NCBI GenBank assembly: GCA_905221615.1
Contig: CAJNDT010006202.1
Coordinates: forward strand, 1,173,848-1,237,847
Direction of reading: 5' to 3'
DNA length: 64,000 nt
Source: Symbiodinium sp. CCMP2592
Taxonomy: Eukaryota; Sar; Dinophyceae; Suessiales; Symbiodiniaceae
Below, piece after piece: positions 1 through 64,000 of the stretch. The notes under the pieces are model-generated. The model saw only the letters and a list, made by a program, of their open reading frames with translations. It had not been told where the DNA came from and ran no database searches. The position numbers and the translations under genes were made by a program. Numbering within the stretch: the stretch's first letter is position 1; every line of letters begins with the position of its first letter.

Positions 1-98
1 GGGAGTTTCCGAAGATTAGGGGTACCTCATTTAGGGGTCCTGACAATAAGGACAATTTAGGGTACTGTTATGTGGGTCCCCCATTTTTGGAAACTCCC
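1..98. repeat. Family A foldback element (complete)
   Basis: The ends are inverted: GGGAGTTTCCGAA on the left and the near-complement ending in GGAAACTCCC on the right, about 98 bp apart. The inner words GGGGTACC and GGACC/GGTCC recur in the other family A copies at 42571 and 54342. It has no coding capacity, so it is MITE-like or foldback in form. The left flank is outside the window, so a target duplication cannot be checked. Confidence 0.8.
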
Positions 99-126
99 AT
101 ATCGGATCATGCCTATAAAGTAAAAG

Positions 127-211
127 CCAGAAAGTTGGAATATGATTATCCTAAACCCTTTATGGTAAATTACAAGGTATCCTACCCTGAAACCATATTC
201 CAACTTTCTGG
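127..211. repeat. Single-copy inverted repeat (hairpin M)
   Basis: CCAGAAAGTTGGAATATG at the left is mirrored by its complement at the right (CATATTCCAACTTTCTGG, one mismatch), enclosing about 50 bp. It lies 28 bp after the family A element. No second copy was seen in the window. Confidence 0.75.
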
Positions 212-317
212 AGTTCCCTATATGCAAACTGACCCCTTAAACAGACCTCGGACCTCCACACTTCAAGATCTGTGCAGTCTCGAGGTCGAGCCCCAGCCTT
301 GAGCCTTAACTTCATAG

Positions 318-352
<35 letters not shown>

Positions 353-380
353 TGTGTATTACTTATATATGTATTATATG

Positions 381-413
<33 letters not shown>

Positions 414-446
414 GTATATATGCGTGTGTATTACTTATATATGTAT

Positions 447-483
<37 letters not shown>

Positions 484-508
484 GTATATATGTGTGTGTG
501 TGTGTGTC
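318..508. repeat. AT/GT microsatellite with a 72-bp internal duplication
   Basis: A (TA)n tract is followed by a unit beginning TGCGTGTGTATTACTTATAT at 349 that is repeated at 421 (period 72 bp). The tract ends in (TG)n. Open frames across it are Tyr/Ile/Cys/Val low-complexity translations and are not genes. Confidence 0.9.
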
Positions 509-550
509 TGTATACTCATCCAATGCGCGGTTGCTGCATAGTTAGGAGGT

Positions 551-1527
551 TCCAGACACTCCTCGTTACACCATTCATTCACGTATCAAGTCTTATCCAC
601 AAGAGGTCTGAGCAAATCCGCTTGTTGCCGCTCGACAGGTTCAGCGCATCATGCGTGACAGGCAAGGTTCAGGACTTTTGGTGCGGCATTTGGCTGCGAA
701 TCCCCAAGACAAGGACCTCTCGTTGCAGCGACTTTGCATGTGCTTATCAGATGTTCCTGTTGCACCAATCGTGGCACCAGCCAAAACACAGGATCTGAGG
801 AGCAAAATCACGCTTGTGTCGATGGCGAGAAGTAGCACGGTTAAGACGATGATGAAAATCGAGTTGCTTCTGGTGATGGTGGCGTGTGATTGCTTTTGTA
901 GTCGCTAGCGCAACTGCTTTTTGTATGAGTATATTGTTATTGTCGGGCTGCAATGTGGTGAGCTGAGGATGCAGGCTGCTGCTGCCAGCTGATGATGATG
1001 ATGATGAGGAGGACGACGGAGGCTGCTTATGAAGAAGAGGAAGGAAAAAACCTATGATGCCGATGGAGGCTATCACCGTCAAAGGTTTCCGTGCTGATAT
1101 GTCCACCAATCAACACAAGCAGAAAACATGGCTCCTTTCTTCACTTCATGTTTTGGCTATGGAGAAGGAACGAAGCAAACGGCGAAGGGACTAGGTTTAT
1201 GGTGTAGGTCAGCTGAAGGTTTCTTAGTTTCTGGATCCTTGGCAACAGGTCGGAGGGTCAGTCCTGGCAGCCAGCAAGCCCGGGTTCAAAAAAGGTCGGC
1301 TTCAGCTCTCTTTGTGCTAATTAACGGAACATTCAGAAACCTGCATTCACCCAGGACCTTCGTTACCTTATGGTTTCCCTGTTTAACTACTCTTGGTTGG
1401 AAGGGGTAATTGGAGTCGATGTTGCTAGCCCTACGGACGCGGAGGAGATCGTTTTTTTAGCCAGGCGTTGCTGCCAAGTAGGCTCTGAGGTCTGAGGTGC
1501 GGAGATCGGCTGCTGTCTGTCGCCACG
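551..1527. other. Anonymous sequence, no gene recognised
   Basis: This stretch is mixed-composition sequence with a short GAT run near 992-1010. Open frames are short (about 120 codons at most) and resemble no family I know. Confidence 0.5.
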
Positions 1528-1550
1528 GTTTAGGGTTTAGGGTTTAAGGG
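1528..1550 (+). repeat. Interstitial TTTAGGG tract
   Basis: Three near-perfect TTTAGGG units lie on the + strand. This is the Arabidopsis-type telomere word, which dinoflagellates also use. It is internal here, with ordinary sequence on both sides. Confidence 0.8.
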
Positions 1551-2624
1551 TTCATGATGAAAAGTGTCCCTCACCCTTGGCTTCGGTAGTGCTCATGGAC
1601 AGCAACACATTGCGATTTAGGGTCGTTCACGCTTCACGTTTGTTCCGCCGCCGCGTTTGCGAAACAACCCACACCCCTGAACCCTGAGCCATAAACCACG
1701 ATCTCGAACTTGGGCAGGAGTTGGTGCTTCAGTTGGTGATGCCCCGGCTTGTCCGGCTGGCATGCAGATGCCCGAGAGTGCACTATTCATGCACTTTGAC
1801 TTCTCCGACATAGGGTCTGCGAGGGCTCGAAGAGTTGCGGCTCTGAAGTGCAGTTCTATACATCCCATAGTCGTAGTCATACGGTCAAAGGGTGTCTTGT
1901 TGACCTATGCCGGCGACAGAGGGCCCGGGGATTCTTTTCACTTAGGCAACTTTGCAGACTCATACCTGTTCTTGCCGACGGTTGCTTCAGGCGTGCAGAT
2001 CCAAACTGACGGATCTGAAGGGGTCTGACGGTCTAACCCGAGGTCGCAATCTGGAAACCGTTCTACAGTCTACCTCTGCCACCCAAATCTCGAAATCGTT
2101 CCGTGTCCGCTCCGAGGCCACGAACAAGCTTCGCTGGTGCTCACGCGGATACTCGAGGCTCCGACGAAGAAGGGGCCAGAGTGCAATGTGATAGCAACTG
2201 GCAGTGATTGATTCTACTGCCCTTACAACTCACTGATGCCCAAAGTCATCATCGCCATGAGTATGATCTCGTGTCCCGACCGTCAACCATATCAGTGCCA
2301 ACATCTCCCTCGGCGGCATGCTGGGATTTTGGCCAAAGCGCGAAACCTCGGAGGTTTGGGCAGGGTAGAAGTTTTCAAAAGGACAACACGGTAATGTAGG
2401 GTCGAGGGATGTGTTGAGGGTCTAGGTAAGCCACTTGTTGCCCACTTCCGAGTGCAGCTCTCCTCATGGTGTGTAGCGCTTACCTAAGCTTGTAACACAG
2501 CCGTGGTGTCAGAACTGAAGTAGGAAGTGCACTGGGCAGTTTAAATCCTTGGGCCAAGCAGGCGTCAGATGTTCCAGGAAGCGTTGCCATCCCAGGGACC
2601 CTACAGGAAACACCAAACCATCCC
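1551..2624. other. Anonymous sequence, no gene recognised
   Basis: I see no repeat, hairpin or convincing coding frame in this stretch. Confidence 0.45.
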
Positions 2625-2716
2625 GGTTTAGGGTTTAGGATGGGCTTAGGGCCTAGGGTTTACGGTTTTTGGGGTTTAGGATGGGTTTTGGGTTTTTAGG
2701 GTTTAGAGTTTAGGGG
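2625..2716 (+). repeat. Degenerate TTTAGGG-like tract
   Basis: A G/T-rich run holds repeated GGTTTAGG, GGGTTTAGG and GGGTTTT words, which look like decayed telomere repeats on the + strand. Confidence 0.7.
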
Positions 2717-2800
2717 CAAAAAAGGTCCATTCATGAAGCTGGGAGTCCGGCGGCGATCCAGTTACCGAAGCCTCAACCTGGAAGCTTTACCCCGCGAGCC

Positions 2801-3004
2801 TAACCCTGGGCTCCAGTTACCTAAATAGGTGGTTGTCAAAATTATGGTCCCTTTTTGGGTGCCCTAAATATTAGGTGCCGTATTATAGTAAGGACCCAAA
2901 AAGGGATCCTAATACTGACATGACAACTATCCAAATGGTAGGCTACTGGGGTATATGATATATGGCTAGCAACCTACTATTTAGGTAACTGGAGCCCTAG
3001 GGTA
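2801..3004. repeat. Foldback element F, host of a nested family E element
   Basis: The ends GGGCTCCAGTTACCTAAATA (left, from about 2808) and its complement TATTTAGGTAACTGGAGCCC (right, about 2979-2998) form a long terminal inverted repeat. The middle is occupied by a family E hairpin at 2831-2928. This reads as one element inside another. Confidence 0.75.
2831..2928. repeat. Family E foldback element, nested in F
   Basis: GGTTGTCAAAATTATGGTCC at the left matches the complement of the right arm with mismatches, and matches the stand-alone copy at 4493-4590. Inner words TTGGGT, CCCTAAATATTA and GTGCCGTAT are shared by both copies. Confidence 0.75.
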
Positions 3005-3739
3005 AGATAACATGTCGCTAAGCCCCCGAAAGCGCATAAACAGGAGGGTGTCAAAGAAACCATGCTTATCGAAATGGCGAGCCGCTGTGACAAGTCGGTG
3101 CCAAAGCAGCTCAGCTGCACCTGCAATTGTCAGGGCTTGGGTTGTTTTGTGGAGATGCTGGCGTACGTTCAGTGCTTGGAGGGCATATATACTAGTACGC
3201 AGTTTAGGAATTCTCTGTTGGGAGGACATAAGCCTGCGGCGGCTTAACATCTTGAAGCTTCGGAAACACAGAGATGAGATTCTCGCTCGGCTCTCTTGCC
3301 AACTGCTGGTATACATGATTCTAGAACTGCTCCCAAGGAAGACTCTCACCTACTGCCCTTACAGGCCCCGAGTCCTGCTTCCCTAAACCTCCCGGAACTT
3401 CAAACAAAGATGAAGGATCTCACCGTGCCAGAGGGTACAGGGTTGTGGGTCTGCTTCTGCACCGAAATCCTACAAACGAGTGTCGATGAAAGCATCCCTG
3501 AATCACGAAATCCAAGGTTCTGTCAGAAGCGCTCGACCGTAAATGCCGGTAGAGGTCTCTCGTCTGGCGGAGTCCGAGTTGCGAGAGCGGCGATGCCGGT
3601 GAAGCCGAAGGAAGCTCTACAAACCCAAAAGCACCCGAAAAGACCGATTCAAAGAACCATGCCTTGTAGCCGTAAGCCTGACACCCAAGCGGCCCTCTTA
3701 AAAGCTTGTACCCCAACCCCCTAACTCGAATCCCTCTAA
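3005..3739. other. Anonymous sequence, no gene recognised
   Basis: Open frames of about 120-140 codons exist on both strands (for example + 3296-3724), but they have no domain signature and overlap one another. No repeats were noticed. Confidence 0.4.
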
Positions 3740-3848
3740 TGTAGGGCCTTTGTAACTAGAATAGGTTTTGGGGGTACATTATACTATAAGGCTATAAGTA
3801 CAATAAGAGCCACCAAAACCCTGTCCGAATTCTTAAGCCCCCCTACAT
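3740..3848. repeat. Family D foldback element (divergent)
   Basis: The left arm TGTAGGGCCTTTGTAACTAG and inner TAGGTTTTGGGGG pair with the right arm CCAAAACCCTG...TTAAGCCCCCCTACA. End sequence and centre resemble the better preserved D copies at 19461 and 54846. Confidence 0.7.
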
Positions 3849-3967
3849 AAGACCCTGTAGCAGCCCCGAAAGCACAAAAAAGCTGGGGACCTTCGCTGAG
3901 GCTGGCGCGGGACAAGTTCGGATGCCGAATTCTTCAGCAGATCTTTGAGGCTTCACTGGGTTCTTGT

Positions 3968-4007
3968 TAAGGAAGCTAAATTAAGTTACCACAATAAGGA
4001 CACTAGT

Positions 4008-4045
<38 letters not shown>

Positions 4046-4088
4046 GTACTATAGATCCGTATTATGGTAGCTTAAATTTCATTCCTTG
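3968..4088. repeat. Inverted repeat with a (TA)n tract at its apex (hairpin N)
   Basis: Arms of about 35 bp (TAAGGAAGCTAAATTAAGTT on the left, complement on the right with mismatches) flank ACTAGTTATG, then about 30 bp of (TA)n, then ACTATAG. The microsatellite lies at the centre of the hairpin. Confidence 0.75.
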
Positions 4089-4490
4089 AGGGTTGCGGGA
4101 AGTTCAACTTAGGCAAGGCGGACTTGTGAGAAGCTGCAAGTTGTGCTTGTGGGTTTTTGGTGCTCAAGACTTGCCCGTGCGGAAATGCCCGTTACAAACG
4201 CCATAAACACCAGCTGCTGGCTGGGCAACATGCCGCAACCACAGCAAACATAAGCTACAGAAACACTTCTACAGTAGCTCTGATGAAGGCAAGGGTCCGA
4301 GTAAAATCACCCTTAACCCCAAGCCCCCACCGCTGAACTCTAAGCCGTAACCCTTAAACCCTGTCTTTTGACAGATTTGTTGTTACCAATACTCCGACCT
4401 CTCGCCTAGTGAAGTTTCACTCAGCAGACTCCGAACCACACGCCTCGCCTGGATTCTCCGAGTGTGAGCGCCGAAACCCCGTCCTGCCAA
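4089..4490. other. Anonymous sequence
   Basis: There are scattered CCTTAAACCC and AACCCCAAGCCC words near 4310-4360, possibly decayed telomere-like sequence. No gene was seen. Confidence 0.4.
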
Positions 4491-4492
4491 GT

Positions 4493-4590
4493 GGGTTGTT
4501 GTCAAAATTATGGTTCCCATTTGGGTACCCTAAATATTATGTGCCGTATACTAGGGACCGAAAAAGGGACCATAATTTTGACAACCACCC
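4493..4590. repeat. Family E foldback element (complete)
   Basis: The terminal inverted repeat is about 36 bp (GGGTTGTTGTCAAAATTATG on the left, complement at right with GGGTGGTTGTC). The flanks read AAGT at 4489-4492 and AAGT at 4591-4594, so a 4-bp target duplication is possible. Confidence 0.85.
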
Positions 4591-4713
4591 AAGTAAGTGA
4601 AGATGCCTTCGAGCAGAGCCAGTCGCAGGTGTCGCCACGGGAAGTCCAGCGCCAGCTGGCGCAGGAACTCTCAGGCCGGCCCCGGCGATGCACCCTTTGG
4701 AGGTTTATCTGGG

Positions 4714-4832
4714 AATTTAGGGTTTGATGGTTTAGTTTAGGGTTTAGAGTTTAGAAGGTTTTGGGTGTAGGGTTTGGGGTTTTCTGAGCTTCAGGGTTAC
4801 AGGGTTAGGGTTTTCTGTTTAGGGTTAGGGGG
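4714..4832 (+). repeat. Degenerate TTTAGGG tract
   Basis: The run contains TTTAGGGTTT, GTTTAGTTTAGGGTTTAG, GGGTTAGGGTTTTCTG and TTTAGGGTTAGGGGG on the + strand. Unit spacing is irregular. Confidence 0.75.
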
Positions 4833-5716
4833 AAGAGCAGCGCGAAGTTCCGCACAGAGCTTCAGTTGCATCAGATGACGAAACTCTTTGTAGGTCCTTG
4901 TGCAAGATCCCGCTGCTGAGGGGTTGTCAGGGCTCGGCATTTTCTGAAAACTCTCACAGCAATTCCCCTAAACCCTAAACATTCGATCTTCCCAACCCAC
5001 ATGCAGCTCCCCTACATTGCGCCGCGAAAGCTCCGGCATCACTGAGTTTCCGATTCCCGAGGCCCAGCCCCAGCTGCGAAAGTCCGAAACCTTGCAGAGC
5101 CCGACTGAAATAAAATCGTTCGGGTGTCAGACCTTCCCTCAAGTGAATTCGAGTTCCCTGACTTGCTTCAGGGCTTGCTGCATGGAGTTCGAGATTAAAC
5201 CCCTCGCAGTTGAGCTTCAATAAACCTGTAAGTGCAGCAGGGTTTAGGGTTTCTTCCTCGGTGTATGTGCGTTTGCTTTACTTGTCTGAGTCGTGGTGGT
5301 GGGTTGGGATCGGGATTGTCAAGCTTGTTTCTTCAGGCTTCTACAATGCGAGAATCTGGAAGTAGCGTTAGCCAACCGCTGCTTCGTGTCAACTTGATGT
5401 GTTGCCATGCTTTCGCTTATCAGCCCCGAATTCGCATTGCAGCAGGCTTGAAGACAGCAAGAGCCCTTCTGAAACAGTGAATTTGCCTAATGTGCCCAGA
5501 AGAAACCCGATTCTGCCATGCAATGGACCCCATTCAGCGTTCGGCTCACCCTCAGCCAGCTAAATTCTAAACTTCTAAACTTTTCGATACATGGTAGGGC
5601 TCCCGGCTCCAGAGCTCAGATGGGCATTTTGCAACGGCAGCTGCCGGCATCAAAGTCCCCCACAGCTTCTTACCGCATGATCGCAACCTCTACGGTGTCG
5701 GACCCAGCACCCCTTC
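4833..5716. other. Anonymous sequence, no gene recognised
   Basis: Short open frames only (89 codons at most). The words CCTAAACCCTAAAC occur at 4967-4980. Nothing else was seen. Confidence 0.4.
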
Positions 5717-5825
5717 CCCAGAGAGCCCAATACCGCTTAAATAAGGAGTATAGCTTAAATCATAATATCAATCCCCTCATATTTTAAGGCTTATTCCTTA
5801 ATTAAGGGGTATTGGGCTCTCTGGG
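5717..5825. repeat. Family C foldback element
   Basis: The ends CCCAGAGAGCCCAATACC and its exact complement are 109 bp apart. The interior is AT-rich with TTAAATCATAATATCAA and CCTTAATTAAGG words shared with the copy at 50747. Confidence 0.85.
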
Positions 5826-6137
5826 TCGATCCTCAAGTAACAAGGCCCATGGCCGCATGCACTCTGCATCCTGAGCCACCCGAAGCTTCAGCCCGACTGC
5901 GAGCTCTAGGGCCTGAACCCTCAACCCCACATCATAGCATACAGCGCATAAATCGGCCTATCTATCTATTACTAGCTATCTGTCTATCTACCGAGCTACA
6001 TGTATATATGTTTGTGGTGTGTTATCAGTCTTATTGCTTGTTTCGAACAATTAACATATACATATACTCAGGCATATGCAAATGATGTAATACAATACAA
6101 TATGATATAAGATAATTCCTAATATATTATGTGTATG
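5826..6137. other. Anonymous AT-rich sequence
   Basis: Loose CTAT repeats lie near 5960-5995 and AATACAATA words near 6085-6110. No gene was seen. Confidence 0.4.
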
Positions 6138-6138
6138 C

Positions 6139-6175
<37 letters not shown>

Positions 6176-6179
6176 TATA

Positions 6180-6211
<32 letters not shown>

Positions 6212-6214
6212 CAT
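6138..6214. repeat. (AT)n then (CATA)n microsatellite
   Basis: About 45 bp of AT dinucleotide is followed by about nine CATA units. It drives the Tyr/Ile and His/Thr-rich open frames seen in all phases. Confidence 0.95.
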
Positions 6215-7701
6215 GCGTGTGTGTACACCGACTGTATGTGTAAACTCTCCGAAGCTTCGGCGGATCTCTGCCTTGCTGCCAGGCGAAGTACTGGCCTGCA
6301 GCCCTCCAGTTGCACTTGGGGCTCACCCGGCCGGGTGTGAGCTCTGATGATCATATGGGCGTATGACGAAGATACTGATGTATGAACAATGATGATGATA
6401 GTTTGGCGTGGGGCTACAGGCGACATTGGGCTGTAGCTTACGACAGAATACAGGCCTGCACCTCGCACTGCTTTTTCTCGCGCTGGCTGCCTTTCACTTT
6501 CAGGGACTCCGAGCTGTCTACTTCTCATCCAGGCCCGCACTTTTGTCGGCAGGTTTGACACTGCCCTTACATCTGTGGAGAGATTCCTATCCGAGCAAGG
6601 TAATTGTTGAAAACGGCTTTGGGATCTGGAGCTTCCATAAAACTGAGGTCGACACATGCACGCCAACTTTGTTCTTCAGAAGTGCGTGGAACTTTTGCCC
6701 GCGGCCTACGTGGACTTCATCGTGGAGGGACTTGAGGACGGGTTTGGGTCTGCGTGGTCCGAGGCTTCTGTCTGATCCCTTGAAGACTTTAAAGGATACA
6801 GTAATACCGCAATACATTTTCTACTGCCTAAGCAGCTATGGTCACGTGGACTAGAGCCGTCTCCTGCGGTAGCCTATTGACAGCCAGGTCTCAACAATGA
6901 CAATGAAACCTCCATGTGACCCCACTCACTTTACGGAGAAGGTTTCAGGATATTCTAGAGGTGCATGGACCCATGATTCCAACAACACCTCCACACCAAA
7001 CTCCTCCGCCTCTTGTGCAATGGTAAAACCCCAAACCATAAACCTCTTTGTGCGATAGTAGAGGAGCACGCAGTTGAAGCTGCCCAGCACCAGCCGAGAC
7101 CTCAATGTCCACGAAGCATGCTCGAAAGACCGGTTGTTCTGCCTGGAACTCTAGTGATACAGAGGATCTTCCTGGTAGACCTGGGTTGGTGTCTCCTGTA
7201 AAATCGCGTAAAATACTGTCGAGGTTTATTCTAGTACTACTGTAGGTTTCTAGTTCTAGTGGAAAGGCACATGAGGGGATTACTGATGATGTGAGGTTTG
7301 ATTCATTTGGGTGGATCTCTGCTGGAAACCCACCGAAGTGCAGCTGACAGCGGCGAGATGCCGCCGACATGCTCCTCATCAAGCTAATGTTCCATACTCA
7401 AGGCGAGAAATACACCTAATCGGCCCTCAAGAGCCCTGCTGTCAAGCCTCAATCGTGTCCTGTTCCATTTGGTAGGTTCTTGTCGCTGCTATGCTTGAAG
7501 CACGATGCGACTCGAATAAGCAATGCCAACCCAATTCTTGACAAGCACCACGTATCGTGATGGTAGGTGCTAACTGCTGCGAGTTTTTAGACTGACGTGG
7601 ATTGAGTGCACAGTATACTCTAAGAGGCAATTTGCCCCCTACATATTCATTGCTTCCGCGGCCTTTGTCCTGTGGCGTGCACCGTGCCGGTGCTTTCTCC
7701 G
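6215..7701. other. Upstream region of the hydrolase gene, no other gene recognised
   Basis: Mixed sequence without repeats or hairpins that I could find. No clear core promoter element (TATA box) was recognised just upstream of 7702. The nearest AG dinucleotides upstream of the start that could serve as splice acceptors are near 7612-7627, about 75-90 bases away. No spliced-leader relic was seen. Confidence 0.4.
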
Positions 7702-8937
7702 ATGGCGGCCTACTTCCGGAAGGCCGCATCACCGGAAGGCGAGGACGAGGACGAGAAGAAGACCTCCTCCTCTGCTTCCCGGAGCTTCACAACCCTCGAG
7801 GTTGATGGGCGGAAGGTCACATTGCGGGTCTTCACGCCCGCCGGAGAAGGTGGCTCGAAGCCTGCCGTCGTGATGGTTTGTGGTCTCCTCTGGTTCGGCG
7901 AGGGCATATTGGGCTTCATTGGCCTCAATTTCAACGACGCATTCGGCTATGCACTGGCACGGCACGGCTTGGCCTGCGTTCAAATCCACACGCCACAGCG
8001 CCACCTCGCGCACACGCGAATGCAGGAACTGGCACTGGCGCTCTGCGCCCCGGTGTGTCTGGTGCCCGGCCTCCGTTTCTTGCTTCTTTTGGCGGATGTG
8101 CTCATGCTCCTGACATCCCAACAAGACGTTTGGCTACTGTTGGTGGTAGTCGCCCTTCCTGGGCTGGTAGATGCGGTTCTTGCTGCCTCTTTGGCTGTGC
8201 CCATGCTTCTGTTGGGCCCTCTTGGTTGGCTTTTCACTGCTCTTTTCATGATCGGCGGCTTGGTGCTTGTGCCGGCTCTCCACTTTGCCTTCCGTATGGG
8301 TCAGTACCTCATGGGTGAGCTGGACCTGACTGGGGAAAGCCGCCGAAACTACCTCAAAGAGGTGGAAGCAGCCGTGTCCTGGTCGGAGGAGAATGCAAGC
8401 GCGCTGAAAAGCGACGGCCGACTGGTCCTTTGTGGTTACTCCTCCGGTGGCCATGTGGCGGCCCTCTATGGCTTGGAAGCCTGTGCCGCTGGAAGGGGTC
8501 GTTTCGAGGCGGTCGTCCTGGTCTCAGGAATCTACGACCTTCGGACGAAGTGGGAGGACGCACGACGTTTCCTGGCCCCCGTCATGAACCTCATCTTCAA
8601 GGACATCCTCGGGGCTGACACGGACGCAAAGCGCGCCGCTGCGTCGCCTGCGGCCGTGGTGCAGTCCTCTCAGCAGAAGGCCCTGGACAGCAACTGTACC
8701 TGGTGGATTCTCAACGCACGCAAGGAGCTTTTGGGTCTCCCCCTATTGGAGGACATCCTCTTTGCAAGTGAGAGCTTTGCCGAGGGGCTTAAAGCAAAAG
8801 GTGCCCCGGTGAGGCGTGCGCAGTGTGGCCACAATCATTGGCTCTTAATCTTTGGCTTCCCGGCCTTTGCGGCTTCTTTCTCCGCGACTCTGAAGGGGAA
8901 GGAGGCCGAAGATCAGTCGGAGAAAGTAGCAGAGTGA
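7702..8937 (+). CDS. Membrane-associated alpha/beta-hydrolase (esterase type), intronless
   Basis: This is the only convincing gene: 411 codons, ATG at 7702, TGA at 8935-8937, no interruption. The in-frame GTG at 7672 is not taken as a start because the organism appears eukaryotic. Residues 1-25 are acidic, Lys- and Ser-rich, probably disordered. Residues 54-65 form a beta strand leading into C60-G-L-L-W, where related enzymes normally have an HGG oxyanion motif. Residues about 112-137, 143-170 and 172-196 are strongly hydrophobic and probably membrane segments. The nucleophile elbow is G245-Y-S247-S-G249-G-H, followed by VSGIYDL at 274-280. The likely catalytic His is H377 in CGHNHW; the acid may be E342 (ILNARKELLGL), which is uncertain. 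The GxSxGGH elbow and SG-YDL strand resemble the kynurenine-formamidase / isoprenylcysteine-methylesterase / alpha/beta-hydrolase-3 group, so an ester- or amide-hydrolase at a membrane is inferred. The substrate is unknown. The codons are GC-rich compared with the flanks. Confidence 0.88.
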   Translation: MAAYFRKAASPEGEDEDEKKTSSSASRSFTTLEVDGRKVTLRVFTPAGEGGSKPAVVMVCGLLWFGEGILGFIGLNFNDAFGYALARHGLACVQIHTPQRHLAHTRMQELALALCAPVCLVPGLRFLLLLADVLMLLTSQQDVWLLLVVVALPGLVDAVLAASLAVPMLLLGPLGWLFTALFMIGGLVLVPALHFAFRMGQYLMGELDLTGESRRNYLKEVEAAVSWSEENASALKSDGRLVLCGYSSGGHVAALYGLEACAAGRGRFEAVVLVSGIYDLRTKWEDARRFLAPVMNLIFKDILGADTDAKRAAASPAAVVQSSQQKALDSNCTWWILNARKELLGLPLLEDILFASESFAEGLKAKGAPVRRAQCGHNHWLLIFGFPAFAASFSATLKGKEAEDQSEKVAE

Positions 8938-9201
8938 GGAGGTGGGGCGGGCAGGCCGCTCTCCATGTGAGCAACCCTGAGTAGGCCCTGGAAAGTTTCA
9001 CGCTCAGCCCAGAAATTTTGCCACAAATCCAGGCATTCAGTTGCCCCTCAACTGATTGCGAAAAATTATCTCGGTGTGTCCAACCTGGTTTGAGTCCTGA
9101 GTTTAACATGGACCGGATTGAACACACCGCTTTATGTATAGCCCCTTGCATTTTTCTTTACTTATTTTCGCCATGCCCGGCCACAGAGCTTTCGCTGACG
9201 T
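8938..9201. other. Downstream flank of the hydrolase gene
   Basis: GC-rich sequence follows directly after the stop codon, then the base composition becomes mixed. No AATAAA polyadenylation signal was seen, which would be usual for dinoflagellates. Confidence 0.4.
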
Positions 9202-9356
9202 GAGTTTTCAATTATAGGGGAACCTTATTCCGGGATCCTTCTAATTAGGATCCTACTATTTATGGTACGATATTAGGGTCCCCTGATTTTCGGAAACTAG
9301 TAAGGATCCTACTATTTAGGGTGCGATATTTGGGTCCCCTGATGTTCCGAAACTCC
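9202..9356. repeat. Family A element with its right half duplicated
   Basis: The left end GAGTTTTCAATTATAGGGG is degenerate. The right half (AGGATCCTACTATTTA, GGTACGATATTAGGGTCCCC, then CGGAAACT) occurs at 9247-9298 and again at 9304-9356 ending CCGAAACTCC. This gives about 155 bp instead of about 100. Confidence 0.75.
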
Positions 9357-9458
9357 TAGCTGGCTCTTCGGTTTTCCCGACCTGGTCCTGGGATGCAGGC
9401 TGCTGAGATAACGTATTTTTGACTTTCCGGAGAATCTTCCTCTTTTGGTGGTTGGCTT

Positions 9459-9549
9459 ACCCAGAGGCCCCATAGTAGTTCCTTTTGGGGATTGCATCAT
9501 AAGATTCTAAATATGAACCCCAAAAAGGAACTACTATGGGGCCTGAGGT
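9459..9549. repeat. Family B foldback element
   Basis: ACCCAGAGGCCCCATAGTAG then TTCCTTTTGGGG at the left pairs with CCCCAAAAAGGAACTACTAT then GGGGCCTGAGGT at the right. The arms are about 30 bp. The centre TAAGATTCTAAATATGAA is shared with the 17896 copy. Confidence 0.88.
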
Positions 9550-10980
9550 CCAAGGCTATTAGCGGGTCTGCCTTTGTCCTTTTGGTGTTGATTGGATAAG
9601 TGGTGACCCCGTCACGGATTCCGATTGTTTTTGGCTTCGCTTTGCCGGCTGCTAGCCACGTATCTCATCAGGGGAGCCCGAGAGTACCAAGCATCTTCAA
9701 GCCGCATCTACAAAACCCCGAAACATTCTAACACACCAAACCACTCAAAGCCCAAAGCCCTAACACCTTCAAAGCCTAAAACACTCAAACAAATTAACCT
9801 TCAAACCGTCGTTTGTTTGCAGAAAATGCCTGGATTTGTCCTAGTGTGAGCTGAGTGTCAGAAAACGCGCACAACACGAATAGCGAGATTCATGCCTGAA
9901 GGTCAAACCCTATAAACCCATTTAAACCGAGAAGCTGGAAAAGGACTTGTGTGGAGCTTGGCTTGACTTGTGCGACAGTGAGAGACGCGGCCCTAAACCG
10001 AAAACACTGAGATACAGCTGCCGCGTTATGCAGCGAGTTATCGAGCATTGCTCGCATCGCCGCCCCTTGGACTACAACCGGGGGCGTAGTAGCTAGACTA
10101 GGGTTCCCTTAGCAGTTCCCTTACAGGGATGTTCAAGGGATATTAGCAGAGGTCACCGTAGCAAGACGTCTCCCCTTTGTAATGCTTCATGTGTTGATCG
10201 TGGTTCCACACAGCAAGGGTTGGAGTACCGGGTCTCTGCAACAAAGACCCTACTATCCCATATTCGAGTCCCGTATTTGCTTCTGACAATCGCAATTGGG
10301 ATTCGAGAGGGGTTTAGACCTTTCCAGGGTTTAAGGTCTGCAAGACTCAGGGCCGTTTAGGATGTCCTGCATTGTCGCTTCTTGAATGTCCTACGGTGTA
10401 TTAGGTTTATAGATGGGTTGACGGTTGTGCGAGGCCCAAAGCCTGCTTGAATGAAGGCCTTACGGTCAGCATGTGGCTTTCTGTGGGCTGCGGTTGATGT
10501 GCGTGTCTTGATTCAGATTCGCGCGACAGCTCCTGACCGGGGCGCCACATGCTGCATACACCTTAAACCTATACATGCAGTTATATACCCCTCAGCTCTT
10601 TTGTCGCGGTGTGTTGCTGCGAGCTGGATCTGTTCAGTCACAAACACATGAAGCGCCATGCTTTAGGATATAGAGAGCCCGTGTAACCACAATACTGTAG
10701 AATGTAGGATGTAATAAAATTTACAATAACATGCTCCAAGCTGCTATAGTTGCTTTTTCAGTCTGTTTTTCTGGTAAGCCCTTAACTTTATTGCTATCCA
10801 AACCAGCTACTGCACGATAAGGTCAGCTGCAGCAGCTGCTGAACAACCTTCTGCAAGCTGTGCCTTAGCTTCACTGTAAGCATCCAGAGGCTCGTCCTGT
10901 CAGGAAGAGAAGTGCAGCTGTCAAGGCAGGGATTGGCAAAGCTTGGGTGGTGCTGTTTTGTCAAAGTTCGGACTAAGCTG
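9550..10980. other. Anonymous sequence, no gene recognised
   Basis: A short A/C-rich run lies near 9710-9800 (AAACC, CAAAGCC and CTAAAACACTC words). Words resembling decayed family A or D interiors (AGGGTTCCCTTAGCAGTTCC, ACCCTACTATCCCATATTCG) occur near 10100 and 10248. No coding frame stands out. Confidence 0.4.
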
Positions 10981-10988
10981 AGCATTCC

Positions 10989-11088
10989 TTAGAAGCTGCC
11001 CCCACCCTGTAATAGTGGTACAATATGAATATAATAGGGCCCTGTTATAATCCTTATAGTCACTATTGCAGGGTGGGGTCCCCTTCTA
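10989..11088. repeat. Foldback element J with 8-bp target duplication
   Basis: TTAGAAG...CCCCCACCCTGTAATAGTG at the left pairs with CACTATTGCAGGGTGGGGTC...CTTCTA at the right. The element is flanked on both sides by AGCATTCC (10981-10988 and 11089-11096), a perfect 8-bp direct repeat expected from transposition. The central AATATGAATATAATAGGGCC has family-D-like words. Confidence 0.85.
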
Positions 11089-11208
11089 AGCATTCCGCAC
11101 CTAAGTCATGGAAGAGCTGGAAGGCGAGTTTTGCTTGTAGCGATCACATCCGATCACAAGACAGCCGTGGCCATGTCCACGGCTGCAGCTAGGTACGCGC
11201 AAAGCAAC

Positions 11209-11254
11209 AGCCTGAAGCCTGGTATTTTCTAAGCCTGAAGACTGGTATTTTCTA
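11209..11254. repeat. 23-bp tandem duplication
   Basis: AGCCTGAAGCCTGGTATTTT (11209-11228, unit to 11231) is followed immediately by the same 23-mer with one mismatch (11232-11254). Confidence 0.85.
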
Positions 11255-13968
11255 GACATCTGCAGCACTAAGAGAATCGGAATTCTGTGCCAGCATGTTT
11301 CCGTCCTTGTTTGATAGGCCAGCCTTAGTAGTGAGGGGTATCAACAGCAACCCTGGCCGAACAAGAGCATCGATAGCTTGCTTGGAATGGTAGGTCTCCC
11401 AAGTCACCACAACGAAAGTATACGATCCTTGCAACAAGCGGAGCTGACAAAAGTCGTCATCGTCGGAAGATCATAGCTTTCGAAACTGCAGCCTTAGGGC
11501 ATAGGGTTTGGGGTTTAGGATTAAAGGAACCCTGAACAAACCTTGTTGTACCGCGAGCAAGGTGCCCTTGCTTGTTCGTGACGCCTATGGCCACAACGTC
11601 ATCAGAGCTGTGCCCTACAGTCGGACCTGCTATATACTGCTTCCGAAGTCCTCGCGTATATGATGACCATCCCGTGTTGTTTCTGCTTGTTGCTTGTTGT
11701 ATGACTTGTATGTTCTCGTGTTTACATATCCCCGTGTTCTTAGCTCGTGAGTTGCTGGTGAATAGGGGCGGCCTCGTCTGCAGCTGTGTATTGATTTCTA
11801 GCTGCAACTCTTTGTGTGGAATCTGCATGATGTTGTTACTGTCGCTGCTGTCGTAGGTTCCCGCTCTGAATATTCTTCATGTTGGAACTACTCTGATCAG
11901 TATCCTTGTGGTTGCCGTGACGCAACCGGCAGTCGCTCTCCTATTCTTCGGGTTTCAGCCTGAGTGAAATCTGGGGGGGGGGGTGGTGTTTCGAGATCGG
12001 CTTAGACATGAACCATGCATCGGTCCCTCCGCACTCAATGGAGAACGTATGTTCAGCACGTCTTGATGAATGTTTGTGTGGGGTCGTTTCAGACACACGC
12101 ATCAAGACGGTTTGCAAAAGAGCCGTGTGCTGTTTCGCCGTGTTGCCATCGTAAGCAGCGAGCAAAATTAACTGTGAACCCAGCATTTGCTCGTGGAAGA
12201 CAGAGGCACAAGAAAGGCTTGAACTCGATAGATCCTTGCAGTCTGGACTGACAGGTACTGTCCTACGGAGAAGTTGAGCACAAACGCCAGATCATTCGAT
12301 GCTGCGTCGAGTCCTCATCGTAGACTCGCCTGCAGCAGTTTTCGACATGGGCCGAAAGCAGCACGCTTTTGGCACCGGCAGCGTCTTCGTTTGAAACGTT
12401 TGGTTGTCGCCCAGTGTCAATCGTCCCCAAGTCTACTTTCGACTTTCATGCTAAGTAGGGGTCGCCTCGGAAACAGACCTATGATGGAGCAGCAGCTATC
12501 TCTGACAGAGGGCAGGAAACACGACTGGGGCTGCACGACGGAAATTCGCTTGAAATCGAGGTTCTTTGAAAGTTGTCCTTGCGAAGCTCTATGCCTATGC
12601 GAAGTTAGCACAGGAGTCGTCCGAAACTGTTTGCGTGACAATAGCTGCAGGGTGAACTCAGAGGAGACAGCAAGCAACCTGTGACCAGCCATGCCGGGCC
12701 GCAGGACCTAGCATGTAGGCTCCAAGTATAGCCGCTTTGTACGGTACTTCAGCAGTTGTAGACTGGCATGTTGTTATAGTGTTGGGAGCACGTGATCTTG
12801 GTTCATGTTGGCATAGCTGTTCATCTTGCCACTCACAAAAACTTGACCCAGAACGCTTCAGGACCAGCAACATTCAACTGTAAGAGGTAGGGCTCAGCCT
12901 TCAACGGGCCTTGTGTCTCAGCTAGGTGCTCTGGGAAACATTTTAACTAAATCCCCTTATGGTTCCTCTAGAGGTACCTATTCATGAAAGCTCCTGAGGG
13001 CACCAAAGCTACAACCCAGTCAGGTTCAGATGAACATCTTGGAGGTGGCTAGAAATCGACAGTCGAGCTTGGTCCTGGAGCCACGGGAAGCTCATGGTGG
13101 TCGGCTCATGGATTTGTATGGTTTCGAGTTTACAGTCGGGCGCACGACTACGGTGTTAGGGACGGGAGGAAGATTTTGGGTTTGGGGACGCTGGAAAGGA
13201 GTTGAGGGTTTGGGGATTGGTGGCTGGGAGTTTGGGGCTTTGGGCTAAGGCTTCGTCAAACCATAATCCTAAACCGAATTTCCGTTATCAAGATTCTGTT
13301 ACAAACAAGGCTTTGAAGCTTATGAGGCATCTGCTGGCCCTATGGCCTGTCATCGCATATGCGAAACACCGAGACAGAAATGTGAGCTTCGCGGAGGCTT
13401 TCAGTTCAGGATCTAGGCGCATCTGCAGGTGCACAGTTCGTGCATGTAACGGTGCATCCCTGTACATTGCGGATGTTGTGCTTTTGGTGGTCCCTCTGCC
13501 TTGTCTGTGAATGCCATTGAGCACTTTTTTTGTGCTGTGAAGAACTAGCTTACCACAGGTTACACACGTATCTGACATTTGCAGAACGCAGTTTCAGACG
13601 TACACCTCAAGTCCAGGACCGTGCCAGCTGATGTTTGCAAGTCTCACAGAAACCCTCAACCCTAATCCCAAAACCCCAAACCCTGCTTCCCTCCTTCAGT
13701 GCAGGAGAAGTGCCTGGATGTCGCAACCGGCGACCTGGAGGAGGTCGAGAGCTGATGGGTTCAGAGTGATTTGCTTTCTTTTGAGGGTTTGGGTGTTATC
13801 TTTATACTGTATGTATGGTATTTAGTCTGTCGCTTTTTGGGGGATTCGTCTTTAGGCCTGGAGCGTTTTCTTGGGAGCTTTTGGGGTACTTTCAGTCATC
13901 CCCACCAGAGCTCCTGAAGCAGAGTTTGCCGGTTGCAGGGCTCGCAAGCCCCGCGCCGTGGACCAGCA
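11255..13968. other. Anonymous sequence, no gene recognised
   Basis: A G10 run lies at about 11971-11980. Words of telomere type (GGGTTTGGGGTTTAGG) occur near 11503-11520 and GGTTTGGGGA words near 13170-13245. Open frames reach about 136 codons but carry no known motif. A weak, decayed inverted repeat is possible at 12924-13005. Confidence 0.4.
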
Positions 13969-14024
13969 TGTGTGTGTGTGCGCGTGTGTGTCAGCGAGCG
14001 GGCGTGTGTCTATTTATGTGTGTT
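13969..14024. repeat. (TG)n microsatellite, imperfect
   Basis: The run is TGTGTGTGTG, CGCGTGTGTG and GGCGTGTGTC, with interruptions. Confidence 0.8.
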
Positions 14025-14301
14025 TCGGGTATGCTTAGGGAGCGAGATTAGCTATGTACATGCCCACACAGCGACAAGTTCCCCAACACACTGAAGCCAC
14101 AGATGTTCCTTCGTGGGATACGTTGCAAAGTTATCCTTCGCGTTATTTGCCACAACCATTGTTGTAAGGATCGAACATTCCGCTGACGAGCCCCTCGGAC
14201 TAGGAAACCGGTTCAACTTGTAAGCTAACATCCAGTTTCGGCCCAAATCTCAGTAAGGTTTGGGGTTCTTGAGATCAACTTAAGCTGTCGAGAGCAGCCC
14301 T

Positions 14302-14338
14302 GAAGCTTGGAAGCCGGGTGTACATGGTTCCAAGCTTC
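14302..14338. repeat. Small perfect inverted repeat
   Basis: GAAGCTTGGAA and its exact complement TTCCAAGCTTC form an 11-bp stem with a loop of 15 bases. It could be a structured element or chance; no gene is adjacent. Confidence 0.6.
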
Positions 14339-14455
14339 CGGTTTTCTGGCTGAAGCTAAGTTCCACCGGAAAAACCATGCCTAAGTCTCAGGAACTGTCG
14401 TAAAGTTTCTGAGTGAGCAACATAAGCAACCCTCAACAGGTACACCTAATCACGA

Positions 14456-14469
14456 TGTATATATGCATA

Positions 14470-14532
<63 letters not shown>

Positions 14533-14768
14533 TGGAAATATATTTATATGTATACATGTATATATATATATGTAGGTATGTAGGAATGTACGCATGTATG
14601 TATGTACGTACGTATATAGGTATCCAAATATATTTATATATACATATACGTATCGACCAATGTATGTATGTATGTGTGAGTGTATGAAGGTGTGTGTGTG
14701 TGTGTGCGTATGTATGTGTGTATGCATGCATGTATGTATGTATGCATGTATGTATGTACGCATGTTGT
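14456..14768. repeat. AT / ATGT / GTAT microsatellite complex
   Basis: (TA)n blocks with ATGTATATA interruptions pass into (GTAT)n and (TG)n. All frames across it are low-complexity translations. Confidence 0.92.
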
Positions 14769-15240
14769 GTGGGTGTATCTACTATAATACAACATGGTTT
14801 ACACCGAAGGAGCGGCGAGAGCTTCTGGCACTGATCCTTTGGGGTCCCGGCCCCCCCTTGCTCGACATCCTGCCGGGGAGCCGAGAGCAAGAGGATGAAG
14901 ATGCGAAGGGTGAAGGCTTCACGGCTCTCAGGGAATGCTGTTGTGTAGGACTCAAGACGTTATGATGTGATTAAGGTTCATTCCACAAGTTGCATCCTTC
15001 CCATCCACAGAGCTTGTGTAAGCCTCAAGCGCTCAGAAAGATTTTGCTTTCGGGATCAAACGGCTCAGGGGACTCAGGGGTTTGGAACAAGAGGGTGCAG
15101 GTGTAGGAGGCCCATCCCGCCCATCACGTTTTCAACAGCTCGCTTGAAGAACAACTCGGCAGTGGGCGACCTCAACGCGTGGTTAATGGTTTACAATGGC
15201 CGAACCGACAAACCTCACAACCAAAAAACAAACACAAACA

Positions 15241-15275
<35 letters not shown>

Positions 15276-16671
15276 CAACGCTTAGAGCCGTAAAGCTGAA
15301 AACGTAAATGCTTTAAGCCTTAAACTGTTGCGTTGAACTTTGGCTTGTTCGGGCTTAATCCAGGTTGGACCGCTTCGGAAACTACATTGCGCAGCGGGTG
15401 ATCCAGGCGTGGCCATCACTTCAAATTACGCATACACACGTCGCAGCACTGTGTCGCATTGAGGTGTAGGAAGTCTTCTTTGCAGACTGAACCTTGACTA
15501 GATAACTGTATTGCTGCCCACGAATCCCGGCTGAAGATGCAAGATCCAGGCTCGCACCATTAACACTATCAGAAACCTGCTGGCACTACTTGCCTCGGCA
15601 CTGACACCTGCGAGCTGAGCCCTAGGAGCCCCAGAAGCCCTCCTATCTCCTACGTAAAGCGCAGCATATTGACCACACATCCGCCATAGATGCCCTGCAG
15701 TGCGGGCGTATGGGCCAGTTCCAAAGGAGCAGGGGGCCTGATAAGTACGTTCCCCTGGTTGCGAATCAAGGTTTGGCTACTGTACACTGAGTCAGGGCTT
15801 TAGGGCCGGGAGCCTAGCAAATCAACAACATTTTCAGAGCACCCTGCGCACCGCAGGCCCATGCTTACTTCGTTCCCACAGCCTCCATGCAGGTCTCTCC
15901 CTGGGGTCTTGATTGTTTAGCCAACACGCAATAGCCACTAAGTGTTCGAGGTGAGATTTCATGGCCTGGAGGGGGCCATGGTAATTAAATAGACCCCAAA
16001 CCCTTATGAGGGTTAAGTTAACCCTAAAACTCTCAACCAAGCCCTCAGGAAAGGTAGCTTTGAAGTGTAGGGTTCCACGGCTTGGGCTCAGAGCTCCAAA
16101 GCTACTTTGGCATAGGCTAAAGGTGGAGGGTTTTTTTGGGGCCTCAAGGCGGGGATTCAGGACTTCGCCTGTAGGTCAGAAGTGTTTCAGGCCGGTTCCC
16201 CGAAGTTCCAGGTCAGTACTGGCCATGAAGAGCAGCGATTGCAGGCCTGGGGTAGTATTAGTATTAGTAGTAGTAATATTTATATTATATTCGTAGTGGC
16301 ATTAGTTGAAGGCTTCGGGCTCAAGTTCCATCAGGTTCAAGGGGTTTGGAATGTTTTATAGGGCTTAGGCTTCTTTCTTCAGGCTTACAGGACTTCCAGG
16401 ATTTTGCAGGGTCGTCCGGGCCCCTTTTTCTTTTTCGGAAGGCTCGGGCGATGTAGCAAAGTGAGGTTTTAAGCAATTTGGAAGCGCCGCCACTATAGTG
16501 AGCAGCCAAGACATCTTTTTTCAGGATCCGGGTCCATTCAGTATGACGGGAGGTGTAGTCCAGATGCTTGGTACTAGTATTGCATGGAACCCGAAACAAG
16601 AGTCCACTTACTTGTCTACTCAAATGGAACCTTTGAGCCTAAACGGCTACCTCTGTCTTTCAGGCCAACTC
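14769..16671. other. Anonymous sequence with two short microsatellites
   Basis: A (CA)n tract with AAACA units lies at 15226-15274 and a TAGTAT/TAG run at 16251-16290. No gene was recognised. Confidence 0.45.
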
Positions 16672-16700
16672 CTTTAGGGTTTAGGATTTAGGGTTTAGGC
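16672..16700 (+). repeat. Short TTTAGGG tract
   Basis: TTTAGGGTTTAGGATTTAGG then GTTTAGGCC on the + strand, about four units. Confidence 0.75.
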
Positions 16701-17593
16701 CTAGACTTGGACCTTCGTGGATACCCTGCACCTATCGGGCACTTGCCGAAATTCTGGAGACAGGCACTACCCGGCACTACCTGTTGGGACCCGAAGCCCC
16801 ACACGAGCATGGGCCCTTCTGAACCCCAAACCGTGAGACTCCAGCCCCTCCCAACACCTACCTTCTAAGCGAGTTCCAACCCTCAAACCTTGTGAACCAA
16901 GCATTCTTGAACCCCGCCCTGCACCCACGTGTAAACCTGTTTGGAACTCTAAACCATTGCGATCTAACTTTGAAGCCGTGTATGTCTGCTTGCGGAGACA
17001 TTTCATAATGCGCGGAAAAAGCACAAGCTTTATGCGGCACTGGAGTTCAAAGCTTCGAGACATGGTGCTTCCTACTGTATGTCCACCTGGCCTATAGCAA
17101 GGATGTGTGTGAGTCCTTGGACGTGGGTTGAAGCGGCTTTGAAATGCTTCGAGAAGGAGACCGGACAGCGCAATGCCTTGCAATGAAGGCAGAGTGCTAT
17201 AAACTGGGGGGGCAGCCCTCTGGCGACGGAGAGTTGAACGAGGCAGCGAAATCCGCAGCAGCGGCCCTGAGCCCTTTTGACCTTCCGAGCCGTAACCTCG
17301 TGAGCTCTTAAACCGTATTTCTGAAACTCCGAGTTCTAAGCCGAATTTTAAACGCAATGCAATCGTGCATAAGTCTCATCGGTATCAGTGTCAGTGTATC
17401 ACCTCCCTCGAACCTCGCCTGCCATGCCCGAAACTCAGTGCCGAAGAGCCTTACGCTTGAAACTTGCAGTCCCGAAGCTAAAGAAGTTTTTTACACGAAG
17501 CATACTTGCACATTGAAAATCCTTGTGAGAGCGACTTGGAAGCCAAAGATGGACTAGAATGAGCAGCAAGCCCAACCTGAGCCACTCTTCCTC
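16701..17593. other. Anonymous sequence, no gene recognised
   Basis: A 196-codon minus-strand frame spans 16767-17357 but lacks an ATG at its start and repeats GLGFR/GLEFQ-like words derived from telomere-like DNA. It is not called as a gene. Confidence 0.4.
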
Positions 17594-17830
17594 AAACCCT
17601 AGACCCTAAATCTATGAGTCTATGAACCCTTCACGCAAACCCAAAGCCGTGCCTGCCTGTGTGCGAGCATGCGAGTCGAAACCCAAACCCTAAAACCAAA
17701 AAACTTAAAACCCAAGAGGCCTCAAACCGTAAACTCAAAAGCCTACTCCCGAACCCCCAAAGACTCGAAACCCTAAAAGCCCCCCAAGCCTTCAACTGCA
17801 AAACCCCGAACCCTCAAGCCCTATATAGGC
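17594..17830 (-). repeat. Long degenerate CCCTAAA-like tract
   Basis: About 240 bp of A/C-rich sequence is built from AACCCTAAA, AAACCCAAACCC, GAAACCCTAAAAG and CCGAACCC words. It is consistent with decayed telomere repeats in the CCCTAAA orientation. Confidence 0.6.
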
Positions 17831-17895
17831 AAAACTGACCTCTACGGAGAAAAACGCCCGGTACCCTCTTCTTGTTCTAAAGCCCTATACAGCTC

Positions 17896-17989
17896 TACCC
17901 ATAGGCTCCATAGTAGTTCCTTTTTGGGATTACCTTATAAGATTCTAAATATGAACCACAAAAAGGAACTACTATGGAGCCTATGGGTA
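17896..17989. repeat. Family B foldback element (best preserved)
   Basis: TACCCATAGGCTCCATAGTA then GTTCCTTTTT pairs with AAAAAGGAACTACTATGGAG then CCTATGGGTA. The arms exceed 30 bp. The flanks carry similar AAAGCCCTA words (17879 and 17989), so a long imperfect target duplication is possible but unproven. Confidence 0.9.
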
Positions 17990-18367
17990 AAGCCCTAAAG
18001 CCTCTGTCCAGGAGCTCCTCGAGATGGCGAGGCCTAAGTTGCGGCAAAGCACGCCTCTTGCCGTAGGGGCTGAGGGGATCAGGGAGTTGGACTTGGAAGG
18101 TTGGGCTTCCAGGGTTTTAGTTTTAGGGTTTTTTTAGACACTTTTGAAGTCCACAGGGTTCAGGATGTGCAATTCAGGGTTTGGGGTTGGAGGGCAGTTG
18201 AGGGTTTGTAGGGTCTGTCGCCTTTGGCCGAAGGGTTCCAAAGTGATCCAACGTGTTTGCTGGTCGGAAATGGGAAAGGTCCGAAAGGTTAGGGCAGGGG
18301 CGATGTGGGTCCAGCCACAGGTGAGGCGCTGTCTCGGCTTTTGTTCTTGGTGGGCCGGGTCGTCTAA
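17990..18367. other. Anonymous sequence
   Basis: G/T-rich words (AGGGTTTT, TTTTAGGG) occur near 18110-18140. No gene was seen. Confidence 0.4.
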
Positions 18368-18556
18368 GAATAGTAATAAGAGTAATAATAGTAATAACTG
18401 CAATAATATGAAATGATGGTAGTGGTAGTAGTGACGGTAATAATGGTAATAGTAGTAATACTAGTAATGATGGTAATAATAGTAGTAATATGTAATAGTG
18501 GTAATAATAGTAATACTGGTGATCGTTTCAACAACAGTAATAATGGTAATAATAGC
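18368..18556. repeat. Imperfect (TAA/TAG)n trinucleotide array
   Basis: Mixed AATAGT, GGTAAT and AGTAGT triplets run for about 190 bp. It makes Asn/Ser or Ile/Val/Thr low-complexity frames. Confidence 0.9.
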
Positions 18557-18674
18557 AATCTTCAAACAAATGACAACAATCGTCAGGGGAAATTTCTCCT
18601 TCGCCTCTGAGGCTTCTGCGGGGCCTTCTAGAGCTTGTGGTGTTTGTTCCGAGCCTCGAAACCGGGACCTTCGT

Positions 18675-18780
18675 GGGAGTTTCCGAAAACTAGGGGTACC
18701 TTATTGGGGGGGTCCTTTTACTAAGGATCCTATACTATTTAGGGAACTATAACCCCCTTCGTTGTGATAAAACTCGCACC
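18675..18780. repeat. Family A element with a decayed right end
   Basis: The left end GGGAGTTTCCGAAAACTAGG and the inner GGGTACCTTATT, GGGGTCC and AAGGATCCTA words match family A. The right end is degenerate (AAAACTCGCACC). The centre holds a G7 run. Confidence 0.75.
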
Positions 18781-19460
18781 CCCGACCTCAAACCTCCAGC
18801 TAAAACTCCGGACTTCGAACTCTGGAACTTGAAGCTCTCTAAACGAAAACTGTAGACTTGAGTACACCCTCCACGCAGCACGATGGGTTTCTTGGCTTAG
18901 GGGACAGTCTGGGCTGACGGTGTTTGTAGGATGGGTCCCATGCCTGAGGAACGGCAAGCGCATCCTTCAAGCTGCGCGACGAAAGTTTGGCTTTTGACAG
19001 GTCTTCATTCCTTCAGCTTCCATGTCGGCTTGGCAGGAAGCCGCCGCGACGACGACTCTGCAAATTGTACAACAAGCTCATGGTTTTCAATAATAGGTTT
19101 CAACCGAAGAGTCCTCGCATCTGCTTGCGACATGATCTTTAGACCAGGTATGTCTACATCAAGGTCTCTTTCTGAAAGCCTGAGGTTACACTGGACCCCA
19201 GAAAGTTGCGAACGATTTTGCATGATCACCTAAGCCTGTGATAGTGCGCTTCTGCATTCCAGAGGGCTTGTTGGCAACTTTACGAAGATGAGCTTTCGCA
19301 CTGTACCTGGGCCCACAGGCATATTAATGTTCAATCCGGTCTCAATTTTGGATCTTAACATCGGTACGCACATGAACCCCATAAGCCTCAGACCCTAAGA
19401 AGCCCACCTGCGTAGGGATCCTTAATATTGTTTCCCTTTATAAGTCATGAAAACGGTCTA
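18781..19460. other. Anonymous sequence, no gene recognised
   Basis: Only short open frames are present (100 codons at most, + 18931-19233). Nothing was identified. Confidence 0.4.
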
Positions 19461-19556
19461 TAGGGGCTAAATAATTACCTATACTATTTTGGGGGTTCCT
19501 TATTAGAATTATAGTCTAATGGGCCCAAAACCCTATTCTAGTTATTAAGGCCCCTA
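19461..19556. repeat. Family D foldback element
   Basis: TAGGGGCTAAATAATTACCT at the left pairs with CTAGTTATTAAGGCCCCTA at the right. Inner CTATTTTGGGGGTTCCTTAT and GGGCCCAAAACCC are typical of family D. The length is 96 bp, the same as the 48942 copy. Confidence 0.88.
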
Positions 19557-20535
19557 CATGATAGAACCCTGATATACATCCCTTATGGACCCCGTTAATA
19601 AATTTACGGAACCCTCTGAAGGGAACCCTATAAGGCCCCTACATTAGCTTATGAAGTGGTGGCGGCTCCCTGACCAGCTGGCGGCCGATGCAAATCGGCG
19701 ATCTGCCTGCGTGTGAAGATGGCGCATGTCTGTCAGATGCGAGACCAATTGCTTGATATTCCTACATATATATATACACATATACACATATATGTTTGCC
19801 TATTTATCTATCCATCTACCTTAATAAACGAATGAAGAAGTGTAATATGTACAGTTGGTTAAATCTGTGCATTTGTGTGTAAATTTGTTGGTCCATGTAT
19901 TCATAAACTGGCTTATTTGTGTATAGATGTCCACAATACATCGTGTTTGGTTTCTTCTACGTTTTCATCTGCTGAAAGTGGGTGCATGTATTGCGAAACA
20001 TGCAACTGTAAATCCGTAGGCACACGAACGTCTTGACGCAGGTGGTGCGTGAGCATCTAAATGTACGAATGTATGTATATATAATATATACATATATAGA
20101 GATTAGTGCACAGTTGCGTGCTTGTGTATTTGCACGCTGCCCGTATGCCCAAAGAAAGATCGTTTTAATTGGCAGAGAAGCAGGCACGCTTAGTTACTCG
20201 ACACATTCCGGTAGATGAAATACTCCAGCTGTTTAAGCTTCTGTGTTTTTGCAATATGCCCATATTTCTCATCCTTTGGACTCCACATGAGACCTGAAAG
20301 CCGGAGTAAAACTACTGACTTTGTCGAAAACTAAGTTAGCTTTCTGGACAAAATCCGTTGTACTTAGGGCCTTTGAGTATGCAGACGCAGCGCCGAACAG
20401 CATGGAAGATGCCGAGGGTGAAAGCTTTTCAAAACCTGGTGTGCTGTGCCGCCTGCCGTTGAAGGATCAGTGCTCGCACGGCTCATGGTAAGTCTGCATG
20501 ATGCTACCATGCGTTTCAGACATACACACATGCAT
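19557..20535. other. Anonymous sequence with a short TATA-type microsatellite
   Basis: GGAACCC and CCCCTACATTAG words at 19560-19650 look like element debris. A TATATACACATATA stretch lies at about 19763-19795. No gene was seen. Confidence 0.4.
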
Positions 20536-20596
20536 ACTTGGATATATATATATATATATGTGTGTATATGTGTATATATATATATGTATATATATG

Positions 20597-20657
<61 letters not shown>

Positions 20658-20849
20658 TTAGATATAGATATGTATAGATATGCATGCATGCAGTTGCATA
20701 TGCCTGTATATATGTACATATATATATATATACACACTTACAACTTTATGCTATATGTGTATGTGCGCATAGTCATGTATGTTGGCGCATATACATCTAC
20801 AAACGTATGTGTATATTTGCATAGACACACATATGTATATGTATGTGTG

Positions 20850-20886
<37 letters not shown>

Positions 20887-21072
20887 GAATATAAGATTCA
20901 TGTGTGTGTATATATATATATGTGTGTGAGTATTATTATTATTATCATTATTATTATTATATATTATGATTATTATTATTATTACTATTATTGTTATTTT
21001 TATTTTTATTATATATATATATATACATAAGGTGTGTGTGTGTGTGTATGTGTGTGTGCGTGTGCGTGCGTG
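20536..21072. repeat. AT / ATGT / ATT / GT microsatellite complex
   Basis: (TA)n with TGTATA interruptions spans 20536-20930, then (ATT)n spans 20932-21010, then TA and (GT)n to 21072. All long frames here are Tyr/Ile or Ile/Val runs. Confidence 0.93.
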
Positions 21073-22125
21073 CTGCTCATTCGTAACATTGACAGGTTCA
21101 GAAATACAGGTGGTGCTTGGTGTCGTTTTGCAGCGTGTGACACAATGCAGTGACATGTTTCAATGGACGAACATGGACTTTCAAACCTTGGCATCTCAGT
21201 TTACTTCTGTAACTTAAACAGTCATCACAACCTAGGTATTCCGGAACTGAGGGGCGGTAGAAGATGCAGCAAGGAGACTGCATGCCGATGGATTTCGTCC
21301 ATGGAGTTCAACCAAAGACGCATACGGGGTCTAAAAATCAAAATCGGCGGCTGGCGCGGCCACAGGCGCAGGACACGCTTGCATAGAGTCACTTGTTGGA
21401 GCGGTTTCTCTGATTCAGCACGTGGCGGGGGAAGTTCTCGCAAGTTGCAGAACCGGCAGCAGGATCGGTGCATTATATATGGGTCTGGATCTACCGGTTT
21501 GTGATGTGAGCAGTCAATACTTGAGGCTCCTGCTTGCTTTCACGCAGGAGCCCGGTAGTTTCCAAACGATTCGGGCCCCTATATACTGCGCTGTTCGAAG
21601 CTTCACACTTTTGCTTTCCAGCGACGGATATTCCATGGGTGTTTCCATCAACGTTACACCCAGACTCCGGCCGCTTGCTCGCGGAGATATCTCCGCACCA
21701 ACGGCCTAGAACCTCGTGTAGGGACTCTGCCTTAATGGCTTTTCGAGTCCAAGTCCGATTCCTTGCCACAATCATTGGAGCAGCTGCCATAGGGCACCGC
21801 ACGGGCGCTAGAATGCATCGTCGGTTTGGAATGAAGGTTGTCCAGGTGACTGCGTAGCCAACTTGTTGGTGTTTGCTGCACATGTACTATGCTGGGCTTG
21901 CTCCAAGCAACACCCCCCTAACGTCAAAGAAGGAGGTCCCTAAACCCTACTATGAACCTCCAAGTAGGCCCTAAAGCCTACACCCTTATAGATCCCCTAT
22001 ATAGATCCCTCTAAAAGGAACCCTAAACCCTATACCTTAATGGCAGTTTCCTTCAATAATCTCAGCGAGCGGACGGATCTGCTCCATGGGCCGGGGGGCA
22101 GCACCGCCCCTGTTTCAGTCGTGCA
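21073..22125. other. Anonymous sequence ending in element debris
   Basis: Open frames on both strands of up to 130 codons lack known motifs. From 21930 to 22040 the sequence holds CCCTAAACC, CCTATAGATCCC and GGAACCCTA words also found at 24783 and 41975 (repeat H). Confidence 0.4.
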
Positions 22126-22239
22126 ATCCCTAAGGCTCCATGTACCCTTATAGTATATGCTTAGGCCTGACAGTACCTGTATAGGGACCTCTTTAAGGCT
22201 GAAGTATCTACTATAAAGGTATATGGAGCCTTTGGGAAT
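22126..22239. repeat. Foldback element I
   Basis: ATCCCTAAGGCTCCATGTAC then CCTTATAGTA pairs with TACTATAAAGGTATATGGAG then CCTTTGGGAAT. The arms are about 32 bp with a few mismatches. Confidence 0.8.
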
Positions 22240-23095
22240 CAAGTTCATGTGCAAGGCGCAAGTACAGATCTTCTCAGCACAAAAAAACTCCAGAGCATGG
22301 GACATACCATGCTTTCGACAATTATAACGTTCAATTAGTTCTATGACTCTCTGCGTGAGTCTCTACGATAGCCTGATGCTTGAGTGCCACTTGCAGCTGC
22401 GACAGCAAAGCTTCAGCCACCGAAGTCAGATCGCTGGCGGTTGACGGAGAGTTTTTAGCACGTCTCAGTTCTATTCATGTACCTGGCACACTTCAACCGC
22501 TCAGCACCCATGGCTGGTTCCGTTGCGCTCAAGGCACCAGCGACAACCGCTGGACACTGATGGCGCCCTTTGGATTTCGTGTTACATCCAACTGTTCAGA
22601 GTTTAGAGTCTGAAGCCTTGATATCCAAATTGAAAATATTGTCGGGCTCTGCAGGTTTAGTCGAGAAGGTTTTGGAATATTGGTGCAAGCCAGCACTGTC
22701 CAAATCCACACAGACAGCGGCACATGCGGCTGCTTCCCAGCAGCACGCCTCTGCACGCCATGCGGAGGTTCGGTGTTCCGTCGGCATGGGCAGGAAAGAC
22801 GTGCCCATCAAAGAATACACCGCACGATAAACAAGTACTGTAATGGCTGAGTCGTGTCCCAAATGCTCGTAGCTCAGCTCCACTAGTCTGAGACTCTCAT
22901 GCAGGGCCTGCTAGCAGTTCCATGAAGCCCTGACCGCTCATTCTGGGAGTGAATATGAATGGTCTTTCCTTCACTGGTCAACTCTCAAAGACCAACATCG
23001 TCTCTCAGTTATGTATAAGTTCTATATCACTGTGTTCATTTCGCACAGATTTGACTGGGCAGCGTCTCTTCCTGAATCCATGGTGAACAGCCGTC
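22240..23095. other. Anonymous sequence, no gene recognised
   Basis: Overlapping short frames on both strands near 22529-22883. None is recognisable. Confidence 0.4.
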
Positions 23096-23205
23096 CCCAA
23101 AGAGCCCAATTACCCTTAATTTAGCAATATATATTTAGATCATGATAGTAACACATATATGTTTCGGGGCATGTTGCCGAATTGAGGGGTATTGTGCTCT
23201 TTGGG
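23096..23205. repeat. Family C foldback element
   Basis: CCCAAAGAGCCCAATTACCC at the left pairs with GGGGTATTGTGCTCTTTGGG at the right, with mismatches. The interior is AT-rich. Confidence 0.8.
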
Positions 23206-24668
23206 TTATTTGCTCTCCGGCTTGTAGGGCAACAAGAAACAGAAGGTACGATCCGGCTGGTGATGCACTTGTCGGCAGCCAAGTCTTTGTTAAGGCTTAG
23301 TGATGCTTAGGGCTTAGGGCTTATGGTCATGTAGCCTGGGACAGGCCCGGAGTTGACAGGAGTGCACGTCTCCTCCATACTACACGATCGCATCTTAAAG
23401 TATCTATAGTTTCCTATGTGGTTCCTTCTAATGCAAAGGAGTCTCATGGACATCCAATACGGCTTTGAGGAATCATATCCTCAGGATAGTGCCATGGTAC
23501 GGACAGAGCAAAACTGTGTTGTTTTAGAGCCCTGGGCTCGAACCCCGTGAACCGTGAGCCACGCAAACCAGCGGCTCTTCAGAAGGGCCCCTCGGGGGTA
23601 TCAACCTAACATCTGCCATCCCACTATATTTTTTGGGAGATTCCTTATTATAATTATAGTATTATTGGCCTCAAAACCATAAGACCGAAACCATGAACAA
23701 TGAAGCCTGCACACGCCAAGTCGTCAATCTGCAGCGAACATGGAACCCTAGGGCCTACTTATTAGGTACGTTTACATACCACCTTTAGTGGAGCAGTACA
23801 GTATGCCATGCCTCTCTAGTGCGCACATATATGAAGACGATTACGGTAAACTCTTTAACGCTGTGTACACTCTTGAAGCAAACTCCCTCTCACCAACGCC
23901 CTCAACCTCCGAGTCATTGAACTAGAGACTAAGCCATTTCGTCTCCTTTGTCAAAGCCTCCAAATAACTATTTAAGCAAATCGAAGCGGTATCATAAACA
24001 AGTCCTGACTTTGAGTTCGAGTCTGTCTTGTATTTGTATATGCTCTCGCAGCTTCCGCTGCCTCTACATGTAACGGACATGGAGCCTAGGTTGCCAAGTA
24101 CTGCAAGTATGAATTTTGTCTAGACTCCTGGGACATGCAGCTTAGAGTTTACGGTCAACCCGTCCCAGTACCGACCCTGCAGCATGTCGTTCCTGCGTCA
24201 AGACAGGTGTGTCTAGAATTGGGAACCCTGAGCCCGAAACCCAAGTGCTTGTCTTGCTGCATCGATGATGTGCACCGGCCTGTTCCGCCTACTTGGAGTG
24301 GGTCAGCTTGTGGAAAACCCTCGCTCGAGGTTTCGTCTAAGAAGTGTAGAGTTGGTCTTAGAGGGTCCCTGTTTTTCTGACGGGCTTCCCGATTGATTCC
24401 ACATTTTGGCCGGCTCCCTTCTGCCAAATGCCTCACCAACTTGTTTGGACAGTTTTGTTGCTCTCCCAGGGCACGGTGTTTTGGCTCCGCTCGGATGGCA
24501 TACCGGAGTTCAGAAGTGCATCAAACTGCAATACCTACTCGAAAGTTCTGGTCTTTCAGCTACCCCTGACTTCAAGACTATCTCGATCCGGGGTCCACTT
24601 AATGGCCGGACGGCCACGGACAGCGGGGCGTAGTGATTACAAGAAGCCCCCATCCTCTTTCGTAGCAG
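23206..24668. other. Anonymous sequence with a family D fragment
   Basis: At 23622-23682 the words CTATATTTTTTGGGAGATTC, CTTATTATAATTATAGTATT and GGCCTCAAAACC match the interior of family D without its ends. No gene was recognised elsewhere. Confidence 0.45.
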
Positions 24669-24782
24669 TACTTGGAGGATCATGGGACTTAGTAACCAGG
24701 GTTATAATTTAGGTAACTATACTCATATCTCCAAATAGGGTACTTACAACCGTACTTACTAAGTCCCATGATCCTCCAAGTA
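24669..24782. repeat. Foldback element G with a 27-bp perfect terminal inverted repeat
   Basis: TACTTGGAGGATCATGGGAC then TTAGTAA at the left is exactly complementary to the right end. The 114-bp element has no second copy in the window, yet the perfect arms suggest recent activity or constraint. Confidence 0.9.
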
Positions 24783-24852
24783 GACCCTAAACCCCAAACC
24801 CTATAGATCCCTTTAAGGAACCCTATAGATCCCTTTATAAGGAGCCCCTTTT
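24783..24852. repeat. Repeat H: tandem CCTATAGATCCCTTTAAGGA units
   Basis: ACCCTATAGATCCCTTTAAG is present twice in tandem with a third decayed unit. Similar arrays lie at 21985-22037, 41978-42037 and 55110-55175. Confidence 0.65.
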
Positions 24853-24916
24853 AAGGAGCGGCTGTTCAGGTTCAGAGTTTACATTCGGATCCGGGTCTTA
24901 AGGTCTAAGAAACGAA

Positions 24917-25052
24917 CAGGGTTTAGGGCTTATAAGGTTATGGGGGTTATAGATTCTGGGGGTTATAGGATTATGAAAGGATTTAGGTCTTAGGGTTTAT
25001 ATGGTTATGGGGGTTATAGATTTTGGGGGTTGGATTTAGGGTTTAGGGTTTG
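24917..25052 (+). repeat. TTTAGGG-like tract with a 67-bp tandem duplication
   Basis: GGTTATGGGGGTTATAGATT occurs at 24936 and 25003 (offset 67 bp). The tract ends in GGATTTAGGGTTTAGGGTTT. It is G-rich on the + strand. Confidence 0.75.
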
Positions 25053-28000
25053 AAGTTGTAGATCTGGGGCAGATCATGGGGCGATCTGTGTCAGTCTCTG
25101 GTATTCATGGCCTTTGGCTGATGGCATCTCATCTCACGGAGTTGTCAGACATCGTGGGGCTGACTTAGGCTCTTGGGGTGCAGTTCAGGCGCTTTTGCAG
25201 GTTTAGTGTTTAGTCAGAAAAGGGTTTAGCCAGAGTTTCCTCAATGTACACATGGAGTACTCACACATAGCTCGCCTGTGGCCAGGGCTTGGGCTTGCTA
25301 TCCCTAGGGTCGTGCGCAGCACAGTCCCATCGAATGGTCACGTGTAGCCTTTCAGATCAGAAAATTCTGTCCGAACGTTTGTGCTGTTGTGTTCGAAGCA
25401 TATTGTCTACGATGCATCGCTTTGCTCAGGGAGATGCATGCCTGGACTTTCTCAGAGAACGCGACCGCTTACCCTCTGACTTCTGTGCGTTTCCCAGGGA
25501 GACATGTGACCATAGAAGGAATGCAGTGCTTCAAGCTAAGGGTAGATTCTGCTCACCGGTTAGGGACTTGTACTGTAGGACAACGGACGCGAGCTCGCAG
25601 ACGGTTCTGCATCAATGTCGGTTTGCTTTTGCATGAATTCAATGAGAGTACGCTTACCAACAAGCTGACTGAAAAGAACACGCACGTTTTTGCAGACTGC
25701 ACACCGGTCGGCTAAGCTTTGGGCATCGTCACTTGTTGCAACAATTCTTCTTTGAGTTCGCGGCAAGTACGAACCTTGTCGCACTCCTGTCCACAGTATG
25801 AAGGTTTAAACACTACGGGCCATCCCTCGTCCTGCTGCAGCCAGTACCAAAGAGACGAAATAAATGCAGTTGCCGGCTGAAGATGTAACTTCTTCCTGTC
25901 CCTTGCTGCAGCGTGCCGGGGCTGACCCGTACCTTTAAACGCCTGTGCATCTTTTGTGGCGTATATGAGACGCCGTAATTTGTTGATTTCTTCTGCATCG
26001 CATTTGGTTGATCTGTCGCTGCTTCTTCCAAGTTCTTAGCTCTTGGAGGATATTGCATGTCGGATATAACCGTTGCATTAGCCTTACTGTAATCTGTACA
26101 GTACCGTTGCAGTAACCTGACACTATAAGCTTGTTTTGCAGTTGAGCACGAACAGCAGTCTGTAGACATCATGCCCTGATGCATCTGCGATTTTGCTGAA
26201 AGCCGTTACCAAGCCCTGCGGTACAAGTCATGCCAAAACCTCTTCTCAGCCAGGCTTTAGCAGAAAGACCTGCCAATATGTCGACGGGTGTATAAGGGAG
26301 TTCGTGAGAAGGCAGTTTATCATGCCAGACAACGGCACGCACAGGACAGGAGCTGTTCAGTGTTCCCAGTATAACCCTAAATCCTAAACCCTGGCATCAC
26401 CCTGAAGCCTCAACAGCGGCTGCTATCCTCCAGGATCGCCGCGGGACTGCTGCTTTTTTCTTCCATGTTATCGAATGACAGTCCCCACCCACCTTGCATC
26501 GGGAGCGTCCTGGCTTGTGCTACAACATCCGAGCCAGTGAATGCCTGGGTAGACACCAAAGAGGAACTCTGCCATGATCCTTACACAGGCTGTGGCAGTG
26601 TGAAGCTCTCCCATCTTTGGAGATCTGATTCAGGTCGACAATGGCCTGTTCGCATCAGTTCTATAGCGATCAGGGCCTGGTAATATGACAGTCTTAGTCA
26701 AGCCTGAGTCCTTCATCTGACACCCTAAGCCTCAACACGATGGCCCATCGTGCCGATGCCGGCTTTGTGAGTTAGGCTGCCGAATGGAGCGGCGCAGCGC
26801 ACTGGTCGCACAGATCCCTCCCAAGAGAACTCAGACTTGACAGCTAACACGGGGGTATGAACAACTTTGGCGTGTGAACATCCTGCAATAGTGTTCCAAT
26901 ATTATGAAGCTTTAATTAGTATAGAGCAAAGCAAAGATTCCAACTATTCAGGCTTCTAAGGTTCAGTTTAGAGGGCGGCGAGGTGCACAGAGAGTGGGGG
27001 ATAATTTGGTGTTTCGATGGTTCAATTTAAAGCGACGAGTCTTCCAGACGAAAGCAAGTTCCCGAAGCAGCGCGCTAGAAATGCAGAGCTTTGGTTTTCA
27101 CCGGCACTGCTGGGACCCAGCACTTCAAAGGCAGACAGCATTCGTGACAGACTACAGAAGCCTGCTGGCAGTTGCAATGTACTGCGTGCGCGTGTTGAAT
27201 ATGCAGGTATATGGTATCAAAATATGGGCTGGAACAACCAGTGTTTACAATCATTCCTTAGGTTCCCTCACTATATTTCATTCTAACCTACCCCCCTCCA
27301 AATAAACGTACTCCAATTGTTAAAGCTCCTATATTTTCTATGTAGCAGCTGAAGGACTATGAGTCGGGAGTGTTCTGCTGCACAGCAGCGACATGGCAGC
27401 AGGCATTCGATTGCCCGGCTATGGCCTTGAGGCCTACGCTTTCCCAGGCATTCTGAAAGGTTTATCCCAGCTTGTCGCATGAACCTGAATACCGGAAGCA
27501 ACAGCAACCAGCTCGGATACTCCCATTTAGCACCACTGCAGCTTGAAGCTGGATGCCACGGATCAGAGCCCATGGCTATGGCCATTGCTTGCCTTCCTGC
27601 CTTGTTATAGACAGATGCTGCAGGATGCAACGAATGGCTTTGGGGCTCACTTGTAGCTCAAGTTTTCCCACCGCAAGCACCAAAACAAACGCTTTCAGCG
27701 ACAACAACTCGAAGACAGAACTACCAGCTGCAGAAGCAGAAGCACCAGCATGAGACATCGAATCCCCCCTACCCAGGAAGCGCTGCAACTACAAGGCAAT
27801 TCGAATCCTGGATGTGGGCCAGAACAACATCGACGACAGCCCACGGCAACGATGCCTGGACCTGCACGACAAACGACGACCCAACAGCAAAAGCAACGAC
27901 AACTCCAGCAGGCCTGGCCGGGGTCCGCCGGAACACCGGCACGAGCACCTAGGGTTTAGGGCTTATGGTTTAGGGTAGCAACAGTGACAATAGCAACCAG

Positions 28001-28753
28001 AACATTTGTGTATGGGCCAGTGCGTCAGTCACTTACGAAATTGCTGGCACAAGGACCGGGTACACCCAATGTTCCGTGGCATTCCCTACGTGCACTGTGC
28101 GAGCACCAGGTAGGACAGCGCCAAGCCCGAAACGATTTTAGTTGGCCGGGGCATGCATCACCCATTGTCGCAATGGAGGAACTCAGACAGTGCCGCACAC
28201 TACCTTGACCGTACTACTGCGCCATTTGTCCTCGTCAGAGACTGTGAAGCCTCCTCTGCGCCAGCAGCTTGCAGCATCTGGTCCCACAGAAGCCTCAAGT
28301 TTTCTGGCCCGACAGCGAACAACAGCCACAAGAGTAAAAGCGTTTGTCGTTGGACACTTTGGCAAGGCACAGGTCTACATCCGGTCCAGTACTTGACAAA
28401 CTGTTGTTGCACCCGGCTGTGTATGTCATATCCTTGTGCTCCGAAGGCAGGCTCAACCAAAGACTACTGCGAAATCCAAGAAGCCCTTATTACACCCCAG
28501 GTCGTTTGAGTGGTTGACAGTTTACAGACAGGGGGTGTGCAGATATTCCGGTGTCGCAATGAAGAGACCCGAGACTTCGGAGCCTTGAGAGTAGAGGGCT
28601 CAGGGTCCAGAGAGGCCCATGTTGAACCTCAATCCCTACAACGTTGAACGGGAGGACTACAGGACAGAGCCGCTTTGACACCCTCTGCAAAGTCCCACGC
28701 AACCCTGAGACCTAGGCGCGACGGCGTTCCCTTGAGGCGCTGGTGAGCATATT
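25053..28753. other. Anonymous sequence, no gene recognised
   Basis: Open frames reach about 123 codons and overlap on both strands without known motifs. A short TTTAGGG tract (AGGGTTTAGGGCTTATGGTT) lies at 27951-27975. The region 27640-27950 is rich in CAA/ACG words that give Gln/Thr/Pro frames. Confidence 0.4.
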
Positions 28754-29474
<721 letters not shown>

Positions 29475-30592
29475 GGATTGTTGTAGGAATTGTTGATTTC
29501 CATGCTGTCGGATTCAGGATCTAGGGCATGGGCTTCGGATGTGGGGCTTGGGGTTTGTGGTTTCTGATGTCAGTGGGCTCATGCCGGCGGAAGCCTTTGT
29601 TTTCCCACGGCAGAGTATATGCTTCTGGCTACCATGGGATCGGCTCGACAATCCGGAGTGCCCATCAGGCTTCATGTCCTTAATTTTTTCAGACGTATGC
29701 TTCAATGACGGAGTGCAGAGCGCTTTGTGGTGGTTCTGTTGTTTGTGCCAATGATCACTTGCACCACATGTGTGTGATCTCGTTCATGTCTTGACAAAGC
29801 TACTGGCCGCCAACTCTCTCAGCTAAATTACTCTTACAACTCTGCTACCCGGGAAATATCCGTGGGCAAGGCGAATGTCGGGAGTATGATGTAAGTCATG
29901 CTATGCCCAGTATCAACAGAAGCCTCCAGCCACAACTCGAAATTCTACAACAAGCCGAGACCTTACAAGCCATAAGCCCTAACTTAGCTAAACCCAAAAT
30001 CCCGATGCTCTCAGACGTGGTAAAATCATAAAGCCTTTAAGCTCAAAAAACAGTCCTTTCCGAAATTTTTCCGATACCAACACCCAACAAGTCCCATACT
30101 CCTAAAGCCGTGTACTTTCCTGGAGGCTAACCTAAATCATAAGCCCGTAATTCCTTTCAAGGCCCTAGTTACCTTCAGCTTTGTGGTCCAAAGCTCCTGA
30201 TGAATTCCGAAGCTTTCCCAAAGCCCAAATCCCTCCTTGAACCCACGGGTCAGCTCCCCGAGCCGCCTCCACAAATTGCCGGGAACCCGAAGGGTTGGTT
30301 TGGCACAAAGGTGTACGGAGGGTTCTAGATTAAAGGTGATTTTATCATGGTGTTCTCAAGGGTTCAAAAGGGTTTAAACAGTGTCCAGTAGACCCGATTG
30401 GAAAACTCCCCCCTGCCTACATAATTGCACTAGTCCGGGGGTTACCTTACTACCGCTCGAATGTGGGGCTCGGGGCAGTTGACTCTTAAATTGCTCAAAC
30501 TCGTGTGTTGTTCGTGGATGGAAACTCGCCTGTAAGCGTGCAAGAGCACCACCTTCCCGAGCAGCTGAGGACCTAAGTTATGAACCGTGTAG
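29475..30592. other. Anonymous sequence, no gene recognised
   Basis: Moderately A/C-rich sequence with AAGCCC and CTAAACCC words near 29960-30260. No coding frame was found. Confidence 0.4.
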
Positions 30593-31022
30593 TTGAAATC
30601 GTCGTCTTTGTTGTGGTTCCATGGTTCCACTTTGAGAGCTATTCATAGGGTTGGCCTTATGACTGCTGCTGTGACTAACCTCATTATTCGCATGAGTGCA
30701 TCCATCATGGTCTCGAGAAAGGTTTGCATTTGTTGTTCGAAGTTCCTGCATTACACGTATCATGAAGGCTTGTGTTGTGGTTATAGCACTGTCTTCTCTT
30801 GCACGGGGCATTTGGCGGTTTTCAATCCCTCGTTTATGGTTTCGTTTGGCCTCTGTGTGCCTGAGGGTGGTGTACAGTACCGTCTCATGTACTTCAATGG
30901 ATCAGGGAGACTGCTCTTTACGATTATGGATTGTGTGCTGGAAGAATTTGTGTTTCAAGGTCCAATGCACCTTCATAAGAGTAGCATCTTTTCTGGAGAG
31001 GGGCTAGATTCTGCATTCTGCA

Positions 31023-31646
31023 ATGCAAGATGGACAGTGCATTGAGCCGGTCTATGCAATCCACGCCTGTTGCTCGTGCATCCTTGCATCCTGGTGCCCC
31101 TTTGTTTCTGTGTATGCATGCTGGTGCTCCTCCATTCTTGCTTGGGTACTGACCTTCTGGGGCTATGGATATCACGAGTGCGGAGTTTGTCCAAGTACTT
31201 CAGATGTCTTTGGGGTCTGTGGTGTTCCAGAACACGAGGCACTAGTCGGCAATGGTGACGAGGATAGCACCGGTAGTTCTGCTGCATTGGTCGACTGCCA
31301 AGATATCATGTTGGACATTGTAGCTTTGAGTCTAATTGGCGACGTCTGTCTTATGCGTGGTAGTTGCCCGACGTTCGTGCAATTCCCTACACGAAAGCCG
31401 AACGGCCAGTCACCATCCTCCTCTGCGTATGCCAACGGCTCTCTGCTCGGTGCCCAGCATGTTGCAGTCGCGATGCGTGCTGCGCCGATGGAACACGAAG
31501 AATCGCGGGGTCTTTCTCGAGCTCAATCACCGAGAGGTTGTCGGAAGTCGTTTGCGAGTGTCGGGTCAGTGAGCGGGCTGCTTGACAAACGAGTGGTCAT
31601 TAGACACAAACCTTTGGAGTTTCAGTTTCAGGGGGACAGGCGTTGA
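31023..31646 (+). other. Unverified 207-codon open frame
   Basis: After the hydrolase gene, this is the longest ATG-started frame of non-repetitive sequence on the + strand. It is Cys-rich at the start (residues 12-40) and Ser/Gly-rich later, with no motif I recognise. Overlapping frames on the opposite strand are equally plausible, so chance or a decayed retroelement fits as well as a gene. Confidence 0.12.
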
Positions 31647-32501
31647 CGGTCTTCGCCCCATGCCTTCATTTCCCGAATCACTCGGCTACATAGCCTTGCC
31701 CCTGGCAGCCGCAAACCTGAGCCACCTCAACCCTTACCCCAACCACGCCACCACCGATGACTACTGCTGCGATATTTTGAGACCCAAGCCCGGAGCTTTG
31801 TTTACATTCGGTGCGACGTGAACACCTGAAGTTGCTGCAGCCAGAAAGGTCTATGCCGTTATCGTCGGTTGCACGGCGGAGCCTTGGACAAGCATCGCTG
31901 GAAGATCCGGGCTTGTGTGGAAGGCTTTTGGGGCCGTCCATCTTCTGGAAATCCCCGGCGGCAACCAAGTAGTTCACCAAAAACCAACAGTCGGGTCTCA
32001 GATCATAGCATTCATGACATGGGTGGGGGGGAGGGGCGTGCTTTTACATGAAAGCATCGAGGGGTTCATTGCGACACCTCTGGCCACCTAAGAGGTCCGA
32101 GAAGATTATTACGAATCACTACTCACTTTTGCAAAAATGCTCAAGGAGTTTGTCACCCCTTATATAACACGTTGGATACAGTTTTCAGGGCGATCTGCTT
32201 CAAAGTGGCCTTGGACGGTAGCGATAGGCCTGAGGACTCATAGGGTTGAAACCGATATTCAAGATTTACGCGGAATTAGTTTCACGGCTCTGCTGTAGGG
32301 TACTGGTCGCCTCTTCACGAATCAGGCCTCATCGAAGGTCGCTTCAATGTACCCAATGTAAAATTTAGCTCCCGAAGAGTGCGAACCTCCATGGTGGTTG
32401 TGTGTCCCTCCTAGTTGCCTGCAGTTCAGAACTCCGATGCAAGAGTTTTCCCGTGCAATGGCATCCGGTAGCAACAGACTACTTGTGCTGTTTTTTGTCA
32501 T
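31647..32501. other. Anonymous sequence
   Basis: No repeat, hairpin or recognisable gene was seen. Confidence 0.4.
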
Positions 32502-32579
<78 letters not shown>

Positions 32580-32580
32580 C
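32502..32580. repeat. (TAC)n / (ACT)n array
   Basis: About 26 uninterrupted TAC units, the complement of the AGT motif at 28754. Confidence 0.97.
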
Positions 32581-33483
32581 CTGCAGTTGGATTCTGCGTC
32601 CCTTTCGCCCCTTGCAATCGATCGAAACCGATATCATGCCCAGGCCTATGGCCTACAACCGCTCTCTGTCCTTGCAAAGTGCGAGCCTTAGGAACTGCGG
32701 GGATCGGACCAGGAATGCGAACTTTCTCAGAGTTCAGATTACCGGGGTCGGAGTTCCGTCAGCTTCAGGAATCTGAGTAGCGAGTTCAGGGTCGAGATGA
32801 GATTGACACTCATGTCAGTACGAATGCAGCACGTGATGATCTTGATGGTGGTTGTATCGGTTTGAGGAGAAGGAGCCTGGGGTTAATCCAGGTCTGCGGG
32901 GTCTCCCCTCAGTGTCAGGTTTCAGTGCCAACGAGGTTTGTAGGACATGTCTTTGAAGCTTACCATGTCATGCAGAGCATCGAAATGAAGCCGAGATTAC
33001 ACAACAAGCCAAGAAATGTCTTGAATTGGGAATGCTCTTCAGTATTGCACCCCTGCAACAGGAAACCGAAAGCGTGTCGTCCGAGGGCCCTCACTGTAGA
33101 CATTGAAATGTTAACCCTCTCTGCCCTTGGCCTTTTTAAAGCAGTCTCACAGTGTACTGTACCGTTTAGGGTCCATGGGCGGCTTCATTGGTTTCCGTAA
33201 ACAGAGCACGTGCACGCCAAGCTTTGCGAAGGAAGGCTTACACGCCTGCTCCTACATTTAGACCCAGCTCAAAATGTAAACCCTACAAGCCTACAAGCCT
33301 TAACCCCTAAGCCCTTAACCCCACAGATCCTACAAGCCTCAATAAGCCCGAAGGTAAAATAAGCCCCAAGCCATCTTCAAGAGAAAGCCGAGATCCCACA
33401 TCCATGGGGTTTCCATCAGCTTCTGAGTCGGGAAGCCCACCCCTGGGCCCTGTTGAGGTTTGGCTTTCATACAGTTTACGTTT
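32581..33483. other. Anonymous sequence
   Basis: CTACAAGCC and CCTTAACCCC words occur near 33280-33350. No gene was recognised. Confidence 0.4.
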
Positions 33484-33552
33484 TGGGGTTTAAGGCTTAG
33501 GTTTCAGGCTTTAGGGTTTACGGTTTAGGTTTTAGGCTTTAGGTTCTAGGGA
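33484..33552 (+). repeat. Degenerate TTTAGGG-like tract
   Basis: GGGGTTTAAGGCTTAGGTTT, then GGCTTTAGGGTTTACGGTTT and AGGTTTTAGGCTTTAGG. Related variant units lie on the + strand. Confidence 0.7.
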
Positions 33553-35288
33553 TGTTCTTGTAGTCAAATTGAGTGGCAGGTGGGCTGTGGGACTGGGGGC
33601 TTGCATGGGAACCCTTCGATTCCAATTTTTGTTGAGGCTGGCTTGATTAGCTTGGCTTTGTAGAGTTGCGGTTCCAAGAGACCTGTCTCTCCCTCTCTCG
33701 CTCTGTGTCTTCGGTAATGGGTCCGCACTTGAGTCTGGGAGCCCCGAGAACAATGAGGATACACTTGGCTACAAAATTCCCCGGGCTTCGAAATCTCCTA
33801 AAGTAGGTCGGTCGTGCTTTGAGAGTCGACATTGGATGCCGATGCTCCCGAGTGTCGTGGTTTAGCCCTGTAGGACTTCAGAGTAGCATGTCCGGATCAA
33901 GCTGTCAACAGCAAGAATGCCGCCACAGCCTGTGTTAATCTGAGGACTTCTGTCGATGGTCGGGACATGCAGCATTTCTCGGCGCAGGAAGAAGCTACTT
34001 CGAGCGGACAGCCCGTAGAATCAGCAGTATCGAAGATGTTTTGAGGTCTACGGTACGAAAAGAAGCAAGTCTCCTTGTCCTAACAATCCGCATGGGGAAC
34101 GCGCCGGCGTTTTTTTTTTTTGGGGGGGGGGAAGGGGGTGTGCTTAAGGCAGCCTCCGTCGCTGCTTCAGTCAAGCACCAAGGAGGCTGGACAACCAAGG
34201 AAGGGGCTCGCCTCTGGTTTCACGGTTCGTTCGCAATCATTAAATTAGAGGCTAACGTGGCATTGATCGAAACTGAGGTTGTGTTCTTCTAAGCTGCAGT
34301 AGAGAAGACGACAATACACAGGTAGAGCAGCGGGGGAGCAGCAACGCAACTCAGTCATGAACCATGCCGTTGGAAAGCAGCAGCATGCATGTACTGCGCC
34401 TCGTTGGTTGTAGCAAGAGCAAGCCAGATTTCAGTCCCACTACTTAGCCCATTGTAGTATTTTGAGCAGAGAGCATGAAGATGCGACACGCCGATCCTGG
34501 ACGCTCTTACTGAATGTGAAGTGGATAGATGTGTAAAGGATATAAAGTCACGTTCTTGAGGTGTGGGAAATAGCCTAGCTAAATTTGCATGAACTCCACC
34601 CAACAGTATGAGTCTCGATGATGTACATGCAATGGCTGGGCAGACCTGCCTACGGCAGCACAGCTGCTTCACAACATGGCTTGGTAGCCTATTATGATCC
34701 TGCTCCGTATACATGATTATGCGCGGACCAATCACCAATGCTTTCGATTCTAACGTCCAAATCCCATATCCAAAGCCTGATCCGAACTACAGGTCCACGC
34801 CCGCAAGGCTTTTTTGGGAGCTCCCAGGCTTATGTAGAAATTACCGAAAATCGACCCGCCTCTTACCCCCCCCTCGCCTCCCCTCCCCTCCCCGGTGCCT
34901 CGAACTTGATTTCGCAGGCAAACCTGCCGAACCTTCTTATGTTGGGCACTTGGCAGCTCTGGCTTCTACACGGAATGCCTCGAGGTTTCGAAGGTCAACA
35001 GAGGCTTCACCAATCTTTGGAAGGTGTGTGGAGGCAGAAGGGTCAGATCACGGGTGGTGATAGTTCTTTACTGAACTTCGGCCCTTTGTAGTAGGGCTTG
35101 CACATCTTGTGCTTACACTTCAACAAGAGTGCCACGAGTACGGCGCCCCTTTTCCCAACATGTAACCCCAGCCCGGAGACTGGGAGCACTCAGAGCTTTC
35201 GATTGAGATGAGGAAGTTGCGACAACTCGGACAGAACATGCCAGGCCCATCGTTGAATCACATAATCACCGAAAAGGAGGATTCGGAG
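33553..35288. other. Anonymous sequence with homopolymer runs
   Basis: T12 directly followed by G10 lies at about 34110-34131 (same order as the left arm of the 44484 hairpin). A 117-codon ATG frame at 34738-35091 (+) has no recognisable domain. A C-rich run lies near 34867-34895. Confidence 0.4.
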
Positions 35289-35335
35289 AACCCTAAACCC
35301 TATACCCTAAACCCCTAAACCCTAAACCCTAAACT
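35289..35335 (-). repeat. CCCTAAA tract
   Basis: ACCCTAAACCCTATACCCTA then AACCCCTAAACCCTAAACCC, about six units in the CCCTAAA orientation. Confidence 0.85.
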
Positions 35336-35446
35336 ATGAAGCTTTCATCAGACGGGGAGGACTCCACACTAAAGCTGCAGCGGAGGCCCCTAAGTTCAGA
35401 GCGTTTTTGCCCGAGGGTGTGAGGCGAAGAAGGCATAATGTAAGCA

Positions 35447-35535
35447 CCTGATAAAGAAACCAGGGGCCTAGAACCCCAAAATAGTAAAAGCTCATATAAG
35501 GAACCCTATTAAAGGCCCAAGGTTTCTTAATCAGG
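35447..35535. repeat. Foldback element O
   Basis: CCTGATAAAGAAACCAGGGG at the left pairs with the complement of TTTCTTAATCAGG at the right. Inner CCCCAAAATAGTA and GGAACCCTATTAAAGGCCC words are those of family D in the other orientation. Confidence 0.75.
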
Positions 35536-35887
35536 TTCCTACATTAGCTGAGATCAACCCACCAGTACCCACCCCTATGGTACACAGTCAAGGCACCAGC
35601 CTTCCGCGGACGGCAAGACACAGGCCCGAACTTGTGTTTAGGGTGGCTTGAAGGATTTTTACTAGGGCTTGGCGATTTGGTTTGTGTTGGAGGTTTGCCC
35701 TTCAGGCTCTCTAGAAGCTCACAGCGTCAGGGCTGTACGAGCTACCTGGTGACTTTCGAATGCAAAGTGTGTTAGTCGTAAAGAAGCTTTGCTAAGCTCT
35801 CGTCAGCCGCTGTCCGATAGAATCCTGGACACGCAATTCCTAACAGCAGTTGCAGAAGCTTGCGTCCCGACCCCGGATCCCTGCATC

Positions 35888-36292
35888 ATGTGCGGCTCTA
35901 GAGATTTTTCACTAGGTTACTGTGGCGCAATAGCATCAGTTTCAGTTACAGACGATGTTGCAGCTGTAGCAGCATCGCAGCAATATAGAGATGTAGTGAT
36001 CCTGATTTTGCTCAAGAACCCAGGCAGAGTAAGCAACATTCTTCTTTGTGTAGTTACAAAGATGGAAAGCCCCCAACCTCAAGATCTACAGGAGCCCTCT
36101 CCGGTCATTCCTGCTGCAGCCGGTGTCGAACTGAGCTTGACTTGCGAGATCTCTTCCAAACGAGCGAGCAGGGTTCGAGACCCAGGGTTTGGGATCATGA
36201 GGGAGCTGTTGTACCGGTTTGCCTGTGTGAATGTGTATGCGCATATGCAGATATGCACATGCATCCAGAAACTGTGTGGCCTTCGCAGTTAA
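35888..36292 (+). other. Unverified open frame
   Basis: From the first ATG the frame has 134 codons; upstream in-frame sequence back to 35789 is also open but begins without ATG. Residue mix is ordinary (VAAVAASQQYRD, VVILILLKNPGR) but matches no family I can name. It may be an exon or chance. Confidence 0.12.
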
Positions 36293-36680
36293 CTTCTCAT
36301 ATTGACTTGCTCTGCTGCCATAAGGCAACTTGCAGGTATAATGCAGTGAAACACCGAGATACACATGCGTGGCTTCTGATGGATGTAGGCTTACACGAGG
36401 TACCAGAGGGATTGCACACTGTCGAATGCTTCAGGCAAATCGAATGTATGAAGCCTGGATACATAACACTACATTGTCAATTCGGAACCCAGTTTAACAT
36501 GAGGAGTCATGTATAGTAGCCTTCGAAAGATCTTCGAAGAAAGTCTGAAGCCTACCTGTCTTAGTACTTAAGTATTTACCTTCGAGCGAGGAATTTGACC
36601 AGGAGAATGAAGCGATGTTTGCATTGTCTCAACGTACCTGCTGCTGGATAAGTCCAAACTGCATGCTACCCCCGAGAATC
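36293..36680. other. Anonymous sequence
   Basis: No gene or repeat was recognised. Confidence 0.4.
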
Positions 36681-36735
36681 CAAACCCTAAACCCTAACCC
36701 CTAAACCCTAAACCCTAATTAAACCCTAAACCCTG
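36681..36735 (-). repeat. CCCTAAA tract
   Basis: About seven CCCTAAA units with one CCCCTAAA and one AATTAAA variant. Confidence 0.88.
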
Positions 36736-36830
36736 CATTGGATGCGTGGTTTGTGCGGCCAGCCTCAGGTGTCGTGCAAGTGACGAGGCAGCGATCGGTT
36801 GCAGCTCCTGTCGGGATGTTGCCGAGAATG

Positions 36831-36893
36831 GGGGTCTCCGAAAATAGGGGTACCATATTTTGGGGTCCTTATAATAAGGATCCTACTATTTAA
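36831..36893. repeat. Family A left half only
   Basis: GGGGTCTCCGAAAATAGGGG then TACC...GGGGTCC and AAGGATCCTACTATTTAAG match the left and centre of family A. The right arm is absent. Confidence 0.75.
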
Positions 36894-39478
36894 GTGGAGG
36901 GGTTTTGGCAAACATGGATTTAGAATGCCATTGAGAGGTTCTCGGTTCGTCGGCAGGGAGAGGTTGCCTGCATTGGAAGATTGACAATGTCACGGTCAGG
37001 GTGCCCTCATAACAGGTTACAAGGTCAGATGTGTGTCGCTTCAGATTAGGAGGGCTGAGAGGAAGATAGCACGACTTCATCACCGCGAGGTGAAGGGGCA
37101 ACCTGCCCCAAAGTTCATGTGGCTTACGCGTCTTCTTCTCTTCATCCCAGCCTCAACCCTGAACTTCCCAAGCTAATTCTAGACTTGCTAAGCTGCCCCT
37201 TTCCGGTCTGGCACAACAGCTCACAACCTGCATGCTCGTCGAAGCCTCCGGCCCTTGGCTCTCAGGAGCACTTGTTCGGCAAGAGTTGATCCTAAACCCG
37301 GTTGTTGATCGAGCAATGTAGACCCCGACCCCCTGATACTACCTTCCCCTCTTTTCTGGACGGGTGCCAATATCCAATATCAGGATCGCCACTATGCTCC
37401 CGTTCAAAGTCGGTGTGTTTCTCAAATTGGGTCGTGCACATGAAGCCCCAACCACGCCAGAGCCCCTTCTCATGTTGGCCAGCCGCGTAGATTGCCATGG
37501 CTTGGCTTGACCAGCATCGACGGGAGTGCGGTCCGAAGGATACCTCGAACCGTAGGCTTTCTGTGGTCACGGCTCAAGATTAGGATTCCAGGTATCCTGT
37601 TCAAAAGGATTCCAGGTATCCTTTATCAAGAAACCTGGGCTTCGGACCACTCAAACCTGAGCCCAAAATTCTCCCGAAGTCATTTGCTGACGAGGGTTAT
37701 TGAATTTGGGACTCACGTCGTCGGCATGGTCGGATGTGGGCACTTAGCGGTATCAGGAGTTCTCAATTTGGAGTTTTTCTGGGCGTACTTTGTGCGGCCC
37801 CAAGAATTCTTGAATCCCAGACACCTACGAGCGATGCCGGTTCATGCGTGTAGAACTATGCACTTCAGGTTCGGGCGATATCCTTGTTGCGCGCATGGCC
37901 TGTTAGGTCAAGCCTAATTCTAATTCCATGCCGCGCAATCTGTCTTACCCGACTGTCTGGTATTTCAGTGTTTGTTATCTTGACACATCAGCATGACAAG
38001 CCCTAACTCAAGGACACCTGTTGGAATCCGGAAGGAGCATGTATGGCATGGTGGCCACGTAAGGTCCCAGTGCATAGTAGAGGCTGGGGAAGATGCCATA
38101 TTCAAGCCTTAACTATAGCAACAATCATACTCTCCAACGAAACTAACGAGAGCACCAAAGACCATTAAGACTATATATGATATATGTCTTCCAGTTGTAG
38201 CTGCACCACGCTTTAACAGAGCCTTAATGTTCTCAGACCTTTGCAGTTGAACTGCATCCGGAATTCACTGTTTTCAGACTGAGACTCATGCCGGATGTGG
38301 CACACCTAACTCTTCGTTGCCAGCCAGTGTCGGCCCAAGCGACCCACCCGTGGATATTTGCAGTGGACGAATTGGCATTTCAATTCCCCCCAGGGCCGCT
38401 TGGAAGCTCTTCAGTTCCGGGTTTAGGCTGGAGGGATAGCCGAGAGAGGTTTGCTGATGTCCTGTACCAGGCCCAGGCACAGGTACCCTTCGGATCCCTT
38501 GTTTGGCCATGGGCCATGGTCTTTGTATAGCCCCGGCTTCTTGTGGGAGTCGGCTAAGGGTTCGAGTTTGATGCTTTGGGGTGTGGCGACCGGTCAGTGA
38601 CCATGCGACTGCTGTGCCTGATGTCCTTGGAGCAAATCCCGAACATAACATGCACATACATGCGCTGGATCGATGCCGAGCGGCCTCGGGCTGATTGTTG
38701 GAGATGCGAGTTGTTGACTCCCGGACAAGACCCACCTTTTCTAAGGCTGTTATAGTAGGTTCGTCTCCGCAGCACCTGATTCAACCTGATTCTCACGCAT
38801 GACAGCAGCTGCCCCCGCAAAATTGGCAAACTCTTCGCTTCTCGGCGTCCGCGGCGCTCCCTGAAAGAAGTCTTGCAGGCAGCAGGCTGGAGCCGCTAAA
38901 GGCTGGATTAGCTTGAGCCGAAGCCCAAAGGAGCTCCACCCAACCCTTGGTGTTCGTCACGTCCAATGCCACGGCCCCTACGGCTCATGGGTTAGCCAGC
39001 AGATAAGGCCAATAGCACAGCAATCAGCACTGGACCCCTGATTGACATGAAAACGTATAAAAGCCGCCTGGCGCCCTCAACAGGGCCTTTCTTCCAAGTA
39101 CGAAAGGGGCCGTGCTTTTCAGAGATAAATCTGAGCCTTTCTTCCTTGTAGAGGATGCTCCCAAGACATGCTGCAAAAAGTCAATGCTGCAAGCAGCCGA
39201 GGACAAGTGCGAAGATGCCTGAGACCATGAAGCCCATGACTCCGGGACTCGTGTCCACCCAGCGAGTGCCGGAAACTCAGCAGTTCGTGCTTGGGTGTAT
39301 TTCGATTTGACGAGGCGTGCGAAATTCTGGAGTGCTGATGCCACATTGATGCTGTACTTCTGGCTCTTTGACTCGTGACCTACAGGGAATGTCGGAATGC
39401 TCACGTCGATGGCGGATACGGTGTTGTTCTTGGGGGTCTACTTCTAGGTTCTTATAACTGCCAGCGTATAGTATAAGT
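36894..39478. other. Anonymous sequence with one 24-bp-period duplication
   Basis: AGGATTCCAGGTATCCT occurs at 37582-37598 and again at 37606-37622. Open frames up to about 149 codons on both strands lack known motifs. Confidence 0.45.
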
Positions 39479-39511
39479 ACATATATATATGTATATATAT
39501 ATATATATAAC
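39479..39511. repeat. (TA)n microsatellite
   Basis: A short ATATATATATGTATATATAT run. Confidence 0.85.
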
Positions 39512-40729
39512 ATAGTCGAATCTAGCGTGACCTCGGCTCCGAACGTGGGAGGCTGCACACGTTGGTTTCCATCACTAGCCACCTCTGAATCCAAATCCTT
39601 GCATGGAGACCTGAACTTGACTTAACCGTGTTTAAGGGTTCAAGGGGACAGGGCACTTAGCAAGACTAGCTGTAAGTGGAGCTTAACCTCATCGGCGGTA
39701 CACACAGCTTCATTGTGTTACCCAACGAATTTCGAAGCATGAGCAGTCAAGCCGTCCAAGGTCTTCCAAAGACTCAGCGAAAAGATCGGACGGAGCCACC
39801 GTCGCACCTCAGCAGCGAGAAGGGGTCTAACTCGGGGGGTATGCTTCGTTTAGCATGCCTTAGATTTCAGAGTTGGGAATTGAAAAAATGATTACTAATA
39901 TTATTCCTCAGGGTTCCTTGTTTTACATATATTAAAAAGGAGCCCAAAACCCCACTCTTTCAGATTTGGGCATTCATTGTCAAACTTCTTCCGAAGCCTC
40001 AGCCGTAAATCGATTGGCGACCAAAGTTCCGGTCGCTGCAGAGTGGCAGCCAATTCCAGGTTTATTGTTTAGGGGTTTTAGGTTGGAAGATGTTGCAGGT
40101 TGAGCGCAGGATGAGCGGCTTGTAAAGGTGAGAGGTGGTTCCGAGATTTCGGGCAAAGGCGGGTGAAGCCTTGAACAAGATCGACATACTTTGCCGGACC
40201 ATTACTCTCCGAGTGACTTCCCAGCACCCTGCATCCTGAAGCATGCGGTCCCGTCCCAATGCTGACCCCTCGTCCCAAGTCCCAAGCGTCAATTTAGCGG
40301 CCCGAGGAAACGCAGTCTACTGCCACGGGCAACAACTCACCGCGTGCATCGGAGAACTGCTCCGAGGCGGGAGGTTGTCTCATGTATTGCCCCAGCATAC
40401 ATTTACCTTTGTGTATGCGCATGAACGTGTCACTGTCCGGTGGATCTCATGCGTGTACTGTATGCCGATACCCGCGAGAGGTCAGATGTATGACACCATC
40501 AGCCTTTGGTAGGTTTATTCTCTGAATGCCGCTCGAGATGTTCGTCCGTCCTTGATGCATCGTGTTTCATCATCTTGCGCCAAACACAGACAGCATGCAG
40601 CCGGATTGCCCACTTGGCTTCCTTGCTAGGCAGTTTGCAGAGTTCTGAATTTCGTTTAACATGGGGTTGTGATTGTCCGTCCACCCGTTTCAGCTCCTGC
40701 TGGATGCATGTTGTGGTCTACTTCTTCTC
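39512..40729. other. Anonymous sequence
   Basis: At 39888-39950 the words GGGTTCCTTG and AGGAGCCCAAAACCCC may be a decayed family D interior. No gene was seen. Confidence 0.4.
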
Positions 40730-40761
<32 letters not shown>

Positions 40762-40841
40762 GCTACTACGTACGACGACGACGACGACTACTACTACTAC
40801 TCCTACTCCTACTCCTACTACTACTACTACTACTACTACTC

Positions 40842-40900
<59 letters not shown>

Positions 40901-41006
40901 GCTGCCACGACGACGACTGCTACGACAAAAACTGCCACTACTACGACCGCGATGACGACAACGACTGCTGTTACTGCTGCTGCTGCTGCTGCTGCTGCGA
41001 CCGCTG
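40730..41006. repeat. Compound (TAC)n, (CGA)n, (CTC/CTA)n, (TGC)n array
   Basis: TAC units are interrupted by a CGACGACGACGA block at about 40772-40787 and CTCCTA variants, and end in (TGC)n at 40974-40999. Frames through it are Thr, Tyr, Leu, Val or Ala runs and are not genes. Confidence 0.95.
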
Positions 41007-41184
41007 CTTCGAATAATAACGTCGTCGTAATAGAACTTACTAATGAAATCTTACTGGCAGTGGTTCTAGATTCTAGCGATTGATTTGGGGTTGCCAGCAT
41101 GTTGAGCATCAGTAACTCTCTGGTGCTTCGTTGGGAATGGTGGAATGGATTATGGGAACTATTATTGGGGCTTATGTTGGGACT

Positions 41185-41276
41185 ACCCTCAGTCCCCATA
41201 GTAGTTCCTTTTTGGGGTTCATATTTAGAAACTTATGAGGTAATCCCCAAAAGGAACTACTATGGGGCCTCTGGGT
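41185..41276. repeat. Family B foldback element
   Basis: ACCCTCAGTCCCCATAGTAG then TTCCTTTTTGGGG pairs with CCCCAAAAGGAACTACTATG then GGGCCTCTGGGT. The centre reads TTCATATTTAGAAACTTATG. Confidence 0.9.
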
Positions 41277-42238
41277 GCAGTAGCGATCCATTCCCCCATA
41301 CCCTACTAAGCACCACACAGTTGAGGTCGGCGGGACGCAAGAGAAGACAGGGCCGGTATTGCCATTGCAGAAGCGCGAATCCGTCGCTTGGTGCGCTGCT
41401 GGGCCGGCAGAAATGTCGCTTCTGAACATAAGATAGGGGTTTAATTAGGGTTTAGGGAGGGCACTTTCAGGGTAGGTGTCGCTATAGAAACGATGGTTGC
41501 AATTTGTGAGCAGGGCCTGCTACTTGCCGAAACTGGCAGTGTGGATTTAGGGCTCAAACCGGGCCGGGGGCTGATTGCGGTCTATATGTCTAGCTTTAAG
41601 TAGTTGTCTGCGGGTATGTGGCTTCGGCGGCGTGTGATTTTGCTATTGCGTGAATTTACAAATGTTTGCAAATTGGGGTGTTTGTTGGGTTTGGGGCATA
41701 GGGCACCATAGAGCTTTATGTTGCATTTGGTGTTTAGCGTTCCAGAGCTGAGGCGGCATAGAAGGTTGTGATATTTAACATATCGGTGGGTCGAGTCGGA
41801 AGCTGGAAGCGAAGGTCGGCAGGCAGCGAGTTTGCCAGACTAGGTTCCAGAACACCTAGTAGTGGAGTAGGTGACCTTTACCCTTCTTTGGGTAGTATCT
41901 TATATAACCCCGATATAACCAAATAGGTTAACCTTTAGTTCCCCATGATACCCGACAAGTAGGAAGCCCTTCGGAGGCCCCTAAACCCTATAGATCCTTT
42001 AAAGGCACCCTATAGATTCCTTAATGGAACCCTATAAGGAATATTCCTTAATTAAGGGATATAGGATCACTCCTTACCGACTGTTGGGCTCCACTCTCTC
42101 AGGGTCAGGCCAAGCTTGTTGAAACTCCCAGCCCTTTTCGGTTAAGGACCAAGGAGCCTATCATTGAACATATACGATAAGAAACTTTATGCTCTGACAT
42201 AAGTACCGTCAATCATATGAAAATGTATGCATATATGA
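41277..42238. other. Anonymous sequence ending in repeat H units
   Basis: At 41978-42060 AACCCTATAGATCCTTTAAA, CACCCTATAGATTCCTTAAT and CCTTAATTAAGG words form a decayed repeat H array next to a family-C-like palindrome. No gene was seen. Confidence 0.45.
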
Positions 42239-42257
42239 TAACCCTAAACCCTAAACC
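42239..42257 (-). repeat. Short CCCTAAA tract
   Basis: Two to three CCCTAAA units. It forms an outward-facing pair with the TTTAGGG tract at 43116. Confidence 0.6.
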
Positions 42258-42411
42258 ATGTAGAAAGGAATGGGGCTTCTAAGGGTTCATTGACCGCGTG
42301 GGCCAAGGATATCAAAGACGAGGAGAACCGGGGCTCTGCATGTCTGGTCTTCCGGGATGTCGGGGTCTCTAAGGGGGCTGCTATAAGGGATCTGCAAGGG
42401 TACTATAGTCT

Positions 42412-42437
42412 AGGGGCCTTAAATAATTAGACTAGGG
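42412..42437. repeat. Family D end fragment
   Basis: TAGGGGCCTTAAATAATTAG then ACTAGGG matches one arm of family D with no partner arm nearby. It lies between two copies of GGATGTCGGGGTCT (42356 and 42442). Confidence 0.55.
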
Positions 42438-42570
42438 TCGGGGATGTCGGGGTCTAGGGACCTACTCATGTCATGTTTGGGCAGCCGAGCTTCTACTCAA
42501 ATTTCCGGTGGGAGCTCCCAAGCCCGAAAAGCGAAGCAGCCTGCAACCTTGGGCTCGTAGGCATCAACAT

Positions 42571-42671
42571 GGGAGTTTCCGATAATTAGGAGTACCTCAT
42601 TTTGGGGTCTTATAGTAAGGATCCTATTATTTAGGGTACTTTATTAGGGTCCCCTATTTTCGGAAACTCCC
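42571..42671. repeat. Family A foldback element (complete)
   Basis: GGGAGTTTCCGATAATTAGG pairs with CCTATTTTCGGAAACTCCC. ACAT lies on both flanks (42567-42570 and 42672-42675), a possible 4-bp target duplication. Confidence 0.88.
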
Positions 42672-43115
42672 ACATGCCAGAGCCCCGAAAGATTCGTGGA
42701 AACCTTCGGACCGAAGCTCCAGACCCGTCTTTTGGGTTCTTCTAGGAGCCTACAATGTACACGTTGCCGCTGGTCATACTTTATGGCCATAATTACGGGG
42801 TTTGCTGAAGGCGTGAATTCCAACTCCCGGAAAAAGCTTAAATCGCCATGCAAGGCAAGGAGGGTGTCAGCATGGGTGGGTAGCCAAGCAGGTGTATAAA
42901 TGAAAGCTGAGCGAACACCTGTGCTGGGAGTTGAATCTTCTTCAGGTGGTCTCGCAAAACCCTGGGCGCTGCCCGTCCCTGTTCGAAATTGCTTCGCAGA
43001 GACCGAGACCACTGCACCCTGCAGGAGGAATTCGAGGACTACAATGACGCAGACGGAAACGTGCCCTTCTCTCCGCTGAGCTGGCTTGCTTGCCTGCACG
43101 GGATGGTCTTCTTAC
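42672..43115. other. Anonymous sequence
   Basis: A 151-codon minus-strand frame (42644-43099) lacks an upstream ATG and runs into the family A element. It is not called. Confidence 0.4.
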
Positions 43116-43168
43116 TCTTTAGGGTTTATAGGGTTTAGGGGTTTATAGGGGTTTAGGGTTAGGGTTTC
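43116..43168 (+). repeat. TTTAGGG tract
   Basis: TTTAGGGTTTATAGGGTTTA then GGGGTTTATAGGGGTTTAGG, ending GTTAGGGTTTC, on the + strand. Confidence 0.8.
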
Positions 43169-44483
43169 TTTATGGTCGGATCCAGCTCTTACGGGCAGGG
43201 GAGGGTCCGAAGGATGTTGGTGCGCGATGTTTCAGCAGCTTGGGGTTTAGATCGGCTTCACCTTGGGCAACCTCCAGTGACAGCAGCGGGGGCCCGACAA
43301 AGACTACAGACTCGCTCTCTTAAAGGTAATGCAACACCCGGTGTCTACCAGAAAACGAAAGAAGACGACATTCGATGTATAAACTTGCTTGTACATTTAT
43401 GTGCGTACAAACAGAAATACAGATGCAACATGATGCAAGTACAGAATCCCGTTTAGCATGAATGAAACCAAAGCTGTAGCTACATATCCTATTTGCGGAT
43501 TAGACATAGATACACATGTGGATGCACATCTAAAGTCGTGATATACGCAGGTATCCTGACCAACACACAGCAGCGTGTAGAGTAGGCCCTGAAGACACTG
43601 TCAACCAAAGGCACTAGGCATCGGAAGCCGATCTGGGCGAATGCTGAATACCGAAATCAAGAAGATGTATTCAGTATTATTGTTCGTATGAGAAACCATG
43701 TAGCCGCTTGCCAGTTCGGTGAAAAGCACCGCGACGACTCCCAGCCGCAGTGGCCGTCGCGCCGAGCGCCGTGCAAGGCGTCGGCGTGAGGCGCAGAAGG
43801 CACATCGCGGTCATCGTTCGTGTTTGACAACATGACATGCAAAGGGCTACTATAGCACGTGTAGCAAGACATGAAGCATGGATGCGCTTTGTTGGTATCT
43901 TGGCCTAAATCCGTCTCAGAGTGGAGCAATGAAGGGATGGGTGAGAGAGCTGGTTGAAAGGGGGCAAGTTGTGGAATTCGCGTTGCCATGCAAACTAAAT
44001 TCAGATACCGGATTTTGTTTTTGTTTTTGGTTTGCTGCCGGTGCTGGCATCGTTGCATTTCTAATACCAGTCACGGTGAGGGTGTTGTTTGCCCGTGGTG
44101 GCAGTGCCATTTGTGAAAGTCTTTGTTACTACCATGCATTCGGATAACTCTCAATACTAGCCCCGATCACAAGCCTTCAGCTTCTCAAGCCCTGGCTATC
44201 TACCACACTTGAGCCGAATACTACATGGTCCGATTCTCAAGTCCAAATTACCCCTGACCTTCTGAACAGAAACCAGATATCCAAGCACAGGCCCAGCAGC
44301 CGCCAGTCAATGTGCATGAGACAAACGCTGAACCCCCCAAAAATGTGCCCTACCACGCCCTACCGACTCAGGCTGCGCAGCAGCAAGTGAATTCGAGGGG
44401 ACCTACTGCCGTCACCTTCGCGGACCGGCAGGGGCTAAGGTCTAAGATTTTGCGGGGTGCATGCTTTCAGGGTTCAAGTTTTG
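43169..44483. other. Anonymous sequence, no gene recognised
   Basis: Open frames of up to 133 codons on both strands (43657-44147) without known motifs. Confidence 0.4.
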
Positions 44484-44601
44484 CTTTTTTTGTTGGGGGG
44501 GGGGGGGTCTTTATGGTAATTATAGTATAGGCCCCAAAACCCTACTAATGTAACGGCCGTTTAATAGTGGGGTACCCCCCCCCCCCGACCAAAAAAAAAA
44601 T
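44484..44601. repeat. Inverted repeat with poly-T/poly-G and poly-C/poly-A arms (hairpin P)
   Basis: The left arm is C, T7, GTT, G13, T. The right arm is TA, C12, GACC, A10. Reversed and complemented, the right arm reads T10 GGTC G12. The interior (ATTATAGTATAGGCCCCAAA then ACCC) is family D core sequence. Confidence 0.75.
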
Positions 44602-44752
44602 TCTATTTAATATGGAACCGGTAGCCACGGACAGGGGTCAGGGGTCGGTCTGAGTGGCAGGGAATTGGGAGGTGCCGGGGTTTGGGGGCTGGCTTGGGTG
44701 CAGGGTCTGCGGTTCTGCGCGACTGCGCGGTCGGGGGTCGAGGGGGTCTGGG

Positions 44753-45025
44753 CCAGCGCCTGAAACCCTAAACCCTGAACCCTAAACCCTAACGAATCCT
44801 AAACTCCTAGACCCTATAACAAACCCTAAACCCTAAGCCCTAAACCCTTCCAAAGGGGGGTCGGTCCAGATTCGACCCAAAACTTAATTTTTTATACAAA
44901 CTTTAGTACTGGAGAGGCCTCTTTTGAGCTAGGGTCCAATCCCCGATTCGGCGGTTCACCCTAGCAGCCCCCCCCAATAATCAAGGTATAGTAGAATAGT
45001 AGTACAGTAGTAGTACAGTAGTAGT
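44753..45025. repeat. Copy 1 of a roughly 273-bp duplicated block
   Basis: The block starts CCAGCGCCTGAAACCCTAAA, contains a CCCTAAA-rich tract (44762-44850), GGGGGGTCGGTCCAGATTCG and a poly-C run. It ends in the first AGTAGTAC units. Copy 2 at 45484 differs at only a few bases. Confidence 0.9.
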
Positions 45026-45427
45026 ATAATAATAGTGCAGTAGTACAATAGTAATACAACAGTAGTACAGTGGTAGTACAATAGTAGTACAGTAGTAGTA
45101 CAATAATAGTACAGTAGTACAATAGTAGCACAATAGTAGTACAGTAGTAGTACAGTAGTAGTACGATTATAGTACCGTAGTACAATAATAGTACAGTAGT
45201 AGTACAGTAGTAGTACAATAATAGTGCAGTAGTACAATAGTAATACAACAGTAGTACAGTGGTAGTACAATAGTAGTACAGTAGTAGTACGATAACAGTA
45301 CAGTAGTACAATAGTAGTACAGTAATCGTACAGTAGTAGTACAATAGTAGTACAGTAGTACACTAGTAGTACAGTAGTAGTACCACAGTAGTACAGTAGT
45401 AATACAGTAATAGTACAGAAATAGTAC
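44985..45427. repeat. AGTAGTAC/AATAGTAC minisatellite with 189-bp higher-order period
   Basis: Units of 8-9 bp. The stretch starting TAGTGCAGTAGTACAATAGT at 45033 recurs at 45222 with the same variant order, giving a higher-order repeat of 189 bp. The minus-strand frames (Tyr, Cys, Thr, Leu, Val) are low-complexity artefacts. Confidence 0.93.
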
Positions 45428-45428
45428 C

Positions 45429-45486
45429 AATAAGCAAAGCATAAAGCCAGTGAGTACATTCCCCCAATAAGCAAAGCATAAAGCCA
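45429..45486. repeat. 35-bp tandem duplication
   Basis: CAATAAGCAAAGCATAAAGC then CAG occurs at 45429 and 45464, separated by TGAGTACATTCCCC. It joins the minisatellite to copy 2 of the block. Confidence 0.8.
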
Positions 45487-45759
45487 GCGCCTGAAACCCT
45501 AAACCCCGAACCCTAAACCCTAAAGAATCCTACACTCCTAAACCCTATAACAAACCCTGAACCCTAAGCCCTAAACCCTTCCAAAGGGGGGTCGGTCCAG
45601 ATTCGACCCAAAACTTAATTTTTTATACAAACTTTAGTACTGGAGAGGCCTCTTTTGAGCTAGGGTCCAATCCCCGATTCGGCGGTTCACCCTAGCAGGC
45701 CCCCCCAATAATCAAGGTATAGTAGAATAGTAGTACAGTAGTAGTACAGTAGTAGTACA
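45484..45759. repeat. Copy 2 of the roughly 273-bp duplicated block
   Basis: Same order as copy 1: CCAGCGCCTGAAACCCTAAA, CCCTAAA words, GGTCGGTCCAGATTCGACCC, poly-C. It ends in only about 40 bp of AGTAGTAC units before unique sequence. Confidence 0.9.
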
Positions 45760-46144
45760 GATTTTCATTCCTGACGCCCCAATAAGCGAAACAATTCTGC
45801 AAGAGATTTTCGGGCTTCAGGGCCAGGGTTTTAGGGTTGGGTGGGGGTTTGGGTGGGGGTTTAGGTCGTGGCTGCCTTAAGATTGACCATCAGCAAATAG
45901 CACAGCCCCGCCACCAAAAAATCACCCCAGCCAAAAAAAAACGCATAAATTAGAACAAGCCAATTTTTTTGTCAGATTCGGAATTAGCCCCGGAGCCGAC
46001 GCATTAAAAGAGCCCATATTCCTAAACGGACCGTTACATTAATCAATTTAGTGAGGCTGTGACTGCTCCCCTCAGCCGAACAAAAACCCTACCAAGGAGA
46101 ACAAATTCTCGAAGACCCTCGAGCATGAATGTCATAGCAGGCTT
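45760..46144. other. Anonymous sequence with A9 and T7 runs
   Basis: Nothing recognisable beyond the homopolymers near 45943 and 45965. Confidence 0.4.
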
Positions 46145-46228
46145 CCCCATAGGCTCCATATTGGTAGTTCCTTTTTGGGGTTCATATTTCGAATCCGATA
46201 AGGAAAAACTACTATGGAGCCTCTGGGT
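46145..46228. repeat. Family B foldback element (slightly decayed)
   Basis: CCCCATAGGCTCCATATTGG then TAGTTCCTTTTTGGGG pairs with AGGAAAAACTACTATGGAGC then CTCTGGG. Three extra bases in the left arm and a shortened right arm set it apart from the 17896 copy. Confidence 0.82.
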
Positions 46229-46372
46229 AGTGTTTAGAATTTGGAGGCCGGTTTCCGGGCCGGATTAAGGACATCAGAATCCGTGGGATCCGATTCCGTG
46301 GGTCCATGCCGGAAGACGCCTGCATGTCAGCCGATAAAACGCTATGTCGGAACAGGATATTTGTTTTATGTA

Positions 46373-46420
46373 GGTGTGTGTGTGTATGTATGTATGTATG
46401 TATGTATGTATGTATGTATG

Positions 46421-46467
<47 letters not shown>

Positions 46468-46520
46468 ATATATATATATGTATATATATATAATATAATA
46501 TAATATAATCTAATATAACA
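46373..46520. repeat. (TATG)n, (TA)n, (TAATA)n microsatellite
   Basis: About 12 TATG units, then TA repeats with TGTA interruptions, then AATATAATATAATA. Confidence 0.95.
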
Positions 46521-46657
46521 AAATATAATATACATATATACATATGTACATATAAATGCACATGTCTATATGTATGCATATGTGTATACAGACGCGGTGT
46601 TTATGTATATTTGTATGTGCATAGTCAACTCTACCCATATTTGCACATGCATGTGAG

Positions 46658-46684
46658 GCCCCTAAACCCTAAACCCTAAACCCG
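46658..46684 (-). repeat. CCCTAAA tract
   Basis: CCCCTAAACCCTAAACCCTA then AACCC, about four units. Confidence 0.85.
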
Positions 46685-47339
46685 GTTGCCTCGCAACCCT
46701 TGAGCCCTGGCAGGAGCTTGGCGTGGAATGCAGCCAGAGCCCGACACAGACCTACACAGGCTGCTCATCGGAGAACAATTTGGACCATAAGACCTGCAGA
46801 ACTTTAATAGGTTGAGAAATGCCGCAGACTTTGCAAGTACCTCTTTAAATTGAGGCACCTAGATCTAGATTTCTCTTATTAGACTGGCGTAAGTCCTGTC
46901 TTGAGGATGGAAGTAAGGCACCCCATAATTTACAGCACCGGCCAGGCATGGCTCCTTCGGTTCCTAGTCAGATACATGCCAGGCTGAAACCGAGACTGGG
47001 CGACATGAGATGGCTCACGTGGCACGTGGTCTAAGCCATTTCATTCAGAACGTTCGGGCGGTTCCGCGGAAAGATCAAACAACAGAACCTCTCCAGAACC
47101 CAAGTATAACCCCAAGCCTAAAGCTGAACCCCCCCAGTCTAAATCCCAGCACCCAACCTAGCACCTGCAACTCCGTAGATGCTCAGAGACCCTTGACTAT
47201 CCTCAGCCAGGCCCCGGCACGGTGCCCTCTCCAGGGGCGGATGGTAATTGGCCAGGCCGGACATGTGTAGAGCTCAAGAGCTAGAAGCACAGGCGCGTGC
47301 TAATTTTGTGTGCGTGTCTTCTATATGAACACAACGATG
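46685..47339. other. Anonymous sequence
   Basis: No gene or repeat was recognised. Confidence 0.4.
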
Positions 47340-47612
47340 ACCAACTGCATGTATGTATGTGTATATCTATATGTATATGTGTAGAATGTATACACATGCT
47401 CATGTGAAGCAATGTCATGTTGTGTTATGTTATTCCTGCCGTGCAATGCAATACCATGCCGCGCCATGCAATGCCATGCCATGTCATGAACGTTTTGTTG
47501 GTATGTGTTCACATACACACACACACACATACGTACATAAATACATGCAAACATACGCACATACGCGCGCATGTAAATGTACATGCATATACAACATACA
47601 TACATACATACA

Positions 47613-47674
<62 letters not shown>

Positions 47675-47700
47675 CTTATATCTATATACATACATATGTA

Positions 47701-47745
<45 letters not shown>

Positions 47746-48010
47746 GTGTGTGTGTGTGTGGGTGTATGTGTATGTGTATGTACGTATGTATGTATATATA
47801 TATATATATGTATATGATGTGTACATGTATATGTACATGTATATTTGAATTTGTATGTGTACGTGATAAACCACTGTAGGGAGGCAGACAGGTTGGTAGG
47901 ATGGAAAGGTGGGTGGGTGGTGGGTGGATGGGTGGGTGAGTGAGAGGGCTTGTGTGGAGGGGGGGGGTGGTAGGGTGGGGCGGGTGTAGGCATCAGGTAG
48001 GTAGGCAGGT
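47340..48010. repeat. Microsatellite complex
   Basis: In order: TGTATG/TATA units, a degenerate ATGCC/ATGTC stretch (47400-47490), (CA)n, (ATAC)n (47595-47640), (TA)n with (TG)n, then GGTGGGTGGA-type G-rich repeats (47905-48005). All long frames here are repeat translations. Confidence 0.93.
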
Positions 48011-48054
48011 AGGCAGACCTCCAAGCAAGCAGTTATTTCTGTCGTGCAGGTATC

Positions 48055-48240
48055 ATGAGCACAGCACCTGCGGACCAGCCCAAGCAGGGCCTTTTCCTGC
48101 CACCAGGCGCGGCAGCATTGGTGATTTTCAAGTCACTTCGAAAGTGTTCTACAGGACTTCTTGTAGATTGGACTGGGGCACTCGAGACTTACTGCAAAGC
48201 TCTCTTCGTCAAGCAGGGCTGGGTGGATCTGAACAGCTGA
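48055..48240 (+). other. Unverified 61-codon open frame, possible exon
   Basis: The ATG follows a pyrimidine-rich TTATTTCTGTCGTGCAG acceptor-like sequence. The frame reads MSTAPADQPKQGLFLPPGAA near the start and ends WVDLNS. A different + frame (48272-48538) continues with an Arg-rich tail (FLRRLREARTRDRN). No homologue is known to me. Confidence 0.15.
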
Positions 48241-48572
48241 TGGTTCGGAAGCCGCCACGGGTAGAAGCAGCTTGCTGGAGCCGGCAGTGTGTGTTGGGTT
48301 TGTATGCCGAAATCCTCGCATGCCAAAACTTGATGCCCAAGCAAGAGCCCTCAATCCTGATCGCTGCAATAATACAGCTGTAGTAGCAGATCGACTCCTT
48401 TGCAGCTCACTCGGCAATCTTTCCAGGAGCCTTGGGGTATCCTGGCTGCCCGTCTCCGACATCAAAGCCTTCCTGCGACGCCTCCGCGAGGCCAGAACCC
48501 GAGACAGAAACACCAGTCATGAATTCCTGTGCGTCTGAGTAGTGACAAACAAGGAACTGCTGGAATAGATTT

Positions 48573-48600
48573 AAAACCCTAAACCCTAAACCCTAAACCG
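48573..48600 (-). repeat. CCCTAAA tract
   Basis: Four perfect CCCTAAA units, followed 110 bp later by a TTTAGGG tract in the opposite sense. Confidence 0.9.
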
Positions 48601-48709
48601 TGTGCTCTTGAAGAATTTGCGTTGATTTTTTCTATAGTTTTCGTTACTGGATGTCACACAGGTCAAACTGAAGAGCAGACATCGCATCGTGCAGGAATAG
48701 CAGCTACCC

Positions 48710-48783
48710 TTAGGGTTTAGGGTTTAGGGTTTAGGGTAGGGTTTAGGGTTTAGTAAATTTAGGGGTTAGGGTTTAGGGGTTAG
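48710..48783 (+). repeat. TTTAGGG tract
   Basis: About nine units of TTTAGGG with GTTAGGG and TAAATTTAGGGG variants on the + strand. Confidence 0.9.
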
Positions 48784-48941
48784 ATAAATTCCAAGCCTTC
48801 TGTGCCGAAGAGACAGAGCCCTGGCTCCTGCTCACTACCTTAGATTGCTCATGTCCCTCATGGCGCCGAACCACGAATTTAGACTGAGCCTTGAGTTGAT
48901 TCGAACCGCTGTTCCCGAAGTAACCGAAGCTGCCATTACTA

Positions 48942-49037
48942 TAGGGCCTAAATATTAATAATATTTTGGGGTTCCTTACATACTATAGTTATAGTATAAT
49001 GGGCCCCAAAACCCTATTCGAATTATTAAGGCCCCTA
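48942..49037. repeat. Family D foldback element, cluster copy 1
   Basis: TAGGGCCTAAATATTAATAA at left pairs with GAATTATTAAGGCCCCTA at right. Centre TATAGTTATAGTATAATGGG. 96 bp. Confidence 0.88.
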
Positions 49038-49314
49038 TACTATATAGTAATATAGTACCCTTATAGTAACCCCTATAGACGACTACAGGAACCCTATTCT
49101 AATTATTAACGCATCAGAATCCGCTCCCAGGGGTTACCCGTACGCCTCGCCTAACGCCGCTGTGGCCTCGCCTGACGTCTCGGCAAAGCGCCTGCTGCTT
49201 GCGACTTCGCCAAAGGCTGGCGCAGGGCTTAGGGTGTAGTCTTTAGGGTTGCTGTGGTTGTTGAAATTCGTAGATCTACGTAAGCCTTGAGAGGAAATCG
49301 GTTATAGGACTTGC

Positions 49315-49408
49315 TATAGGGCCCTTAATACTTACCTATGTATACTATTTTGGGGGGGCTCCTTATTCTGGTTTAATGGGCCCCGGTATTGAGTTATAAG
49401 AGGCTCCG
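49315..49408. repeat. Family D foldback element, cluster copy 2 (decayed right arm)
   Basis: TATAGGGCCCTTAATACTTA and CTATTTTGGGGGGGCTCCTT match family D. The right arm GAGTTATAAGAGGCTCC is degenerate. Confidence 0.7.
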
Positions 49409-49465
49409 GGCTTGGAGGCTCGATGGTCCATCTTGGCTTGGAGTTGATCTAGCATGGCCGTAATC

Positions 49466-49579
49466 TAGGGGCCTAATTACTAATTAACTACTCTTAAATA
49501 CCAATATTCTTTTGGGGGTTCCTGATTATAATTGTAGTAAATGGGCCTCCCAACCCTGTTTTAATTATTAAGGCCCCTA
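49466..49579. repeat. Family D foldback element, cluster copy 3
   Basis: TAGGGGCCTAATTACTAATT at left pairs with TTTTAATTATTAAGGCCCCT at right. The 114-bp length reflects extra bases in the left arm. Confidence 0.85.
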
Positions 49580-50306
49580 TGTTAGGCATCCAGCCCATGG
49601 TGCGCAGCCACCAACATTCCCGGCAGGCACCATTCGGAGGCGATGCATCCTCACGAACACCATGCTGCTTGAATAAAATTGAATAAACACAATCTTGCGA
49701 AGCCCCCCTTCCGAGTGACTGAAAGGTTGGTTTTGCGATATCCACAACTTGACTTGCATGGATGTTCAGATACCCTGTGCGCACACACACACGCACACAC
49801 AGAGGCTCCACAGAGGCTTCACAAAACGCACGGTCCGCGCATTTGTTTTGCCTCGACTCAAGTTGCATGCCAGCCTGAACTCTCGCATGCCGCTTAGCGG
49901 ATCAGCCATTCCAGCCACAGCCTTCACGTATGCCCTACATATGTGGACCTGTGATGCAGATTCTGCTGGTGAGCCTTTGAGACCTCCGTCGGGGGTGCAC
50001 ACAGACGCAGCTCATGACACAGGGCTTACGGCTTTGGGAAGTCTTGCCCTGCAGAACTGGCAGTTGTGCTTGGCTTTTAGGTCGCTCGCCGCCGAGCTGG
50101 ACAGCAGATGTTCCGTCTCCGTGCAGGTGCAGATCGCTGTTGTGGGGTTTCGTTTCAGGATCTGGGCTCTGAGCTTCTGATGGTTTGAGCTAGTTAGCGG
50201 CATGGATGAGGATGGAAACGGTCTCCCCGCCTGCCTCTCCTGTCTCTTGCAACCTCTAGGCCTCTTGGCTGCTTGATTCTTCATTTGGTTGCAAGGACCT
50301 GATGCT
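49580..50306. other. Anonymous sequence, no gene recognised
   Basis: A short (CA)n tract lies at about 49782-49800. A 143-codon + frame (49749-50180) has no known motif. Confidence 0.4.
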
Positions 50307-50315
50307 TGTATGCAG

Positions 50316-50425
50316 TGGGTACGGCCCCCACTCAGGAACAGTTGGATAATACTCATAATATAGATATATGAGGCCCTTAATAGTAGCTCCATTATAGACT
50401 GTTACTGTATGTGGGCCGTACCCAA
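50316..50425. repeat. Foldback element K with 9-bp target duplication
   Basis: TGGGTACGGCCCCCAC at left pairs with GTGGGCCGTACCCA at right. TGTATGCAG flanks both ends exactly (50307-50315 and 50426-50434). Confidence 0.85.
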
Positions 50426-50746
50426 TGTATGCAGATTGTTGATTCGAAAGCCCGCCAACCTGCACGGACAGATGCGAAGCCTGGCCTCTTTTCTAGGAGT
50501 TGCTCAGCACACACTCCGAGACTCAAGATTCTCAATGGTGGTGCAAAGTTCCGGTAAGTGAAATCTTCAGACATGCGCACGACATCATCAGACCCCTGCA
50601 AAAATCATGGTGTGCGTTGCTGTAGACGTGGATCTCTCTGTGAGGGAGGCGAAGGTGCCGAAGAAACTCGTTCCCGGTCGACGGTGTAGTACTGTCATTT
50701 GGTTTTCGAGGGCTGGAGTGCCCCCACCAGGCCCAAACTTTCCATT

Positions 50747-50902
50747 CCCAGAGACTCCAAAACCCCTTAATTAAGGAATGTACCTTAAATCATATTATAG
50801 CGAGCCTATTACAATTTAACGTAAATATATATCTTAAATCATATTAGCGAGCCTATTACAATTTAAGGTATTCCGTAATCAAGGGGTTTTGGAGCCTCTG
50901 GG
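50747..50902. repeat. Family C foldback element with an internal duplication
   Basis: CCCAGAGACTCCAAAACCCC then TTAATTAAGG pairs with GTAATCAAGGGGTTTTGGAG then CCTCTGGG. Inside, CTTAAATCATATTA...GCGAGCCTATTACAATTTAA is present twice, making the element 156 bp instead of about 110. Confidence 0.85.
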
Positions 50903-51461
50903 TTAGATCCTCGAGCCAGTTTGGGATCGAGCCCAAAAGCCTTGAAAAGAACGGTCATTGTCCCGACAACCTGACACTTCAGGTTCTGTGCCCGCTTAAC
51001 GTTTGGTCATACAGCGATTTCTCACAAAGAAACGGAAGAACAAGTGAATGAGTAGTTTTGGCCCACGAAAATAACAGACTGTCTGCGCAGGTCCCGTATG
51101 AGCATGCGCAGTGCCTCGGCCAGCAGGGGTTTAGATTTGGACGGATGTATATCCGGGTTGCCCATGTGGTGCTATAGCAACCCGCCACACGCTTGTTGGG
51201 ATGTGTCTGTGCGAGAGCAGATTGTGTCAACAGGAAGGGAGTAAACCGAAGGTTGAACGTGCAGCAAGGTGGTCCAGACATGGTTTCTGATGTAGGTTTA
51301 CAGGCTAAGGGGTGTATTGTTGAACCCAGCTTAGTCTGCCGACAGTCTTCACTCCTCCTTTCCGGGCCTACTGCGTTCGCTGAATGCTTGCACGACTCTC
51401 TGTACTGGCCGGTTTCTCCGGCCGTAAGAACTGTTCGCTTCTGTTCTTGATTCTTGAAACT
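50903..51461. other. Anonymous sequence
   Basis: A 185-codon minus-strand frame (50979-51536) begins inside the (ACC)n repeat and lacks motifs. It is not called. Confidence 0.4.
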
Positions 51462-51545
51462 ACTATCTACTACTACCACGTTCACATCCACTACAATCAC
51501 CACCACTACCACCACCACCACCACGACCACGATCAAGATAACGAC
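51462..51545. repeat. (CTA/ACC)n imperfect trinucleotide array
   Basis: CTACTACC then CACCACTACCACCACCACCA. It gives Thr/His or Val frames. Confidence 0.85.
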
Positions 51546-52322
51546 AGCACCAACACCAGCAACAACAATTTCTACTATTTCACCGGCTACGAAGCCTACG
51601 ATGTTGCTAGTGCTGCTTGTCTGTCCCTCTCGAACGGGAACGCTGCAAGTGCAACCTAACTAGTCAGACGGATACCGGTAGTTGACTTACGTAGTACTAA
51701 CTACTCGAAGCCGGAAACACTAGGCTTTTTACCAAGCTTTGCTTCATATGTCGGTGCTTTCATTGTTTGGAGAAACATCCCCATTTACGCCGGGCCCGAC
51801 AGCACAAAGATTTCGCAGGAGTCAATGCAACTGTTGGGGTTCACTTCGTTCCCAATGAGATTTGGTAGCGTAGCGATTCAGATTGGTGTCACTGTTATCG
51901 ACGTTTGTGTTGTGTTTCTGCTTCTTGGATAACACAGAGGATCGATCCACTTCGTGTCGCGAGCCCCAGACACGAAGCACTAAGGCTTTTGCCCTACTGA
52001 AGACCACGGTCCCCCACACCCAGGTTTCGTCAATGCCCAATCTCCCAGCAGCGGAGGAGGCCGGCACACAGTCAAAGCGAGAACTTGGTCATGGGGGTCA
52101 GGTTCCATAGGGCTTGGTGTGGGGTGAGGAATCCGGAAGCCGCGCTATTCTAATTAGGAGTTCTCATTCACTTATATTCACTTCTTCAACATTGACACGT
52201 CAGCGCAAGGTAAGCCTGTGACTTTCACTAAGTAGCCAATCCTTCATCAGCTGTTGTAACCGTTCTAACCCTGCGGGGTTCCAGTGCCCAGTGAAGCTGA
52301 GTATAATGTATAACTGTATGTG

Positions 52323-52324
<2 letters not shown>
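51546..52324. other. Anonymous sequence
   Basis: No gene or repeat was recognised. Confidence 0.4.
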
Positions 52325-52369
<45 letters not shown>

Positions 52370-52370
52370 C

Positions 52371-52404
<34 letters not shown>
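52325..52404. repeat. (TA)n microsatellite
   Basis: Two TA blocks separated by ACACATACATATACAT. Confidence 0.95.
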
Positions 52405-52409
<5 letters not shown>

Positions 52410-53298
52410 TATAACCATAAAGTACATCATGTAGAGTGTATATGATTGTACAATATGCAAGCTAAAATCAGAGAGTGACGTAGTTGGCAGTCATGACCGG
52501 TATGCTTGAAATTTAGATTGTTAAAGTGCAGAAACCACAACCCCTTGCTAGTGGTCCAATGAACCCTAAACCCAATCGCTGCCTAAATATCGAAAGAACT
52601 AGTCAGGACAGCCTCTTATAGCCCCTATACTAAGGTTACTAAATCCACGATGTCAACATCCATTTGTTTGAAAAGGTTCTAGTTGCCAAGGCCTTTGAAT
52701 TATCCCGTCGTGCCCCTGGAGGCCTGGTGACCTCACCCTCGGTGAACCCGGGACGGCGAGGAGGCAATAAAGAGCCATGCCTGAGCCCGGCGAGTCCGGA
52801 GGTGGGCATCGAATTGACGGTTTCAGGAGCTGCGTAGACGGTCGGGGTGGAAGTTTCCAGTGACGTAATTTAATGTAGGTCAGCAGTAGTCCCAGTCGTG
52901 ATGTTTCCGGGGGTGCAGTTCCAATCTTTTTGACCAGTCAAGGCAGTATGTGTTTGTTGCTCTCTGTTCTTTTGTTTGGCCGTATCTCTGTTTGACCGGA
53001 GCTGACGGTGCGGATGTGTTTCTACATTTTCTACCCTACAACACGAATCAGATCAGGGCATCCCGAAGTGCTATGCGGCATCTCTGATGTGTACCCTATA
53101 GGTTCTCAGATCACACTTGCTGATGTGCAGTGTTAGTCTTGGCTGAGAGACTAACGATTCTAGACCACTAGACTCAAAAAAAACGTGCTTCAGGTGACCA
53201 CCCTGCGCCAGCTTTTGGGATCACAAGCCGATGCTCGTCCTCAACTATAGTACGTAGGGTTTTTGTTGACGGAGCGTGGTTTAGGACTTCGGGCAGTG
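52405..53298. other. Anonymous sequence
   Basis: No gene or repeat was recognised. Confidence 0.4.
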
Positions 53299-54077
53299 AT
53301 GCCGACGCTGGAGGGAGACAGAAGCTGCACCGTATTTGCAGAGTGGAGACTCATGCTGTTCTCATTCTGTGCCGCATTCGCACACCCGGGTTGCCTCGAA
53401 GCCCTTTCTTGGGAGTTACGCGCGGTTGGACCATCCGTCATGTCCCCTGAAACGAGGAGTCCACAAGCTGTGCAGGAAATGCGCAACATGCATGCTGGTC
53501 GGTGCGCTCGTGGTTGTGGCGTGCAGAATTTCCTTTTGAAAAGGTTCTTTATCCCACCCGGGGAATGGTTGAGAAAAGACTTTCCTACGAGTACAGAAGA
53601 CAGTAAGCTTGCTCAACAACTGAAATCCATGCAGCGTCCCCGCAGTGTGTGAGCTTCCAGATCTCTACCGCAAGCACGACATTTTCAGCAACACTAGGCC
53701 TGCGTCCTTGATTTCCAGAGTTCGCGTGTTTGCACAAGGCGTTCCTGGTGTATTGCTCGAAAGAGGCTTTAAGTGGGTTGAGCTTGTGCTCTTACCGACT
53801 GATGCCCCCGATTGGGCAGATCCTTCCCGTGATCTGCATTCAAGGAGCTGGAGGGAACACGAGAAGAACTGGCTGACACTTTGACTGCAGATTGGGGTTC
53901 CACATTTCGGATGCTGATCTAGGTCTACTGTGTGACACAAAGGTTGCGACGTTTAGGACTTTTGCAGATTTCAGGGTGCGATCATTCAGCTTGACGCGCA
54001 TCGTCCAAGCACAGTGGTTCATTTTCCGAGGCCCGACTAGAAGCAACAGAATGTCTGGAGCATGTGCAAGGCGCTGA
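53299..54077 (+). other. Three consecutive + strand open frames, possible split or decayed gene
   Basis: Frames at 53299-53652 (117 codons, ATG), 53645-53884 and 53892-54077 follow each other, each shifted by +1, with ordinary protein-like composition (for example FLLKRFFIPPGEWLRKDF, RVFAQGVPGVLLERGFKW, VATFRTFADFRVRSF). This fits an intron-bearing or frameshifted gene, but no domain is recognised and chance is not excluded. Confidence 0.15.
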
Positions 54078-54306
54078 ATTTTTTTAAGAAACATTTGCAA
54101 GAAAGGCGGCATAACTGGAAGACGACTACAGAACTGGCCAGCAGCATGGTCGAGATGGTGATGACAGCTGAGCAAGCAAACTGAATCGAATTTTGCTTCA
54201 GAGTTGCTGGTGAAGCAGGGCTTCTGTCGGTTTGGCAGCATCTGCCAACAGAAACGTCAGGCTCGTCTGCAAGCGGCAGCTCCCGAGAGCTATGAAGACT
54301 GAGGCC

Positions 54307-54341
54307 TTCTGCTGTCAAAGCGAACATTCTCTCATTCATGT
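54307..54341. repeat. 35-bp direct repeat, left copy
   Basis: The sequence starts TTCTGCTGTCAAAGCGAACA and ends in ATTCATGT, directly abutting the family A element. It is identical to 54444-54478. Confidence 0.95.
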
Positions 54342-54443
54342 GGGAGTTTCCGAAAATTAGGGGTACCTTATTCTGGTGTCCTTGTAATAAGGATCCTACT
54401 ATTTGGGGTACTGTATTAGGGTCCCCTATTTTCGGAAACTCCC
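54342..54443. repeat. Family A foldback element (complete, flanked by 35-bp direct repeats)
   Basis: GGGAGTTTCCGAAAATTAGG then GGTACC pairs with GGTCCCCTATTTTCGGAAAC then TCCC. 102 bp. Its two boundaries coincide exactly with the 35-bp direct repeats, so the duplication came with the insertion or its repair. Confidence 0.93.
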
Positions 54444-54478
54444 TTCTGCTGTCAAAGCGAACATTCTCTCATTCATGT
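54444..54478. repeat. 35-bp direct repeat, right copy
   Basis: An exact copy of 54307-54341, beginning at the base after the element's terminal CCC. Confidence 0.95.
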
Positions 54479-54845
54479 CCATGATGCTTTAGGGTTTTGT
54501 GTCGGTATGTTGCTTTTGTGTCGGGACTACTCGGCCTCGTTATCGTCTGCCGGGACTCAGAGCATCAAAGTACATCCAATATAGAGGAAGATCATGGGGA
54601 AGAGTAGGACGATGAGGCTGAGTGCGACTTAGACAATGGTGAGTATGGTGGATGATGACGGTTACGATGCTCAAGAGGAGGAAGGTTATTCGAGGGGAGC
54701 AGCATGAAGATGATTCATGGAGGTGCAGCGAAGCCGCAGACAGTGGTGTTCACGATGAGGATGACCTCGATGGTGTTGTTACTGGTGTCGTTGGCTGTGG
54801 GGATGATGAAAATGGCGAGCTGGCTGTGACCATCAGCAACTACTA

Positions 54846-54940
54846 TAGGGGCCTAAATGGTTACCTATACTATTTTGGCGGTTGCTTTTTGTTATGTTAT
54901 AATGGGCCCCAGAACCCTATTCTAATTGTTAAGGCCCCTA
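54846..54940. repeat. Family D foldback element
   Basis: TAGGGGCCTAAATGGTTACC pairs with TTCTAATTGTTAAGGCCCCT then A. Inner CTATTTTGGCGGTTGC and AATGGGCCCCAGAACCC. Confidence 0.88.
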
Positions 54941-56007
54941 TATTACCTGTCTGTCTGTGGTATGACTGATAGGTCTGACAGATGTTTGCTACACAGACAT
55001 GCCTAGGGCCTAGGGACGATACTGGCATTTACAGACGAACCGGCCGACAAGCTGAGTAACAACCGTGTATGCTGCCGCTTCCGCACATCTCTTCTCAACC
55101 TTCTGGAAGATCCCGTATAGACACCCATAGTGCCCTTAAAGGGAACCCTAGTATTGAACCCCATAGTACCCTTCCGGAAAACCCCCCTCCCCAGTTGCAG
55201 CCTGCTTGTTCCGCTGCGCAGGCTGAATTTGACGGCCTGGGTCGAACACCCCTGCGTTGCACAGATGTCGATGCCTTTTAGAGGGGCAGTAGTTTGGGTC
55301 GTATAAGGATTCTTTCAGTTTTGACTCTGTTTAGAGGATCCCAGCCTCCTGTTATGAAATAAGTGCCTGGTCGAACCCTGAACCCTCATGTGTCTATGGC
55401 CCTTTAATCTCGAAGACTATGAAATTCGGATGCAAGCATCCAAAGCCTCAGTTTCAAGATCGATCCGGTTTGTTGCTGCAGCCGATGGTCTGACGTTGGA
55501 GCCTAGCAAGTCATCGCCCTCTTTTGGCTTTCCGCGGCGCGCGCATCCATCGTAGGCTCAGAAGGGGCCAAGGCGCAAAGCGCCCCACATCAATTCAGCT
55601 GGTGGACAGGACTTGCATCATGAATTTTTGCAGTTCCTGTGGATGGAGTTAGTGTTACAGTGTTTGCTCTGCAGGAGGCAATTGCCACACAGTGTGCTGT
55701 GCTCCGCCAGCTTGCATATCAAATGCTGCAAGAGGTTACTGCACGCTGCCCATTTGGCAAAGAGGCAGCGGCTGCTTTGTTTTGGTGACACGCAATCGAA
55801 TCCTGGAGGCATGCAACCCCCCCAGATCTCTCAATCTGCTGGCAAATTATGAGCTACTATGTGCGAGATGGTTTTCGAGATTTGGTGTTGCGGAGGACCA
55901 AGAGTATACGCCTGAGATTTTAGCACGAATGGCCGTTGATATATTGTTTTGTCTGTCAACCCCCCCAATTCAGACTCGGACTGAACCCTGAGCTACAAGC
56001 CTGATGT
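54941..56007. other. Anonymous sequence with repeat H debris
   Basis: CCCGTATAGACACCCATAGT, GCCCTTAAAGGGAACCCTAG and CCCCATAGTACCC at 55110-55175 resemble repeat H. No gene was recognised. Confidence 0.4.
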
Positions 56008-56057
56008 AGTAAGTATCATAGAGCGCCTTACTAGTAAGTATCATAGAGCGCCTTACT
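56008..56057. repeat. Perfect 25-bp tandem duplication
   Basis: The 25-mer starting AGTAAGTATCATAGAGCGCC is present twice without a mismatch (56008-56032, 56033-56057). Confidence 0.95.
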
Positions 56058-56607
56058 TTCTACTTTCTACATATCTAGCTACAAAGCGGACGATTGCTTC
56101 AGCAGATTATGTTTATGTTTATGACTGCCACCTAACGAATTATCGGTTTACTTTTGTACAAAGGTGTAAGAAAATGTATATGTCGTGTATGCTGCATGCG
56201 CGTGCATTTGTACTTATACATACAAAATACAGACCTCTTGTTAATTCGTCTTCTCTCATAGTTGGAAATATACCCGATTCATTACTCCGGCCTTCCATTG
56301 GTTCACCACGCTAAACCCTATCAAGCCCAAACAGACTTTCTTGGTGACTGGTATAGCATGTCATGGCTGATTGGGAAGACTTCAAGCCCAACGCCCGACA
56401 CTCACAGCATCAACGCTTGAACCAAGCATTGCGAACTGGAATCTCCTCCTAGCTAGACAGATTAAGCCTCCGAGATCGTTGCGGCCTTTTTTGGCAATCT
56501 CCGGGCCTCGTCGGTCTAGAATTTAGTGTCAACAGAGTCATCAATGGTTGAGGCGGCTGAGGTAAATCGGTAAATCAATTGGGAAAATGGGTTATTCTAG
56601 ATAGGTG

Positions 56608-56955
56608 ATGGCCAGTGTGTATGGTATTCCGATTTCCGCGGTTCCTCAACTTCTTACGTGTCATACAGGGACATGTCTCATGCGATACGAGATGACTGAA
56701 TCTTGCCGGCAATGGCACGGAGCCGTCATGTTGAGCTATCCTGCTCTGGAGGACCTGCTACAGGGATCTCACACTAGACTCGACATGCGCTTCTGCTACG
56801 GATGCCCACGGTCACATGAGTACTGGACAAAGCAAGACGACGGGATCCATAGTGATGCATGTTACCGTGCGATGCACGTCCGCCCGCTTCGAGGTCCTCC
56901 CCGAGCTTTTTCAAGTCGCGTAGGCCTTTGCACCAAGCAGAGGCCTTCGCTCTGA
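56608..56955 (+). other. Unverified 115-codon open frame
   Basis: ATG at 56608. Cys- and His-containing middle (LLTCHTGTCLMRYEM, FCYGCPRSHEYW). The Cys/His spacing is suggestive of metal binding but fits no family I can name. An exon or a chance frame. Confidence 0.12.
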
Positions 56956-58600
56956 ACCAGACAAAGCTGGTCATGCGATACCTCACTAATGACATACCCC
57001 CAGCCGTCCGCCTGTGCCCAGTGTCACGGATCTCAGCACCGTGGGGGTGCAAGAGGAGGCTAGGGAGCCCAGCCAAAGCAGCAGCTTGAATTCGACTTGG
57101 ACTTGCTAGACAGGTTTGGCTCTTGGTTGACACGGCGACCGGACGGTTCCGGACATAATTGGCAGCTTCCTACGATCACACACATGTTCAGGCGAAGACG
57201 AAGATTGTTGCATGGACAAATATAAGAGAGTAGCCTCAGCAACGCGTGATAGGCAATGTACGTTTGCAGATCGCGTGTTGAAGCCCATCGACGGTCGTGA
57301 TTGCGAGAGCGCTTGCAGTAGACATTTAATTGCACACCCAGCCCCATGGCCTTATATCTGCGCCGCAGTTGTCAACCAAACGTTGTGGCAGCCGATGTTT
57401 TCGTTGCCCAGCAGAGCTGCGACACCTGAAGCTGGACATGCTTCCGCTCTTTGAGGGGCCAGCAGGCAGCAGACTACTATGATTCTATGAGGATTATGAC
57501 TATTGTTATTCCCTAATTATACCTACTATTAGCGTTGTTGCCGTTGTCATTGAGCATGATCACTTTCCTGGAGTTCTCCGAGAGCGTGCACCCTAGACAT
57601 ATACTAGTGGTGCGCTTGATGAAACTTCTGAGGTGAGGGATCCTCGCCTTGCTGCTTGCGGCCCTAGAAAGGCCTACACTAGGTGAACTTGTAGGTCTTC
57701 GGATTCCCAGTCCCGGTTGCTCGCTTTCTGTAAGTTGTGAGCCTCCATAAACACACTTTTGGACACGAGCGTCGCATGTGCCACCAACCGGGATCTATAC
57801 ACATCTACTTTCTTTCTGCTGATGTACCCAGGACGCCTTTTTTCGTGGTGTTGCCCATGCAATTCCTCCTGTTGCCATCTTGACGACTCGCTGTTGTTCC
57901 GGGCGTTCTGGTCACATCTGCCTTTTCACTTTTCACTTGCCTGAGGATGTAAGAACACCTACCAGGCTCGCAAACACATGCTGCGTGGCGAACGAAAGAC
58001 GCGCCTGAAAATGTGCCTTGCAGCTTGGCACCGTCACATGGTACGTGAAGCTCCGTGATGTGCATTGCTGGACATGCTATGTGTTCTTGTTCCCACTGAA
58101 GTTTGACGGAGACGACGGGAGAGGGCTATATCTAGCAAAGAGCAAGAGCAGGTTTGAGTCAAAGCGGGGTGACGGAGTGAGGTGTACCGGTGTACTAATA
58201 CGCACTATAGCAGATACCGAGTTGGGACATGGCAGTCCCGATATCCTGAAAACCTGCACCAATATATCCTGAAGCACAATCAACCATCACCTGTGTTGTG
58301 ACCGTGTTGATTGGCCGGTACGTATGCATGTGCAGTATGAACTTGCATCCTTTTTCAACACATCCCGGGCTACAAGTGTGCTTCAATAAGCTGACATTGT
58401 CTTGAGATGCTTGACCCAATCTTCGCAGGACATGTGCCGGCAGATGCGCCAGGATACTCCTTTGCTGGGGATTGGGACAGGAAGTCTGCGATTTACGGAT
58501 CGGTTTGTTTCAGAACTTTCGCTTGGGGCATTGACGAATTCTAACCAACGAACTGCGAATTCGCGAGCCGCGGTGCGCATGTCTTGTGTGCATCGATCAG
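56956..58600. other. Anonymous sequence, no gene recognised
   Basis: Many frames under 120 codons on both strands, none with motifs. No hairpin or array was noticed. Confidence 0.4.
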
Positions 58601-58740
58601 TGCATGTGTGTGTGTGTGTGTGTGTGTGTACTTACATGTATTTTGCGTGCTGGTGCGTGTACATCTGTGTGATTGTGTGTCTCTGTGTGTGTTGTGTTGT
58701 TTGTTTATTTGTTTTTGCTTGTTTGCTTGTACGCGCGTGA
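58601..58740. repeat. (TG)n microsatellite, imperfect
   Basis: GTGTGTGTGTGTGTGTGTGT then TG-rich sequence with TGCT/TTGT interruptions. Confidence 0.88.
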
Positions 58741-59381
58741 GCACCCGTGGGTGGGTCGGTGGGTGGCAAGTGTGTCGCATAGTGGCGTTCATAGTTAATG
58801 CTTGTTTTTTCTTGTTCGTGGTCTTCGTCGTCTTGGTGCTGTCGCGTTGGTACTAGTAGTGAAGTTCGTGTTGTCATGGCCAGGGTTTCGGCTCCGGTTG
58901 CGGTAGCTGTTGTCGCTGACAATGTGATTAAGCTGTGTGCTTGGCGATATTTTGTCATTTGTGTTGTTGCTGTTGTTGTTTCTGTGTGTGGCTGTTGGTG
59001 GAGATGGTCATAGTATGATACGGGGTTGAAGTTGCAGCGGCTCCGGCGATGGTGCTGACCATCATCCTTGACTGTTGCAGTGCTGTGGAGGCGGGTGTTC
59101 TTGGTGGCGGTGATGGCGATGTTGGTGCTCAGTGCCTTGTCCATGTTTGTTGCTGCTGTTGCATATGTTTTGCTGGTTTTGCTGCCCTGCCGTTGGTGGT
59201 GGTGATGGCGGTGGCCGAGTCGCTGCCTGCCCCATTTGCTGAGCTTCGAGCACCTATGCAGCCAAGAACTTTTTTCGAGTTTTAGCAGCGTCAAGATTTT
59301 AAGCATGTGCAGTCTGTATAGCTATGCGGACCTTCACCGTTGAGCTGTTCATGTCTTGCGAAGTCGGCGAACCTTGCAGCT
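58741..59381. other. G/T-rich trinucleotide-like sequence
   Basis: TTGTTG, GGTGGT and GTTGTTGCTG words are frequent. The 224-codon minus-strand frame (58632-59306) is Thr/His/Gln/Ala-rich low complexity and is judged an artefact. Confidence 0.45.
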
Positions 59382-59490
59382 GTTATTACTATTACTGTTA
59401 GTGTTATTGTTGATCTTGTGATTATTATTGTTATGTATGTCGTTTGTTATTGCACACATTATCATTACATTGTCATTGTTGTCATTATTC
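59382..59490. repeat. Imperfect (TTA/TTG)n array
   Basis: TTATTACTATTACTGTTAGT then TTATTGTTG and ATTATTATTGTTATG words. Confidence 0.8.
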
Positions 59491-60020
59491 TCCCGCAGCT
59501 GTTCTGGATAGTGTAGCGAGAGCCACGAAGCCAGTGGCCACAGTCCGGAGTCGATTCTGCCCGGCTGCTCAGTGTGAAACCTGGGGAGGCTGCTGTAAGA
59601 GAGTAGGGTGCATGGCTCCACGGACCACCAGCCCGGCAACCATTCGACCGACACTTGGTGCCCTTTGCTTTGAGTGCGATATCATTTGCAAGCAGGCGGG
59701 CGCAATGAATCACGGGGGCAACAGTTGCGAAAGTCCAAGTTTCAGAGGTTCTCTGCAGCCAGACTTCCTGCTAAGACCGGCTTGGGGCCAGAGATTTCCA
59801 GCGCAAATTCTGCAGAATTGAGGCCACAAACCTTGAACCATCTTGAACCCCTTGCCCGAACTCTCCCAGGTCATGGTGAGTAGCCAGGGACAGGAGCTGG
59901 AGCCCGGACGGCACCACGCCGGCATAAGAGCAACGCTCAGGAGGCTTTTCGATTGCTTTCAGGCTCAGGGCATACCAAGAGCTCCCAACTCCTGCTAGAG
60001 GAATTTAGCGGCTGCATGCA
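59491..60020. other. Anonymous sequence
   Basis: No gene or repeat was recognised. Confidence 0.4.
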
Positions 60021-60074
60021 CCCTAAACCCTTAACCCCCAAAGACCCTAAAAACCCTAAACCCTAAACCCTAAC
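60021..60074 (-). repeat. CCCTAAA tract
   Basis: CCCTAAACCCTTAACCCCCA then ACCCTAAAAACCCTAAACCC and CTAAACCCTAAC. Confidence 0.85.
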
Positions 60075-60173
60075 TAAGGAAAGAGCAATCCAACCCTAAA
60101 ACCTTAAAGCCTTATGCCCCTAACTGCCCAGGCAATCCAGAAGAAGCTCAGACACCAAGGCCGGTTGTTTCAT

Positions 60174-60290
60174 AAGGACCCTTAGGGGGGTAGGGGGCCC
60201 GGGGGTAGTTAACACCTATGATAAGGACATGAGGCTTATTCAAGGAAGTATAGTCCCTACCCCCCTCCCCCTACCCCCCTAAGGGTCCCT
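60174..60290. repeat. G-rich foldback element L
   Basis: ACCCTTAGGGGGGTAGGGGG then CCCGGGGGTAG pairs with CTACCCCCCTCCCCCTACCC then CCCTAAGGGTCCCT. Each arm has three runs of five to six G (or C), so hairpin and quadruplex forms are both possible. Confidence 0.85.
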
Positions 60291-60838
60291 ACTCTTGTTG
60301 GTGGCACGGACTAATGTATGTGAGTATTTTGATCCTCAGAGAGTAGGGCTGTGTTTACAGGTTTACGAGATCAGGAGCTGTGCTTCAAAGCATGCTCTTG
60401 TGTGGAGGTTCATCGTGTGTCCCTCAGGGATATTTAAGCTTGACCCTCGTTGAAACGAGCTGTTCGGTCCAAGCGCCAGGTTCAATTAATCTCGAGCTGG
60501 CATGTAGAAGTGGGAGAAGCCATTACATGTCTGATGGCACCCGTTGATGAACTCCTAGGCTGCTACAGGATCCGACCTCCATGAAGAATCACCTGAGGAT
60601 GAGTGCGATTTCAACAGCCTAACTCTTGCTACTGTGTGCCTCCAAGCGTCAGTTCGTTTTGCACACGTGCCGAGCAACGGGCATTTGGTTTCAAAGCTGT
60701 TGCTTCTTCCTGTTGCGAGACCCAGAGAGTGCAACCGCCACTCACCTCAACTTCGCATGGGGACTTGGGCTCAACTCGTACATGCAGGCTGCAGGCGCAC
60801 CTACAATGTTAAAACTGCATACATGTCGAGAGAGAAGG
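60291..60838. other. Anonymous sequence
   Basis: No gene or repeat was recognised. Confidence 0.4.
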
Positions 60839-60862
60839 AGACAGAGAGAGAGAGAGAGAGAG
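60839..60862. repeat. (GA)n microsatellite
   Basis: About 11 GA units. Confidence 0.9.
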
Positions 60863-60962
60863 AAGCAAGCACGCATGTGTGCCGTTCGTCACCTTTTCCC
60901 TCATACCAGAATAAACAATCAGGCTATCAGTTGCCAGATGCAGCATGTTGGATTGCGTACAG

Positions 60963-61012
60963 CCAGCAGCAGTAGCATTAGCAGCAGTCGAAGTAGCAGT
61001 ATCAGTAGTCTT
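60963..61012. repeat. Imperfect (AGC/AGT)n array
   Basis: AGCAGCAGTAGCATTAGCAG then TCGAAGTAGCAGTATCAGTA. Confidence 0.8.
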
Positions 61013-62039
61013 GATTGTTATTGGATGACTCGAGCATTCAAGTTCATTCGGTGATTAGTAATGACCTTGAAGTCAATGACCTTTCTAGTTGATGCATGCT
61101 CACTGATAGGACCTTTCCAGGTGCAGTATAGTGTTTCTCCTCAGACAAACTCCCCGTTGTTTACCGCTAGGTGCCATCCGACGGACTCTCTGATGGATCA
61201 ACAGACGATGCACAGAGGCCAAGTCCTTCGGTGCACAGTCGGTTTTCATGCAGCTCGTGATAGACCCACGAGGGTGGGTTTCTCATCTGCATACTCAGCT
61301 TCGAACGTGGCATCTGTCTGGAAGCATGTACATAAGACATGGCTACAGTTTAACGTGGCATATACCATATAGGTGCGAACCGAAACGGTCTGCAACCACG
61401 AACCTCGCTGGCCAACAGATCTTACGGCCGCTCAGTTTCTGGCGTCCCACCCTTTCCCCCTCTCCGCCCGCCCCACCCTAAGGTGCAGCTACGCTCAGCC
61501 TACGACAGATGCCCAGACATCCTTGCGAGAACACCGAGAGTGTGAGCATTAATGTCCAATGCTGTCTGTGCATACACAGTCATGTGTAGTGTTTCAACTA
61601 CACCCTCAACCAAACTGCATTCTGATTCGGCCAGGTCTCGCGTGCAAAGCAAGTCGTCAGACTTCAGCAAATACGGACTCGAGGCTATCGCCTAAGCTCA
61701 AACTTACGCACCAGAGCTATGTTGGGAGGTTGGAGAGTTCGCCTACTTCAGTTTCTCTTGTGCATGGCTGGGACCTCCTGGTGCCCAATACAGGAGTCGA
61801 TGAGGACAAGGATACGCAGCATGTGTTTAACAAAATTGGCAAGAATCTGATGCAACTCGAGGGCCCGTTTTGGAGTTCAAGGGGAGGGTAGTTGGGAGGT
61901 CTAGAGTCAAGGGTTTGGACTTTCGGGTTTGACCTCGGGATTGTGAGAGTTGTATTCGTGCCTGCTGCCGATGCATATTATGGAGGAAGAACGAGGAACA
62001 TGTAGTCTCGACAGTGCATTCCCAGCTGTCGAGGATTTC
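61013..62039. other. Anonymous sequence
   Basis: No gene or repeat was recognised. Frames reach 110 codons without motifs. Confidence 0.4.
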
Positions 62040-62090
62040 AGATCTCTTTCTCTCTCCCTCTCTCTCTCTCTCTCTCCCTCTCTCTCTTTT
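62040..62090. repeat. (TC)n microsatellite
   Basis: CTCTCTCTCTCTCTCTC with CCC interruptions, about 50 bp. Confidence 0.92.
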
Positions 62091-62347
62091 GTCCCTCTGT
62101 ATCTCTCAGTCATTCACTCACGGACTCAGCCACGAAGCTCCGACGAAATTAAATTCTGACATTAAGCGTTGCTATTTTCGAAGCTGGCAATCCCTACGAA
62201 ACGAAACAGCGACTTCGCAATCGGCCCGGCCTGAATTGTTACCAATACCAATCCTCCCTAAGCCCTAAACCCCTGCACGAGCTTCTTGAGGCCTTCGCTG
62301 CCACAAAAGCAAAGCGTGAGGTGCGAAGTTATTCAGTGCTATCGGGC

Positions 62348-62388
62348 GTTGAGACTTTGAGATTAGCGGGTGTTGAGACTTTGAGATT
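62348..62388. repeat. 24-bp-period duplication
   Basis: GTTGAGACTTTGAGATT occurs at 62348-62364 and 62372-62388, separated by AGCGGGT. Confidence 0.85.
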
Positions 62389-62390
62389 TA

Positions 62391-63143
62391 ATCCTGGGAC
62401 GTCAGCAAGGAAAAAGGCAAATACAGGAGGCGGAGCTGTGGCTGAGAGACTGGCGCGACTAGGGCCTAGAGGGGGCCGGTGCTTCCCAGCTTGTCCAAAG
62501 TAACTAAGTAAGACGCCCAGCTGCATGTCCCCATCCTGGGCACATACAACCATGAGCTCGATTGCGATAAGCCGTAGATGCTGCAACTGGGGTAGCGATG
62601 CGTCAGTACGGAGCGGAGCTATTTCAAGGCACAGGCAGCATATCCTACAAGCTTACAGAGGGGTCTGGAAGCTCCCGATCTTCCACTTGCCAGAACTGGT
62701 GCGACGTACGCGATGATGACGACAGCGACGATCAAGAACTATGGTTGTCTGCGTCGCCGTTGGCTCAGAACGGGAGGCCTCCCGCACAGGATCTCAGCTC
62801 AGCTAGCAACTAACACAGGCGGGCCGCTGGCTATCTGGAGTGTAGCATGTGACTTCTTCGGCCCTGTGGTGTTTTTGTTCTGCTTTGTTGAACTGGCCCA
62901 ACGGGTCGCGCGCCTTCTTTTTACTGGTTCTGACCCTGCCAGTTCGCAGGCCGTTCTGTCTACTAACACGAACCCTATACCTCAGATGAGGATGCGTACC
63001 CGCGAATCTTCCAGAGGTGCTAGGACCCATGACGAAATCATAGTATGGCCCTCCAGCTCCCAGGAGCCAACTGCCTGCAAGTAGGTCTGAAGTGTCGAGC
63101 TGAAACCCTAGGACTCCACTTCCATAAATGGTAATGTTGGATA
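62391..63143. other. Anonymous sequence
   Basis: No gene was recognised. Frames up to 123 codons (62713-63084, +) have no known motif. Confidence 0.4.
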
Positions 63144-63240
63144 CCGATTAACAACCCCCCCCCCCGCCCCCCCCCCCGCTGTCAAGGTTAGCCCGCTTGA
63201 ACTTGTTCATGGGTTCAAGTTTTTCCCGACCCCCCCCCGA
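63144..63240. repeat. Poly-C runs
   Basis: Runs of about 11 C separated by one G lie at about 63152-63178. A further C9 lies near 63231, just before the minisatellite. A similar poly-C precedes the 44985 array. Confidence 0.85.
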
Positions 63241-63262
63241 TTATGTGGGGATGGGTTTACTT

Positions 63263-63571
63263 ATTAAGTATAGTAGTAAGTAGATAGAGAGTAGTTAGTA
63301 AAGTATTGCAGTCGTACAATAGGAGTAGAGTAATATAGTTGTAGTAGTACAGTAGTATAGTAGTAGTACAGTAGTATAGTAGTATTACAGTAGTATAGTA
63401 GTAGTACAGTAGTACAGTAGTACAGTAGTACAGTAGTATAGTAGTATAGTAGTATAGTAGTATTACAGTAGTATAATAGTAGAACAGTAGTATAGTAGTA
63501 GTACAGTAGTTTAGTAGTAGTACAGTAGTACAGTAGTATAGTAGTACAGTAGTATAGTAGTATTACAATAG
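63263..63571. repeat. AGTAGTAC/AGTAGTAT minisatellite
   Basis: About 310 bp of 8-9 bp units with C/T alternation (AGTAGTATAGTAGTAGTACA). It is the same family as 44985-45427. Confidence 0.93.
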
Positions 63572-63581
63572 GGGGTTGGGG

Positions 63582-64000
63582 GTTTGATTAGGGAACCACC
63601 TGTTTCTGGCAGCAGAAGATATCACCGAAATCCCAGGGATCCCAAGGCCAGGGATCTCTGACCCTTCCATCTCAAAGCTACGGGCTTTCTAGGTCAAAGC
63701 CAAGGGCTTGCAAATCTCTGGTCCCGGGCCGGACCCTGTTAATCGGGGGCGGTTTCCTGCTATTCTGGGGGGGGCGGGGCCTGCAAAGGGGTAGCCTTGG
63801 AAAACTTGACAAACCTACTCTGTTTATATACGTTTAATTAGGGAACCACCTGTTTCTAGCAGCAGAAGATATCACCGAAATCCCAGGGATCCCAAGGCCA
63901 GGGATCTTTGACCCTTCCATCTCAAAGCTACGGGCTTTCTAGGTCAAAGCCAAGGGCTTGCAAATCCTTGGTCCCGGCCCGGACCCTGTTAATCGGGGGC
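63582..64000. repeat. 250-bp tandem repeat, truncated by window end
   Basis: GGGAACCACCTGTTTCTGGC at 63591 recurs at 63841 (offset 250 bp). About 160 bp of the second copy is visible and differs at about five positions. The array may continue beyond 64000. Confidence 0.93.

Follow-up and report, generated by a model that had tools for sequence, protein, structure and literature searches.

A MITE-like element family with a 4-bp target-site duplication in Symbiodinium sp. CCMP2592 and one copy bordered by 35-bp direct repeats

In the window, by which we mean the whole 64,000-bp stretch of DNA analysed here (C5340:1173848-1237847), a short inverted-repeat element of a family designated family A is bordered on both sides by a direct repeat of 35 bp. 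The question that this locus raises is whether so long a repeat reflects the way in which the family inserts or an event at this one copy. The window has a GC content of 49% and contains many TTTAGGG-like stretches together with simple repeats. A word derived from a spliced leader had no match when up to one mismatch was allowed. No match to Rfam was obtained in it at gathering thresholds, ARAGORN found no tRNA or tmRNA, and in a Pfam scan of eight of its open reading frames only that at 7624-8937 matched, a 437-residue stop-to-stop open frame assigned to alpha/beta hydrolase families (BD-FAE, Abhydrolase_3). An 18.3-kb near-perfect palindrome lies outside the window, about 1.4 kb upstream, at C5340:1154128-1172417. 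When aligned with its reverse complement it scores 98.9% identity across 18,328 columns, and it is either genuine, as a large inverted duplication, or an artefact of a read or of the assembly. Another MITE-like element was found at 50316-50424, with a 9-bp flanking repeat (TGTATGCAG) that is offset by one base. Local duplications include a perfect 25-bp tandem at 56007-56057, which contains no element, imperfect 23-24-bp tandems at 11209-11254 and 62343-62388, and a 250-bp-spaced direct duplication at 63587-64000, which runs to the window end with identical stretches of 58, 49, 22, and 21 bp.

The element and its flanking repeats

The original prediction stated that identical 35-mers border the element at 54342-54443 to the base, and this was confirmed, since the sequence at 54307-54341, which reaches up to the left end of the element, recurs unchanged at 54444-54478, directly after the right end (Table 1). 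The direct repeat even reaches 37 bp when the CC at 54305-54306, with which the element also ends (54442-54443), is counted, and because of this identity over 2 bp leftwards one breakpoint is ambiguous by 2 bp. Repeat, element, and repeat together span 172 bp (54307-54478). When the window was randomised 20 times under a first-order Markov (dinucleotide) model, exact direct repeats with copies at most 3 kb apart reached a maximum of 12-15 bp. The inverted ends of the 102-bp element are perfect over 16 of 16 positions (GGGAGTTTCCGAAAAT / ATTTTCGGAAACTCCC), and as single-stranded DNA the element folds into a hairpin of -23.6 kcal/mol (z = -6.3 against 200 shuffles); the fold of the 35-mer is unremarkable (z -0.6).

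Table 1. Features of the family A element and its flanks (window positions)
Feature	Position	Strand	Basis
Family A element, 102 bp, MITE-like, 16-bp perfect TIRs	54342..54443	+	Repeat, fold, family members
Left ATGT, fits the family A 4-bp target duplication (A..T, consensus ATAT)	54338..54341	+	Flank table
Right ATGT, expected second 4-bp copy, displaced 31 bp from the element end	54475..54478	+	Flank table
Left-flank segment of 31 bp, presumably the template for the extra copy	54307..54337	+	Repeat, paralogue alignment
Extra 31-bp copy, between the element and the right ATGT	54444..54474	+	Repeat, paralogue alignment, flank table
CC, with which the element also ends (54442-54443); microhomology of 2 bp at the second breakpoint	54305..54306	+	Repeat comparison

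The two junctions are different. The left flank ends with ATGT directly before the GGGAG of the element, and the right flank starts with TTCT and reaches ATGT 31 bases on, which gives the order (31-mer)(ATGT)(element)(31-mer)(ATGT). The structure thus reads as a normal 4-bp duplication to which 31 further bases of left-flank sequence have been added at the right. It is this copy of the 31-mer, standing ahead of the right ATGT, that makes the repeats agree to the last base at either end of the element.

Target-site duplications across the family

Copies of family A were collected from the assembly of 1.098 Gb (5,383 contigs). The element as query gave 47 matches, with the best 40 of 2,262 first-look candidates scored, and the copy at 42571 as query gave 40 matches, with the best 40 of 3,695 first-look candidates scored. 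Flanks were tabulated for 93 distinct full-length copies, 92 of them readable on both sides (the right flank of L084 is N). The count leaves out 21 partial copies, the loci that duplicate the window (L001, L042, L045, L052), and copies whose 20-bp flanks are identical; in the flank table, L041 stands for the copy at window position 1. The sample consists of the best-scoring copies for the two queries and of those in the window, its flanks, and 60 kb of further stretches, with a bias towards young copies.

An exact 4-bp duplication was present in 66 of the 92 readable copies and a 4-bp duplication with one mismatch in 13, so that 79 of 92 fit a 4-bp rule. Ten showed no clear duplication (11 if L084 is counted), and three had a duplication longer than 4 bp, namely 6 bp (L034), 10 bp (L029), and 35 bp (54342-54443). 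The most frequent of the 66 exact targets were ATAT (24), ATTT (11), ATGT (8), and AAAT (7), so that ATGT ranks third. The first base was A in 27 and the last base T in 28 of the 29 exact duplications of a first sample, and the first base of the right flank was A in 84, T in five, G in three, and N in one of the 93 tabulated copies. Some family copies in the window have no right half (18675-18755, 36830-36892). The 18675 copy has CCTTCGT on both sides; at randomly chosen positions of the window, a 7-mer is repeated at so short a distance in about 3% of cases.

The original prediction had taken the long repeat as a sign of a widely staggered cut, and had proposed that flank duplication lengths be tabulated across copies. 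The tabulation goes against this mode of insertion, as similar copies mostly carry 4 bp, and long-stagger insertion is ruled out for family A as a whole. A retrotransposed (TPRT-like) origin with variable duplications was also considered, given the truncated copies and the possible 7-bp repeat at 18675, and was dropped because copies genome-wide show mostly a fixed 4-bp, ATAT-like duplication.

By these sequence features, family A is a new family of a known kind, MITE-like, with a curious junction at one copy. Like MITEs, its members are about 100 bp long (well below about 600 bp), with perfect inverted ends and no room for a transposase gene, they show a short duplication of fixed length, and they occur in very many copies of similar length; the one copy with a 35-bp repeat is unlike MITEs. 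The element patterns had no match in the viral contig or genome contig collections, and blastn of the element against plasmids gave no match. Among the literature titles and abstract openings listed, none named family A or a eukaryotic MITE with 35-bp duplications, which is no proof of absence from print.

It is extremely unlikely that the long repeat is an assembly artefact, that is, an overlap laid down twice beside the element. The structure is taken from the 5,383-contig assembly, and the palindrome just upstream of the window may itself be an artefact. However, the site contains neither an N run nor low-complexity sequence, and its breakpoints match, to the base, the element end and a canonical 4-bp target, which are invisible to an assembler. 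The 79 copies that look normal in the same assembly also speak against it.

The three longer duplications raise the possibility of transposition with a variable stagger, in which the first end would be joined at a normal target and the second one elsewhere, at a distance of a few up to tens of bases, so that gap filling would leave 6, 10, or 35 bp as a true but rare target-site duplication. In all three copies the duplication abuts both element ends. When left and right flanks of 42 copies were paired wrongly, at most 6 bp matched, and this length was reached in two of 1,722 ordered pairs; the 10-bp duplication in L029 (1501-1602, ATAATGATAT in place of 4 bp) and the 35-bp case are therefore not chance, but the 6-bp duplication in L034 (around 651, AGATAT in place of 4 bp) might be. 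There are bacterial precedents in IS1549 and IS1634, for which long variable direct repeats of 8-514 bp are described, with no proposed model as of 2008 (PMC2266710). The direct repeat at 54342-54443 resembles them in being far longer than a usual target duplication. In IS1549 and IS1634, however, the long variable repeats are reported as the product of insertion, whereas in family A only three of 92 copies exceed 4 bp and the great majority obey the 4-bp rule. The right junction TTCT is also unlike a target. We consider such a variable stagger unlikely as the source of the 35-bp repeat. Also unlikely is the idea that the transposase usually makes a 4-bp stagger and at a low rate (at most 3/92 sampled copies) joins a second end displaced by 6-35 bp, which would make family A a eukaryotic counterpart of IS1549/IS1634.

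Paralogous loci and age of the insertion

The left flank (54142-54341) was searched against the whole genome, by a search that skips very common words. Apart from its own locus and the second 37-mer copy, the only matches were C90:308040 (96%) and C90:283474 (94%), over the first 190 bases of the flank. Homology between these two loci and the window extends for some 2.1-2.7 kb, with 73-97% identity by piece (mostly 79-91%) and 87-90% in the pieces that adjoin the insertion site. Neither contains the element, and both have one diverged unit, GAGGCCTTCTGCTGTCAA[G/T]GCGAACCTTTTCC, which runs straight into the downstream sequence. The short stretch containing the ATGT target is missing from both, which makes them paralogues rather than perfect empty alleles. 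The site with a single unit and no element for which the original prediction had called was thus found in paralogous form, at two loci, and this left-flank query of the whole genome gave no allelic empty site. About 0.4 kb downstream of the element, at 54845-54942, there is a roughly 100-bp inverted-repeat insertion (ATAGGGGCC...GGCCCCTAT) with CTAC/TTAC-like flanks. It is also absent from both paralogues, which means that one duplicated segment received two MITE-like insertions after the paralogues had diverged.

These loci bear on the idea that the 35-mer was already doubled in this lineage, that the element inserted at the junction, and that its own right 4-bp duplication was later lost. 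Local direct repeats of short length are frequent in this genome: dozens of exact ones of at least 15 bp within 250 bp occur in 233,357 bases examined, and the 25-bp tandem at 56007-56057 is an example of them. The same 12-mer occurs in both flanks of L016 outside its ATTT duplication. Against this sequence of events, the ATGT expected directly after the element is absent, so that a second, exact loss of 4 bp would be needed, and the unit is single at both paralogous loci. The comparison would still be compatible with a tandem duplication confined to the window lineage before insertion, but we regard a pre-existing tandem as very unlikely. As for L016 itself (around 1552), its ATTT duplication is exact, the shared 12-bp word is GGCTCCTTAAAG, and the insertion perhaps occurred inside an older near-tandem repeat.

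The age of the insertion was judged from an alignment of 47 rows that includes the 54342-54443 copy and has the copy at window position 1 twice (from the window and as L041). Set against the majority of the 46 remaining rows, the element shows four differences; all of these recur in other copies, and none is private. Judged by this alignment the insertion is a young one, with which the lack of any difference between the two 35-mers agrees; the event is thus recent, as the original prediction held. Such an age would be compatible with an arrival of the extra 31 bp either during insertion or shortly after it.

Origin of the long repeat

We hypothesize that the element made a standard insertion at ATGT and that templated repair synthesis lengthened its right end, either in the course of the insertion or shortly afterwards, and we regard this as likely. 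A non-autonomous inverted-repeat transposon of the MITE type, with ATAT-like targets and a 4-bp duplication, would have entered at ATGT and left a canonical left junction. A broken or stalled right end would then have copied 31-33 bases leftwards from ATGT, with the left flank, or a sister or homologue that lacked the element, as the template, and would next have been joined to the CCC end of the element via the 2-bp CC match. The extension may have occurred while the insertion gap was under repair. It may also have followed later from a one-ended cleavage or break, or from a replication stall at the hairpin-forming element, with a template switch between the ATGT copies. In a two-step route, tandem duplication of the 137-bp unit and then loss of one element between the ATGT copies would yield the same product.

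The left flank is an ordinary family A target, the right junction is aberrant, both copies of the 35-mer end with ATGT, and a CC is common to the second breakpoint and the element end, all of which support repair synthesis, as do the single unit at two element-free paralogues and the young age of the copy. The direction, template, and timing of the synthesis are what we infer from this arrangement. The CC overlap is weak evidence, since a match of this kind would arise by chance about once in 16 cases, and L029 (10 bp) and L034 (6 bp) show no such overlap at the second breakpoint. Furthermore, the 6- and 10-bp cases also fit an occasional joining of a displaced second end in a single step, 10 of the 92 copies are without a clear duplication, and the paralogues are not perfect empty sites; these points count against the repair reading.

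Fill-in at staggered breaks is a documented source of small tandem duplications (PMC8355091, PMC5730883). There, as at our locus, a few tens of bases are doubled around a break, with or without microhomology. Our locus is unlike these duplications in that a whole transposon lies between the copies and one boundary falls on the transposon's own 4-bp duplication. A comparison can also be made with the introner elements of Amoebophrya, which are described as hairpin-forming inverted repeats flanked by direct repeats; unlike the 35-bp repeat here, those direct repeats are 3-5 nt long and overlap the intron boundaries (PMC7789003). No 137-bp frame of the repeat-plus-element unit starts with GT and ends with AG on either strand, and a canonical GT-AG introner is thus excluded. 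Small tandem duplications were reportedly also traced to staggered-break fill-in and end joining by Vaughn and Bennetzen in 2014.

Repair synthesis at the right end is the most economical account, and its main rival is the joining of a displaced second end by the transposase. The original prediction had also offered insertion by repair or replication slip. This holds as an accident at the 54342-54443 copy and does not hold as the insertion mode of family A, which follows the 4-bp rule. That we are dealing with a repair accident at one copy, and not with a new way of jumping, is well supported. The locus is a worked case of a transposon insertion that mimics a giant target-site duplication. Taken alone, the single copy hinted at a new insertion chemistry, and the copies sampled genome-wide show the plain 4-bp rule. 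If the 6-, 10-, and 35-bp duplications do arise during transposition, errors of second-end joining would be countable among thousands of candidate copies in one genome.
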